Origin: Periplaneta americana
Lineage: Eukaryota > Arthropoda > Insecta > Blattodea > Blattidae
Assembly: GCF_040183065.1 (NCBI RefSeq)
Contig: NC_091118.1
Location: 206,212,686 to 206,276,685 of the forward strand
DNA: 64,000 nt
Direction of reading: 5' to 3'
Both the position numbers and the translations under genes were made by a program. A model generated the notes under the pieces. That model was not told the DNA's origin. It ran no database searches and was given only the letters and a program-made list of their open reading frames with translations. Below, piece after piece: positions 1 to 64,000 of this stretch. Within the stretch, counting starts at the first letter, position 1, and each line of letters begins with the position of its first letter.

Positions 1-776
1 AGACGATTAGGGAAAACACGGGAATTTTACTGGAAGTAAGTAAAGAGATAGGTTTGGAAGTAAATCCCGAAAAGACAAAGTATATGATTATGCCTCGTGG
101 CGAGAATATTGTACGAAATGGAAATATAAAAATTCGAGATTTATCTTTTGAAGAGGTGGAAAAGATGAAATATCTGTGAGCAACAGTAACAAATATAAAT
201 GATACTCGGGAGGAAATTAAACACAGAATAAATATGGGAAATGTCTGTTATTATTCGGTTGAGAAGCTTTTATCATCCAGTCTGCTGTTGAAAAATCTGA
301 AAGTTAGAATTTATAAAACAGTTATATTACCGGTTGTTCTTTATGGTTGTGAAACTTGGACTCTCATTTTGAGAGAGGAACAGAGATTAAGGGTGTTTGA
401 GAATAAGGTGCTTAGGAAAATATATGGGGCTAAGAGGGATGAAGTTACAGGAGAATGGAGAAAGTTACACAACACAGAACTGCACGCATTGTATTCTTCA
501 CCTGACATAATTAGGAACATTAAATCCAGACGTTTGAGATGGACAGGGCATGTAGCACGTATGGGCGAATCCAGAAATGCATATAGAGTGTTAGTTGGGT
601 GGCCGGAGGGGAAAAAGACCTTTGGGGAGGCCGAGACGTAGATGGGAATATAATATTAAAATGGATTTGAGGGAGGTTGGATATGATGATAGAGAATGGA
701 TTAATTTTGCTCAGGATAGGGACCAAGGGCGGGCTTATGTGAGGGCGGCAATGAACCTCCGGGTTCCTTAAAAGCC
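1..776 (+). pseudogene. RTE-like non-LTR retrotransposon, copy 1 (RT C-terminal part)
   Basis: The left end is cut by the window edge. The sequence translates as the region after the YADD box of a non-LTR reverse transcriptase and its C-terminal tail, with the phrases [37 protein letters not shown] and a final MNLRVP. It is dead: a TGA at about 177-179 replaces the Gly codon of the KYLGATVTN phrase seen in other copies, and a frame change near 615-640 breaks the [10 protein letters not shown] phrase. The LYGCETWTL and HVARM...GRPRRRW phrases are typical of RTE-type and related RTs carrying a tail of simple repeats. The clade call is inference; the RT call is firm. Confidence 0.88.
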
Positions 777-847
<71 letters not shown>

Positions 848-867
848 GAGTAAGTATATGAATTATA
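777..867 (+). repeat. (TAAG)n tail of retrotransposon copy 1
   Basis: About 20 GTAA/TAAG units follow directly after the stop codon and the AAAAGCCA end of copy 1. The same tail follows copies 4 and 8, and its complement precedes copies 3, 5 and 9, so it is the 3' end of the element and not an independent microsatellite. Confidence 0.9.
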
Positions 868-888
868 ATGTGAAGAAAAGAAAAAAAA

Positions 889-1347
889 TTAAACAGAGTG
901 AATATGATGGCTCAGAATTTGGCAAGAGCGTTTCAAAACTGAAGTTATGATGTCAGCAGCAAGTGTCTGTGGTAGTTCAAAAGTCTTCCTGAAGCTTTGA
1001 AAGAACTTGGGAATCACACCACGAGCTCCAATAAGAAGACCAATCACCTCAATATCTTCAAGCTGGTATTTTGCTTTGAAGTAATCAACTGTTGGCAGAT
1101 AAATGTTGATCTTTTCTTGATTGACATCCTCCGGCTTATTACTCCCCGTTTCAATCCTTATGGTAGGATCAATTATATATCCTTTCTTGGTAGTCTGGGA
1201 ATACGCTATGATGTCAATACGTCTAGAGGAGCCATTAGTAGCAAGGCAAAAAACTTCCTCTTCTACTATCCAAGACTTTTTTCTTAAAGCAGTTGCAATT
1301 AAGGATCGAACATGATGGTGTCTGGCATTTCGGAGGAGTAAAATTTA
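889..1347 (-). pseudogene. R2/R4-like retrotransposon, C-terminal restriction-like endonuclease end
   Basis: A minus-strand frame without an internal ATG start stays open for about 145 codons. It reads from LLRNARHHHVRSL through RRIDIIAYSQTTKKGYIIDPTIRIE and IGLLIGARGVIPKF to a TAA at 889-891. The RID...IIDPTIRIE spacing fits a PDDEXK-type endonuclease core, and the GARG(V/T)IPKF phrase is what I associate with the C-terminal tail of R2/R4/NeSL-type retrotransposons (established family knowledge; assignment inferred). The 5' side ends at a stop near 1351 in TTACAATTTT-rich sequence, so this is a 5'-truncated copy. A second copy of the same end lies at 32862-33101. Confidence 0.65.
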
Positions 1348-1626
1348 CAATTTTACAATTTGGAATTTTCCGCAATTTTTACAATATTTTGGCGAGATGT
1401 AGTGAGATGAGGTGAGGCCCGAGGATTCGCCAAAAGATTACCTGGCATTTGACTTACGGTTGCCTTGGTAAAATTAATGTTTTGCTTGTTTCATATGTTA
1501 AAAAGTATGCCCTATCTTTTAGTGCGAGAGCAGTTCGAGCATTTGGTAGTAAGTTACAATGGAATTGGAGCTGGGCTCCCAGTCGTTCTGTCGCAAAAAG
1601 GAGACAGCTCCTGCAGCTATACACAG

Positions 1627-2180
1627 AGTGTCGTTAATTATTTCTGGGGGTTATTCTGTGAGATATTTCAATCAAAAAAGTTAATTAAAAGTTTTCTAGT
1701 TTTTATTTCCTCTTCGAGGTAGGCTAAAAGTTGTTTCATGTGAAATATTTCATAGCGTGTTTTGGGAAAGTCGTTGATTTAATTCCCAAACTGTCCAGCT
1801 AGTTTAAGAGAGCAGTGTATTATGATGCTAAGTGATTGAAGGAATTTTTGTTTTGTATTTCAATGTGCAGAAATGTGACCCGAACAAATGTAACTTTAAG
1901 TTCTGCAGAGAAAATTTACAATGTTCCATATTGTTCGGATCAAAATTCTTCACATTTAAAGAACAATTCTTTCAATCATTTATTTTCATAATTGACTACT
2001 CTCTCTTAAATTGACTGAGCACATGGCGAATTAAATCAGTGACATTCCCCAAACATGATGTATAATGTTTCAAATAATTTTTTTTCTTCGAAAAGACAGG
2101 AAAAACGAGCAAAATTGTAATAAACTTTTTTGCTTGAAATATCTCAAAGAGTAACCCCATGGAATTAATGAAATTACTTA
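1627..2180. mobile_element. Palindromic MITE, family P, copy 1
   Basis: The two halves are long imperfect inverted repeats of each other. The left end reads TTAATTATTTCTGGGGGTTA and the right end, reversed, reads TTCATTAATTCCATGGGGTT. The arms continue inward through ATTTCATAGCGTG and TTTAAGAGAG(C/T)AGT. No coding capacity is seen. A second copy with nested insertions lies at 8737-9685. Exact ends and target duplication are not resolved. Confidence 0.7.
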
Positions 2181-3018
2181 CATACACACATACATACATA
2201 CATACATACATACATACATACATACATACCTCCTCCCACCACACACACACTCACACATATACACTCACTCACAAACATTCTCACTCACTCACTCACTCAC
2301 TCACTCACTCACTCACTCACTCACTCACTCACTCACTCACTCACTCACTCACACACACCCACTCACACACATACACTCACTCAGACACACTCTCTCACAC
2401 ACAATCACACACTCACTCACTCTCACACACACACTCACACACATACACTCACTCAGACACACTCTCTCACACACACACTCACACACTCACTCTCACACAC
2501 ACTCACACACATCCACTCGCACACATACACTCACTCAGACACACTCTCACGCACACACTCACACACTCACTCACTCTCACACACACTCACTCACACACAC
2601 CCACTCACACACATACACTCACTCAGACACACTCTCACGCACACACTCACACACTCACTCACTCACTCTCACACACACTCACTCACTCACACCCACTCAC
2701 ACACATACACTCACTCAGACACACTCACACACACACTCACTCTCACACACACTCACACACACACTCACACACATACACTCACTCAGACACACTCTCTCAC
2801 ACACACACACTCACACAAACTCTCACATACACTCACACACCCACTCACACTCATACACTCACACATACACTCACTCACACTCACTCACTCACTCACTCAC
2901 TCACACTCACTCACACACACTCTCTCACACACACACACCCACTCACACACATACACTTACACACATACACACACTCAGTCACACACAACACACACAAAAC
3001 ACACACACACACACTTAA
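2176..3018. repeat. (CATA)n and (CA/CTCA)n satellite
   Basis: A (CATA)n run at about 2178-2230 passes into roughly 780 bp of CA and CTCA units with a loose higher-order pattern in which ACACATACACTCACTCAGAC recurs about every 80-130 bp. The long open frame rich in His, Thr, Ser and Leu across it follows from the repeat composition and is not a gene. Confidence 0.95.
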
Positions 3019-3077
3019 TATTGTGTTGTAGTTTGTGATATTCACACAGTATATGCGTGTTGAAACATAGATAAAGG

Positions 3078-3475
3078 ATGTTTGAGAATAAGGTGCTTAG
3101 GAAAATATTTGGGGCTAAGAGGGATGAAGTTACAGGAGAATGGAGAAAGTTACACAACACAGACCTGCACGCATTGTATTATTCACCTGACATAATTAGG
3201 AACATTAAATCCAGACGTTTCAGATGGGCAGGGCATGTAGCACGTATGGGCGATCCAGAAATGCATATAGAGTGTTAGTTGGAAGGCCGGAGGGAATAAG
3301 ACCTTTGGGGAGGCCGAGACGTAGATGGGAGGATAATATTAAAATGGATTTGAGGGAGGTGGGATATGATGATAGAGACTGGATTAATCTTGCACAGGAT
3401 AGGGACCGATGGCGGGCTTATGTGAGGGCGGCAATGAACCTCCGGGTTCCTTAAAAGCCATTTGTAAGTGAGTAA
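3078..3475 (+). pseudogene. RTE-like retrotransposon, copy 2 (3' end)
   Basis: A 5'-truncated copy that begins inside FENKVLRKIFGAKRDE and runs to MNLRVP and a stop near 3454, followed by a very short degenerate GTAAGTGAGTAAGTAA tail. A one-base deletion near 3252 (CGATCC for CGAATCC) shifts the frame between the HVARMG and RNAYRVLVGRPEG phrases. It sits directly after the CA/CTCA satellite. Confidence 0.88.
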
Positions 3476-3479
3476 GTAA

Positions 3480-4121
3480 TAAAATTCTAGTTAGGATATT
3501 TGACGTAATCATTGTGATTTCCTTGAATCTCCTATCATTTTTGTTCCTCTTTCTTTACTTCTTTCTGTTATGGTTCTGTTCTCCCATTTTCCTTCTTTTT
3601 TTCTTTTTTTCTGATAAGATTTGTGCTTACGTATGAAAGGTTATAAATATTCAATCTTTAATAACGAACTCTCTTAAAGTTCATCGCAACAGTAATTCTT
3701 TTCGTATACATAAATAATGGTCTGCTATGTCTGATATGTTGTACGTCCATATAGACAGGAATACGCTTTGCATTGCTAGGACCTGAATGTTTGCGCTAGG
3801 TAAACAATCTCAAATCTCCAAGATTCGTCTTGCTATCGTGACATGTGTTCCACACTCCGAATCGTATCCAGCAACTCAAACATTAAACATGCATTTCACT
3901 AATTACGTCAAATTTATAATCGATTTGCAGCTTCTATAGAAGCACTTCCGTAGTTCACTGTTTACGTTGTACAAAGATGAGTTCGTGATTGAATAAAGCT
4001 CAATGCAATTGAAATTACATGTAGGTTGCTATCAACTATAAGTCATGTTACTGACTACAAATCAAGCGCATCTGATTTCCATTCTCTCACCACAAAAGAT
4101 CGGAAATTTGTTTATCTTTCT
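3480..4121. other. AT-rich stretch without recognisable feature
   Basis: No open frame with recognisable similarity, RNA gene or repeat structure is seen. It lies between retrotransposon copy 2 and the TTAA-flanked element. Confidence 0.5.
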
Positions 4122-4125
4122 TTAA

Positions 4126-5365
4126 GGGGAGAGGATGGTATTTTTTGATGAAAAATGAGTAAATTAAAAAAAATAAAATTCTTTAAAATTCTCTATGATA
4201 TGTGTGGAATGCATTGCATAACATTCTGTGGGTATTTGTGCCCTTATCGGATGTTGAGTCGCCATTTTTAAACTCCCTGCGTTATGGATTTTTAAATCAC
4301 TCGCCCATTTTTATTGTTGTTTCCAGTAAATTAAATTTTCAAAAAAAAAAATTGTTTTTCTTAAAATACCCTTTGATATGTGTGGAATGCATTGCATAAC
4401 ATTTTGTGGGTATTTGTGCCCTTATCGGATGTTGAGTCGCCATTTTTAAACTCCCTGCGTTATGGATTTTTAAATCACTCGCCCATTTTTATTGTTGTTT
4501 CCAGTAAATTAAATAAAAAAAAAAGTTTTTTCTTTAAAATACCCTTTGATATGTGTGGAATGCATTGCATAACATTTTGTGGGTATTTGTGCCCTTATCG
4601 GATGTTGAGTCGCCATTTTTAAACTCCCTGCGTTATGGATTTTTAAATCACTCGCCCATTTTTATTGTTGTTTCCAGTAAATTAAATTAAAAAAAAATGT
4701 TTTTTCTTTAAAATACCCTTTGATATGTGTGGAATGCATTGCATAACATTTTGTGGGTATTTGTGCCCTTATCGGATGTTGAGACGTCATTTTTAAACTT
4801 CCTGCGCTATGGATCTTTAAATCACACGCCCGCTTTTTGCCCGGTATCCAGTAACTTCATTTTTTTTGCTACATTGCCAGACAAAAATGGATATAATGTC
4901 TGAACTATTAAAGATACATCCATGAAATTTAGAACACACATTCTTTAGACTATTAGGAAACTTTTCTCTGTAGCAGAATTTTGTTAACTGGTTTAATTTA
5001 AAAAATACGTCCATTTGTTTGGAAGAAAGGAAATCAGAAAATTGTTATTAAATTTTAATTGTTTATTTTACAAACGTAGGGACTAATATCCAATTTCTGT
5101 TACAGACAGTTTATAGAACATACTTTTGCAAATACATTGCAAAAACTGTTTGAATCTATCTTTAAAAACGGTTTAGATATATCGGTTTTAGTACAATCCT
5201 GCATTGGGTATAATTTTTTTTCAAATTTGGACCACCAAATAATTTTTTTTTTTCAAAATATCTTTATTTGGTTGAGTTCCCACAGCTATGAGCTAACTAG
5301 ATACAAAAAATTAATATTTTACACCAAATATGAAAACATTAAAAAAAAAATATCATCCTCTCCCC
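4126..5365. mobile_element. Non-autonomous TTAA-flanked DNA transposon with internal tandem array
   Basis: The element starts TTAA|GGGGAGAGGATG and ends CATCCTCTCCCC|TTAA. Terminal inverted repeats of about 25 bp are therefore flanked by a TTAA duplication at 4122-4125 and 5366-5369. TTAA target sites are characteristic of piggyBac and Kolobok superfamilies (established knowledge); the GGGG start does not fit the usual CCC start of piggyBac, so the superfamily is open. The 1240 bp interior has no transposase frame. It contains a four-unit tandem array (about 4190-4860) and AT-rich filler. Confidence 0.75.
4190..4860. repeat. Four tandem units of about 175 bp
   Basis: Units containing TGTGTGGAATGCATTGCATA start at 4201, 4379, 4552 and 4726, giving periods of 178, 173 and 174 bp. 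The first three are nearly identical apart from the length of the A-run in AAATTAAAT(A)n. The fourth is more diverged at its right end (GAGACGTC, CTGCGCTATGGATC). The length differences lie in the A-run, as replication slippage would produce. Confidence 0.95.
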
Positions 5366-5369
5366 TTAA

Positions 5370-6073
5370 GAATTGTGTTCCTCGCCCTACGTAGTTCTGT
5401 GTTCTCTTAGAAGTGACCTCATGTCATTCTAAGATTCTTCGCAACATACTAAAGTGTCTCATTTAATTTAATTTATTATATTCGATAGATCTTGCATTAT
5501 CAATGAAGCTTTAAGATGTGGAACAAGTCAAAATTTTACAAGATTACAATTACAATTTTATTAATTTTCCTTACAATTTTTATATTTTTTTTTCCAATTT
5601 TTACAATTTTGCAGTTTTGCAATTTTCTACAATTATTTTTTTATTTCCAGTGTCGGTTCACAATCCTCGAAATTGAGGACAGAGGTACCAAAATACTCAG
5701 CCACTCAAGTAGCTTATCACGATTTAATCATTTCACTGGTGTAGCTATTTCGTGTCGAATATAAATTATAGTAGTAAAATGGTTTGGTAATTATTTTTCC
5801 ACCGCTTGCAAGTGAAAGCAGTATTATGTTTAGAAAAAACATTAATTGAAGAATTTCTTGTTCAGAATTTTCTTTTCTCCTGCTTTTAACGACACTGTAA
5901 CAATTTAGACATACACTATAATACGGAAAGACCTCCAACTCAATCTATGCGTTCGAGAAATTTTTGAAATTAATAAGTGAATTTCAGAATCAATAGTGGC
6001 AAAGACCGGAACTACATCTCGTATTACACAGACCGATTGGTATTACAGGTACCTACTATATAGACATTATTAC
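5370..6073. other. AT-rich gap with TTACAATTTT repeats
   Basis: At about 5530-5640 there is a run of degenerate TTACAATTTT units like that at 1335-1375. Nothing else is recognisable. Confidence 0.5.
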
Positions 6074-7257
6074 TATTACTTACTTACTGGCTTTTAATGA
6101 ACCCGGAGGTTCATTGCCGCCCTCACATAAGCCCGCCATTGGTCCCTATGCTGAGCAAGATTAATCCAGTCTCTATCATCACATCCCACCTCCCTTAAAT
6201 CCATTTTAATATTATCTTCCCATCTACGTCTCGGCCTCCCCAAAGGTCTTTTTCCCTCCAGCCTCCCAACTAACACTCTATATGTATTTCTGGATTCGCC
6301 CATATGTGCTACATGCCCTGCCCATCTCAAACGTCTGGATTTAATGTTCCTAATTATGTCAGATACAATGCGTGCAGTTTTGTGTTGTGTAACTTTTTCC
6401 ATTTCTCCTGTAACTTCATCCCTTTTAGCCCCAAATACTTTCCTAGGCACCTTATTCTCAAAGACCCTTAACCTCTGTTCCTCTCTGAAAGAGAGAGTCC
6501 AAGTTTTACAGCCATAAAGAACAACCGGTAATATAACTGTTTTATAAATTCTAACTTTCAGATTTTTTGACAGCAGACTGGATGATAAAAGCTTCTCAAC
6601 TGAATAATAACAGGCATTTCCCATATTTATTCGGTGTTTAATTTCCTCCTGAGTATCATTTATATTTGTTACTGTTGCTCCCAGATATTTGAATTTTTCC
6701 ACCTCTTCAAAAGATAAATTTCCAATTTTTATATTTCCATTTCGTACAATATTCTGGTCACGAGACATAATCATATACTTTGTCTTTTCGGGATTTACTT
6801 CGAAACCTATCTCTTTACTTGCTTCAAGTAAAATTCCCGTGTTTTGCCTAATCATTTGTGGATTTTCTCCTAAGATATTCACGTCATCCGTATAGACAAG
6901 CAGCTGATGTAACCCGTTCAATTCCAAACCCTCTCTGTTATCCTGGACTTTCCTAATGGCATACTCTAAAGCAAAGTTAAAAAGTAAAGGTTATAGTGCA
7001 TCTCCTTGCTTTAGCCCACAGTGAATTGGAAACACATCTGACAGAAACTGATCTATAAGGACTCTGCTGTACGTTTCACTGAGACACATTTTAATTAATC
7101 GAACTAGTGTCTTAGGAATACCAAATTCAATAAGAATATCATATAAAACTTCTCTCTCAACCGAGTCATATGCCTTTTTGAAATCTATGAATAAATGATA
7201 CACTCTACCCTTATACTCCTTTTTCTTTCCATTATCTGTGGAATACAAAATATCTTA
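6074..7257 (-). pseudogene. RTE-like retrotransposon, copy 3 (longest on this strand, RT core)
   Basis: On the minus strand the frame starts near 7248 and is collinear to 6094. It has the RT phrase HLFIDFKKAYDS with its Asp, then GLKQGDAL, then the catalytic box and the C-terminal tail ending NLRVH. A single in-frame TAA near 6989, where copy 8 has a Ser codon, splits it in two. The catalytic YADD box reads YTDD, so an Ala to Thr change has hit the active-site motif. A further local change scrambles the TGEWRKLHN phrase near 6400. The 3' TTAC repeat tail is at 6074-6090. Copy 3 is the best view here of the upstream RT core along with copy 8. Confidence 0.9.
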
Positions 7258-7286
7258 TCAATAGTTGATCTATTACGCCTTTAACC

Positions 7287-7290
7287 ACAC

Positions 7291-7332
<42 letters not shown>
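7287..7332. repeat. (ATT)n microsatellite
   Basis: About 15 ATT units just past the 5' end of retrotransposon copy 3. Confidence 0.9.
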
Positions 7333-7333
<1 letters not shown>

Positions 7334-7439
7334 TATTTGTGATTTATTTTTATATTACGCTGTACATCTTATTATTGTAATATTATGATTTATAATGCCT
7401 TTAAAATAGTTTTAATGCACCCTTAGACAACCACAAATA

Positions 7440-8173
7440 CATGGCTATTCAAAAAGAAGGAGCAGATTTCAAACATTTATTTCTTCCAAACTACAAAAGA
7501 CAGAAACACAATATTACATCGTTCCAACGTTCCTGACGGAGAAAGATTCAATGTTGTATGCATTTAATATGAGCACTATGTGTTACACGACAAATATCAA
7601 AACGGTGGCTCATTTCTTGCCACACACGAATCAGCTGGTCTCTAGTTATCGAATTCACAGCTTCAACAATTCGATGTCGCAGACTTTCAAGAGTGTCAGG
7701 CATAGGGGAGATAAAAACACGGTCTTTTACGTAACCCCACAGATAAAAATCACAAGGAGTGAGGTATGGAGACCTGGGAGGCCACCGGCGATGAAGTTGA
7801 TCTTCTCCTCCTCTTCCAATCCAACGTACTGGAATGGTGTCATTCAGGTAACGTCGGACGTGGTTAGGGGAATGAGCCGGGGCACCATCTTGCATGAAGA
7901 TGAAGTTGTTTATTAAACTGACGGCGAAAAGCACGTTGAACTTCAATAATGGACTCTACTTTTTCTAATTGCAGCACACAAAATGCTTTTTCTTGTTGTG
8001 TCGCAATTTTACTAAAGACAATCAAAAGCGCCAATGCAACTGTGATTGGAACTCCTACCCGTTCAAAATTTAAACTTTCGTCTGTCCAGGAACGTTGGAA
8101 TTGTGTTTCTATCTTTTGTAGTTTGGAAGAAATAAATATTTGAAATCTGCTGCTTCTTTTTTGAATAGCCTTG
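7440..8173 (-). mobile_element. Internally deleted mariner-like (IS630/Tc1/mariner) element
   Basis: Inverted repeats of about 65 bp bound this 734 bp element: CA(T/A)GGCTATTCAAAAAGAAG on the left and its complement on the right, with TA on both sides (7438-7439, 8174-8175). The minus strand carries transposase remnants. An N-terminal helix-turn-helix part has QEKAFCVLQLEKVESIIEVQ followed by RAFRRQF, like the DUF4817 domain of arthropod mariner-like transposases. A C-terminal catalytic part has FMQDGAPAH and PYLTPCDFYLWGYVKD. The two overlap in different frames near 7864-7946, where the middle of the gene, including the first catalytic Asp, is missing. An EDQLHRR stretch between the two acidic residues is unusual. 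Confidence 0.85.
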
Positions 8174-8175
8174 TA

Positions 8176-8736
8176 CATTCAAGACCCCTATTCACGTGTC
8201 TAAAGTGGCATTATGGTCTTTATGCTTCTAGGTTTCCCTGGTGACGACTCTAGGTCTCTTTGCTTCCCAGATGTAACACCATTTGCAGGAAAGTTTGAAT
8301 GACAATCCACCCACGCTGGAAGATCTCAGAAGACAATGCCCAGCAGAACTCACGACAATGAATGCAGTTGTCTGCAGTGTTATGAACTTTGTGCAGTAGA
8401 ACAAAACGGTCATCTCCAGGTGAGTTTCATGAAACACTTTTCAACAGCATCTGTACAGATTTCATCTTGACCGCTAATCTCGCTCATTGTATACTTGTTA
8501 CTGATTATTTGTGGGCAATAAAACGATATTAACAGAGAATATTGTAAGGAAGATCAGCAATAGCGATGCTAAATCGTGTATTATGGGAGCAAAATATAAC
8601 AAAGAACACCGAAATTGAGATTTATAAATCCATAGTTCGAGTAATGTAACATACGGATCTGAAACTAGCACCTGGATTTATTGCACTTCATACAATGTCT
8701 ACTGTTTCGTGCATTAAAACATATAGGGTGGACCCT
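8176..8736 (+). other. Gap with weak transposase and RT traces
   Basis: At about 8290-8400 the plus strand reads NPPTLEDLRRQ and further residues like the C-terminus of a mariner-like transposase. At about 8575-8660 it reads TEIEIYKSIVRVM then TYGSET, like the LTYGSETW region of an RTE-type RT. Both are short and broken, so they are recorded as traces only. Confidence 0.35.
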
Positions 8737-8913
8737 AAATAATGTCATTAATTTCAGGGGGTTATTTTTTTAGAGATTTGAAACCAAAAAGCTTAATACA
8801 ATTTTGATCGTTTTTGCTTCCTTTTCGAGATAAAAATTGTTTTATATGAAACATTTCATAGCGTGTTTTAGGAAAGCCATTGATTTAATTCCCAATATAC
8901 TCAGTCAATTTAA

Positions 8914-9145
8914 CCCTTTGCAGCACCACATTTTAATTTTTTGTTTGTTTATTTTTCATTTCATGGATCATAACAAAGCTTCGATTAATTTTTTCCAACA
9001 TTTTAACTCTGCACACAATTTCAAAACACATATGTCACCTCTATGTATACTCAAGAGGTGGTTCCATGATGGAATATCTGTGCCATAAAATTTAGAAAGA
9101 AAGAAAAACTCTTGTTCTTCTGAACAACAACTGTGCTGGAAAGGG
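8914..9145. mobile_element. piggyBac-like MITE
   Basis: The 232 bp element starts TTAA|CCCTTTGCAGCAC and ends GTGCTGGAAAGGG|TTAA. The TTAA duplication occupies 8910-8913 and 9146-9149. In family P copy 1 the same site has a single TTTAAGAGAGCAGT, so an empty-site comparison is available within the window. A CCC start next to TTAA is the piggyBac pattern (established). No transposase is present. Confidence 0.8.
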
Positions 9146-9310
9146 TTAAGAGAACAGTGTATTGTGATAATAAATAATTGAAAGAATTTTAGTTTTGTCC
9201 TTTAAATGTGTAGAAATTTGATCTGAAGAAATGTAACTTTTCTTTCCGAAAAGGAATTTTAAAATGTTACAATTGTCACTTATTATCATAATGCACAGCT
9301 CTCTTAAATT

Positions 9311-9515
9311 GATTGGTCCACACTTTTAGCGCGTCTGGCCGCGAAACTATTTGGCCCGGGTTTGAATCCCCTCAACTCAATATGAAAAAATGCTGGGTAA
9401 CTTTCGGTGCTGGACCCCAGACTCATTTCACCGGCATTATAGCCTTCATCTCATTCAGACGCTAAATAACGTAAGATGTTCATAGATCGTCGTAAAATAA
9501 CCTACTAAAAAATAA
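9311..9515 (+). mobile_element. tRNA-derived SINE, family S1, copy 1
   Basis: The head has a tRNA-like GGCCCGGGTTTGAATCCCC box B. The body reads GGTAACTTTCGGTGCTGGAC and CTCATTTCACCGGCATTATA, and the tail reads CTCATTCAGACGCTAAATAA then a region ending CCTACTAAAAAA. The same body and tail occur reversed at 17285-17529, so this is a dispersed family. Box A is weak here. Confidence 0.7.
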
Positions 9516-9785
9516 ACTGAGCATATTGGGAATTAAAACAATGGCTTCTGCAAAACATGTTATTAAATCTTTCATATAAAACAATTATCTCGGAAAGGAA
9601 ACAAAAACGAGGAAAATTGTATTAAATTTTTTTGTTTGAAATATCATGAAGAATAAACCCAGAAATTAATCATATTACTTATGGTTCAACTTGTACACAT
9701 TCAGATGAAACCAAGCCTCATTCGAAAACTAGTTCAGAAGCTTCATATAGGACCTATATTATAGGTTATTACTGCCCGTTTTATA

Positions 9786-10382
9786 TAGGATAATTCACAA
9801 CTAATGGCCCGCGCTTTAGAAATCTGTTGTATGGTCCATTTTCAGCATAAAATGTAGTGTGAAGATGGGTAAGATGATTGTTCGTTAAGGAGTTACGGGC
9901 TGATTTTATCCTTCGAAAGTAGCAGTGATGTTGGGCAGAACTAAGAGTTACTCACAATACACAGAAATATTCATTCAAAATACTGTATTAATCATAAAAT
10001 AAACATACCTCAGGTTGGAAGCAGATTTTCAAATATCACTTCTTCCACTTCAATGCACTTGGCCGCGCGGATGTGAATGGCGCTTAGCGTTCCGTACCTC
10101 GGCACGGCTATACCTGAAAGCGCGACTGATAATACCAGACCTATCTTCCCCTTCACCACCGTACTTCACGTCACAGCGCAACACTCCGTTCAGTTTACGT
10201 TCCAATATTTGTATTACGATGCAAGCAGCTCCAAAGCCTGATTCACAGTATGACGTTTTTTATTTTTACGAGTAACTTTCAAAGGAATGATAATTGGACC
10301 CATGCTCATATGACATTTTATGCTCAAAATGGCCAGTAGAATCGATTCCTAATGCCCGGATTGTTAGTCGTGAATCACCCTG
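9786..10382. mobile_element. TA-flanked MITE with CAGGGTGATTCACGA-type ends
   Basis: The left end TAGGATAATTCACAACTAA and the right end (reversed) CAGGGTGATTCACGACTAA are inverted repeats that continue inward for about 75 bp through CATTTT(C/G)AGCATAAAATG. TA lies on both sides. The interior near 10060-10200 is GC-richer than its surroundings and gives an 86-codon open frame at 10015-10275 that I do not recognise. Confidence 0.7.
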
Positions 10383-10385
10383 TAT

Positions 10386-10898
10386 ATCATCACTGAACGT
10401 TTGTATTGCATTTCTAATATATAATTTATTACTCTATTAGAACTTGTTAACCTACATACGTTACCGTCTAAAACAAATAAAACCCCAGTTGCGTTTCAAT
10501 TATGTTTCATGCAGGCCATAATGATCATCTGTTGCTATAGCAGAGTAAACAAGAGGCACAAAATGATCTATTAGCTCTCGTATACATTAATAAATTACGC
10601 GTGTTACTTTATAGGGAGTGGCGAAATATTATACTATATCAGTCATCATTTAAGAAGGACCGATTGCATTCAAGCTGGCGGGAAGTGACTACTTATAAAC
10701 ACGAGAAATAAACATTTCATAAAGTCCACCTTTCATTTCATCGTGCCCGTCTAGGAAAAACTTTAAAACAACAAACAAACGCGCACAAATGCTGTTATAT
10801 AGCCTACTTCTCACCAAGTTTAAAGCGTAGCTCCGTAGCTGTGTGGTATAAGGCAGCAGAGGCGCGTTAGGGGTAACAGGGATGACAAACTCGTAAAG
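10386..10898. other. Gap without recognisable feature
   Basis: AT-rich sequence between the MITE and the hAT remnant. No family or RNA is recognised. Confidence 0.45.
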
Positions 10899-11372
10899 CA
10901 GCGGTGGCGAAAATGTAATCGTGCGCCGAGTCACTGTGTAACCTGCAACGTGCATAGCACCTATGGAGGGAGGCGGACACCCGAAGGGAAAGTGAAGCAA
11001 CTGTCTGATTTATTAACGGATTTTCATTTTCCTTACGTCAAGCACTTAAATATAATTTTATACAATACAAGGCTACAAACTAATGTTTAATATGTGTAAC
11101 GAAGAAATGAACAATAAATGAACAATATCACAACCTAAAATTAACTGTCTTCAGAATGTCTCTGCGGCAAAGTTTCAAAATCAGGAATTATATCACTTAC
11201 TGCCAGTCGTAGTTGATCACGAAGGTCTGTCAGTCGTGATCTAAATTTGGTTTTTACTATTTTAATTGTTGAAAATAATTGTTCACAAACGTATGTTGTA
11301 GCGAACATGGCTTCAACAGAGCAAGCGAAAGAACGAAGCTTCGGATATTTATTTTTTGGCAAAGATTTGAAA
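10899..11372 (-). pseudogene. hAT transposase remnant (C-terminal dimerisation region)
   Basis: A 73-codon minus-strand frame (11141-11362) reads RSFACSVEAMFATTYVCEQL then FSTIKIVKTKFRSRL and LRLAVSDI. This matches the C-terminal dimerisation segment of hAT transposases of the GTF2IRD2/ZBED-like type. A likely terminal repeat beginning CAGCGGTGGCGAAAATG is at 10899, on the side expected for the 3' end. The rest of the transposase is absent, so this is a 5'-deleted relic. Confidence 0.65.
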
Positions 11373-11487
11373 GTTCAACATTTTGTCAAGCCCTTACATC
11401 TAGCTTTCATTTAACATTTAAGTGAGTTCAAATTGAAGAGCTAACCGCATTATTCGTACATCTGCTGAAAAATGGTTGACGTACAGA

Positions 11488-11490
<3 letters not shown>

Positions 11491-11529
<39 letters not shown>

Positions 11530-11530
11530 A
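11491..11530. repeat. (GAT)n microsatellite
   Basis: About 13 GAT units. Confidence 0.9.
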
Positions 11531-11692
11531 ACACAACCTTTTAATGTTTCATCAGTAACATGTAGTATAATGCCGTTTTATGTTATACAACCGTTTTCCT
11601 CGTAATACTTGTGAAGAAATCATACATTTAATATTCTCATCATATTGACAGCAAAAAAATGCGTCCTCCCATCCAACTTGGAACTTTCGTAT

Positions 11693-12030
11693 AGAGGGAT
11701 GAAGTTACAGGAGAATGGAGAAAGTTATACAACACAGAACTGCACGCATTGTATTCTTCACCTGACATAATTAGGAACGTTAAATCCAGACGTTGAGATG
11801 GGCAGGGCATGTAGCACGTATGTGCGACTCGAGAACTGCATATAGAGTGTTAGTTGGGAGGCCGGAGGGAAAAATACCCTTGGGGAGGCCGAGACGTAGA
11901 TGGGAGGATAATATTAAAATGGATTTGAGGGAGGTGGGATATGATGATAGAGACTGGATTAATCTTGCACAGGATAGGGACCTATGGCGTGCTTATGTGA
12001 GGGCGGCAATGAACCTCCGGGTTCCTTAAA
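11693..12030 (+). pseudogene. RTE-like retrotransposon, copy 4 (3' end)
   Basis: A 5'-truncated copy starting within [11 protein letters not shown] and ending MNLRVP. A one-base deletion at about 11793 (GACGTTGAGATGG for GACGTTTGAGATGG) breaks the RRLRWAGHV phrase; downstream the frame is open for 78 codons. Confidence 0.88.
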
Positions 12031-12035
12031 AGCCA

Positions 12036-12106
<71 letters not shown>

Positions 12107-12126
12107 TAATAATAATAATAATAATA

Positions 12127-12163
<37 letters not shown>

Positions 12164-12172
12164 TAGTAATAA
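12031..12172 (+). repeat. (TAAG)n then (TAA)n tail of copy 4
   Basis: About 17 TAAG units are followed by a TAA/TAG-rich run, which suggests slippage and conversion of the tail from a 4-bp to a 3-bp unit. Confidence 0.9.
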
Positions 12173-12174
12173 TG

Positions 12175-12775
12175 TATTTAAACTTAATGACCATTTTTAT
12201 ACATACAGGTATCTCTTCTTACCCATCGATATATGATTTTGACAGGTTGGTATTTTGATGTACGATACGCAAATAACCTCAAGATTTCTCTATATCAGTA
12301 TGTGAGGTCTGCCTTGTGTCCACATCTCGATGTTTGTCGACATAACAATTGAAGGGCAGATAATTGTAGTGGGTGTTGTCAGGACAAACACCTGAACCGT
12401 GTCTGATGCCCAACTTGAGAACTCTCGGTGGGTGAGCCGTGATGGAAAGTCAGGTTCGCGCAGGTCATCCGAGTTCCGAGGGAATTTCCATATCACAATT
12501 AATGGAAGGGTGAGGCAGACGAGAGCTGAGCTAATACAGTGTGGGGCGTGCAAGAGCGGCGTAACAGACAGAGAGGAACTTGGAGTTGAAATCGAGAGTG
12601 CTTACAGGCACTTCCGTCAATGCGTTACATTCACCATCAGCAACAATATCATCGCACTGCCTCTTAATGACTGTAGTCATCACCACTGTTATCCATTTTA
12701 CCATCAGTCCAACCATCACCACTACATGAGTATATTATAATTTCCACTCTCATTGTCATCGTCATTTTAAATATA
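12175..12775. other. Gap with unrecognised open frames
   Basis: A GC-richer patch at 12290-12620 gives overlapping open frames on both strands (87 codons minus, 113 codons plus) with no recognisable motif. It could be the body of an unknown repeat. No coding call is made. Confidence 0.4.
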
Positions 12776-12779
12776 CATG

Positions 12780-13551
12780 TAAGAAGGCATTCTCTATTCT
12801 CCATTCACTAAAAAGATTGTATCATTATCCATCTAAATTAAAACAAACGCTGGTACAGACACTCATTCTATCTCACTTCGATTATTGTGACGTTTTGTTC
12901 AGTGATCTCAGGATTGATTCCGCTCAAAAACTACAGCGTGTTCATAACGCGTGCGTCCGCTTCATTTGTAATGTTCGATACTATGATCATATCTCACCTT
13001 CTTTCGAGAAGTTATCATGGCTTAGGTTACATGTGAGGAGAAATCTGCACTCACATTCTCTCTTATATCGAATTATGCACTCTTCATCCCCCTATTATTT
13101 ATTCGCTCGTTTTCATACTCTCTCTCGCTATCATAATATTAATACTCGATCACAACGCGATAACACGCTAGAAATTCCACTTCACCCATCGTCTCTGTAT
13201 TCCTCATCTTTCACTGTTGCTACCTCTCGTCACTGGAACTCTCTGCCGCCTGAAGTCAAGGGCTGCCGAACATTGAAATCTTTCAAATCCAAGTTAGAAA
13301 ATTATCTTATGACGAGTTGCCAAACTAACTTACTATTATGACAAGTGTTGCATTGCAGGTTTCCACGTATTCATATTTTTTTTTATGTTCTAGTGATATT
13401 CAACTTATTTTATATTTTTGTTTTCATATTTTCCGATAATGTTATATCTGTAATGTGATAAGTTGAGCTATATATAATCCTAATTTTCCTTATTGTGTGT
13501 ACTTAGAAATATTGTATTCACTGTATACTTTGTACAGCACTATTTTATTAC

Positions 13552-13617
<66 letters not shown>

Positions 13618-13883
13618 GAATAATTGTCTTTTTTTGTACGCCTAATTTATTTTGACCTGCTGTTCACATATTATTATGCTTTTTTCTTTCTTTCTGTATG
13701 TTATATATTATGTCTGATTTCTTCTTATTTGTTGTTTACATTTTATTATTATTATCTTATTCAGTTTTGTGTGTAAAATTGTAGTGTACTTTGTAAATTT
13801 GTAGTGTTTTTGTAACGCAGTCTTTACTCCTGGTTGAGTGTTAGAGAAGGCCGTGTGGCCTTAACTCTGCCAGGTTAAATAAA

Positions 13884-13885
<2 letters not shown>
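12780..13885 (+). pseudogene. Jockey/CR1-like retrotransposon, 3' end with conserved terminal hairpin
   Basis: The plus-strand frame from about 12780 to 13341 reads KLKQTLVQTLILSHFDYCDV, then KLQRVHNACVRFI, NTRSQRDNTLEIP and TSRHWNSLPPEVKGC. This is the C-terminal region following the RT fingers and palm in Jockey/CR1-type elements, where LIHPHFDYC...W-N-LP phrases are common. The catalytic core is absent, so the copy is 5'-truncated. The 3' UTR ends in a hairpin at about 13828-13876, then TTAAATAAATCATT and an (ATT)n tail. A nearly identical 3' end lies at 62430-63208. Confidence 0.8.
13547..13617. repeat. (ATT)n microsatellite in the 3' UTR
   Basis: About 23 ATT units. The related copy at 62755-62940 has a longer, interrupted version at the same place, so the tract belongs to the element. 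Confidence 0.9.
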
Positions 13886-13951
<66 letters not shown>

Positions 13952-13974
13952 TCTGCCATCACTACAACAAGTAA

Positions 13975-14030
<56 letters not shown>

Positions 14031-14066
14031 TAATAATAATAATCATCATCATCATCATCATCATCA
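13886..14066. repeat. (ATT)n tail and adjoining (AAT)n, (ATC)n runs
   Basis: An (ATT)n run (13886-13950) is followed after a short spacer by an (AAT)n run and a (CAT)n run to 14066. The complementary ATT and AAT runs could fold back on each other. The open frame of mostly Ile on the minus strand is a repeat artefact. Confidence 0.9.
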
Positions 14067-14700
14067 GATATAGCCTAACTATGGAACGGGTCATACGGCC
14101 TACAACTTGCACAAAATTAAGAAGAATAAAATTTAATGATACGGCAATAAGACTAAATACTCAATCCTTCATGATGATGATATTAGCTTATGTCACCCGT
14201 TCAATTTAAAACCCTTTCTGTGTCTAACCTCCAACACGTCTTAAAAATCTCAACCTCATTGCTTCAGTTCTTCTTGTTCACTTTTGATCAGAATGCAGAA
14301 TTCAGGGGCATATAACAATATAATAGTCATGGGAGTTAGCTTCTTTGCGCTCAGTCTAAATATTGTCTCATAATAAATTTTTAAGTTTCATTAATTTAAC
14401 CTTACAGCATTTTGTAATCTAAGTGCAATATGAATATGCACCAAAGGAACTTAATATTAAGATTTCATACAAATACTAATACAATTTTATTTATCAACAT
14501 TTAATTGACTTTTGTGAGAAGTTTCAGACCAATCTGACACCAACTGTTGTGTCAGGAGCTTTTTCATTCATTAAACAGTTTAAAATTTTAAAGTCGAGAA
14601 AACAGTGTTAATAAAACAAACACACATTTCTGTCTAGTCATTCACACACCGCATGTTTGGCCACAATTTATTATATGACTAGATAATTTAAAACAATCTC
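14067..14700. other. Gap without recognisable feature
   Basis: AT-rich; no motif, RNA or repeat recognised. Confidence 0.45.
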
Positions 14701-14760
14701 AAATAAGATGGTAGGTTGGAAGAAAAGGCCTTATGGCCTTAATCCTGTCAGATTAAATAA
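14701..14760 (+). mobile_element. 3' end of a Jockey/CR1-like element (terminal hairpin)
   Basis: GAAAAGGCCTTATGGCCTT followed by AATCCTGTCAGATTAAATAAAT matches the terminal hairpin of the 13.9, 23.1, 37.2 and 63.2 kb copies, with substitutions. Only the last 60 bp or so are recognisable. Confidence 0.65.
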
Positions 14761-14887
14761 ATAAATATATATATATAAATAAGTAATTAAGTAAATAAAT
14801 AAATATACATATAAATAAGTAATTAAGTAATTAAATAAGTAAACAAATAAATAAAAACATAAATAAGTAAATAAGTAAGTAATTAAG

Positions 14888-14962
<75 letters not shown>

Positions 14963-15202
14963 GTGAGTAAGTCAGTAATTGAGTAAATAAGTAACTAAAT
15001 AAATACATAAATAAGTAAGTAAGTAATTAAGTAAATAAATAAATAAATAAAATAAAGAAAGAAATAAATAAATAAAATAAAGAAATAAATAAATAAGCAA
15101 ATAAATAAATATATATAAATAAGTAAGTAATTACGTAAGTAAATAAATAAGTAAATACATAAATAAGTAAATAAGTAAGTAATTAAGTAAATAAATAAAT
15201 AG

Positions 15203-15238
<36 letters not shown>

Positions 15239-15540
15239 GTAAGTCAGTAATTAAGTAAATAAGTAACTAAATAAATAAATAAATAAAAAATAAATAAGTA
15301 ACTAAATAAGTAAGTAAATAAATAAATAAAAAAAATAAATAAATAATTAAAGAAATAAGTAAATAAATTAATTAATCAAATAAATAAATAAATAAATAAA
15401 TAAAACAAGTAAGTAATTAAGTAAGTGAGCAAGTGAGTAAGTAAGTAATTAAGTAAGTGAGTGAATAAGTGAGTAAGTAAGTGAGTAAGTAATTAAGTAA
15501 ATAAATAAATAAAATAAATAAATAAATATGTAAATAAGTA
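14752..15540. repeat. TAAA/TAAG simple-repeat array of about 790 bp
   Basis: Mixed AAAT, AAGT and AAT units, with a TA run near 15205-15230, extend directly from the retroelement end at 14760. It looks like a retrotransposon tail that expanded and degenerated by slippage. Confidence 0.9.
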
Positions 15541-16159
15541 ATTACGATCATAAAAACAAAAAAGTGCGTTTTTTTAATTCTTCAACATTATTTCGCCATA
15601 GTGTCCTCTTAAGTAACCAATTGCTTAATTCAAAATTATCATATTATTTTTCTTCACGTTCTAGAAACAGATTTTTCCCTGGCTAAACTTTACGCAAATC
15701 AGGCTATTGAATTAAGACTGAGACGTATCGATTTCGTTCCCACTTGAAGTGACTTGTGTCGCTCTTGCTCGCAGCACATGTATTCGCACGCGTAAGCTGC
15801 AGCCCATTGGAATCCGCTGGGCAATGGATACACGCAGCCCCACCATTCTGTTTGAAACCAAATAATGAACTTGCTGGCTGATTTTTTTGTCCCTTGTAAT
15901 GGGTGCAGTGAAATGACGTCCATCATCCAGTGATGTCGGGTCTCTGCCCGTCCAGAGGCAGTTCATTTCCTAAAGGGAATGGGTTCGAAACCTTTGGAGA
16001 TATAATGGGACAGGTTTTCCAGGGATCATTCCCTAAGGTGTAATGAAGACATACCAGGAAAGCGAGTTAATCCACGCTGTTTTGAAACGGAGAAAGATAG
16101 AATTTTGTGAGTGAGGCTGAAAAAATATTACAAATAATCTTTATTGATTTTTGTGAACG
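15541..16159. other. Gap with possible SINE-like body
   Basis: The patch at 15720-16070 is GC-richer and contains GGTTCGAAACC at about 15990, compatible with a box B, but no box A or second copy is seen in the window. Two overlapping minus-strand frames here are unrecognised. Confidence 0.35.
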
Positions 16160-16175
16160 TTAGTTACAATTATAC

Positions 16176-16302
16176 TTACTTACTTACTTACGGCTTTTAA
16201 AGAACCCGGAGATTCATTGCCGCCCTCACATAAGCCCGCCATCGGTCCCTATCCTGAGCAAGATTAATCCAGTCTCTATCATCATATCCCATCTCCCTCA
16301 AA
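16176..16302 (-). pseudogene. RTE-like retrotransposon, copy 5 (127 bp, 3' end only)
   Basis: A TTAC tail and the last 110 bp of the coding region ([19 protein letters not shown] region) on the minus strand. It is bracketed by a 16 bp duplication, TTAGTTACAATTATAC at 16160-16175 and TTAGTTACAATCATAC at 16303-16318, with one difference. This is a severely 5'-truncated but complete insertion event. Confidence 0.9.
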
Positions 16303-16376
16303 TTAGTTACAATCATACAGTATAAATTTACTAATTTTGTCTAAGATTTTTTCTCTTTCATTTACAATAAAACAAA

Positions 16377-16574
16377 TCTATACTAATAATAAAACTGTAG
16401 CCTAAATTATTCCGGTAATTTCCGTTTTTAGAAAAATAATTGGTGTTAATATATGCAATAGGCCTAATGAAATATCCTGAGACAGAAAATTTATTTTTTG
16501 AATTTATTGCTTTTATGTTAGTTACCTTTCTACTCGATAATGGCTAAACCGATTTCTCCTGCCTGATAATAGTT
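16377..16574 (+). mobile_element. Helitron 5' fragment
   Basis: An A followed by TCTATACTAATAATAAAACT is the 5' end shared with the Helitrons at 30857 and 49375. Homology continues through GGTAATTTCCG, AAAAATAATTGGTGTTAA and CTCGATAATGGCTAAACCG and then stops at the repeat-element insertion at 16575. Confidence 0.65.
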
Positions 16575-16585
16575 TTATTTTTTTT

Positions 16586-17275
16586 TATGCTCGACCATGC
16601 CGAAATGTAGTAATTATACACCTGGTAGCAGACTTTTAATGGACCTCATTAAAGTACACCTACTCATTAAAGGTCAGGTCTTTCAGCCAATGACGACTCA
16701 GGTTACAACTGTTCAGCCAATGACAGGTCAGCTTTGTACCGTTATAAAACCACAAGTATCGATTATTCTCGGATATGCAATCGAAAGAGAATTAGCGAAA
16801 AGTCACGGAGGCTGGAAATCCAACTGTCGCAGAAGGTTATGTTCTGTTACTATAATAATTAGCGTTAATTGTAAATAATATTCAAATAAATTCAATTTGT
16901 CATCTCGTTTTTCAATGTCGAATTCAATAATCAAGGTTATAAAATTATAATATTATCAAGTTTAACGGGACTATGTCAAGGTCAATGACATTATTGTTCC
17001 TCGGAAAAAATCAATACTTTCGCTTCTGCGCACATCTCACAATTCACGACCTAGAACAAGGTCATTTCCGATCTTGTCAGTTACAAATAAAATGTATACA
17101 TCTGAATACCGGTAATTTCAAGTTAGAAATATGGTCGAGGATAAAAAGTCGTATGAAACTCGCCTATAATGGTAATTAAGAAGCTCGTATGAAAATTATG
17201 AAACTCGCTTGCGCTCGTTTCATAAATATCCATACTCGATTCTTAATTACTATCATTATAGGCTCGTTGCATAAT
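16586..17275 (+). mobile_element. Element Q, copy 1 (GCTCGACCAT inverted-repeat element)
   Basis: It starts TTTATGCTCGACCATGCCG. Near 17130 the inverted end ATGGTCGAGGATAAAA appears. Beyond it lies a secondary palindrome (about 17140-17275) built from TATAATGGTAATTAAGA, ATGAAACTCGCTTGCGCTCG and the reversed sequence. Other copies are at 26970-27425 and 47540-48785. The interior holds short frames of 93 and 68 codons that recur in the 48.2-48.7 kb copy, but I recognise no protein family. Confidence 0.65.
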
Positions 17276-17284
17276 GTACTATTA

Positions 17285-17529
17285 GTAGGTTAGTTTACGA
17301 CGCTTTATCAACATCTGAGCTTATTTAGCGTCTGAATGAGATGAAGGCTATAATGCTGGTGAAATGAGTCCGGGGTCCAGCACCGAAAGTCACCCAGTAT
17401 ATACTCAAATTGGGTTGAGGGAAAGCCCCGGAAAAAACCTCAACCAGGTAACTTGCCTCGACCAGGATTCGAACCCGGGCCACCTGATTTCGCGGCCAGA
17501 CGTGCTAAACGTTACTCCACTGGTGTGAA
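17285..17529 (-). mobile_element. tRNA-derived SINE, family S1, copy 2
   Basis: On the minus strand the head has AGCACGTCTGGCCGCG and box B GGTTCGAATCC. The body has CCGGGGCTTTCCCTCAACCC and the tail CTCATTCAGACGCTAAATAA, as in the 9.3 kb copy. It lies directly against element Q. Confidence 0.75.
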
Positions 17530-17559
17530 CCTGATAATAGTTATTAGCTAGAACATCAG

Positions 17560-17870
17560 AGGTAACAAGCAAGGTATTGAAAGAAATTCTACAAAAATAT
17601 ACTCGTAGGTTCTCAAAAGAAGTTAGTGCATCATAAGATACAATATATCGCCACATTAAAACCTTTAGAAAATCACACAGAAGTTGCTGATCTTTACCTC
17701 ATGAACTGACACCTGAACAGGTTCAACGCAGTGTCTGGTGGAATTTTGAAGGCGTGGTTCACTGGGAGTTTGTTTCAAATGGACGTGAAATCGAAGCAGA
17801 TATTTATTCTCGACAGCTAGAATGAGTTCATGAAGCTTGAAGCAGTAATTAGGAGGCGGAGAGACAGATT
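17560..17870 (+). pseudogene. mariner transposase, N-terminal part (split gene)
   Basis: Plus-strand translation reads TIYRHIKTFRKSH, then HELTPEQVQRSVWWNFEGVV and HWEFVSNGREIEADIYSRQL. These are the helix-turn-helix end, the HELT linker and the first catalytic region of mariner-family transposases. The residue expected to be the first catalytic Asp in SVWWD is Asn here (WWNFEG), and a TAG follows QLE. The C-terminal part continues at 19190-19350 after an insertion of about 1.3 kb. Confidence 0.8.
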
Positions 17871-18141
17871 TAATAGCGAGGTTGATATCTCCATATTTTT
17901 GTTACATGTATTCGCGGGGATGTTCTGGCGACTTTGTTAGAATTAGTTCCCACGCAGGTGTTTCGTCTCCGAGTCACTTAGCATCGGACAGATTTATGGC
18001 CACCTTGTGCGGAGTTTTGCATATAGACACTCATTCAAGCGTAAAATCCGAGAGTTGGACAAGACTCGTGGGAAAGCAATTGCAAAGCTCGGGGTTTTCC
18101 AAAAGAACGGGTATTCTCGAAAAATCTACTAGCTAATTTGA

Positions 18142-18832
18142 TGTTGTGGGAAGTCCAAAGTCTAAATGTAGAGATGACGTACTTCGCGACCAATGAGAAG
18201 AGATCTTGGTTCAGCTTATGAGGTCACTTTGGACCAATAGAGAATAGATTTTAGGCTGGTTAAATGACGTAGTTGTTAGCCAATAGGATAGTTAGTTTTA
18301 GCGTAGGATAGGTTTTTATAAATAAGGGTGACAAGGCGCGGAGAGTAGCTTTTTTCGTGTCGACGGCCCTACATACGGAGCTGCTTTCTTCGTGTCGACG
18401 GCCCTACATACGTAGCTTTCTTCGTGTCGACGGCCCTACATACTGAGCTTTTTGGTGTCGACGGCCCTACTTACTAGTCTTTCTTCCGGCGAAGACTCGA
18501 TAAACAGAACTTTTTCATCGACGAGGCTACTCGTCAACATTACCATCAGTAGCCGTCCGGATAGAGAGAAAGCGGAGTGACCGAATAGGAGCCTCGATTA
18601 TAGAGTATCGAACCAAGGATCGCGTTTATAGTAGGGAATAGGGTATATTCAGCGCTGCCATAGAGTGGATACAGAAGTACGACCGACCATTAAATTATAA
18701 GTTCAGCCGGAAATACATACTCAAGGGTTTCCAATTGAATACGACAATAAACTTATAGTATCGAAATCAACACTACCTTTTATCTAAGTAGCCGGCTTGG
18801 TATTATTCCCGACATCATCCTACACCACAACT
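18142..18832 (+). mobile_element. LTR-like insert with TATA-box promoter and 4 tandem GTCGACGGCCCTAC units
   Basis: The block begins TGTTGTGGGAAGTCC and has a TTTTTATAAATAAGGG promoter-like site near 18312-18328. About 30 bp further the repeat CGTGTCGACGGCCCTACATA occurs four times, at about 18356, 18393, 18423 and 18451. It could end at TACACCACA (18832). This fits a solo LTR, but no target duplication or second LTR is found, so the boundaries are a guess. It lies inside a mariner pseudogene. Confidence 0.35.
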
Positions 18833-19189
18833 GTACCTCGGCTACCCTGAATGGCTCTCAGGCTACACCGAGCGTCGAAATAGGGTGGGCTGGCGCCCAC
18901 TTCTTAAAACAATAATAAATTCGCCTACCCTATTCGCGCTTCCCGAAGGACGAGTGCTGACTGCCGTGGACCTGCCGGCTGGTGCAAGCGAGGGACATCA
19001 GCCGTACATCATCATCGATTGAGGACCACCATGACGACCCATTCCACCCTCAAATGGTCTTCTACGTGGGGCCTCAACCGAGACGCATCCGCCCACAAAC
19101 GGCGCTTTCCAACGTGGGGCAATAACGACTCCACCCTCAAGCTTTGAGAGAGGTACTCGGCATTATTTAGTCGAAATAGAATTTTCTTG
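18833..19189. other. GC-richer spacer after the LTR-like block
   Basis: Contains TGGCGCCC at about 18891, which resembles a retroelement primer-binding site but lies some 60 bp from the presumed LTR end. No gag or pol frame follows. It probably belongs to the same insert. Confidence 0.3.
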
Positions 19190-19350
19190 CAATAGAGTAA
19201 TGCTATAACTCATACCGTTAGAAGAACCCTGGAAAAAACCAAGGAATTTGAAGGAATAGAACTGCTACCACACTCGGCATATAGTCCTGATCTTGGACAT
19301 TCAGATAAACTTGTCATCTGTTTCGATTAGTGGAATACTTTCTGCGTGAA
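19190..19350 (+). pseudogene. mariner transposase, C-terminal part (split gene)
   Basis: The plus strand reads EFEGIELLPHSAYSPDLGHS then DKLVICFD, matching the LPHPPYSPDLAPSDYHLF region of mariner transposases. The third catalytic acid falls in SDKL. A TAG follows ICFD. It continues the gene broken at about 17870. Confidence 0.75.
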
Positions 19351-19925
19351 AGACGATTCTAAAACTTGGAAGCCCTTGAAATGGGAATTACCGAATTCTT
19401 CGCATCAAAAACCAGAAACTGGTACCATACCATATATAGGCCACCACCACCACCACCACCACCTGTGGTGCTACGGCCTATTCAGCTTAGCCTTAACCTC
19501 CTTAATAACAGTTGACCAATTCTCTCTGTCTGCATTTCTTTATCCCTGCCCTTGCAAGATCATTCTGGACATCTCCCAACTATCATAATTTTGGTCTTCC
19601 GACTCTTCTTTTACCACCTGGATTAGCAGCTAATAGGCCTAATACTTTATGGGTTCGGTTGTTCATGCTAATTAAGTGGATCAGCTACTCCAATTGTCTA
19701 ATTTTATGTCAATGACAATATTAGGATCCTTCTATAAAGTTTGTAATTTTGATTTTTTTCTAATTCTTCAAGCCCCTTAGTTTAAGACGATTCCAAAAAT
19801 TGTCTGTTATATTTTCTTTTCCCAGATACTTTACTTGTAAATGTAGGTTCAGGTAAAGCACAGGATTTACTTTCAAAAATAACAATTAGTTCGATAATAA
19901 GTCTTATAAATACTCACTTTAACTT
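19351..19925 (-). other. Gap; possible RT 3' end after a (CCA)n run
   Basis: A (CCA)n run at 19441-19462 is followed by sequence with the look of a minus-strand RTE-type 3' end (CTACGGCCTATTCAGC, TTGGTCTTCCGACTCTTC), comparable in style to 56840-57250. Protein similarity is too weak to call. Confidence 0.3.
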
Positions 19926-19935
19926 TACCCATACA

Positions 19936-20402
19936 TACTTACATACAAATCGCTTTTAAGGAACCCGGAGATTCATTGCCACCCTCACATAAACACGCCA
20001 TTGGTCCCTATCCTGAGTAAGATTAATCCAGTCCCTACCATCATATCCCACCTCCCTCAAATCCATTTTAATATTATCCTTCCATCTACGTCTCGGCCTC
20101 CCCAAAGGTCTTTTTCCCCTCTGGCCTCCCAACTAACACTCTATATGCATTTCTGGATTCGCCCATTGGTGCTACATGCCCTGCCCATCTCAAACGTCTG
20201 GATTTAATGTTCCTAATTATGTCAGGTGAAGAATACAATGCGCGCAGTTCTGTGTTGTGTAATTTTCTGCATTCTCCTGTAACTTCATCCCTCTTAGACC
20301 CAAATATTTTCCTAAGCACCTTATTCTCAAACACCCGTAGTCTCTGTTCCTCTCTCAAAGTGAGAGTCCAAGTTTCACAACCATAAAGAACAACCGGTAA
20401 TA
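19936..20402 (-). pseudogene. RTE-like retrotransposon, copy 6
   Basis: The minus-strand frame reads [20 protein letters not shown] through GHVAPMGESRNAY to a frame break at KKTFGEAET, the same break type as in copy 1, with the remaining 3' sequence to 19950 in another frame. It is flanked by a 10 bp duplication TACCCATACA (19926-19935 and 20403-20412). The GTAA tail is short and degenerate. Confidence 0.9.
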
Positions 20403-20412
20403 TACCCATACA

Positions 20413-21233
20413 GCTAAAATAATTGATAATATGTGAGAGTTATAAATATTTTAAGGATGGAGGAGGACAATTATGACCCACTTACAAAAGCCATAGTTTC
20501 GTTATAGTGAGTGTTTGCAATTTTTCATGGTACAAAGAACTCCTTAATTTAAATGATTGTCACTTTTTTATTGTGTTTATGCACCATACTTCAAGAGGGA
20601 AAATTTAGAGCCCTAATACACAAAAAGTATGATGTAATACTCTAATACATTATTAATTATTAGTAAAAGTTCTTGTATACTATGGAGCTGTAACTTTCTG
20701 TTCCACAAAATACAGTAATATACAACGGTTTTATAGTAGTAGTAAAAAGTTATTAGTGACGTCACAAAAGTGTATAGTGGAGGAAAGGCTGTTTTCCACA
20801 CGTCATACTTTGAATCAGATTATGTTCACCTCTTTGATAATAAATTAGTATTTCAGGATTCCAAGAACGGTTTATCATCAATTCTATAGGCGTAATATTT
20901 ATCAGAATTATTTTATCAGAAATAATGATAAAATATTTTATCATGTATTTGTCAATATTTAAACGTAATATTCTACTTTCAGATAACAATGGTAATTTTA
21001 CGTGCGTAACAGTACTAATTTCGGTCGAGAGATGGTGCAAGTAGCGAACTTTCCATATGCGCGCGTTAATTTATTATTGTTTCACAAACAAGGAAAATAC
21101 TTGAACATTGTGTTAGAGATGAAATTATTTATTTTAAAAGAGCTAGAGGCAAGGAAATATATTCTCTTCGATACATTTAGCGAAAGTCTATAAAAAAAGA
21201 CACAATAAGGTAGGCCTAACTGTACTGAAATTA
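20413..21233. other. Gap without recognisable feature
   Basis: AT-rich with several short frames, none recognisable. Confidence 0.45.
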
Positions 21234-22080
21234 TGTATGCATTTATTTACACTGCAAGTGGGCATGCACCCGGTGGCAGTGGTATACACAATATAAACAA
21301 TATACAATAAAGAAATGATAAGCAATACACAATACAATTATACAATACACAATAGGCCTACAATTTTATACACAATACAATAAGAATACACAATATAATT
21401 TCACACAATAATAATAAAACATAAATAATATACCTAATTTTACAATACAACCTACATTATTATGTATAGGCTCTACATAAGTTTCAATAGTCTTTCACTT
21501 TATTCTCATCTCACTCACTGTACTGGCATTATGACGCATTTCACTGACACTTTAGGACACATTTCACTGACACTATAGAAGACATTTCATCGACGCTATA
21601 AATTATCACTGATCGGAACTATTCACTGCACTGTAAAACCATAACTTCACTGACTCACCTCGCTTCACTGATACAACAGTTCAAATAAGTCAAATAATTA
21701 CACCCTTATGCATACTGTACTTATAAGCAGAACTACATTTAAACTAAATATTTCTAGCCTAAGACCCTCTTACACGCCATTTTTAAATAATTTACAATTC
21801 AAACCAAGGAAGTAACTCGTCAGGCTAAATAAATACATGTCACCTTAAAAAATTAAATGTTAAACGTCGCCTTAATTTTAATTTGCACTTTATACACAAC
21901 TTTTTAAATTATTCTTGAATCTCCTTAAGGAAGGACAGCCCTCAAAGACCGCTGCAGGTAGGTCATTCCAATCATTTATAGTTATATTTAAAAATGAGAA
22001 TTTACCTACATCCGTTTTCTGTTTCCTACATTTGATTTTAAAATCATGATCGTTCCTACCATGCTCGTATGTCCACAGCA
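21234..22080 (-). pseudogene. CR1/Jockey-like retrotransposon, 3' end (family C, copy 1)
   Basis: The minus-strand frame 22081-21890 reads GRNDHDFKIKCRKQKTDVGK, then INDWNDLPAAVFEGCPSL. It is nearly identical to the C-terminus of the element at 24541-26395. The 3' UTR (21234-21889) is also shared and ends GCAGTGTAAATAAATGCATA. The 5' end is truncated next to repeat X at 22084. Confidence 0.88.
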
Positions 22081-22083
22081 CAG

Positions 22084-22553
22084 CATTGTTACCATAACAG
22101 ATATATTCTGTAGGTCCAAAAATTAATTTTTACGTAGATTCTTCACCCAACAGTGCATATTACTGTAGAATCCCGGCCACCAAGTCACTCAATTGAGTGC
22201 GCTCCTTGTATAATGGCAGTTGACTTAATATATGTCAACATATATGTCGAACTTGGAGTCAGGCACAAAGGGAAAAACACTAGAGGAGAGGGATTCTATC
22301 CGATGCTGTGGATTGAACTTCGGCCTAGCTCAGTGGTTAGAGCACTTGGTACGTAGAACTAAGGACCCGGGTTCGATCCCCGCCGCCGGAGCGAATTTTT
22401 ATCCTCTAAATCATTGTTACCATAACAGATATATTCTGTAGGACGAAAAATTAATTTTTACGTAGATTCTTCACCCAACAGTGCATATTACTGCAGAATC
22501 CCGGCCACCAAGTCACTCAGTTCAGTGCGTTCCTTGTATAATGGCAGTTGACT
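22084..22553 (+). repeat. X-Y-X repeat block
   Basis: Unit X (about 143 bp, starting CATTGTTACCATAACAGATA and ending AATGGCAGTTGACT) occurs at 22084-22227 and 22412-22553. Unit Y (about 183 bp, starting TATATGTCAACATATATGTC) lies between at 22229-22411 and holds the tRNA-like sequence. A second Y is at 23153-23336. A partial X is at 26918-26965. Confidence 0.85.
22319..22390 (+). mobile_element. tRNA-like core of unit Y, copy 1
   Basis: The 72 nt run from TTCGGCC to CGCCGGA folds as a tRNA: acceptor stem, D arm GCTCAGTGGTTAGAGC, anticodon stem CTTGG/CTAAG and T arm GGGTTCGATCCC. Box A (TAGCTCAGTGG) and box B (GGTTCGATCCC) are intact. The anticodon loop is 9 nt instead of 7 and acceptor pair 7 is a C-C mismatch, so it is a tRNA-derived SINE head or pseudogene, not a working tRNA. 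Confidence 0.75.
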
Positions 22554-23150
22554 CTTATATTCCTTCGTACCTGTCATCTCGCTTCACTTACCTTTCTTCC
22601 CACCATAATCTGAACACACGCTCTCGTCATGAAACAATACTAACAATACCATCCCATCGCACCTCCTCATACTCATCTTCTTTCACAATAGCCCTGCCAA
22701 GACTCTGGAATTCGCTACCTGCTAGCATCAGGGACTGTCGAAATAAAATTGAATTCAAACGAAAACTTACTAGGCACTTGGTCAGTAATTGATTACTTGT
22801 AAATAGTTTCTTTAATCTATCACAAAATATTTCAATATTCAGTAATTTCATCACTATACAATTTTGTTATTCTAGATTTAATTTGTAATTCAGTAAATAT
22901 AAAATATTCTTTTTTCTCTATGATAAATTATCTAGCTTTAATTATTCAGGTAATCTTTTCGTACTTTGATTTTATTGTAATTGTAAATTTAATGCTAATT
23001 GTAATATTGTTTGTAATTGTAATTGTAAAGTTAATACTAATTGTAATTTTATTGTTGATATTGTAGTTGGAATCTCCTGGTAGAGGGGCAGAGAAGGCCT
23101 GACGGCCTTATCTCTACCAGGTTAAATAAATAAATACTACTAATACTAAT
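22554..23150 (+). pseudogene. Jockey/CR1-like retrotransposon, 5'-truncated 3' end
   Basis: The plus-strand frame reads SRFTYLSSHHNLNTRSRHET, then SYSSSFTIALPRLWNSLPAS and a stop at about 22792. It is a relative of the 12.8 and 62.4 kb elements but clearly diverged from them. The 3' end has AATTGTAA-rich sequence, the conserved hairpin (CTGGTAG...GAGAAGGCC...GGCCTTATCTCTACCAG, about 23074-23122) and a TAAATAAATAAAT tail. It sits between X and Y, splitting an X-Y unit. Confidence 0.82.
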
Positions 23151-23152
23151 AC

Positions 23153-23336
23153 TATATGTCAACATATATGTCGAACTTGGAGTCAGGCCACAAAGGGAAA
23201 AACACTAGAGGAGAGGGATTCTATCCGGTGCTGTGGATTGAACTTCGGCGTAGCTCAGTGGTTAGAGCACTTGGTACGTAGAACTAAGGATCCGGGTTCG
23301 ATCCCCGCCGCCGGAGCGAATTTTTATCCTCTAATA
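23153..23336 (+). repeat. Unit Y, copy 2
   Basis: Matches 22229-22411 over its whole length, with few changes and one extra C in GGCCACAAAGGG. Confidence 0.9.
23244..23315 (+). mobile_element. tRNA-like core of unit Y, copy 2
   Basis: Same as copy 1, but the acceptor stem TTCGGCG/CGCCGGA is fully paired (one G-T). The 9 nt anticodon loop is retained, so both copies descend from a SINE head that already had it. Confidence 0.75.
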
Positions 23337-24394
23337 ACACTGGTCAACCATGACTTTGTTAAATGTACAATTTCTGCTGTTTCTTATGTAATGTCGTCTT
23401 CTGATTCCAAAAATGAAGTCAGAATTTTTCTGTCACCCATCATTTTTGTTTTTAATTTTAGAAAAAAAAAATTTTATTGCTATACACAGTCCTTAACGTG
23501 TTAATGGAAAGAAAATATTTGAAATATTTCATTTTATTGCTGTAGCAATTGACATATAACTTTAGATCACTGTTGCCTGCGAAGTTAGAATTCATAACAA
23601 TGAATTTTATTCTTCATAAGATTGCGAGAGTTAGTATTAATTGTCAATTGAGTTGGAACCTGAGAGGATAAAAAGAAAGGAGGGAGCACTCCAAGCAAAT
23701 ATGCTTGATAGTCGGAGCGACGGATATGACGTCAAACTACACCTTCTATGCCCCATAATCCTCCGCGAAATACCGCCAATCGCCAAATATTCAATTGCTA
23801 CTTTCGGTTTCGGTCATACGTAAACGGTTTAGAATGGATGTGGAGGTAACAGGAGTATTAGCAGATTATTATATCAATGTAAATTTCACTGTATATTTAT
23901 TTAAAGTGTTACGGTTGAGACATGGACTGGACTTTTCATTTCCATGTTCTTTCTTTTATCAAGAAGGATGTTGACACTCCTTCACATGTCAAAGAGCACG
24001 GGGACATATCAACGGATATATTCTACAATTGAGCCGAACAGAATATTAGGTTATTTAAAAAAACACACACACTTGGTGAACTTGATTACACTTTTGAAAT
24101 ATTCAAAACAACATGAAACAATTTGTAATTGTAATAATATGAAAAAAAAAGAGCTGATAAACACACCGGACAAAGAGTGAACTATGGGTAATTTGACGGC
24201 CATACTAGTACACCTTTTTGGTTCCACCGTTTCAAGCTTGTGGCCCAGGGTTGGTTGGTGCCCATGTTTTCTTTTTCCTAATTTTAAGTATGGTAAAAGT
24301 ATCTTATGAAGTGAAACATACCTCGAAATACTGTGTAAATCACAAACAATTTAATTAACTTTGGAAGCACACAGGTGAATTTTAATCCACTAGT
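23337..24394. other. Gap without recognisable feature
   Basis: ACACTGGTCAACCATG at 23337 is the reverse of TTGACCAGTGTA at about 26908-26919 and may mark an unrelated TIR element. Short frames at 23641-23823 and 23944-24180 are unrecognised. Confidence 0.4.
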
Positions 24395-24540
24395 TAAAAG
24401 AGCTTACTAGTGTTCTTTTGATTGCAAAATAGATGAGGACAGGAACTGGGTCCCTGAAATCTGTTCTACTCCATGTAATTCTATTACACTAACTGGTTGG
24501 CTAAAAGGATCCCGTCACATGCCTTTTCCAGTTTCAATGA
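24395..24540 (+). pseudogene. Repeat-encoded protein of unknown function, left fragment
   Basis: The plus-strand frame reads CSFDCKIDEDRNWVPEIC, then GWLKGSRHMPFPVSM. I recognise this C...C, GWLKG...MPF pattern from a widespread family of uncharacterised, repeat-encoded arthropod proteins. The reading stops exactly at the 3' end of the CR1/Jockey-like element at 24541. A later part of the same family resumes at 26396. Confidence 0.5.
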
Positions 24541-26395
24541 TATGTATGTATTTATTTACACTGCAAGTGGGCAAGCACCCGGTGGCAGTGGTATATACAA
24601 TATTAACAATACACAATAAAATGATAACCAATACACAATAAAATTTACAATACACAATACAATTTTACAATACATACAATTTTATACACAATACAATAAG
24701 AATACACAATACAATTTAACACAATAATAATAAAACATAAAATAAAATACCTAATTTTACAATACAACCTACATAATTATGTATAGGTCCTACATAAGTT
24801 TCAATAGTCTTTCACTTTACTCTCATCTCATTCCCTGTAGTGGCACTATGACGCATTTCACTGACACTTTAGCACACATTTCACTGACACTCTGTAACAC
24901 ATTTCACTGACACTATAGAACACATTTCATTGACGCTATAAATTATCACTGATCGGAACTGTTCACTGCACTGTAAAACCATAACTTCACTGACTCACCT
25001 CGCTTCACTGATACAACAGTTCAAATAAGTCAAATAATTACATCCTTATGCATACTTATAAACAGAACTACATTTAAACTAAACATTTCTAGTCTAAGGC
25101 CCTCTTACACGCTATTTTTAAATAATTTACGAATCAAACCAAGGAAGTAAACTCGTCAGCCTAGATAAATACATGTCACCTTAAAAAATTAAATGTTGAA
25201 TGTCATCTTAATTTTAATTTTCACTTTATATACAACTTTTTAAATTATTCATGAATCTCCTTAAGGAAGGACAGCCCTCAAAGACCGCTGCAGGTAGGTC
25301 ATTCCAATCATTTATAGTTCTATTTAAAAATGAGAATTTACCTACATCCGTTTTCTGTTTCTTACATTTGATTTTAAAATCATGATCGTTCCTACCATAG
25401 TACGTTGGCTTTTCTAACCGAGCCGTAGTGTCTACCCATGCTTTCTGACCTAGATGTGCTCTATACAATGATGTTATTCTAGTTTTCCTACGTCTGTTTT
25501 CCAAAGTTTCCCATTTAAGTTCTTTTATCGTGTCGTTTCCATCTTCTCTTTTACCTTTAACAAATTTAGCTGTCCTATACTGGATTCTTTCTAAGGAATT
25601 TATCTGGTATATTCTATAGGGATCCCAACACGTAGTTCCGTATTCCATTAACGGTCGCACTAACGTTATATATGCTATTTCCCTCGATTTGGGGCTAGCC
25701 TTTCTCAAGATTCTCATAATAAAGTGAAGTGCCCTCCATGCTTTACCCGTAACATTATCAACAGGCTCTCCCCAAGAAAGTTTGGAGTTTAAATACACTC
25801 CTAGGTATTTACAACATTGTTCTTGCGGAATTACAACACCACTGAATTCGTAATTAAGACTAGTTTCCTCTCGGGTTTTACAAAATGTTATAGATTTACT
25901 TTTAGAACCATTTATTTTCATCCTATGCTTTAACGCCCAGTTATAAATTTTATTCAAGTCTGTTTGAATAGCATTTACATCTGAATTATTTCTAATCTTT
26001 CTATAGATAATGCAGTCGTCTGCAAATAGCCTCATATTTGATGTAATATTCTGGCATAGGTCATTTACGTATATTATAAAGAGTAATGGGCCCAGAACGC
26101 TGCCCTGTGGTACCCCTGAACTTATATTTCCAATTTCCGATATTTCATGACCTACTCTAACTCTCTGGGTTCTACCTTTTAAGAATTCTTGGATCCATAG
26201 CACCACTCTTTTATCTATTCCTAGCCTACTTAACTTATCTATTAATATGTCATGTGGCACCAAATCAAATGCTTTCGAAAAATCAATCACAACTGCATCG
26301 ATTCTTCCGCCTCTATCTACCTCTTCAGCTAGATCCTGAACCAGCGACGTAATTTGACTATCACATGAGAAGTATGCCGGGAACCTAAGGATCAT
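24541..26395 (-). pseudogene. CR1/Jockey-like retrotransposon with 389-codon RT frame (family C, copy 2)
   Basis: The frame 26395-25226 is uninterrupted. In order: IDFSKAFD with the first catalytic Asp (residue 38), SSGVPQGSVLGPLLF (92-106), the FADD catalytic box (124-127), a YLGVYLNSKLSW phrase, and a C-terminal domain with NDLPAAVFEG. This is a reverse transcriptase of the non-LTR type (RNA-templated DNA synthesis at the target site). The N-terminal RT fingers and the endonuclease and ORF1 are missing: the 5' end is truncated just before YSCDSQITSLV. The 3' UTR (24541-25225) matches copy 1. The open frame suggests a recent insertion. The ATG at the start is fortuitous. Confidence 0.92.
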
Positions 26396-26690
26396 TCAAC
26401 ACACTGTTACTTTCTAGGAACCACAGATCAGAAGATTACAGGGAACACGTCAGCGAGCTGATTCAGTTCTATAACGTGATGGGGTGTAATGTATCACTCA
26501 AAATAACTGATTGGATTCTCATCTATATTTTCTTTCCTTAAAACCTTCGGGTACTGAGCGACCAACATGGGGAGCTTTTCATCAGGATTTTTCTGAAATG
26601 GAAAGGTGCGACCACGAAAAATGGAGCCCAAATATCCTGTCAGACTACTGCTGGACACTCAAGAGTTGTTTCTAAACGAAGTATAGCCTA
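26396..26690 (+). pseudogene. Repeat-encoded protein of unknown function, right fragment
   Basis: The plus strand reads NHRSEDYREHVSELIQFYNV, then MGCNVSLKI, and after a frame change GAFHQDFSEMERCDHEKWSP and ILSDYCWTLKS. The FHQD...W-P...DYCW pattern belongs to the same uncharacterised family as 24395-24540. Together they show one gene copy interrupted by the CR1/Jockey-like insertion; sequence between the two parts of the family seems to be missing. Confidence 0.5.
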
Positions 26691-26969
26691 AAATCTATTT
26701 CACACACATTTTAGGTAAATAAATATGATTTTAGGTAAAATGTTACAAGGTATCAATACTAGAAAAGTCTGAAAACATTTCATATAATTACTCAAAAACC
26801 CTGGGTGATAGAAAAAATTTGAAAACCGATCTGAAATTGGCACGCAAAGTGCTATAAGAATCGCCCATTCTTTATCTTTCAACAAAAAAATGTGTTTAAT
26901 TTTGTTGACCAGTGTAATCATTGTTACCATAACATATATTCTGTAAGACGAAAAATTAATCTTTACATA
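26691..26969. other. Possible TIR element end
   Basis: Contains TTGTTGACCAGTGTA at about 26905-26919, followed by a partial unit X (26918-26965). No frame recognised. Confidence 0.35.
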
Positions 26970-27425
26970 TATTTTATGCTCGACCATGCCGAAATGTAGT
27001 AATTATACACCTGGTAGCAGCCCTTTAATGGACCTCATTAAAGTACACCTATTCATTCAGTTCAGGTGTTCCACCAATCAGAAAATACCATTGAAGCAAT
27101 ATGAAAAACGCAAGTATCGATTATTCTCGAATATACAATCGAAAGACAACTAGCGCGAGATTGGACAATATTCAACTCAGTCGAAAAAAACAACACACAA
27201 ATTAACGTCAATTCACCGTCATCTTCCAGCCTTTCACAAAGCACATTCACCCAAATTCATTTCACCAATTGCCGGAAAAAATCAATATGCTCGAGCATAA
27301 AAAGTCGTATGAAACCTGACTATAATGGTAATTAAGACGCTCGTATGAAAATTATGAAACGAGCGCAAGCGAGTTTCATAAACATACTCGCGTCTTAATT
27401 ACTATCATAGGCTCGTTGCATCATG
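26970..27425 (+). mobile_element. Element Q, copy 2
   Basis: Starts TTTATGCTCGACCATGCCG like copy 1 but is shorter inside. Its end has GCTCGAGCATAAAAAGTCG, then the secondary palindrome around GAAACGAGCGCAAGCGAG to about 27420. Confidence 0.7.
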
Positions 27426-28189
27426 TACTATTAAGCATCATAATAGAATCGGTCATTGTAAATATCTGTACCAAATTGCATATGGATAGCTAAAAAATTG
27501 TGGGATCAGCGATTAATTACATTTAACAGTGTATTTGAGACTACGTCTTCCCTTAAATATGTAATACATCACCTCTGTGTTTTTAATTCCTTTGTGAAGG
27601 AAATATTGCTAAAGATATTTTATCTCCTTACAATAAAGCATCTCCCTCAGATCGGATTTGCCAACTTCATATCCTATGGTAAGCTAGATAACCACCGAGA
27701 GTGTTATTTTCAGAAGTAACAGTGAAAACTTTAAAATACGGAGCTGCATAAATACGAATAGATAGTGAAACTGAATTCTATACTTCAGCTTCCTAGCGAG
27801 ACGAGGCGAGAAACTTTCGAGCAGAATTTTATGAAGAACTTGGAAAATGTTATAAGTTTTTCTTACAGCAGGAATGGATCCTAACCTGATTTCCAAACTG
27901 CAACCAGCATCCACTCACCATAATAATGAGATTAACGTCTTTGCTCCTTCTTTCGCGGAAATAACCGAAACTTGCTATTCCAACTTTTGCTTTCTTATTA
28001 AACAATCTCTGAAGAGAATTCACTTTTTCCGAATTGCATGCATAACTACATAAGTGAGACTTAACACTCCATCCTCTATTCATTGCATCCCTCTTCCAAT
28101 ATTTCATGTTTTTTTTGTTCTAGACAAACGCTTAGATAATCGGCTTTTCAACCTAAAGGGTCTGATTTCAAATATCGTTGCCTATACTT
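27426..28189. other. Gap with an unrecognised minus-strand frame
   Basis: An 85-codon minus frame (27850-28107, starting MKYWKRDAMNRGWSV) is not recognised. No repeats or RNAs are seen. Confidence 0.4.
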
Positions 28190-28995
28190 ACTTAAAAATG
28201 GCTTTTAAGGAACCCGGAGGTTCATTGCCGCCCTCATATAAGCCCGCCATCGGTCCCTATCCTGTGCAAGATTAATCCACTCTCTATCATCATATCCCAT
28301 CTCCCTCAAATCCATTTTAATATTCTCCTCCCATCTACGTCTCGGCCTCCCCAAAGGTCTTTTTCCCTCCGGCCTCCCAACTAACACTCTATATGCATTT
28401 CTGCATTCGTCCATATGTGCTACATGCCCTGCCCATCTAAAACGTCTAGATTTCCCTAATTATGTCAGGTGAAGAATACAATGCGTGCAGTTCTGCGTTG
28501 TGTAACTTTCTCCATTCTCCTGTTACTTCATCCCTCTTAGCCCCAAATGTTTTCCTAAGAATCTTATTCTCAAACACTCTTAATCTCTGTTCCTCTCTCA
28601 AAGTAAGAGTCCAAGTTTCACAACCATACAGAACAACCGGTAATATAACTGTTTTATAAATTCTAACTTTCAGATTTTTTGACAAGAGACTAGATGACAA
28701 AAGCTTCTCAACCGAATAATAACAGGCATTTCCCATATTTATTCTGCGTTTAATTTCCTCTCAAGTTTCATTTATATTTGTTACTGTTGCTCTAAGATAT
28801 TTTAATTTTTCCACCTCTTCGAAGGATAAATCTCCAATTTTTATAGTTCCATTTCGTACAATATTCTGGTCACGAGATATAATCATATACTTTGTCTTTT
28901 CAGGATTTACTTGCAAACTTATCACTTTACTTGCTTCAAATAAAATTTCCGTGTTTTCCCTAATCGTTTTGTGGATTTTCTCCTAACATATAAAA
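28190..28995 (-). pseudogene. RTE-like retrotransposon, copy 7
   Basis: The minus strand carries NPEKTKYMI through MNLRVP in pieces: about 28990-28737 with stops, then 28736-28446 (MGNACYYSV to SPDIIREI), then 28414-28205 (RNAYRVLVGRPEGKRPLG). A deletion of about 7 bp near 28452, in the NIKSRR region, shifts the frame. The tail is only CTTACTTAAAAATGG. Confidence 0.88.
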
Positions 28996-29764
28996 ACTCT
29001 AAAACACAAGAACAATTTTTGAAGAATGCAATTAAATATTTTGTTTTAATATTCTTTTTTCAATAGGCCTATGAAACAACACTACAGAATTTAATAGCAT
29101 TGAATTCACAACCAATGAACTTATCATTATTCTGTTTGCTAAATAATTTCCACAAACGTTCGCAGTGTTCATGTTGCCCATGGCCTTCATTACTTAATCT
29201 CAGTTAAAGTTTAGACATACAGAGTGTCCCAAAATTCGTGCACACCAACTACATCGTCGGAATCTGGGATGAAAATGGAGACGAAATATATTAATGACAA
29301 AGTTTCGTCCCAAGAATTTGTAATTGTACAATGTGGCAACACTGTATTTTTTAAAACAAATTGTTCTGGTGATCGTAGCTCAAACTATCCGTTCCCTACT
29401 TTAAAACTGAATGTTCTTATGATTAAGAATCGGTAGAACGGATAAAAATGCTCTCCGGCACCGAGATTCGAACCCGGAGATAATTTTTCTCCATTCTACC
29501 GATTTTTCATCATATGGAAACGCAGAATTACTGCACTGAAGATCCATAATATGTACTTCGGTACATCATAGTAATATGAATAGGCCTATTCTTACTTCAT
29601 ATCACCTCTCTCGATTTACATTTTTTTATTTCAATATTTTTAGTTTAATTACCTTATGTAATGTAGCAATTGTTATTGTGTTACTTTATAACCCTTCATA
29701 ATTTCGTAATATAAAAGTCCTATATATTTCCGTAATACTTGCAATTTCTATTTTTATTTGGTTT
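28996..29764. other. Gap with mariner-type end and a box-B-like site
   Basis: TACAGAGTGTCCCAAAATTC at 29219 resembles the end of a TA-flanked mariner-like element, without a partner found. GATTCGAACCCGG at about 29470 is a reversed box-B-like sequence, perhaps a SINE fragment. Confidence 0.35.
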
Positions 29765-29975
29765 AGGCCTATTTTACGTCGCTTTATAACGGGGATGGAT
29801 TTCTACCATCTGTGGGATAATGTCATCGAAATGTATTCATGATCCAGCACTGAAAGTTATTCAGTATTTGTTCTTAATGGGCTTTGAGAAAAACCCGGAA
29901 ATAACTCAACCAGGTAACGTGCCCCAACCGGGCTTTGAACCCAGGTCCGCTCACATTACGAGAGACATGCTAACA
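29765..29975 (-). mobile_element. tRNA-derived SINE, diverged
   Basis: The minus strand has GACCTGGGTTCAAAGCCCGG, GGTTGAGTTATTTCCGGGTT and TTATAAAGCGACGTAAAATA. It resembles family S1 in layout (box B, then the CCGGG..TTT body) but is diverged. Confidence 0.5.
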
Positions 29976-30424
29976 TACTTAATATTTGTGCCGCTTTCAA
30001 GGCGTTGAATAATATTTACTTCATCAGAAATACTCAGACGTGAACGTGTTTGTGACACGATGTCTACCGGTATGCAGATGGCTTAGATTCTCGTCACAAT
30101 AACAGCATACGTTGTACTGACTTCTGCTTTCTTTAGATTCAAACGCATTTTACTAAATCGACGGAACAATGTGTGAATATAATACAACTTCAGAAAAATT
30201 AGCGCTGAAGGCACCAAATTTTGTACAGACGGTAATATTACAGGCATGTTTCTATAGTTTGAAATTAATATTTTGGTTGAAAATAAATTGTAGAAATAAA
30301 TTATATATACAATATATATATATAGGCGTATGTGTGAATCTAGATAATTGTTGAATTGTTGTGAAGCTGTTTTTGTTTTTTAAATATTTGTAAATATCCA
30401 TGATAATATAATATGCCAAAATAA
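29976..30424. other. Gap without recognisable feature
   Basis: AT-rich; nothing recognised. Confidence 0.45.
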
Positions 30425-30856
30425 CAATAAATCGATTAAACAAATAAGTAAATATATAGAAAATTAAATAAATAAATAAATCATTAAATGACTAAATAAA
30501 TATGTAAATAAGTAAATAAATAGATAAGTAAATAAGTATATAAATAAATAAATGTCAGTAATTAAACAAATAACTATATAAATAAGTAAATAAGTATATA
30601 AATAAATAAATAAATAACAAAATTAATAAGCGAACAAGTAATTAAACAAATAAGTAAATAAATAATTAAACAAATAAGTAAATAAATAAGTAAACAAATA
30701 AATAAATAAATGAGTAAATAAGTAAATAAATAAATAAATAACAAAATGAATAAGCAAACGAATAATTAAACAAATAAGTAAATAAATAATTAAACAAATA
30801 AGTAAATAAATAAGTAAACAAATAAGTAAATAAATAAGCAGGCCTAAATAAGTAAA
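30425..30856. repeat. TAAA/TAAG/AACA simple repeat, left part
   Basis: AAATAAGTAAAT-type units. The array resumes after the Helitron pair at 32519, so the Helitrons inserted into it. Confidence 0.9.
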
Positions 30857-31823
30857 TCTGTACTAATAATAAATCTGTAGCCGAAATTTTTCTGGTAATT
30901 TTCGATTTTCCAAAAATAATTGGTCCTAACATATATAATTAATCACCCTGAAACCGAAAATCGCTTTTTTGAAATTTTTGTTTGTATGTCTGTCTGTCTG
31001 TATGTTTGTTACCTTTTCACGCGATAATGGCTGAACGGATTTCGATGAAAATAGGAATATAAATTAAGTTCGTTGCAACTTAGATTTTAGGCTATATGGC
31101 ATTCAAAATAAATTATTTAAAAGGGGGGTTATAATGGGGCCTGAATTAAATAAATCGAAATATCTCGCTTATTATTGATTTTTGTGAAAAATGTTACATA
31201 ACAAAAGTTTCTTTAAACATAATTTCCGATAAGTTTTATTCCTTGAACAAGTTTGATAAGACTGATATTTAATGAGATAGATGAGTATTAAAATTAGAAT
31301 AACTGCCATCTAAGGCCGTGTAATCAATTAAAAAACAAATGACTTCGTCTATAAGGGGCCTTGGACAACAACAATCGAAAACTATGAAAGATAGCCTACA
31401 GAGAATGTTTCTGCGTTTGTATGAAGTAATATCGGAAGCTAAATTAACTGATTTGTATAATTAATTATTAATTCACCATTGGAAAGTGTAGTTTCTCTAG
31501 ATGGACATAATGCTATAATGTTATTACAGTAACTTCTGAGTGAATCGAGGACAGGTAAGATTAAAATAGCTTCTTATGCACAGAAAACTTGATAGGCTAT
31601 TCTGTACATTCGTTTCCTGTATTTCCTAAATTAATTTTTGTGACCAAATGAGTGGTCTCTGGATCAAAATGATCGCATTTTAATTATGCAAATACAATTT
31701 AAATTAAGTAACATAATAAACGATTTACCCTTATATCAAACACGATCAAATGTCCTATTTTAATTATGTAATTACTTTATATTTATTTCTAACGGGTGCA
31801 GAGGAGCGCACGGGTACGGCTAG
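30857..31823 (+). mobile_element. Non-autonomous Helitron H1
   Basis: The 967 bp element begins with TC (TCTGTACTAATAATAAATCT) right after an A and ends GGGTACGGCTAG right before a T. This is the TC...CTRR structure and A/T target of Helitrons (established). A small hairpin from GTGC and GCAC lies about 10 bp upstream of CTAG. The interior has a (GTCT)n run and TTTTCACGCGATAATGGC, shared with H2 and H3. No Rep/helicase frame. Confidence 0.82.
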
Positions 31824-32518
31824 TACTAATAATAAATCTGTAGCCAAAATTTTTCTGGTAATTTTCGATTTTCCAAAAATAATTGTTGTTAACATGTATA
31901 ATTAATCATCCTGAAACCGAAAATCCCTTTTTTTTTTTTGTCTGTCTGTCTGTCTGTCTGTCTGGATGTTTGTTACCTTTTCACGCGATAATGGTGAACC
32001 GATTTATACGATAATTGGAATATAAATTAATTTCGTTGTAACTTAGATTTTAGGCTATATGGCATTCAAAATACTTTATCTAAAAGGTACGTTATAAGGG
32101 GGCTTGAATTAAATAAAGCGAAATATCTCCCTTATTATTAATTTTTGTGAAATATGTTGCATAGCAAAAGTTTCTTTAAAAATGATTTCCGATACGTTTC
32201 ATTCCAAGCAAAATTTTGATGGGACCAAATTGCAGCAAAAACGGATGTTCTCTGAAGGAAATGATTATATTGTAATTATTTGCGTGTAATAACAACTAAG
32301 AAATATGTTAAAGAATTATCATTGCACCAAATGAGTGGTCTCTGTACCAAAATGATCGCATTTTAATTATTAAATGCAATTTAAATTATATAACATACTA
32401 AACGATTTATCCTTCTATCAAACACGAATGTTCCCTGGATCAAATGTCCTATTTTAATTATGTAATTACTTTATATTTATTTCTAACGGGTGCAGCGGAG
32501 CGCACCGGGTACGGTTAG
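31824..32518 (+). mobile_element. Non-autonomous Helitron H2, fused head-to-tail to H1
   Basis: Directly after the CTAG of H1 the sequence restarts as TACTAATAATAAATCTGTAG, i.e. a second copy lacking the first few bases, and ends GGGTACGGTTAG before a T. It is shorter than H1 owing to an internal deletion. Confidence 0.8.
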
Positions 32519-32861
32519 TAAATAAATAAATAAATAAATAACAAAATTAATAAGGAAACAAATAATGAAACAAATAAGTAAATAAATAATTAAAGAAGTA
32601 AGTAAATAAATAAGTAAATAAATAACAAAATTAATAAGCAAACAAATAATTAAACAAATAAGTAAATATATAATTAAACAAATAAGTAAATAAATAATTA
32701 AATAAGTATATAAATAAATAATTAAGTAAATTATTAAACAAATGTTTAAATAAATAAGTAAATAAGTATATAAATAAATAACTAAATAAATATGTAAATA
32801 GAAAAGTAAATAAGTCAATAATTAAATGAATAAATAAGTATGGAAATTAATAAATACAATG
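32519..32861. repeat. TAAA/TAAG/AACA simple repeat, right part
   Basis: Continuation of the array at 30425-30856. Confidence 0.9.
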
Positions 32862-33101
32862 GTACATGATGAGAAACACGCTTTTTACCTTCCATGCTGT
32901 GAAGATCTCAGTCATAAATATAATATTCAAGATTGGAATGTCATTGGACTTATGTTTGGTGCGCGAGGAACAATTCCCAAATTTACATTGGAGATCCTCA
33001 GAAAATTAAAGGTTCCTGAAAAGACTCTTCAGACAATTGCGTCAGCTATTTTAAAATCTTCGTTGAACATCATCAATCACCATCTCTATTCATCTTTATA
33101 A
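32862..33101 (+). pseudogene. R2/R4-like retrotransposon, C-terminal endonuclease end, copy 2
   Basis: The plus-strand frame reads HAFYLPCCEDLSHKYNIQDW, then VIGLMFGARGTIPKFTLEIL and ends HHLYSSL with a stop at 33101. It aligns with the 889-1347 fragment (INIYLPTVDYFKAKYQLED, VIGLLIGARGVIPKF, SHHIHSV). Only the last 79 codons are present. Confidence 0.6.
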
Positions 33102-33112
33102 TAATTTTAATA

Positions 33113-34085
33113 ATGGTTAATGATTTGATGTGCAATGTCTCTGCTTATTCTGTGGGATTCGCTGATGCCGCCACTTTCTTGACAAGTCATAGTGATATTA
33201 ATGAATTGAAAACTCTTAGTAATTCCGTTTTTAATACAGCCAAGAAATGGTTTAGTTCTAATAAATTTCTTTTAAATGAAAGTAAAACTGCGTCTTTGTT
33301 GTTTAGTAGTACAGCCATGGAAAATAATAATTTTAAGCTTCTTGGTATTCCTGTGAACAGCACACTTACTTGGGCAGACCATGTTGAGTCTGTTTGTAAA
33401 AAATTGTCAAGAGTAATATTTCTTCTGCGAAATTTGAAAATGTATGTCCCGAAGAATTACATTAGAGTTATCTATTTTTCTTATTTTCACAGTATACTTT
33501 CTTATGGACTACTTTTATGGGGTAATATTCTCATACTAATAAGGTACTTATGTTACAAACAAAAAGCTATTAGAATTATAACTAATTCATCAATGAAGGC
33601 ACACTGGAGACCGTTATTTGTAAATGAAAAAATTATGACTGTAACATCACTGTATATTTATCAAGCCCTAAATTTCGTCAAAGAAAATTCACATATGTTG
33701 ACACATAGGAATTATGTTCATATATACAACACCAGAAACCGTGACCTTTTTGACATACCTAAGTGTAGGCCGACTAAAACAGTGAATAATTATTTTATTA
33801 TGTTGTTAAAAATAGCAAATAAATTTCCGAGATATCTTTTTAATCTGGAAAGGAAGTCTTTTAACAGACTTGTCTCTGGTTGGTTAATCAACAAACCATT
33901 TTATGAAATTAATGAGTTTTTTAATGTCAACGTTGTTGAGAGTTTTTGAATTGATTTTATTGTTTTGTTGTTTACTTTTTATTGACTTTGTCAATTGCAC
34001 AATGTTGTGTGCTCTGACTGTACAATACTGAATATACTGAATATTCAATGTATATTATTTATTTTCAATAAATTTTTATCGTTTT
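33113..34085 (+). pseudogene. Non-LTR RT, C-terminal half, with 3' UTR
   Basis: A 278-codon plus-strand frame starts just at VNDL and the catalytic box, which reads FADAAT in place of (F/Y)ADDT, so a catalytic Asp is lost. Downstream phrases are ELKTLSNSVFNTAKKWFSSN, NESKTASLLF, FKLLGIPVNSTLTWADHV and SYGLLLWGN, the classic order after the RT palm in Jockey/CR1-like elements. The 3' UTR ends in AATAAATTTTTATCG with an AATAAA signal near 34067. Confidence 0.82.
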
Positions 34086-35159
34086 GATAGCCACCACATC
34101 TTATCGCAGAATATTCTCTTTTAAAGTTTCATTATGTATTTTTTAAAATTAATTTACGTTTTCTTTTTTTTTTCATTTGAATTGATTAGGATGCCGATAT
34201 TTTAAATCCAAGATTTGGACGGCTATCATTTCGATAAGTGTGTTCCATTTATTCTAAAAAAAAAATTGTAGAAGTTTTAAAAATCACGTAAGTGCCCCTA
34301 AAACGGTAGTACAATGAAGTCCAATAGCTATCTCATGTATTGATATTACGGGAAATATCATTTTGCACAACGCAGATCATGGAACTTTATCTTTATATTT
34401 TAGCTACGTATATCATCACAATCATAGTTTAAAGAAGGAGATTTAAATCTCAAATACTGTCATCTATTAAAAATGAAATAAAGCGTTAAACTCGAATTAA
34501 TGTGGAAGAATATCAGCTACACAGCATCTACTTTGTACATTAAATTCAGCCTGTAGTCACAACTCTCGACAAAGCGTGTTTGATCTCTTGCACAAGGAAA
34601 ATGGTAATATCACCTTTAAATTCCCCAATACTCGTTGCATATTAATGTATTAAGAGAGATGAATTGCAAGGAGCGTAGCAACAGATGGGAGATTTATGAC
34701 AGGGTATGCGTTATCCATATTTATTATCGATGTATCAACTGCCTGTATTCTGCCCTCTAAGGTTTTCGTGCACTGAATTAATTAAGATCCCTAATTACCA
34801 AGCTATTTAACGTCGATAAATGGGCATAAATCTAAAATCTGAGGCAGATATGAGGGATGTTGTGTGAAGGCAGCCTTAGAGGTATTTATTTCGTAGTGTG
34901 GCACTCAATCTCTGAATAATCCCTTCAGAAAATTTATTGTGTAGACATTATCAAAGTAGCGGTGTCTGTGAGAGAAATATGTAACTCCATCAGATTCTGA
35001 ATATTGATCCTTACATAGATTTACGATACTTAAAGCCACAGATTATTGTAAGCCACCATTCACTTTTTTTTTCTGTTTTATGGTGATAAAATAGAAATCC
35101 TGTCTCTTCATTTAATTTTACGTATATTAAAAACTTCGACGGAACTACGACACATGGAT
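34086..35159. other. Gap without recognisable feature
   Basis: AT-rich sequence. TTTTGATAGCCACCACAT (34081) and GGACGGCTATCATTTCGATA (34219) are loosely inverted. No gene seen. Confidence 0.45.
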
Positions 35160-36830
35160 TGATTTTAAATTTCCTTCGCTTCTAACCCTCTCTATTTATC
35201 ATTTCATTCGTATTTCTCTCTCTGTCATTCTCATGTCTAACTCCTTTCCTTTGATGTTTTTTTCATGTGCTGTATTTCTTTATAACTTTATGTATGCCTG
35301 TTTATTTCATTGCCTATTTCATTCTGTCTGATGTTATGTTTGTATTTTTTTTATATATTTTTTTATTGTTCGTTCTCTACGAATATTTCTCTTTATCCCA
35401 TTATTATTATGCAACATTTCCTCTATATCTCTATTTTGCTTTGTCTGTCTCTCATTCTTTCTTCCTGCCCTTCTTATTGAATTTATTCTTATTCTGCAGC
35501 ATATCACTCTCTCTTCCTTCTCATTTTCCTCAGTTCCTCCCTATTTATGTCTCTAAATTTTCACCTCTCTCTGTTACTTTTGTCTTTTTTTTCGTTATGT
35601 CTGCCTCCTTGATAGATTTCCATCCATTTTCGCCTCATTGAGTCTCATTTTCCTCTGTTATGGTCTCATTGTGTCCCTCAATCTGTCCCCTGTCCCTGAT
35701 CTCTCCCCTTGTGTCTCTCAATCCTCCTTCTGTCTCTATTCTATCTCTTTGTGTCTCTCAACCCTTACTTTGTCTCTATTCTGTCTCTTTGTGTCTCTCA
35801 ACCCTTACTTTGTCTCTATTCTATCTTTTTGTGTCTCTCTATATTTCCTCTGTCCCTCATGTCTCTTTGTGTTGTGTCCCTCAATCTGTCCTCTGTCCCT
35901 GATCTATTCCCTTGCGTCTCTCAATTTTCTTCTTTCAATTCTGTTTTCTTGTGTCTCTCAATCCTTCATCTGCCTCTGTTCTCTCTTCTCGTGTCTCTCA
36001 ATATTTCCTCTGACTTTATTCTGTCTCTTTGTGTCTCTCAGTAACTCCTCTGTCTATGTTCTATTTCCCTGTGTCTCTCTATTTTCCCTGTCTCTATTTT
36101 GTTTCATTGTGTCTCTCAATCTTTCCTCTCTCTCTTTCTGTCTCCTTGTATCTCTCTATATTTTCCCTGTCTCTATTCTATCTCATTGTGTCTCTCAACC
36201 CTTTCTCTACCTGTGTTCTGTCTCTCTGTATTTCGCAATCTTTCCTTGTGGCTGTTTTGTTTTCTAGTATCTATCAATCCTTCATCTGCCTCTGTTCTCT
36301 CTCTCTTCGTGTCTCTCAATATTTCCTCTGTCTCTATTCTGTCTTCTTATGTCTCTCAATATTTGTTCTCTTTTCTGTTTGTCTCTCTTATTTCTTTTCT
36401 TTGACTCTGTTCTGTCTCCTTGTGTCCGTCAGTCTTTCCTGTATTTCTGTTCTCTCTATTTGTGTCCCTCAAACTTTTCTCTGTCTCTGTTTAACTCTTG
36501 TGTCTCTCAATCCGGCCCCTGTCTCTGTCTCCTTGTATAATTTTCGTCTCTCTGTCTCCTTGTGTCTTGTTATCTTCTGTCTTTGTTCATTACATTTTCT
36601 CTGTCTCCGACTTCCATTGTTTTTCTGTGTGCTTGTATTTTATGAAGCTTCCTCTTTCTCTGTTAAAGTTGTTTTCCGTCTCCGAATTTCAACGTTTTCC
36701 TTCCCTCTATTTCATTGATCGTTTCTTTTTCTTCCTCTTACACTATTTTGCTATTTTTTTTCTTTCTCCTACTCTAACTTTCTTGTCTCTGTACTTTTGT
36801 ATAATTTTTCCTCGTTCCTACCTCATATAA
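35160..36830. repeat. Pyrimidine-rich degenerate minisatellite
   Basis: About 1.7 kb, almost all C and T on the plus strand with G mainly in TGTGTCTCTCA. From about 35635 to 36560 a unit of roughly 40-50 bp recurs: TTGTGTCTCTCAA then a CCTT-type block, then CTCTGTCTCTATTCTGTCTC. Two consecutive units at 35761 and 35801 are exactly 40 bp apart. All three plus frames are free of stops over hundreds of bases as a composition effect, so the Leu/Ser/Val/Cys-rich frames of up to 229 codons are not called genes. Confidence 0.85.
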
Positions 36831-37169
36831 TGGTTTACATACTTTCTTTTCATGTGTAATCTTTTTGAATTTTTGAGTTTTCATTAAGGGCCGATTTCTT
36901 AAACGAGGTGTAGACAACGACCAGGTCTTTAAATCGTGTTTGGATTTATAAAACAATATCATATTCATTTTTTTTAGTCATGGCTCGAAACCATGGTATC
37001 AAACAAAGACCACAGCAGGGGTAGCTTTAAAACACTACTTTAATGTATACTACAAGATGGAGGTAGTATGTCCATATTTTTTTTTTTTTACTAAGAACAT
37101 AATCACTTTTATATTTAAGTAGGCTATGACTTTACTATTTTTCTCATTGTTTCATTATGTATTTCACTT
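36831..37169. other. Gap with a possible TIR end
   Basis: GGGCCGATTTCTTAAAC (36890) and the reverse complement of 41120-41150 (GGGTCTATTTCTAAAACACG) look like related terminal sequences facing each other across 4.2 kb. This may be chance or an old element holding the palindrome. Confidence 0.3.
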
Positions 37170-37215
37170 CTGGTAGTGTGGAAGAGAAGGCCTCATGGCT
37201 TTAACTCTACCAGAA

Positions 37216-37274
<59 letters not shown>

Positions 37275-37279
37275 ATATA

Positions 37280-37318
<39 letters not shown>

Positions 37319-37393
37319 ACAAGTAAATAAGTAAATAAATAAACAAATGAACAAGTAAACAAATAAATAAAATAAACAAATGAACAAATAAAT
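37170..37393 (+). mobile_element. 3' end of a Jockey/CR1-like element with (TAAA)n tail
   Basis: CTGGTAGTGTGGAAGAGAAG, GCCTCATGGCTTTAACTC and TACCAGAATAAATAAAT form the same terminal hairpin as at 13.9, 14.7, 23.1 and 63.2 kb. It is followed by about 170 bp of AAAT/AACA units. Confidence 0.75.
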
Positions 37394-37572
37394 AAAAATC
37401 CCCTGTTTAGTGTTTGAAATAGCAGGAAGAATCTTTTATAACTATATAATAACTATGTAACGACGATAATTTCAGGCGAATATTTCGATTCTTTGAAGAA
37501 TCAACGTAAATTTGAGCAAGAATGCTAAATAATAATCTACAACGAAATTCAAGAGGCGGCGGGTTATAATTA

Positions 37573-37830
37573 TGTCGCCACGGTGGTGCAGTGGCTAGAG
37601 CGCTGGGCTTATAATCCTGTGGATACGGGCTCAATCCCCGGTGTATCCCGATGTATAACTTGTGTTGGGAAAGCCCGTGGTTCAGGTAAACTAACACAGA
37701 ACTTTTCTCCGGGAGCTCTCTGTAGCAACAACCATAACGATCTCATCTCATCGCGGGTATGTCGAAGACCAGCCTCCTAAGTCGCAACCTGGGCAACGAC
37801 TCTGTCTGTAAATTAGTCTACATAACTGGC
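37573..37830 (+). mobile_element. tRNA-derived SINE, family S2
   Basis: The head has box A-like TGGTGCAGTGGCTAGAGCG and box B-like GGGCTCAATCCCC. The body has CCCGTGGTTCAGGTAAAC and CAACCTGGGCAACGACTCTG. Only one copy is seen here. Confidence 0.65.
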
Positions 37831-38092
37831 TTCATATGGGTGAATGACGAACAGTCAAATACTTGACATTAGTTAAAAATTTGTAATTATTATGCATTTA
37901 TTATTTTCATTTTAGCACCTGGAAATCCGCTGCCTATTAAGTACTAAGTCATGCTACTGTTTTAAACGCATAACATTTTCTGTAAATTAGTAAATATAAT
38001 TGTAACTTATCTCGGAACAAAAGAATGTACTGCAATTCAATAAAAATATTAATCCCGATGTTCATTTCATTCTAATGTCAACTGTTCATCAG

Positions 38093-38093
<1 letters not shown>

Positions 38094-38161
<68 letters not shown>
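38094..38161. repeat. (TA)n tract abutting the large palindrome
   Basis: About 33 TA units ending exactly at the TA that flanks the left end of the 38162-40971 element. Confidence 0.95.
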
Positions 38162-38164
<3 letters not shown>

Positions 38165-39390
38165 GCTTGTGCAGCAAATGCTGCTGCAAACTAAGTTCGT
38201 TAGACGTTCAAATAAACATTTTTCAGATTTATTTTCAATGAAGAATAGGCCTACTTGTCTTTTTGATAGTTATTTGCTTCCATAATAATGAAACATACTA
38301 CCTCTCAATGGATTTTTTTAGGCCAAATACTTTTTCTTGAACCTATCCAACTTCAGTTTTTGAGTTTCAACGCAAAAACGCAAGTATCAATGTCAGGACG
38401 ATAGCAGTAGCTATTTCAGGTCATTGTGGATTGTAGGCAAAAGTTAAAAAAAATGTCAGGTTTGCTAAGCTTTCGAACAATAGCATTTTCGTATAGCTGC
38501 TGCATGTAGAACTTGAACTGTAGAGCGTAAAATCATTTTATCCTACTAAGAGATCTTGCTGAAATGATCTGGAGACTACAAAATTTTCTTGGCCTCTTAT
38601 TTTATCAGTACGTAATACCTTTTGATCTTTCCTTAGGAACTGTAATTTTTGCGCTCTCTCGAGCCAATGCTGAAGACAATGACACATATCAATATCTACA
38701 CTACACCGCCATTTAGTATATGAAAAAGACCCAACCCCACTGGGCTAATAAGTATAAAAATATTTGATTTTTAATAACAATATTATTATCTTACTTAAGT
38801 TTTGTAGTTATATCTAGCAGCCATTCAGTAAATTATAGAAATGAAGATCTAAATTAAGATATTCTCTACATTTACTTACATAACCTCAAAACGTTTCACT
38901 TTCATGTCATCTATATAGCATCAATATTATGTACAATTAATGAAAAATAGATGCATCATAATATTAACTACAGTAATATTAAATTTCAAATGGTAATAAT
39001 GTCATCAAACCACCTCAAGTTTCGTAGATTTGAATATCCAATACACAGCTGTACTCAGAAAATTATACACTGCAGAATCAGTTTTTAATAACAAATTGAA
39101 TTGAGCTCTAAATATGTCGGCAATCCTGCAGGTCATGGCCTTCGTGTAATAACCTATTGTTTATTGTAATGTGTGTTTTGTTCGGAAATTCAATCAAGTC
39201 AGCCGTGATTCAATAAAATTAGTTCTCAAAACTGACAACAGATGGATTTTGGAAAATAGGAAAATTATGTAGAAAAATTAACATTTCAGTGAAAACTACT
39301 ATTTTTCCGAAAAAAACTTTGGATGCCAGGCACGAAAATGAGGAGTCACTCATTAAAATCCGTTCAGCCGTTTTCCCGTAATTTCCATTA

Positions 39391-39447
<57 letters not shown>

Positions 39448-39998
39448 GAACTGGTAATGGAAATTACGGAAAAAAGCTGAACGCATTTTAATAAATGACC
39501 CCTCATTTAGAAGCTTGGAACACAAAGTTTTTCAGAAAAATAGTAGTTTTCAGTGAAATGTCAATTTTCCTATGTCATTTTCCTATTTTCCAAAATCCAT
39601 CTGTCGTCAGTTTTGAGAACTAATTGCATTTGCGCATATTTTAGAATCAAACAAAACACACACTACAATAAACAATAGCTATTACACGAAGGCCATGATC
39701 TGCAGGATTGCTGACATATTTAGAGCTCAAATTCAATTGGTTACTAAATCTTCAAAACTTACTAAAATAATTTACAGATCTGATTCTGCGGTGTGCAATT
39801 TTCTGAGTACAGCTGACATTATTACCATTAGCAATGAAGTATTATTATAGTTAATGCCATGATGTGACTATTTTTCATTAATTATGCATATTAATGTTAT
39901 ATTGATGATATGAAAGCGAAACGTTTTGGGGTTATATAAGTAGATGTAGAGAATATGTTAAATTAGGTCTTCATTTCTATAATTTACTGAGTAGCGGC

Positions 39999-40051
<53 letters not shown>

Positions 40052-40054
<3 letters not shown>

Positions 40055-40257
40055 GAGAGTCGGGTAGTATCGGACATCGGGTAATATCGGACAGTGAGTT
40101 TCTTTCATCTACCACACGATGATAGTACCTGATTGACATGGTTACGTTTCTGTGATGTCGCATAGAGAAACGTAACCATGTCATTCAGGTACTACCATAT
40201 GGTGGTAGATGAAAGAAACGCACTGTCCGATACTACCCGATGTCCGATACAACCCGA

Positions 40258-40264
<7 letters not shown>
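40052..40264. mobile_element. Palindromic MITE nested in the large palindrome
   Basis: GGGGAGAGTCGGGTAGTATC on the left and its near-complement on the right enclose arms of about 100 bp that meet near TCTGTGATGTCGCATAGAGA. The left arm repeats GGGTA(G/A)TATCGGACA twice. It lies between a (TA)n run and a (CT)n(TA)n run. Confidence 0.8.

Positions 40265-40338
<74 letters not shown>
40265..40338. repeat. (CT)n then (TA)n tract
   Basis: About 22 CT units followed by about 14 TA units at the right side of the nested MITE. Confidence 0.95.
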
Positions 40339-40339
<1 letters not shown>

Positions 40340-41316
40340 TAAACTGCAAAACTTATGTAAGATAATAATATTGTTACTAAAAATCAAATATTTTTATAGT
40401 TATTAATCAAGTGGAGTTGGGTCTTTTTCATATACTTAATGACGATGTGGTGTAGATATTTATATGCGTCATTCTCTTCAGTATTGGCTCGAGAAAGCGC
40501 AAAAATTACGGTATTACTTATAAAATAAGAAGCGTAGAAAATTTTTTAGTCTCTCGATCATTTCAGCAAGATCTCTTAGCAGGATACATTTCAGTGTAGT
40601 TCACGAAACATGCAGCAGCTATACCAAGATGCTATGTCTATTGTTCGAAAGCTTAGCAAATCTGATTTTCTTTAACTTTCACCTGCAATCCACAATGACC
40701 TGAAATAGCTATTGCTTTACTCCCACATGAAAAACCCACTGATCATTCTGACATTGTTACTTGCGTTTTCGCGTTGAAACTCAAAAGCTGAAGGTGGATA
40801 GGTTCAAGAAAAAATATTAGGCATAAAAAACCATTCAGAGGGAGTATGTTTCATTATTATGGAAGCAAATAACTTTCAAAATGTCTGGTATTCTTCATTG
40901 AAAATAAATCTGAAAAATTTTTATTTGAATGTGTAATGAACTTAGTTTGCAGCATTTGCTGAACAAGCCACTAGTAAATATGTAATCTTTGCTGCGTCGC
41001 CATGACTACGAATCGTGTTTTCTTCTCGAGCAGCGTCCCTATTTCGTTTTAGAAATCACACAAGGATTCAAACATTGATCGCGGTTTAAAAGCCTTGGAT
41101 GGAACCAAAATTTCGTCCGTGTTTTAGAAATAGACCCTAAAAGTCTGAAATGCGTCGCAGGTTAATAAATGATCAACTCAAGACAATGTTAACAGTAAGC
41201 TTTACTCCTCGTTAGTGGCTGCATATTCATTCCCATTACATTCATGGCACTGTAACGTCTCTAGCTGAAACACTTTTAAGGCAGTTACGTCTGGATATGA
41301 CGCGTTGTAGACTTAA

Positions 41317-41403
41317 TCAATTCATGATGAGCACCTCGTACTGCTTGTAAGGGATCTCCATGCCGTCGTAAGGGATGTAACACACTCCATGGCTGGGCTG
41401 TAC
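41317..41403 (-). CDS. DM9-domain protein, last coding exon
   Basis: On the minus strand the acceptor GGTTCGCAG precedes 28 codons and a TGA (41317-41319). The exon reads VQPSHGVCYIPYDGMEIPYK then QYEVLIMN. This is the second half of a DM9 repeat (PSHG...YIPY.G.E...YEVL). It joins in phase 0 to the exon at 53467-53610, which ends PGK. Joining gives PGK-VQPSHG, as the family requires. The exon is much richer in GC than its surroundings. The first AATAAA downstream on this strand is at 40920-40925, inside the arm of the large palindrome. DM9 proteins include mannose-binding and pathogen-responsive proteins of invertebrates, and DM9 repeats also end farnesoic acid O-methyltransferase-like proteins; which applies here cannot be told. 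Confidence 0.85.
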   Translation of the reverse strand, partial: VQPSHGVCYIPYDGMEIPYKQYEVLIMN

Positions 41404-41599
41404 CTGCGAACCAAGGAAACAACATTCGAACACACAGTCTTTCAAGTACCATTATCTACGACTTGTTTCCGTATCACTTAGTCATTCAGTAGAAATGGTG
41501 AATATTCTAGGGAGGTTGTAGAATGTTGTATTTTGAATTTAAATGTTCATATAAACATGTGTCTACAGAAAACTGTAGATATAAACGCAAAAAAGTCTT

Positions 41600-41847
41600 C
41601 TGTTCAGTCTGTAAATATAGGGATTCCATAAGGATCCATATTGGGTCCTTTTGTATTTATAATTTTTGTGAACGACCTAACAGCTGCCATATCTGATAAA
41701 ATTATTTCATACCCAGACGACACTACTGTTTTGAGAGTTTTTAGTGACATAAATATAAATATGGCAAGCACGTTACATAATTTATCTGAATGGATTAGTG
41801 CTTTTTAAGTCTTAATCCTAGTAAAACTCAAACCTTTGTATTTAGTT
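41600..41847 (+). pseudogene. Non-LTR RT fragment interrupted by a SINE
   Basis: The plus strand reads IGIP, a TAA in place of the conserved Gln, then GSILGPFVFIIFVNDL and SYPDDTTVL, i.e. the PQG...LGP...NDL region and the catalytic YADD box of a Jockey/CR1-like RT with Ala changed to Pro. A frame break follows at SEWISAF. After the SINE at 41859-42301 the frame resumes as YNNVSCQKYAKLL. Confidence 0.78.
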
Positions 41848-41849
41848 TT

Positions 41850-41938
<89 letters not shown>

Positions 41939-41962
41939 TAATAATAATAATAATAATAATAA
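41848..41962. repeat. (AAT)n tract, tail of the SINE
   Basis: About 35 AAT units directly against the 3' end of the minus-strand SINE, with one AAC interruption. It begins within the target duplication. Confidence 0.95.
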
Positions 41963-42301
41963 TCCGTGGCGCTACAGCCCGTGAAGGGCCTAGACGACCA
42001 GCCGGCTGCTGGCCTCACTCCCACATGCCGAAACAGAGGTGGACGATCATCCAACCAGAATAAAGGTATCGTGTGGTTAGCACGATGATCCCCCTAGCCG
42101 TTATAGCTGGCATTCGTAACCGGATTTCGCTACCTATCGTAGCTTCCCAAGTGCATCACGATGCTGGGTGGGCACCGGTCCCATACACTGGCCGAAATTT
42201 CATGAGAAAATTTCTTCCCCCATGAGGACCCGAACCAGCGCGCATTCCGTAACGCGAGTCTTAGGCAGGATGCCTTAGACCACGACGCCACGGCGCGGGA
42301 C
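41859..42301 (-). mobile_element. tRNA-derived SINE, family S3, with 11 bp target duplication
   Basis: On the minus strand it starts CCCGCGCCGTGGCGTCGTGG, with box A-like GGCGTCGTGGTCTAAGGC and box B-like GGTTCGGGTCC. The body contains GGGACCGGTGCCCACCCAGC and the end CTGTAGCGCCACGG leads into an (ATT)n tail. TTTATAATAAT lies on both sides (41848-41858 and 42302-42312). Confidence 0.85.
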
Positions 42302-42414
42302 TTTATAATAATGTTAGCTGTCAAAAATATGCTAAACTGTTAGATTTTATCTCATTAACAAACTTAGCCTACATGGAAGGAGCGTTGTGCGTCAAATTGT
42401 CAAAGATTATTTAC

Positions 42415-42737
42415 TTATTAAAGCGTAAGGAAATGTAATTTTGTAGTTAAAAATCGAAAAAAAAAAAATCTTTACGAAGAAACTTCATAACACATTTTTA
42501 GCTTCAGAATATTAACTAATTAAAGAAGTAATACTCGTGAATAGTTCATTCTTTATCCGTAATATTTTTTTACCCTGAAAACTCAACAATAACGGTATTT
42601 TACAAACAACTTGAAATTAGTGTAATTCTGAAAATATTGAGATTAGGACAAATGTTTATATGACATTTTTTGTTCAAAATGTCTTCGTAAATAAGCTCCG
42701 TAAGGGACTGTAAATCCTCGCGAATCATCCTGTATAT
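42415..42737. mobile_element. Half copy of the 45.0-45.8 kb palindromic MITE
   Basis: It matches the right arm of 45024-45778 from AAGCGTAAGGAAATGTAATT to the end AATCATCCTGTATA. The left arm is absent. Confidence 0.75.
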
Positions 42738-43059
42738 TTATGAAGTTTTACTGTATATTAAGAACTGTATATTAGAAATGAAATGCATTATTACGAAACG
42801 AGTACCTTTACTTGTAATGTACCGTTGCAAAGATTGACTGCCACTCAGAATACTTATATGTGTACCGGTTTAAAGGTTTTAAATATGCTGCCTGTAAATA
42901 GGCTGTAAGATATTTGACAATTCCAGCATTCAAGAAAAAAAATTAAACAAGGTTAATTTCCAGACCATTTTATTCTCTAAACAAATGTTTTAAATCTAAG
43001 TTTGATTTTTAATCCACAGTTATTTTGACGAAGCCTACTATATTGTTTAATATTTGAGA
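42738..43059. other. Gap without recognisable feature
   Basis: Nothing recognised apart from short AT-rich frames. Confidence 0.4.
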
Positions 43060-43097
43060 GTAAATAAATAAATAAACAAATAAATAAATACACAAAT

Positions 43098-43147
<50 letters not shown>
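43060..43147. repeat. (AAAT)n and (ATT)n tracts
   Basis: A short AAAT/AACA run followed by about 16 ATT units. Confidence 0.9.
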
Positions 43148-43150
<3 letters not shown>

Positions 43151-43741
43151 CTAATAAATTTTAGCTCTGTTTCATAATCATAAATTTCTTAGTATTATGT
43201 TTTATCTGAAAATTGCGTTTATTTAGAACATTGAGTTTCTTACGCGTTTGCACTTTGACGTCAAAGTTATTTTCGTCGAATGTTATCAAAGTTCCTAGAT
43301 ATCTAATCTTAGAAACTCGTGCTAATTAATGTTGCTGTTTTTTTTTACATATTTTGTCATGTTGATCCTTATCTTTAAACTTTGAGAAGTGTATTTTCAA
43401 TTCTAATATTTCAGCAAATTGTATTTAGATCACTGTCTTCTTGCAACATTTATTTCAATTCTCTTAATATCCTGTTTGCGTGTAATGTAATGTTAAATTA
43501 ATACAGAGTGTTTCGTAACATGGTAGGCCCTTGTCAGGAACTGATTGAAAACTGCAAATAATAATAAAAGAGATTAAAATATATTCTAACTCTCTTTGAT
43601 TTTAATAACAATTAAAAATTGTGTAACTACTTCAGGCCCATTTTTTTTTAAAAAGTCCTCTCACTTAGGTGTTACTATGTAACCCCACAAAACTATGAAG
43701 AGAAAGGAGACCTGTCCTCTCAATATAAAACTACAAGTTCC

Positions 43742-43985
43742 CTAACTTTCCCTAACATCTGAGACCAAAAGTTGATAACTCAGCGATGCGTAAGATTCGA
43801 ATCGATACAGACTATAGAAGGAAGTTTCTTTTACCTCGCTGCGTTTTCTACATGCTGAGTCCTTGCTATGACCCATTATATGTAGATGTTTTCTTAGGGC
43901 ACTGTGGCCTGTTAATAGGTAGTTCAATGGACAGTAGGACTGAGCTTTTAAATTAAAAACATTTTTCATCCGATCTCTTTCATTT
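43742..43985 (-). pseudogene. Retroelement fragment downstream of the RNase H domain
   Basis: The minus strand reads NYLLTGHSALRKHLHIMGHS then KDSACRKRSEVKE, matching the LTGH..LR.HL..MG....C..C phrase that follows RNase H in Jockey-like polyproteins. The final Cys of the expected C..C pair is lost (CRKRSE), and the expected ET..H phrase is degraded. No adjoining RT is seen. Confidence 0.6.
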
Positions 43986-44100
43986 TTAGCTGTTTCTTAT
44001 TTGCATTAAAGATAAGATGTATATAAATTTTAAGCTCAACCGTAGTGCTAGTTTCAAGTTATTTTTTTAATTGTGGAAATTAGTGACCTAAAAAAAATTC

Positions 44101-44560
44101 AGATGGATTTTTTTTCCAGAAATGTAATGCTACAAATACCTGGTCATTATTAGGCTCTTGCCTTTTGCTAGAGTTTGTTACAATAAATTGTTAATTTTCA
44201 CAAAAGTTCTAATCATACATTCGAAATTTTGTCGCAAACAGTTCGTTTGCGGACCCTTGTTTACTGGGACTTTTTCGCTTTTATTTTCGTGTACTTTCAA
44301 CCCTGTAAGTTTGTGCCATCCTTTTTTATACACCCTATATATAAAGTTTCTGTTACACGTGGGAATCTTTTCGTGAAGACTACTATTTGTGATTTACCCC
44401 TGTTTATCTTAGACCTCCATTTTGTGGACCATTGAATTAGTAGAAAAAATTGAATTTTGCATTTGTAGTATTGCAGATTCTATATCCTTGTTTTTAATAT
44501 ACAGAGTGATTCACGAGGATTTACTGTCATTTACGGAGCATATTTCCGAAGAAATTCTGA

Positions 44561-44619
<59 letters not shown>

Positions 44620-45087
44620 CAGATGGGTTTTATATTTCCAGAAATTTAATGCTACAAATACGAGGTCATTATTGGGCCATTTCCTTTTGCTAGAATTTGT
44701 TACAATAAATTGTTAATTTACACAAAAGTTCTAACCATACATTCGTAATTTTGTCGCAAACGGTTCGTTTGCGGACCCATGTTTACTAGGACTTTTTCGC
44801 TTTTATTTTCGTGTACATTCAACCCTGTAAGTTTGTGCCATCCTTTTTGATACATCCTACATACGAAGTTTCTGTTATATGTGGGAATCTTTTCGTGAAG
44901 ACTACTATTTGTGATTTACCCCTGTTTATCTTAGACCTCCATTTTGTGGACCATTGAATTAGTCCAAAAAAGTGAACTTTGCATTTGTGGTATTGCAGAT
45001 TCCATATCCTTGTTTTTAATATACAGGGTGATTCACGAAGATTTACTGCCACTTACGGAGCTTATTTCCGAAGAAATTCTGAGAAAA
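44101..45087. repeat. Direct duplication of about 466 bp
   Basis: 44101-44566 and 44621-45087 are about 90 percent alike by eye, from CAGATGG(A/G)TTTT to GAAATTCTGAG. Each copy ends with the left end of the CAGGGTGATTCACGA MITE. They are separated by a (TA)n run at 44567-44619 that sits where the first MITE end is cut. Confidence 0.85.
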
Positions 45088-45778
45088 AGTGTCATATAAA
45101 CATTTATCCTAATCGTAATATTTTGGAAGTACACTAATTTGAAGTTGTTAGTAAAATACCTTTTTTCTTTAGTTTTAAGGGTAAAAAAATATTACAAATA
45201 GAGAATGAACTATTCACAAGTATCATTTCTTTAATTGGCTAGTGTTCTGAAGCTAAAAATGTGTTGTGAATTGCTTTGTACAGATTTTATTTTTTAATTT
45301 TTAAATAAAAATGACATCATTCTTACGCACTTATCACAAAAATTGTTACAAATCATACGACTTTAGGAACGTGATTATTTACAGTTTAATTATGCATCCT
45401 AATGTAAAATCTTAAAGAATTTACAAGAGTGGCGTGATTTGTAACAATTGTGATAAATGCGTAAGAAAATGTAATTTTGAAGTGAAAAATCGAAAAAAAA
45501 AAAAATCTTTACAAAGCAACCATGGAATTCACAACACATTTTTAGCTTTATAGAATACTAGCTAATTAAAAACACGATACTCCTGAATAGTTCATTCTTT
45601 ATCTGTAATATTCTTTTACCCTTAAAACTAAAGAATAATGATATTTTACAAACAACTTCAAATTAGTGCAATTCTGAAAATATTGAGATTATGACAAATG
45701 TTTATATGACATTTTTTGCTCAGAATGTCTTCGGAAATAAGCTCCGTATGGGACGGTAAATCCTCGTGAATCACGCTG
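45024..45778. mobile_element. Palindromic MITE with CAGGGTGATTCACGA ends
   Basis: CAGGGTGATTCACGAAGATT on the left and (reversed) CAGCGTGATTCACGAGGATT on the right are flanked by TA. The arms of about 330 bp are imperfect inverted repeats (ATTTCCGAAGA(A/C)ATTCTGAG, TTAAGGGTAAAA, GAATGAACTATTCA). The centre is near CAGTTTAATTATGCATCC. No coding capacity. Confidence 0.85.
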
Positions 45779-47539
45779 TATATGACTGTCCAAAATGGCA
45801 AGTCGGGTGAATTTGTAAATCTTGTACATATAGAACATACATAGAATACAACATTGGAGATAGTACAGGGACATCATTTATTTTTACTAACATTTTTAAT
45901 ATTAACCTGTCTATACCTTTAGAGAACCGGAAACACCGCTTGCTCCCCCTCCAAGACTGGAGTTCGATGATACTGGCGTAAAACACAAATCACTCTACTA
46001 GGTATAGGAAGGAAGAAAAGTAGTTCATCCATTTACGTAAACTAGGAAATATCGCGATTTTTGAGTTTGATAATTTTCATTGGGTTTTTCTTTAATCAAA
46101 GTACAGCACTGTATTAAGAATAAGTGTTTTTACTCACGAAGTGAGTTATCCATGCGGACGTATTCATTATGCAGTGTATATTATACTTCTACAGCACATT
46201 AGCGTACAATATAGAGAAAGAAGTTAAATTGAAAAATAGTCATAATATGAATATTTAAACACAATTTTGAAAATGGTGGCCGTTCATTTCGATACAGGCT
46301 TCAGTTCTTTTGTGCATATTATCGCACTATAGACTATTGCATCTAATTCCAATTGCCAGTTTCGTCCTTCGTACTAGTAACTCATGTTGAAATAATTCTG
46401 TACCTACTCTACGTACTGTAAATTCAATCTTCACTTCTGCCCGACCCGAAAATATAAAATTACTCAGACATGCTATCTACTGTCCGTCCAAATGGTTATG
46501 CCGCAGGATTGTAGAAAGGGAGGAAATCACGTGACAGTTAATTACTTAACGAGGCCCTTTTATTTAAGTTAAATTAAACAGCTGTATAATATTACGTAAA
46601 CTTCCAATTCCTAAGAGAAATTAATGTTTTCAGAAAAGAGCTAAGACAGCCCAGCTATTACAGAGGGGCGAGCAGAAGCAGGTGGGGGAAATCGGGATGC
46701 GACGTAGGCAAACGGACAGTACCTGTGCGAAAATATGATTCAATATTGAAAGTTCTTTCGTCACTGGAAAACGCGAACATATTTCTGGAACGTACTATAC
46801 TCAGTAACTCAGTACTGCTTACTATCTGCGGTCTTGGTTCTGTGTGGAGTTGGAACTTTCTTAGTAGAAGGGGTGGGAGTGAAGTACATTCAAAAACTCA
46901 GGTACAATAAAAATTGAAGTAAAAATAAAATGATGTCCCTGTACAACTCCTTGTGAGACTCCTGCTTCGATGACGTATGGTTTGGAGTCAGGTGCATGAA
47001 CCTACATGAGATATATTGCATTTAGATAGAACAAGCGAAACAAAATTCTGTTAAAGACGTTTTAAGAGGACTTAGCGTGTTATTTCTACGGGATTTTATG
47101 TTGCAATGTTGTGACTTTGTACACTCGAAACCAATGACTGAAATTAAATTGTTGAGAAGCTTTCTGCTATAAAATGTGCCGAAGTCAGGGGCTGAACGAA
47201 AGAGAGCGTGGCGTGAAAAAATCGTGCAAATGAACCGTGGAAAATTGAGCGAAAAGCGAAAAAAAAAAAAAAAAACAGTAAACTTGAAAGAGTGAGAGAA
47301 TCCAGTACAAGGAAGAAGGAATTTTACAGCCCCTTTTCTGCAGTTCAGTTACAAAATATCAACGATTTAGTGAATGTTTTCTACACATCTAATAAATCGA
47401 TGAGTAGCTACAATGCGTAATCCAACTGGTGACAGTGATTTAGAACTAAATAGTATTTCACCATATGAAGACTTTAAATTAAATAAAAGTGATCATCAAA
47501 GATTTGGAAATTACAATTCACAATCTTATTAGTACATTA
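45779..47539. other. 1.8 kb gap inside the DM9 intron
   Basis: No frame longer than 71 codons and no recognisable protein. An A-run is at about 47261. It is the largest stretch of the 41-53 kb intron not assigned to a repeat. Confidence 0.45.
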
Positions 47540-48785
47540 TGCAACGAGCCTATAATGGTAGTAATTAAGACGCGAGTATGTTTATGAAACGAGCGCAAGC
47601 GAGTTTCATAATTTTCATTCGAGCGTCTTAATTACCATTATAGTCAAGTTTCATACGACTTTTTATGCTCGACCATATTTCTAACTTGAAATTATTCATA
47701 AGTATTCATGTTATTCTTATCTGACTGAGGAGCGGAACTGATCTTGTGCAATACCTCGTAAATTGTGAGATGTGCGCAGACGCGAAAGTATTGATTTTTT
47801 TCCGAGAAAAAAATGTCGACATTGACCTTGATATAATCTAGAGAGTAAAATAAACATTAATCTTGATATAACCTTGAAATTGAATTAGACATTGAAAAAA
47901 CGAGATGAAAAATTGAATTTATTTGAATATTATTGACAAGTAACGCTAATTATTATAGTAATAGAACTCACTTTATTTCAAATATAGGTGATTTATTGAT
48001 TTTTTGTTGTCTTTCGATTGCATATCCGAGAATAATCGATACTTGCGCTTTCATATTGCTACAATGGTATTTTCTGATTGGTGTAACACCTGAACTTTAA
48101 TGAATAGATGTACTTTAATGAGGTCCATTAAAGGGCTGCTACCAGGTGTATAATTACTACATTTCGGCATGGTCGAGCATAAACAATTTTATGCTCGACC
48201 ATGCCGAAATGTAGTAATTATACACCTGGTAGCAGTCCTTCAATGCATGTCATTAAAGTACACCTACTCATTAAAGTACGGTACAGGTGTTCAGCCAATG
48301 ACAAGTCAACTTTGTACCGTTATAAAACCGCAAGTATCGATTATTCTCGGATATGCAATCGAAAGAGAATTAGCGAAAAGTCACGGAGGCTGGAAATCCA
48401 ATACTGTCGCAGAAGGTTATGTTCTGTTACTATAATAATTAGCGTTAATTGTAAATAATATTCAAATAAATTCAATTTGTCATCTCGTTTTTCAATGTCG
48501 AATTCAATAATCAAGGTTATATCAAGTTTAACGGGATTACATCAAGGTCAATGACATTATTGTTCCTCGGAAAAAATCAATACTTTCGCGTCTGCGCACA
48601 TCTCACAATTTACGACCTAGAACAAGGTCACTTCCGATCTTGTCAGATACAAATAAAATGTATACATTTGAATAATTTCAAGGTAGAAATATGGATGAGC
48701 ATAAAAAGTCGTATGAAACTTGCCTATAATGGTAATTAAGACGCTCGTATGAATATTATGAAACTCGCTTGCGCTCGTTTCGAAG
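47540..48785. mobile_element. Element Q, two copies head to head
   Basis: A minus-strand copy (about 47540-48183) and a plus-strand copy (48189-48785) meet at GGTCGAGCATAAACAATTTT then ATGCTCGACC, so the whole 1.25 kb is an inverted duplication. The left copy carries the complete secondary palindrome (GAAACGAGCGCAAGCGAG, 47585-47605); the right copy is cut within it at CGCTTGCGCTCGTTTCG. The arms are similar but not identical, which points to two insertions or an old inversion. Confidence 0.75.
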
Positions 48786-49374
48786 AGTATTGAGTAAATT
48801 TAACCCTAATATATCGTCTCTCACTGGACGGACATTTAAAAGAATTTCTATTTCATGAGAAGTTGCACTTCAGCTGGGCGTAGAGGCTTCACACTGATTT
48901 TTTTTCTTTTCTCTGAAGAAGCGTTACAAATAAAACAATAAAATGTGTTATAAAAGTCTAGTGCAAGATATAGAAATAGGCAAATAGTGAGAAGTGGAGA
49001 GATAAGATTGTTGTGTTATCTGTGTACTTGGAAGTTGAAGTGTACTCGGAGCAAACAAACGCAAACGCATGTGACATGATGCTTGTCAGTCACGTAACAA
49101 GCCAGGGGTGAACAAAAACTTGTATTAAATAACGTGACTTTACCTATAGCCCTATTCGTGTGTATGTCAGTCTTTTGCAAGAGAAGTATTGAGGTTGCCA
49201 TAGAAGCAATCTAGTCATTCTACTGTTACTGGGGACACGAAAGAAACACAACTCTGCCTGTACAAATTGAAGAGTTCAAAGCCATAGTGGGCCAAGCGCC
49301 ATATATTAAAAACAGAGAAAACAAGGGTTAAATTTAAGTGAAAACCATAATTCAATTAAACATGTAGCAAGTAA
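48786..49374. other. Gap without recognisable feature
   Basis: Nothing recognised. The sequence CCATAGTGGGCCAAGCGCCA (49283) has an inverted echo at 50370-50395, so H3 with flanks sits between inverted repeats (see Helitron H3). Confidence 0.4.
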
Positions 49375-49504
49375 TCTATACTAATAATAAACCTGTAGCC
49401 GAAATGTTTCTGGTAATTTTCGATTTTCCAAAAATAATTGGTCCTAACATATATAATTAACCACCCAGAAACCGAAAATCGCGTTTTTGAAATTTTTGTT
49501 TGTA

Positions 49505-49537
<33 letters not shown>

Positions 49538-50266
49538 GGATGTTTGTTACCTTTTCACGCGATAATGGCTGAACAGATTTATATGAAAATTAGAATATAC
49601 ATTAAGTTCGCTGTTACTTAGATTTTAGGCTATATGACATTCAAAATACATTATTTAAAAGGGGGGTTATAACGGGGCCTGAATTAAATAAATCGAAATA
49701 TCTTGCTTATTATTGATTTTTGTGAAATATGTTACACAGCAAAAGTTTCTTTAAAAATGATTTGCGATAAGTTTTATTCTTTGCAAAAATTTGATAGGAC
49801 TGATATTTAATGAGACAAATGAGTTTTAAAATTAAAATACAATGCTATCTAAGGCGGTGTAATGAAATGAAAACAAATGACTACGTCTATAAGGGGCCTT
49901 GGACAACAACAATCGAAAGCTATGAAACACAGCCTACAGAGAATGTTTCTGTGTTTGTATGAAGTAATATCGAAAGCTAACTTAACCGATTTGTATAATT
50001 AATTATTATTTCACCATTGGAAAGTGTAGTTTCTCTAGATGGACATAATGCTATAATGTTATTACAGTAACTTCTGAGTGCTCTCTGGACCAAAATGACC
50101 GCATTTTAATTAGCCTATTTAAATAAAATTTAAATTAAGTAACATATTAAACGATTTATCCTTGTATCAAACACGAATGTTCCCTGGATCAAACGTCCTA
50201 TTTTAATTATGTAATTACTTTATATTTATTTCTAACAGGTGCAGCGGAGCTCACGGGTACGGCTAA
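49375..50266 (+). mobile_element. Non-autonomous Helitron H3
   Basis: It begins TCTATACTAATAATAAACCT after an A and ends GGGTACGGCTAA before a T, fitting TC...CTRR. The 3' hairpin from GTGC is weakened (GTGCAGCGGAGCTCAC). It matches H1 for most of its length, including the (GTCT)n run and AGGGGCCTTGGACAACAAC. The flanks 49270-49360 and 50310-50400 are inverted repeats of each other (CATAGTGGGCCAAGCGCCAT and its complement), so H3 sits inside an older palindromic element. Confidence 0.82.
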
Positions 50267-50638
50267 TATAAAATATGCACATTAAAACTAAATGATAAAT
50301 GTCAATTTTCATTAAACTATGTTATCCACTTAACTTTAACCCTTGCTTTCTCCTATTTTAATAAATGGCGCTTGGCCCACTATGGCTCTGAACCCTTCAA
50401 TTGTACCTTAAGACAATAGGTTCTTTCTTCAGAAAATCAAGGTTTTGGATTTAAAATAAAATGTTGATACTTTTTTCAGTTCTGTCTTTATACTCCTCGC
50501 ATTTAAATTTAACAAGGCGGAGCCTTTCGTTAACTACTTCATAATCGCTTTCTCATTCCATGAGGCCTAGTCTAGAGACAATAGAATAATTGATAGTCGA
50601 AACGATTCACACATCAATGTGATGCCAATGAGTTTCTT

Positions 50639-50707
<69 letters not shown>

Positions 50708-51345
50708 GAAGTTAATAATAAGACAGTTAAGTATCTTAAAATTAGACTATGTTAAATAAAATGTTTTTGTCTTGATAATCCCCGTATTTATTAATCATCA
50801 CATTTATTAACGAATAATAATGAATTTATTATGACGTCACAGTCATTTATTTCCTCTTTATGTTTTACACATGCTGACTGGCTTCGAAATTACTTTGCTT
50901 TAAACATTATAATTTCTATCATCGAAGACCTACTACAGTTACGTTACTGTATTAACAGATACTGTGACCAGAATTTTTTAATGCCTAGAGTATAAAAGTT
51001 TCACGTCAAGGGACAGTACAGTGGTAAAAAGTTTAGTAGAATTAAAAATTTAATTTCTGCATTACCTGAATTAATTCTGTGCTGTAATTTAATAGAGTGA
51101 TTACCTGATCAGTAAACAATTTTAAGAATTCAAAAAACGTTTATTGTTGGAGGTAATTATATTTTTAAATTGGGGAGAGCAATTTGTGCAGATAAAATAT
51201 ATAGGTTTCCCTGGTATCTTGTACAGTTTTGAATGTTTTTAAATGCTTTCTTCCCTATTTTATTCATTATGAGTGCATTAAAATGTCTCCCTTTATCATA
51301 TGAATTTATAAGTAATAAATATTTTCGTGAGTTTTTTCCCCACGA
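50267..51345. other. Gap with (AAT)n tract
   Basis: Right arm of the palindrome around H3 to about 50400, then unassigned sequence, an (AAT)n run at 50639-50706, and AT-rich sequence with no recognised feature. Confidence 0.45.
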
Positions 51346-51365
51346 ATATATATACATATATATAC

Positions 51366-51417
<52 letters not shown>
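51346..51417. repeat. (TA)n tract abutting a MITE
   Basis: TA run ending at the TA target of the 51418 element. Confidence 0.95.
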
Positions 51418-51420
<3 letters not shown>

Positions 51421-52454
51421 GGTGATTCAGACTTCCCGTAACAGTCATTTATTTCGGAAACTAGTGCATGAAAATTTTAGAGACAAAAATATTTATGACT
51501 AAACCACATGTGAACTTTCACTTGAGCTTGATTTCATCAATCAGCTCTAACAGGAAGTAGGGTCAGTGGCGTATCGCTTTAAAATTTCAAATGGGAGTCG
51601 CTGTCAAATATGGTACCATGTGATAGAGCTCTTCAAAACAAACAACTTTCATAGGAAACGTTTTTATTAATTCCTACTCTTTCAATTAGAAAACGAACGA
51701 AAAAGCAATAGGTGATTCGGATCACCTGTGTCATTTATTTCGGAAACTAGTGCATGAAAATTTTTGAGATAAAAGTATTTATAACTAAACCACATGTGAA
51801 CTTTCACTAGAACTTTATTTCATCAATCAGGTCTAACAGGAAGTGGGGTCAGTGGCGTATCACTTTAAAATTTCAAATGAGAATCGGATCAAACAGGGTA
51901 CCATTTGATAGAGCTTTTCAAAACAAACAATTTTCATAGGAAACGTTTTTACCAATTCCTACTCTGCCAGTCACTTGACCACGCCGAAGTATTAGGAGTC
52001 ACTGACAGTGTTAGAAGAAGAGTACAGATGTGTGCTGCTCAGAACGGCAGATAGTTTGAAAATTTATGAAAAAAATTAATGTAATTGTCCAGCCTTTCAG
52101 TAACATGTCAACATTAATTATCTTGTTTAATTTTCGTCTTGTAACATTTTTCAACATTGATGACATTGTCTTTTTGTACGTTTTCTCATTGAAAGAGTAG
52201 GAATTGATAAAAACGTTTCCTATGAAAGTTATTTGTTTTGAAGAGCTCTATCAAATGGAACCATATCTGACACGACTCCCATTTGAAATTTTAAAGTGAT
52301 ACGCCACTGCTCTACTTCCTGTTAGAGCTGATTGATGAAATCATGCTCAAGTGAAAGTTCACATGTGGTTTAGTTATAAATATTTTTGTCTCAAAAATTT
52401 TAATGCACTAGTTTCCGAAATAAATTACTGTTACGGGTGGTCTGAATCACCCTG
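51418..52454. mobile_element. Palindromic MITE with a partly duplicated left arm
   Basis: CAGGGTGATTCAGACTTCCC on the left pairs with (reversed) CAGGGTGATTCAGACCACCC on the right, flanked by TA. About 290 bp of the left arm (51418-51710) is repeated directly at about 51712-51970, starting GGTGATTCGGATCACCTG. The right arm is 52165-52454. So the element is arm-arm-spacer-inverted arm. Confidence 0.85.
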
Positions 52455-52460
52455 TATATA

Positions 52461-53266
52461 CAGGGTGCGGCATTTAACGTTTCCTATTTTCAAACCCCCA
52501 TAACTTATTTAATTTACAAGTAAATTACAAGAAATTAATCAGTTTACAACCATTATAATCTTGGAATTACAGTACATCTTATGTTTTGAAAATAATCTCT
52601 TTAAGATGTCCTCCATTGGCGTCAATGCATTGTTGCAATCTTCCCTACACACCGGCCATTAGCCTACTCGCCGCAATGTTTCAGGTGTAACATCAGCAAT
52701 TTCTTCACGAATCGCGGTTTTAAGGTCCTCGATGTCATGAAGGATACGACCGTAGACCTTACTCTTAAGATACTCCCACAAAAATAAGTCTGGTGCAGTG
52801 AGATCAGGGGAAACCACAAGCGCTGAATGTTCCAATTACGCCGCACGGAACGATACGGACTTCTCTGCAGAGCCGTTCTCACACGTTCGACATTATCAGG
52901 AGTCCGCTCCGAACTCGAGCTTTGTTTTGAACCGATCCCGTTTCACGCCACTGACGCACCCACACATTGATTTTTTTCGTGATGGTGCAACTCCACGTTG
53001 ATTATCACCAAAAATCCGCCTGAATTCGCGCTGGACAGCAACAATTGACTTGGTTGAAACAAACTGTTCAACACAGAAAATGCGCTGTTGCACCGGCCAA
53101 CGTTCCATGGTTAACTCAAGGCTTTGCTACACCGAATCCCTGTGTTGGGATGTGGCTAATTAAATCCAAGGCTTTGCTACACCGAATCCCTGTGTTTGCA
53201 AACATGTTTTACCAACAATGTGAACAGAATCGCCAACTTAAAATGGAAAACGTTAAATGCCGCACC

Positions 53267-53269
<3 letters not shown>
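52461..53269 (-). mobile_element. Internally deleted mariner-like (DUF4817-type) element
   Basis: The 809 bp element is bounded by CAGGGTGCGGCATTTAACGT and its complement, with TA on both sides. Minus-strand remnants: an N-terminal part with QRIFCVEQFVSTKSIVAVQR and FRRIF, then KRDRFKTKLEFGADS-like linker, then a catalytic end with PDLTAPDLFLWEYLKSKVYG and TAIREEIADVTPETLRR. The middle, with the first catalytic Asp and the DGAP region, is missing. Near the right end a unit of about 40 bp (AAGGCTTTGCTACACCGAAT) is duplicated at 53118 and 53168. Confidence 0.85.

Positions 53270-53270
<1 letters not shown>

Positions 53271-53335
<65 letters not shown>
53271..53335. repeat. (TA)n tract abutting the mariner-like element
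   Basis: TA run starting at the TA target on the right side. Confidence 0.95.
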
Positions 53336-53336
<1 letters not shown>

Positions 53337-53466
53337 CCTACCAAATTAAAAAAAAAAAAAGGAAAGAAAAATGTGAAATGATAAAACTATGCTAAAGGCA
53401 GGGTTTGTTAATACATTCATACCGCCAATATTCAGAAACTCAGTTTCCTCATCCCGTTGTTCTCAC

Positions 53467-53610
53467 CTTGCCTGGGGTGAGGGTTCCGTCGTGTAGAACG
53501 CGGCCCACGTACAGCAGCTCTCCGTTCTGGGTGGTTCCAACGTGCAGAGCATTAGGCGGAACGTCTCCATCACTCGCGTTCTGCCACATGGCTTGTCCGT
53601 TGCACAGAAC
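53467..53610 (-). CDS. DM9-domain protein, middle exon
   Basis: The 144 bp exon has 48 codons. The acceptor TTCCTGCAG is at its 5' side (53611-53619) and the donor AAG|GTGAGA at its 3' side. It reads VLCNGQAMWQNASDGDVPPN, then ALHVGTTQNGELLYVGRVLH and ends DGTLTPGK. VLC completes the YE(V)L motif of the first DM9 repeat from the upstream exon (ending YNYE). W...DG.VP..AL..GTT..GE.LYVGR..H.G.L.PGK is the first half of the second repeat. Both junctions are phase 0. It is a GC-rich island between a mariner-like element and AT-rich intron. No stop or indel disturbs the frame, so the gene looks functional. Confidence 0.88.
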
Positions 53611-53639
53611 CTGCAGGAATTCCCATACAAAGCAGTGAA

Positions 53640-54999
53640 AATGTGTACTTGCTTCAATTTACAGATCTTTGTGATATCTTATTGTTAAACGTATGCGCTA
53701 TTCCATCTCAAATCGACCGAAATATAGAGAAAATTGATCTTACAATTTCTAAATACAATAAAACTTTTTTGTACGTAGAGAACTGTGATACAATGCTTTG
53801 TGCAAAGTTTGAGGCATCAGAACTTCATAGTTTTTAAATTTAAAATACTTAAATTTATCGTATTTTCATAAAATTAGCAACTTTAAACTGTTGTAACTCC
53901 GAAACCCTTTCATCTAATGATCAAAATCGTGGTTTATTTTGATGCTGAGAAATTAAAGTTTATATTGACATATAAACAGATTTTCTTACTTTTTATGGAA
54001 ATGGAAAAATTTAGATTTTTCCTCATTAAGACGCCTTTGGCTAGGAAAAAAAATAATTTAAAAATATATAGTTAGATTCCGCATTGAAAGTACAAATAAA
54101 CACATTTTTTTTTACTGATGGTATGTTGATAAGAAAGTATTGAAAATATCAAATAAAGAAAATAAATAGTACGCGCGTGAACTAACCAGCTGACTGTGAG
54201 ACGGGAGCTAGCCGAGACAAGCAAGGCCAGGAGACAAACACGTGATGTATCGTCTAGCAGTCCTGGCTGGGCTAGCTTTATCACAAGTTTTCATAAACAC
54301 AGGAGTAAAATGACGCCCAACGCTCGCTTATCTTCAGCTCTCGGCCAGTGCGTGCGGTACTGCGCTGTTCAAGTCTAGGCGTGCGAAAATAATCTATTTA
54401 ATACCCTCGAATCTTATTGCCGAGCCAGTAAGCAAACAATGCCGAATCCCTCTTAATAATGCATGTTTTTTTCTCAATATTTTTTTACATTTTTACAAAT
54501 GGCCAAAAAGCCTAAAAGTAGGTAAAATCAGATTATCTGTCTCTCTGTGTACAATAAAATTAAGTATTACTTCTTATCATAACCTACCAAATGTCAGCTT
54601 CAAAATGAGCTACCGTTCAATGTTCTGCAGTAAATGGTTCCAGAGTTCTGAGCGCTGAAAGAGGCAGGTTTTTATAAAATACGCTAAATTTATCGCTCAA
54701 TAATATGGAAACCGTTTGACTTTCGATAGTATGTTTTTGAAAATGCACTCCCCTCAGCACCTTGTATAAGTAGGGAAAAAATTAGAGTAGAAAAATATGC
54801 GAGGTTTTTTACTGATCGATTTCATATGGAATAGCCCGTATGCTTGCCATTAACGAAACAGTGACACAAAAAGTGATGAGAGCTTTGAAACGTGAAATGC
54901 CGTAAGAAATCGAAATAAGAAAGAATTTAAATAAGTGCTACACAATTTACTTTTATATAGTGCAATTTAAGACAATGATCTTCAAATGTGTGTGCATTA
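53640..54999. other. 1.4 kb gap inside the DM9 intron
   Basis: No recognised frame, repeat or RNA. A GC-richer patch at 54170-54380 gives short unrecognised frames on both strands. Confidence 0.45.
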
Positions 55000-55002
55000 A
55001 TT

Positions 55003-55037
55003 TCTTCTTCTTCTTCTTCTTCTTCTTCTTCTTCTTC

Positions 55038-55069
<32 letters not shown>

Positions 55070-55075
55070 CTTCCT
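55003..55075. repeat. (TTC)n microsatellite
   Basis: About 24 TTC units with two interruptions, at the 3' end of the minus-strand RT relic that follows. Confidence 0.9.
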
Positions 55076-55079
55076 CATG

Positions 55080-55766
55080 TAATTAGGCCTTTGACCTGTT
55101 TCCACATCAAGAGATTGTATCTTTCCATCTTGTAAGTGTACGTCCTACTTTCCTTTTGCCTTTAGGTTGATATTGAAGTGTCAGCTGTGGAAATCTATTA
55201 TGGGGTATCCTTTCAATGTGTTCTAACCAGTTCTTATTTGGTTTATTCTGTCATTTACGTTGTATATATTTAATTCTGTTCTTATGTCTTCATTATGTTT
55301 TTTGTCTAAAAGTGTATAACCCGCTACGGAACGCAAGAACTTCATTTCAGCTGTCTCTATTTTTCTTCTGTCTGATCTATTAAGTGTCCAGTTCTCACAG
55401 GCGTACGTTAACATAGGTATGCCATTGTTTTGTAAAATTTTAGTTGAGTGGTTCTTAATGTTTTATTTTTTAATGTTCTTCTTATTGTTCCATACATATC
55501 ATAGAATCTATTTATTTTTATATTGATATCATTTTTGGCAGTAGGATACATTGCATCCCAAATAGTTAAAGTTATTTACTTGTTCTATTATTTTTCCGTT
55601 AATCACTGTTTTGCATCTCAAGTGGTTTGTCCCTTCAAAAGCCGTACCTTTTGTTTTTTGTTCCGAAATTCTCATATCATACTCGTTAGCTATTTGAGTT
55701 AATTTAAATATAGCAATTTGTAAATCTTCTTCTGTGTTGCTTAATATTACTTGGTCGTCCGCAAAC
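55080..55766 (-). pseudogene. RTE-type RT relic, C-terminal part (interrupted)
   Basis: Minus-strand translation gives LFADDQVILSNTEEDLQIA near 55767-55700 (catalytic FADD), then MLTYACENWTLNRSDRRKIE and TAEMKFLRSVAGYTLLDKKH. These are the LTYG.E.WTL...AEMKFLR phrases of RTE-type RTs, a family distinct from the nine-copy one. Frames are broken between. Before the FADD box the relic is interrupted by the inverted-repeat insert at 55779-56466, after which a few codons continue to about 56500. Confidence 0.75.
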
Positions 55767-55898
55767 AGTATAGTGTTATTTCAAAGGCATATTGGTTCCG
55801 TTAAGTTCAATTTTAATTGAAAAATGAGTTCTATTCAGTCAATACTTAACATAAACACAATAAAACATGTTATAATAACATGTACACAGATTTAAAAA

Positions 55899-55936
55899 CA
55901 AACGTTTTCGCCAATTTTGATTGGCATCTTCAGGTC
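55899..55936 (-). ncRNA. Hammerhead-ribozyme-like motif, left arm
   Basis: Mirror of the right-arm motif: CTGAAGA at 55933-55927 on the minus strand, hairpin GCCAAT/ATTGGC, GAAA, and palindromic AACGTT at 55906-55901. Sequence identical to the right arm over this core. Confidence 0.35.
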
Positions 55937-56343
55937 GTGTAGGTCGAATGGAACATGTGCCTCATGGATTTCAAGACGTTCTTCCATTTTTTGTAAGTAT
56001 TGATTTAGAAGATTTAAATAATACTTAAATGCTTCTAAATATTCTTTCACTCTATCCTTACAATTTACAGGATTTTTCCTGCTCTCCATAACGGCCACAC
56101 GACCGACCTGTTCGTAGCATCTTCAAATCTATCTTGAAAACTGTATCTGCAATGACAGAAGAGTTTTGCTGTTTCTTTGGTTCACACACGCCTCTTTCAA
56201 CACAGTGATTCTTCACACATCGTGGAGGCTTTTTGCTATATTCTATTCTCTGTTTTTAAGTGATATTACAGTTGTAACTTTGGTTTTTAACGTCATATAC
56301 CAAGTGTTCACTTTTTTTATAACATGTTCCATTCGACCTACAC

Positions 56344-56381
56344 GACCTGAAGATGCCAATCAAAATTGGCGAAAACGTTTG
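56344..56381 (+). ncRNA. Hammerhead-ribozyme-like motif, right arm
   Basis: In order: CTGAAGA (56347-56353, fits CUGANGA), hairpin GCCAAT (56355-56360) with ATTGGC (56365-56370) as stem II, GAAA (56371-56374), self-complementary AACGTT (56374-56379) as a minimal stem III, then T56380 as the cleavage-site H. The first bases of stem I could pair (C56346-G56381, A56345-T56382, G56344-T56383). One extra U (56354) between CUGAAGA and stem II departs from the standard core. Short palindromic stem III is a feature of dimer-acting hammerheads (established); activity is untested. Confidence 0.35.
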
Positions 56382-56479
56382 TTTTTAAATCTGTGTACAT
56401 ATTATTATAACATGTTTTATTGTGTTTTATGTTAAGTATTGACTGAATAGAACTCATTTTTCAATTAGTATAGTGTTAA

Positions 56480-56839
56480 TTTCTACAAGTACAAATTATA
56501 TAAAAAAAAATTATACGTGATACACCGTCACGTAGAATGCGTTATCCATTTTCTGGAATTAAACTAAGTTGTATACAGAGACAGATACTAAGTCCTAGAA
56601 AGGTGGCAGTGCGCATGATCAGACATAAAACGAAACAAAACTAATTTTATTACCTCAACTAGTCCTTCTCTTGTGAACCAGGTCGCTCATCCTCTGATCA
56701 TGCGCAACTGCCTCCTTTCAGGATAAAACTTTTTTTCTAAGACTGTACAACTCAGGTTCTACTCTATTTTCCCATTTAATGAAGAGAATCAGACTTAAAA
56801 AATCAGGGAGCTACTTCTGACAATAAAAATGAAAAGGTC
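56480..56839. other. Gap without recognisable feature
   Basis: AGGTGGCAGTGCGCATGATC at 56600 and the reverse of 56695-56720 (GATCATGCGCAACTGCCTCC) form an imperfect inverted pair of a further small element; nothing else is recognised. Confidence 0.4.
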
Positions 56840-57250
56840 ATCATCATCATCAATAACAGTCTTGGATTAGGCCTCCTGGCCTGTTCCGCTTCCAGAAGAA
56901 AGTTGGTCTTTCCATCTCTTCCTTGGTCTTCCGATGTCTCGTTTTCCATGAGGTGTATAGTCCAATAGTCTCTTGGGTAACCTATTGTTGGGCATTTTTA
57001 ATACATGTTCATACCAGTTGTTGCCGTAAGATCTATAGTATACGTAATGGCGGTGATATTCAATTCTGTTCGGATGTCAGCGTTCCTTTTATGGTCGTAA
57101 AGAGTATATCCTGCAAGAGGTCTTAGCAACCGCATTTCAGCAACTTCTATTCTTCGAAGTTGTCCTTTCGTTAATGACCATGTCTCTGATCCATATAAGG
57201 TATCATACCTAAACATGATAGGGGCAGAAGAACAAGGAATAGAAAGTAGT
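56840..57250 (-). pseudogene. RTE-type RT relic, C-terminal part
   Basis: The minus-strand frame 57216-56998 reads TLYGSETWSLTKGQLRRIEV and AEMRLLRPLAGYTLYDHKRN, then DIRTELNI. It is related to the 55.1-55.7 kb relic. The 3' side runs to a short (TCA)n at about 56840, probably its tail. Confidence 0.75.
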
Positions 57251-57866
57251 CTGCTGCTTTATCGGCCCTTCTCTTTTGGAATCATTATCAGCTTGTTACT
57301 GACATGTCACTCAGTCTTTTGTCCCAACCGTCAAGTCTTTCCTTCAAGCTGATTCTTCTCTACTGATTCTTGGTATCAATCTCCTCTATTTTAATTCCGC
57401 ACTGTTAGGTCGAGCTTATTCCCATATATGTACCTCGTTATTTTTCCAAAGTTTTCGCAAGTATCTTTTTCTTTTACCCGGAAACATTCGTTATGGATCT
57501 AATTATTTCATATTCCTAGGCCCCAAAGCAATGGGATGCAGCTTCCAAGAATCTAAGTCTATCGTAATGTTTCTGAGAAAACTACAATTTTTGTTCTACA
57601 TGGAAGAAACATTTCTTAGAGGGAGGGAGAGAGAAAGGAGAAATCTTCAGACATTTTGTTATGTTGACAAGCTTTGATTACAGAACACCGTCTTTTCCTT
57701 CTCAGTAACTTTCAATAACGTTCTGTAATTTGTTTCGAGCTTTGTCTAGCTCAGTATTTGATGCAGGTCGTAGTATAAAGTCATTCGCTGAAACGAATTC
57801 TGAGTGAGTGCAAATGTCACGAAACTAAGTTTAGTATCTATAAATTCCATCAGACGGTTCTATATA
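57251..57866. other. Gap, possible further RT sequence
   Basis: The sequence 57251-57540 may be the upstream continuation of the RT relic, too degraded to align by eye. Confidence 0.3.
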
Positions 57867-59069
57867 CAGGGTGATCCGTTTGGGTATGAATAAAATAAAA
57901 ACACCGTAAAACACTTACTACTGAACTTTATTTGTTTAAACTTTGTACATACAACACTGAAAGATTCATAGATTTCAAAAAGGTATATGATTCGGTTAAG
58001 AGAGAAGTTTTATATGGTATTCTTATTGAATTTGGTATTCCCAAGAAAATAGTTCGATTAATTAAAATGTGTCTCAGTGAAACGTACAGCAGAGTTCGTA
58101 TAGGTCAGTTTTTGTCGGATGCGTTTCCAATTCACTGAGGGCTAAAGCAAGGAGATGCACTATCATCTTTACTTTTTAACTTCGCTCTAGAATATGCCAT
58201 TAGGAAAGTCCAGGATAACAGAGAGGGTTTGGAATTGAAAGGGTTACATCAGCTGCTTGTCTATGCGGATGACGTGAATATGTTAGGAGAAAATCCACAA
58301 ACGATTACGGAAAACACGGGAATTTTACTGGAAGCAAGTAAAGAGATAGGTTTGGAAGTAAATCCCGAAAAGACAAAGTATATGATTATGTCTCGTGACA
58401 AGAATATTGTACGAAATGGAAATATAAAAATTGAAAATTTATCTTTTCAAGAGGTGGAGAAGTTCAAACATTTGGGAGCAACAGTAACAAATATAAATTA
58501 TACTCGGGAGAAAATTAAACGCAGAATAAATATGGGAAATGCCTGTTATTATTCGGTTGAGAAGCTTTTGTCATCTAGTCTGCTGTAAAAAAATCTGAAA
58601 GTTAGAATTTATAAAAGAGTTATATTACCGGTTGTTCTTTATGGTTGTGAAACTTGGACTCTCACTTTGAGAGAGGAACATAGGTTAAGGGTGTGTGAGA
58701 ATAAGGTGCTTAGGAAAATATTTGGGGCCAAGAGGGATGAAGTTACAGGAGAATGGAGAAAATTACACAACACAGAACTGCATGCATTGTATTCTTCACC
58801 TGACATAATTAGGAACTTTAAATCCAGACGTTTGAGATGGGCAGGGCATGTAGCACGTATGGATGAATCCAGAAATGCATATAGAGTGTTTGGAGGCCGG
58901 AGGGAAAGAGACCTTTAGGGAGGCCAAGACGTAGATGGGAAGATAATACTAAAATGGATTTGAGGGAGGTGGGATATGATGATAGAGACTGTATTAATCT
59001 TGCACAGGATAGGGATCAATGGCGGGCTTATGTGAGGGTGGCAATGAACCTCCGGTTTCCTTAAAAGCC

Positions 59070-59122
<53 letters not shown>

Positions 59123-59500
59123 CACTGAAAGATGGGAGATTCCTCAGAGCTCAACATGACCCCCATTGCGCACCCTGCACAACTCATAACGGTGATGCAA
59201 TTCAGCCCATGTCCGTTGTAACATAAGAGAGATGATTTCATGAAAAACTTAAGTAAATTTTACTCTCAGATCATCAATGTCCCTGGGTTTGTGTGAATAG
59301 ACAATGTCTTTAACAAAACCCCACATGAATAAATCAGGAGGGGTTAGATCTGGGGAGTTTGGTGGCCAAGCCAAGAGATAGCTGCTTGTCGTACTAGGTT
59401 TCGCCTGCGACCTCCTGCATGTTTTTTTTTTTTTTTTAACACAGAACCTGTTTCTACAAATTTTCGATACCACAACATTATGGAATCGTATTTAGGTACA
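57867..59500 (-). mobile_element. Mariner-like element relic split by retrotransposon copy 8
   Basis: The left end CAGGGTGATCCGTTTGGGTA follows TA at 57865-57866. After the insertion (57966-59120) the minus strand codes for a transposase C-terminus: LAWPPNSPDLTPPDLFMWGF, VKDIVYSH and DIDDLRVKFT. The right terminus was not found. The N-terminal domain may lie near 59480-59600 but is unreadable. Confidence 0.65.
57966..59120 (+). pseudogene. RTE-like retrotransposon, copy 8, with 13 bp target duplication
   Basis: Starts inside FIDFKKVYDSVKREV and runs through [13 protein letters not shown], the intact catalytic VYADDVNML box (about 58260-58286), [10 protein letters not shown] and YGCETWTL to the NLR-P end. 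Stops or shifts: TGA at about 58137 in place of the Cys before GLKQGD, TAA at about 58586, and an indel near 58890 (VFGGRRERDL). The tail is (GTAA)n at 59070-59120. AACACTGAAAGAT stands at 57953-57965 and 59121-59133. This is the best copy for reading the catalytic box. Confidence 0.92.
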
Positions 59501-60389
59501 TTGCGCACACCATACTCAAGTCGAAATTCCCTTTAACATCCTCAAATTTAGCATACCAAAGAAGACATTGTGCCCGCTATTGATTTGAGTAGCCATTTTA
59601 ATCATCTATGATTTTCATTTGTCCTTTCAGATTATGCATTATTGATTGTCATATATGGAAACTCCCATCTTTTAATCATAATATAACCATCAATAAATTT
59701 TTCCTACTACCATAATAGCTTTATAATAATAAATTAATATTATCCATACCCAAAAGGATCAGACTATATACACGTACATCGGGTAAGACATTTAAAACAG
59801 AGCACCTGAATAACATGGTCATTTTTAGGGATAAAACAAAACTCTTCTGATAAAAGTTGATTGATATGAAGGAGAACATAATGTGATATTGATAGTTTTT
59901 TCATAGGTATAGGCGTACAGGAGCTATTAAAGCCAACTTAGTTATTTTAAATGGATTGATATCTTTTACTGTTTATCCCTTAAATTTGCGTTTGAAAACG
60001 CATAGAACGACTGTGTTTTGAGGGTCATTCAAAAGAGTTGAATGTCAGTGACTAAGAAAAATAGTTTACCTCAAGAAACAGATTAACTACTTGGTTTTGC
60101 TTTTACACAGTTGGAATCATACACATCGAATTTAAAACACACATTCAACTCTTTGTATGTTTCCTTTTTGTATTTGTCTCCATGGAGACCATTAGTCTCT
60201 GGTATGCAGTAGCAGCGCTCAGACGACTTCTTTCTAAAGTTATTCAGATGTTCACAATACGTTATACAGAAACCGAGAAGGTGGGTATGATTTTCACTTA
60301 TAGTGAATGCTTCCAAGTTATTAGAGTAGCAATGTGATTATACTCGTAGATTTTGGTCTAGAGAAAATACCTCGTCATATTTTGTTTTA
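59501..60389 (-). other. Gap with an unrecognised Cys-rich minus-strand frame
   Basis: A 77-codon minus frame (60083-60316) contains LGFCITYCEHLNNF and SSERCYCIPETNGL. The Cys spacing is protein-like, but no family is recognised and no splice sites clearly bound it. It may be part of a retroelement or a chance frame. Confidence 0.3.
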
Positions 60390-61050
60390 TTGATGAATTA
60401 CTTGTCAATGAGTTTATTACGCACAATATATTTAACTTTATTTCAATCAATAATTATGTATGGAATTATAGGATGGGGTAACTCTTTTAAATCCAATTGT
60501 AATGCACTTTATTTATTACAGAAGAAAATAATTAAAATATGTCTTCATAAACCTATTGATTTTCCATCTCAAAAATTGTTTTTAGACTTTAATGTACTTA
60601 ACATAAGACAAATTTATTATATTGTATTGATAAAATTCATACATAAAAATTGAAATAATTATGAATTGTATTCTCATAGTTATGAAACAAAAGGTATGAA
60701 TTCTTTAAGATTGTTTGAACCAAAATGCAACATGCTACAGTATTTAATCATAGTAGTAATTTAGGATAAAGCATATATAACAAATTTATATTTAAATATC
60801 ATAATCTTGCCAATCCTAATAGTTCTAGTATTAAATTTAAAAAGTTATGTATGAATTTTATAAAAATTGAAAAATTGTAAATTTAAATTTATATCTTCTA
60901 GTAGGCATAAGAGAAATTGTATTGTATACTTATTAATTTCAATTCAGGAATCCGTTCCTGAGCACGAGTTCTACTCTTTCAGGGGCGAGCTAATGTTTTT
61001 CTGTATATATTATATTTTATGTTACAATTATTAGCTAAAAATAAATAAAT
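60390..61050 (+). pseudogene. Non-LTR RT C-terminal fragment
   Basis: The plus strand reads LLRTIYLTLFQSIIMYGIIG, then WGNSFKSNCNALYLLQKKII and LFLDFNVLNIRQIYYIVLIK. The YGIIGWG...L...QKK.I phrases are those of the region after the RT palm, as at 33.5 kb (SYGLLLWGN...QKAIRII). A TGA at about 60652 and further breaks follow. The 3' end is near AAAATAAATAAATAAAATAT (61035). Confidence 0.7.
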
Positions 61051-61683
61051 AAAATATAACATTTTTGTATTGCGTACGAATAATATATGTAAATGAAACG
61101 GTTTATAGAATGAAATGAAATCTTGTGTTTAAATTAATAAGTTTTGTCACGTGCGGCTCGCTACAGGAATAGTTTGGCTGTGAGATGATAACTGCGCATG
61201 CGCGAACTTGGTTAATAAAAACCTAGACTAACGAAACCTAACTTCCGTATATGTAAGATGTGTACCCGGAGAAAGAAGAAAATAAAATAAAATAACAGAA
61301 TCTAATGCTGACATCAATATAGTTGAAAATATTAATGATGATCCACATAATTCTAATGAGAATATATTTCAAAATACTTTTCAAGAACAACATAATCCTA
61401 ACGAGAGTATATTTCAAAATATCAACTGTATCTAAACTTGTCACTAACAGTGGTGCTATCTGTCAGTTATGTTCAGAACGAAGGAGATAGAAAGAGAGAA
61501 AAAACAATTTTGGCGACATTGTGTATTTAGTTCTATTTGGGTGTAATCGTAACGGCACGGTTGAAAGCTACCGTAGCTAATTCTCCAGTTTAGCGATTTA
61601 CTGTAAGATTTGAGTGTGTGAAATAAACGGAATAAAGTAAGCTATGAATAACTGTTAAACATACTCCAAGAACCAACAACAAC

Positions 61684-61717
<34 letters not shown>

Positions 61718-61738
61718 TGAATATGCTTGTTCCCTCAC
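61051..61738. other. Gap in the DM9 intron with (AAT)n
   Basis: No recognised frame. An (AAT)n run lies at 61681-61715, just past the donor site of the DM9 exon. Confidence 0.45.
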
Positions 61739-61932
61739 CTCGTAGTTGTACACAGGGTGTTCCTGTCCCCCGTGTGGCACGTATGCCGCCCCGTGGTGGG
61801 GGATAATCTTGGCAGGCAAGATGTCAGACCCAAAGTAGGCACGACCTATGAAAATCGGTCCTCCGTCTTTGTCGTGGCCCACCCTGATGGCACCTTCGGG
61901 CACATGACCGTTACTACCGCCAACCCAGCAGC
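61739..61932 (-). CDS. DM9-domain protein, upstream exon (5' boundary uncertain)
   Basis: The donor GAG|GTGAGG is at 61739/61738. The exon reads CWVGGSNGHVPEGAIRVGHD, then KDGGPIFIGRAYFGSDILPA and KIIPHHGAAYVPHGGQEHPV, ending YNYE. This is a full first DM9 repeat up to YE, with VL supplied by the next exon. The favoured acceptor TGTCTTTATAG gives a start at 61932 after a long pyrimidine run (phase 1). An alternative, TTTCTTCACAG at 61955, would add MCPFVFIG in phase 0. The frame is open further upstream to 62086, but that stretch is AT-rich and lacks DM9 features. Earlier exons, perhaps including a methyltransferase-like or signal region, would lie beyond the window. High GC and no defects argue for a working gene. 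Confidence 0.85.
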
Positions 61933-61955
61933 CTATAAAGACAAAGGGACACATC

Positions 61956-62429
61956 TGTGAAGAAAGATTAATTTTTATGCATATGGCGTGTACTATAGTT
62001 TTCCCTTTCGTCATTCGAGCGAGTTGTCGCTGTATGAATGCCATATTCTGGGTATGAAGCCCGTCTGGGATGCTGACTTCTTTCATGAGTTCTATGTAAA
62101 CTACACAGTTATCTACCGTGGATTAAATTTGTTATAGTGGAATGGTATTTTGGCGAAATTAGGTAGAGGATTCGTTATGGAATTATCTGACATTCAGCTT
62201 ACAGCTGGAGATAACCTAGGAAAATATTCAACTAGGTAATCAGCCCAACCAAAATTTTACTGAAAACACTTTGTAATTTTTTTTTGTGTAATCGTGTCTA
62301 AATGAATCACGATCATAATTTGCATGTCAGACTCTGTGTCCTTCAGTCCTTACAACTCACAATTATACTATTAATCATATAATTCCATGCTGTAAAATGT
62401 TTTCAAGGATACAGTGTCCCTTCTGAGAG
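61956..62429. other. Gap upstream of the DM9 exon
   Basis: Nothing certain. The minus-strand frame from 62086 into the exon (MKEVSIPDGLHTQNMAFIQ) is open but probably intronic. Confidence 0.4.
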
Positions 62430-62877
62430 ACTACCTCTCGTCACTGGAACTCTCTGCCGCCTGAAGTCAAGGGCTGCCGAACATTGAAATCTTTCAAATC
62501 CAAGTTAGAAAATTATCTTATGACGAGTTGCCAAACTAACTTACTATTATGACAAGTGTTGTATTGCATGTTTCCACGTATTCACATTTTTTATGTTCTA
62601 GTGATATTTAACTTATTTTATATTTTTGTTTTCATATTTTCCGATAATGGTATATCTATAATGTAATAAGTTAAGCTATATATAATCATAATTTTCCTTA
62701 CTGTGTGTACTTAAAAATATTGTATTCATTGTATGCTTTGTACTGCACTATTTTATTACTACTATTAGTATTATTATTACTATTAGGCCTGTTATTATTT
62801 TATTATTATTATTATTATCATTATTATTATTACTATTCTTACTTTTTATCATCATTATTATTATTATGATTATTATT

Positions 62878-62939
<62 letters not shown>

Positions 62940-63208
62940 CAATAATTGTCTTATTTTGTTATACTTTGTATGTCTCATTTATTTTGACCTGCTGTTCACA
63001 TTTTATTATGCTTTTTTCTCTCTTTCTGTATGTTATATATTATGTCTGATTTCTACTTACTTGTTGTTTACATTTTATTATTATTATCTTATTCAGTTTT
63101 GTGTGTAAAATTGTAGTGTACTTTGTAAATTTGTAGTGTTTTTTGTAACGCATTTTTACTCCTGGTTGAGTGTTAGAGAAGGCCGTATGACCTTAACTCT
63201 GCCAGGTT
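62430..63208 (+). pseudogene. Jockey/CR1-like retrotransposon 3' end, second copy
   Basis: It starts in CTCGTCACTGGAACTCTCTG and follows 13225-13885 closely through the stop, the ATT-rich 3' UTR and the terminal hairpin (63160-63208). The ATT run at 62755-62940 is longer and interrupted. Its tail is split by retrotransposon copy 9 and resumes at 63947. Confidence 0.88.
62755..62940. repeat. (ATT)n tract in the 3' UTR
   Basis: Interrupted ATT run equivalent to 13547-13617. Confidence 0.9.
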
Positions 63209-63219
63209 AAATAAATCAT

Positions 63220-63935
63220 TACTTACTTACTTACTGGCTTTTAAGGAACCCGGGGGTTCATTACCGCCCTCACATAAGCCCGCCATTGGTCCCTATTCTG
63301 AGCAAGATTAATCCAGTCTCTATCATCATATCTCACCTCCCTTAAATCAATTTTAATATTATCTTCCCATCTACGTCTCGGCCTCCCCAAAGGTCTCTTC
63401 CCCTCTGGCCTCCCAACTAATACTCTATATGCATTTCTGGATTCGCCTATACGTGCTGCATGCCGTGCCCATTTCAAACGTCTGGATTTAACGTTCCTAA
63501 TTATGTCAGGTGAAGGATATAATGCGTGCAGCTCTGCGTTGTGTAACTTTCTCCATTCTCCTGTAACTTCATCCCTTTTAGCCCCAAATATTTTCCTAAG
63601 AACCTTATTCTCAAAAACCCTCAATCTCTGTTCCTCTGTCAAAGTGAGAGTCCAAGTTTCACAGCCATAAAGAACAACCGGTAATATAACTCTTCTATAA
63701 ATTCTAACGTTCAGGTTTTTTGACAGCAGACTGGATGACAAAAGCTTCTCAACCGAATAATAACAGGCATTTCCCATATTTATTCTGCGTTTAATTTCCT
63801 CCCGAGTGTCATTTATATTTGTTACTGTTGCTCCAAGATATTTGAATTTTTCCTCCTCTTCGAAGGATAAATCTCCAACTTTTATAGGTCCATTTCGTAC
63901 AATATTCTGATCACGAGACATAATCATATACTTAG
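63220..63935 (-). pseudogene. RTE-like retrotransposon, copy 9, nearly intact C-terminal frame
   Basis: A continuous 228-codon minus-strand frame (63927-63241) runs from [20 protein letters not shown] through [40 protein letters not shown] and RRRWEDNIK to RVP and stop. It has no frameshift or stop, so it is the best template for the family tail. A TTAC tail is at 63220-63236. AAATAAATCAT lies at 63209-63219 and 63936-63946. Confidence 0.92.
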
Positions 63936-63946
63936 AAATAAATCAT

Positions 63947-64000
63947 CATCATCACTATTATTATTATTATTACTATTATTATTATTATTATTATTATTAT
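63947..64000 (+). repeat. (ATC/ATT)n, displaced tail of the 62430-63208 element
   Basis: CATCATCATCAC then (ATT)n to the window edge, as expected after TTAAATAAATCATT in the 13.9 kb copy. Confidence 0.85.

Follow-up and report, generated by a model that had tools for sequence, protein, structure and literature searches.

Copies of a Penelope-like element (PLE) in the genome of Periplaneta americana end at one of two sites 36 nt apart, a tail-less site (A) or a site that adds a 36-nt tail (T), and all 50 insertions with both ends read carried one end of each kind, with the tail at exactly one end. This pattern, drawn from sequence comparison, suggests that the insertions are stitched together from two facing DNA copies that have two different fixed start points on the RNA. 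The element from which the analysis set out lies in the window (the whole 64,000-nucleotide stretch of DNA analysed) and is a short, dead, ordinary copy of a Penelope-like retrotransposon; we assign a probability of about 0.8 to the reading that it is a 688-bp truncated PLE insertion made by two cDNAs converging from internal RNA sites T and A.

The insertion in the window and its target

The 688-bp insert occupies 55779-56466 and lies between exact 12-bp duplications, within 55767-56478. A sequence-only reading had described the 12-bp duplication, inverted arms of about 146 bp, a one-sided extension of 36 nt and a hammerhead-like motif in each arm, all of which were confirmed by sequence comparison and a descriptor scan. 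The arms match in two paired pieces that are offset by 1 nt (55853-55958 with 56322-56427 at 99%, and 55814-55855 with 56426-56467 at 100%), and the interior has 97-99% identity to other copies where these have it complete. The features, several of which are named according to the preferred reading, are as follows.

55532..55777, minus strand: target, a reverse transcriptase (RT) relic of 82 open codons with an FADD motif and the element at its end (RVT_1, E 3.9e-9, 37 bits)
55767..55778, no strand: left copy of the target-site duplication, AGTATAGTGTTA, identical to 56467-56478
55779..55814, minus strand: 36-nt tail with which the T-primed cDNA would begin; an extension present on the left alone
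55815..55960, minus strand: left inverted arm, the putative remainder of the T-primed cDNA; its inner end varies among copies
55900..55933, minus strand: hammerhead-like motif of the inverted arm, with a predicted cut after 55900 (descriptor scan)
55961..56320, plus strand: interior of the putative A-primed cDNA; it derives from the PLE's 3' region, beyond the ORF, and is truncated on its 5' side in this copy
56321..56466, plus strand: right arm, a sense copy of the pseudo-LTR end, with the tail-less A end
56347..56380, plus strand: minimal hammerhead-like motif, sense, with a predicted cut after 56380 (descriptor scan)
56353..56355, plus strand: AUG at the border of A9 and stem II, read from the sequence
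56467..56478, no strand: right copy of the target-site duplication, AGTATAGTGTTA, identical to the left copy

The insertion had been placed within an RT relic. Such a relic does adjoin the left duplication, and its RVT_1 match (82 aa) lies on the minus strand and is read outward from that duplication; as no continuation was found by eye past the insert in the three minus-strand frames of 56467-57100, "at the edge of" a relic is safer than "in" one. Two further observations concern the neighbouring DNA. About 130 bp to the right of the insertion, a short inverted repeat, TGCGCATGATCAGA / TCTGATCATGCGCA (14 nt, 100%, window 56610-56706), may be part of another small repeat, and at 58229-58918 on the plus strand two frames, judged by eye, resemble a second non-LTR RT relic with a YADD motif.

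An endonuclease-containing Penelope-like family

In a search of the window's own 3.23-Gb genome, 40 scored of 872 candidates yielded 110 matching pieces, and 39 copies besides the window's were examined, plus longer stretches around seven. With up to 2 mismatches, the arm-end pattern was found at 812 genome places and the tail pattern at 472, and the backwards-pattern control gave 0 in both cases. The interior and right arm of the window copy were found to be the common 3' end of copies that are 5'-truncated at many points, the longest of which reach into the ORF. A coding copy, L049, carries a 797-aa frame with GIY-YIG (PF01541, 7.6e-5). RVT_1 was not reported by Pfam in this frame at E up to 0.1; when its RT region was compared with solved structures, all three matches under E 0.05 were telomerase RTs (best 3.8e-4), followed by integrin alpha-M as a fourth match at 0.093. 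The frame of another copy, L048, matches RVT_1 at 1.3e-13. L049 also has a pseudo-LTR (pLTR), in which 6341-6455, upstream of the frame, repeats the 3' end, 9301-9415, at 95.7%.

The abundant family is an endonuclease (EN)-containing PLE, and the window copy is one 5'-truncated insertion of it. The family has an ORF with telomerase-like RT and GIY-YIG, a pLTR, 5' truncation, frequent inverted pLTRs, a 36-nt tail, an AT-rich target duplication and a minimal hammerhead (as a motif only); the ORF is present in the coding relatives and absent from the 688-bp window copy. A distinct non-autonomous family was ruled out, because the copies grade continuously from 5'-truncated to coding ones. The proposed type of unit thus survives in part: it is Penelope-like, with inverted terminal repeats, a one-sided tail and a minimal hammerhead-like motif, and it is a truncated copy of a coding family instead of a separate non-autonomous or retrozyme-like unit. 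Inverted arms and a target duplication would also be expected of a DNA transposon, or a MITE, bounded by terminal inverted repeats. The copies refute this reading, whose probability is negligible: arm length varies freely and no fixed terminal inverted repeat was found, one side has 36 extra bases, copies are truncated at many different 5' positions, and the long ones encode RT and GIY-YIG.

Some individual loci deserve mention. Among the 40 scored, L009 (C10:147213523-147214231) is the closest relative of the window copy; its arms end at 2785 and 2392, compared with about 2779 and 2419 in the window, and its target duplication differs, which indicates an independent insertion of similar extent. 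L010 and L011, on C3 and 0.7 Mb apart, have the same ends and matching flanks, and are probably a segmental duplication of one insertion and not two insertions. Three arm ends that point the same way lie 134 nt apart within C5:59686100-59686399, perhaps as a small tandem array of the pLTR end.

Pairing of the two ends and the route of insertion

Mapped on a reference (L049 6447-9415), copies end at position 2924 (A) or 2960 (T), give or take a few nt. The opposite end of two-ended insertions is a reverse-complement piece of the same 3' region, and in the copies read the length of the shorter arm varied between a dozen nt (in L028 and L033) and about 860 nt (in L049). Because both arms start in the 3' region of the RNA and arm length varies, an insertion has the look of two cDNAs that converge. 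The supposed terminal repeat, rather than being fixed, is another cDNA of the same RNA region, primed from the opposite side of the break. Where the arms meet, overlaps or a few extra bases were seen in the copy listings.

The one-A-one-T rule was read in three sets of copies. Among the 40 copies of set 1, selected by their interior and including the window's, all 25 two-ended insertions were A/T. Set 2 consisted of 20 places picked for an exact tail, without regard to arm length, from the exact-tail places listed (100 of 472); three (L058, L059 and L061) were undetermined, and the remaining insertions were A/T (17/17). Set 3, picked for having no exact tail listed at either end and hence the best A/A candidates, comprised eight outward-facing arm pairs read near their ends only. 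All 8 were again A/T, with a tail present but departing from the pattern and the other end A, and a word of 9-12 nt was shared right at both ends in 7 of the 8; in the exception, L080/L081, the duplication was degenerate. On C1-C5, which hold 98 of the 100 arm-end places listed (total 812), 23 neighbouring outward pairs lay within 7 kb: 8 are set 3, 9 were already in sets 1-2, and 6, picked out by eye, have an exact tail on the one side that was covered. Among the tail matches listed, none of these 23 pairs had exact tails on both sides. The one T/T candidate, on C5 and suggested by coordinates only, proved to be an internal pseudo-LTR when its letters were read, since the right tail continues into the ORF start.

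If the two ends were chosen independently, the chance of one of each would be at most 0.5 per insertion, that is, 0.5^50 = 9e-16 for all 50. This result bears directly on the idea that each DNA end is served by an RNA and a complex of its own, independent of those at the other end, with the start site chosen at random. Two cDNAs per insertion are indeed observed, and in vitro work on an anole PLE, in the text available to us, saw no difference in start site between strands (PMC11167929). Random choice, however, predicts A/A or T/T in at least half of the insertions and is refuted by 0/50, and the arms of an insertion share source variants; we regard independent complexes as very unlikely. Two RNAs in one asymmetric complex are possible.

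A target duplication of at least 8 nt flanks 39 of the 42 insertions of sets 1-2, with 12 nt the commonest length (19/39), and the 12-nt flanks in these sets are 82% A+T. Microhomology between primer and template was considered as well. TAA at the flank end (20/42) and AA at the flank start (23/42) are enriched over other positions; it is not claimed, because in many of these cases the letters fall beyond the duplication, agree with the RNA and are more simply cDNA. As a separate observation, four diverged copies (L057, L068, L070 and L074) have a tail that ends in TTTTAAAG or TTTTTAAG and not TTTCAAAG, and keep the one-A-one-T rule.

The arms of an insertion resemble each other more than they resemble those of other insertions. 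Mean arm identity was 0.971 within and 0.951 between insertions (32 compared, Wilcoxon p 4e-9), and 30 of the 32 lay above their own between-insertion mean, with L023 and L047 against the trend; 35 of the 42 insertions entered this comparison, and in L046, L060 and L068 the overlap was too short to score. From sequence alone, this higher identity fits one RNA, two RNAs of one locus, or later gene conversion. The reach of the two arms was analysed in 37 of the 42 two-ended insertions (L015, L019, L037, L049 and L050 were omitted as multi-piece or tandem, and the inner ends of L012, L026 and L030 are approximate). The A arm extended further by >20 nt in 21/37 and the T arm in 11/37, and the arm ends showed no rank correlation (p 0.40). 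Near-equal arm ends were weakly in excess, with 4 of 17 within 10 nt against 0.95 expected (permutation p 0.012).

These data also bear on self-priming, in which a cDNA, or else an antisense template, would fold back and serve as its own template, giving a head-to-head inverted repeat. Self-priming was proposed for a bdelloid Penelope from palindromes at inverted junctions, as far as the text available goes (PMC3846280), and the four insertions with arms ending within 10 nt are as a hairpin would give. A simple fold-back, however, gives like termini, and 50/50 were unlike; moreover, in the 21 of 37 insertions whose tail-less arm reaches further by >20 nt, the tailed arm could not have templated that sequence. 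Snap-back copying was rejected as a general route, being strongly disfavoured by the unlike ends, and we consider it very unlikely. The likeness of the arms and the A/T pairing fit instead one complex that copies RNA of one source twice, and argue against self-priming.

Our preferred route, dual priming, would proceed as follows. The endonuclease of the element would make a staggered break, from which the 12-nt duplication would result, and both exposed 3' ends would prime reverse transcription on the sense element RNA. Priming would take place away from the 3' terminus of the RNA, at two internal sites 36 nt apart near the start of the next ORF, with one DNA end starting at site T (the cDNA thus beginning with the tail) and the other at site A. 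The two cDNAs would converge and stop at variable points, and their free ends would be joined, leaving an inverted arm, a longer main arm, a single tail and flanking duplications. Several elements of this scheme are inferred. In this species, the fixed A and T ends would mark where RT begins; a single ribonucleoprotein, probably with a dimeric protein, would hold RNA from one source and present each protomer with one start site; the cDNAs would be joined through annealing of their ends or through repair; and the hammerhead would work on tandem transcripts and not in the inserted copy. Dual priming at two internal sites would explain the tail, the inverted arm, the variable length and the duplication together. 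We would give even odds to the stronger proposal that the reaction is obligatorily paired, with a dimer docking the RNA (one, or two of one source) asymmetrically so that one DNA end is T-only and the other A-only. If this is true, new PLE copies would typically be born as two convergent cDNAs, and the "optional" tail would be the signature of the DNA end that used site T.

Not all copies fit so neatly. In set 1, 15 of the 40 copies are without a long opposite arm. In two of these (L028, L033) the opposite piece, which is of the other type, measures just 12-13 nt; L043 has the duplication with the opposite piece absent, and in L017 the sole duplication, 85 nt upstream, is doubtful; L025 was followed short of its 5' end, L011 duplicates L010, and the other nine (L044 examined as L048) had no convincing duplication or opposite piece. 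In set 2, L058 has a T end alone, and its duplication was recognised by eye. The one-armed copies and L058 imply that one-cDNA insertions or other routes occur, and the rule concerns two-cDNA insertions. Extra internal pieces were present in four set-1 insertions (L015, L019, L037 and L050), and L050 has an additional inner tail-to-tail pair, which we read as a cDNA that ran through the ORF start into the upstream pseudo-LTR.

The hammerhead-like motif and comparison with known systems

The motif, starting at 56347 (plus) and 55933 (minus), consists of CTGAAGA, a T, a stem-loop of GCCAAT, CAAA and ATTGGC, then GAA, AACGTT and T. A descriptor (CTGANGA, an optional base, a 5-7-bp stem with a 3-7-nt loop, and GAA) matched the two arm sites only in the 64 kb, both strands scanned, and 0 in 200 mononucleotide shuffles, a mild control. 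Over the 34 nt, 58 of 80 motif copies (54 loci, omitting 18 that duplicate other fetched loci) are identical and the core is nearly invariant, which says little on selection, the copies being close relatives. With E values up to 10 allowed, none of the Rfam hammerhead models matched the window copy, L049, L070, L073, L074 or L076, searched as single copies without a PLE-ribozyme positive control. PLE hammerheads are usually minimal and without helix III, according to the text available of a 2017 review (PMC6155905), and weak sensitivity of Rfam to PLE-type motifs is therefore plausible. The predicted hammerhead fold is less stable than the free minimum by about 6 kcal/mol (-12.0 and -17.8, respectively), and the unconstrained fold pairs part of the hammerhead core.

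An extra U after CUGAAGA had been taken as a possible mark of a variant core or an inactive motif. A better reading is that it forms part of an AUG located where stem II begins; such an arrangement has been reported for the anole PLE, in the text available to us (PMC11167929). The predicted cut lies 28 nt from the A of this AUG, and from the AUG, at 56353, only an 11-codon frame was read by eye. The idea of two ribozymes facing each other holds in that the motifs do face, one per arm; their opposite strands follow from the two-cDNA structure, and the facing arrangement is probably a by-product of it. In 57 of 74 cases, the cDNA arm extends past the predicted cut, and most templates were accordingly uncut at that site. 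A cleavage footprint was also sought among the cDNA ends: 4 of 74 fall in 2834-2843 against about 1 expected (Poisson p 0.02). It is not claimed, because L027, L071 and L045 (just outside the range) end off the exact cut and L057 is too diverged.

A further alternative is a non-autonomous, retrozyme-like unit whose RNA is processed by two facing hammerheads, as the motif in both arms, the short length and the conserved core would permit. The 3' region is common to coding copies, however, and the motifs are on opposite strands, so that a single transcript has one in sense; the arms that pass the cut and the lack of an Rfam match (E up to 10, six single copies, sensitivity uncontrolled) add to the case against it. 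Retrozymes are non-coding units between hammerhead-bearing direct LTRs; the repeats here are inverted and variable, and coding relatives share the ends. We hold this reading to be highly improbable.

The strict pairing of start sites is the new contribution of this work, its scope being one genome, one family and two-ended insertions. Penelope of Drosophila virilis carries terminal repeats, either direct or inverted, together with a short extension of about 34 bp on one side. In the text available of PMC11167929, PMC3846280, PMC8969392, PMC7334843, PMC6155905 and PMC12910113, no mention of the one-of-each rule was found; the older Penelope papers (1997-2006), and those by Cervera and De la Pena (2014) and by Craig et al. 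(2021), may carry the rule or part of it. Together with arms from one source, the rule is a simple, testable constraint on the PLE insertion mechanism, and the pairing is open to checking wherever a genome contains young PLE copies.

In the text available to us, retrozymes resemble the cockroach family in having hammerhead motifs in terminal repeats; they are non-coding LTR-type units that move via circular RNA, whereas the cockroach family codes for RT and endonuclease (PMC4918200, PMC6155905). The Penelope of Adineta vaga (Arkhipova et al. 2013, PMC3846280), in the part of that paper available, is like the cockroach family in its inverted head-to-head pLTRs with the tail at one and in duplications of 8-10 bp. 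There, the tail was called "optional" and inversion was ascribed to self-priming, which the rotifer paper favoured, whereas in the cockroach the tail is at one end in 50/50 and dual priming fits better. A further counterpart is the Poseidon PLE of Anolis carolinensis (PAc; Frangieh et al. 2024, PMC11167929). According to the available text, the purified protein cuts and extends both strands, RT starts at two adjacent internal sites bounding the tail, and a dimer is predicted; later insertion steps are left for validation. The anole motif cleaved only when protein was added. Ribozyme mutants still inserted in vitro, in line with the cockroach arms of which most run past the predicted cut. In the P. 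americana copies read, the frame that begins at the AUG is short and the main frame is found further downstream, which differs from PAc as described in that text. To the anole findings, the natural P. americana insertions add the one-A-one-T rule, which is unstated in the available part of that study (PMC11167929).
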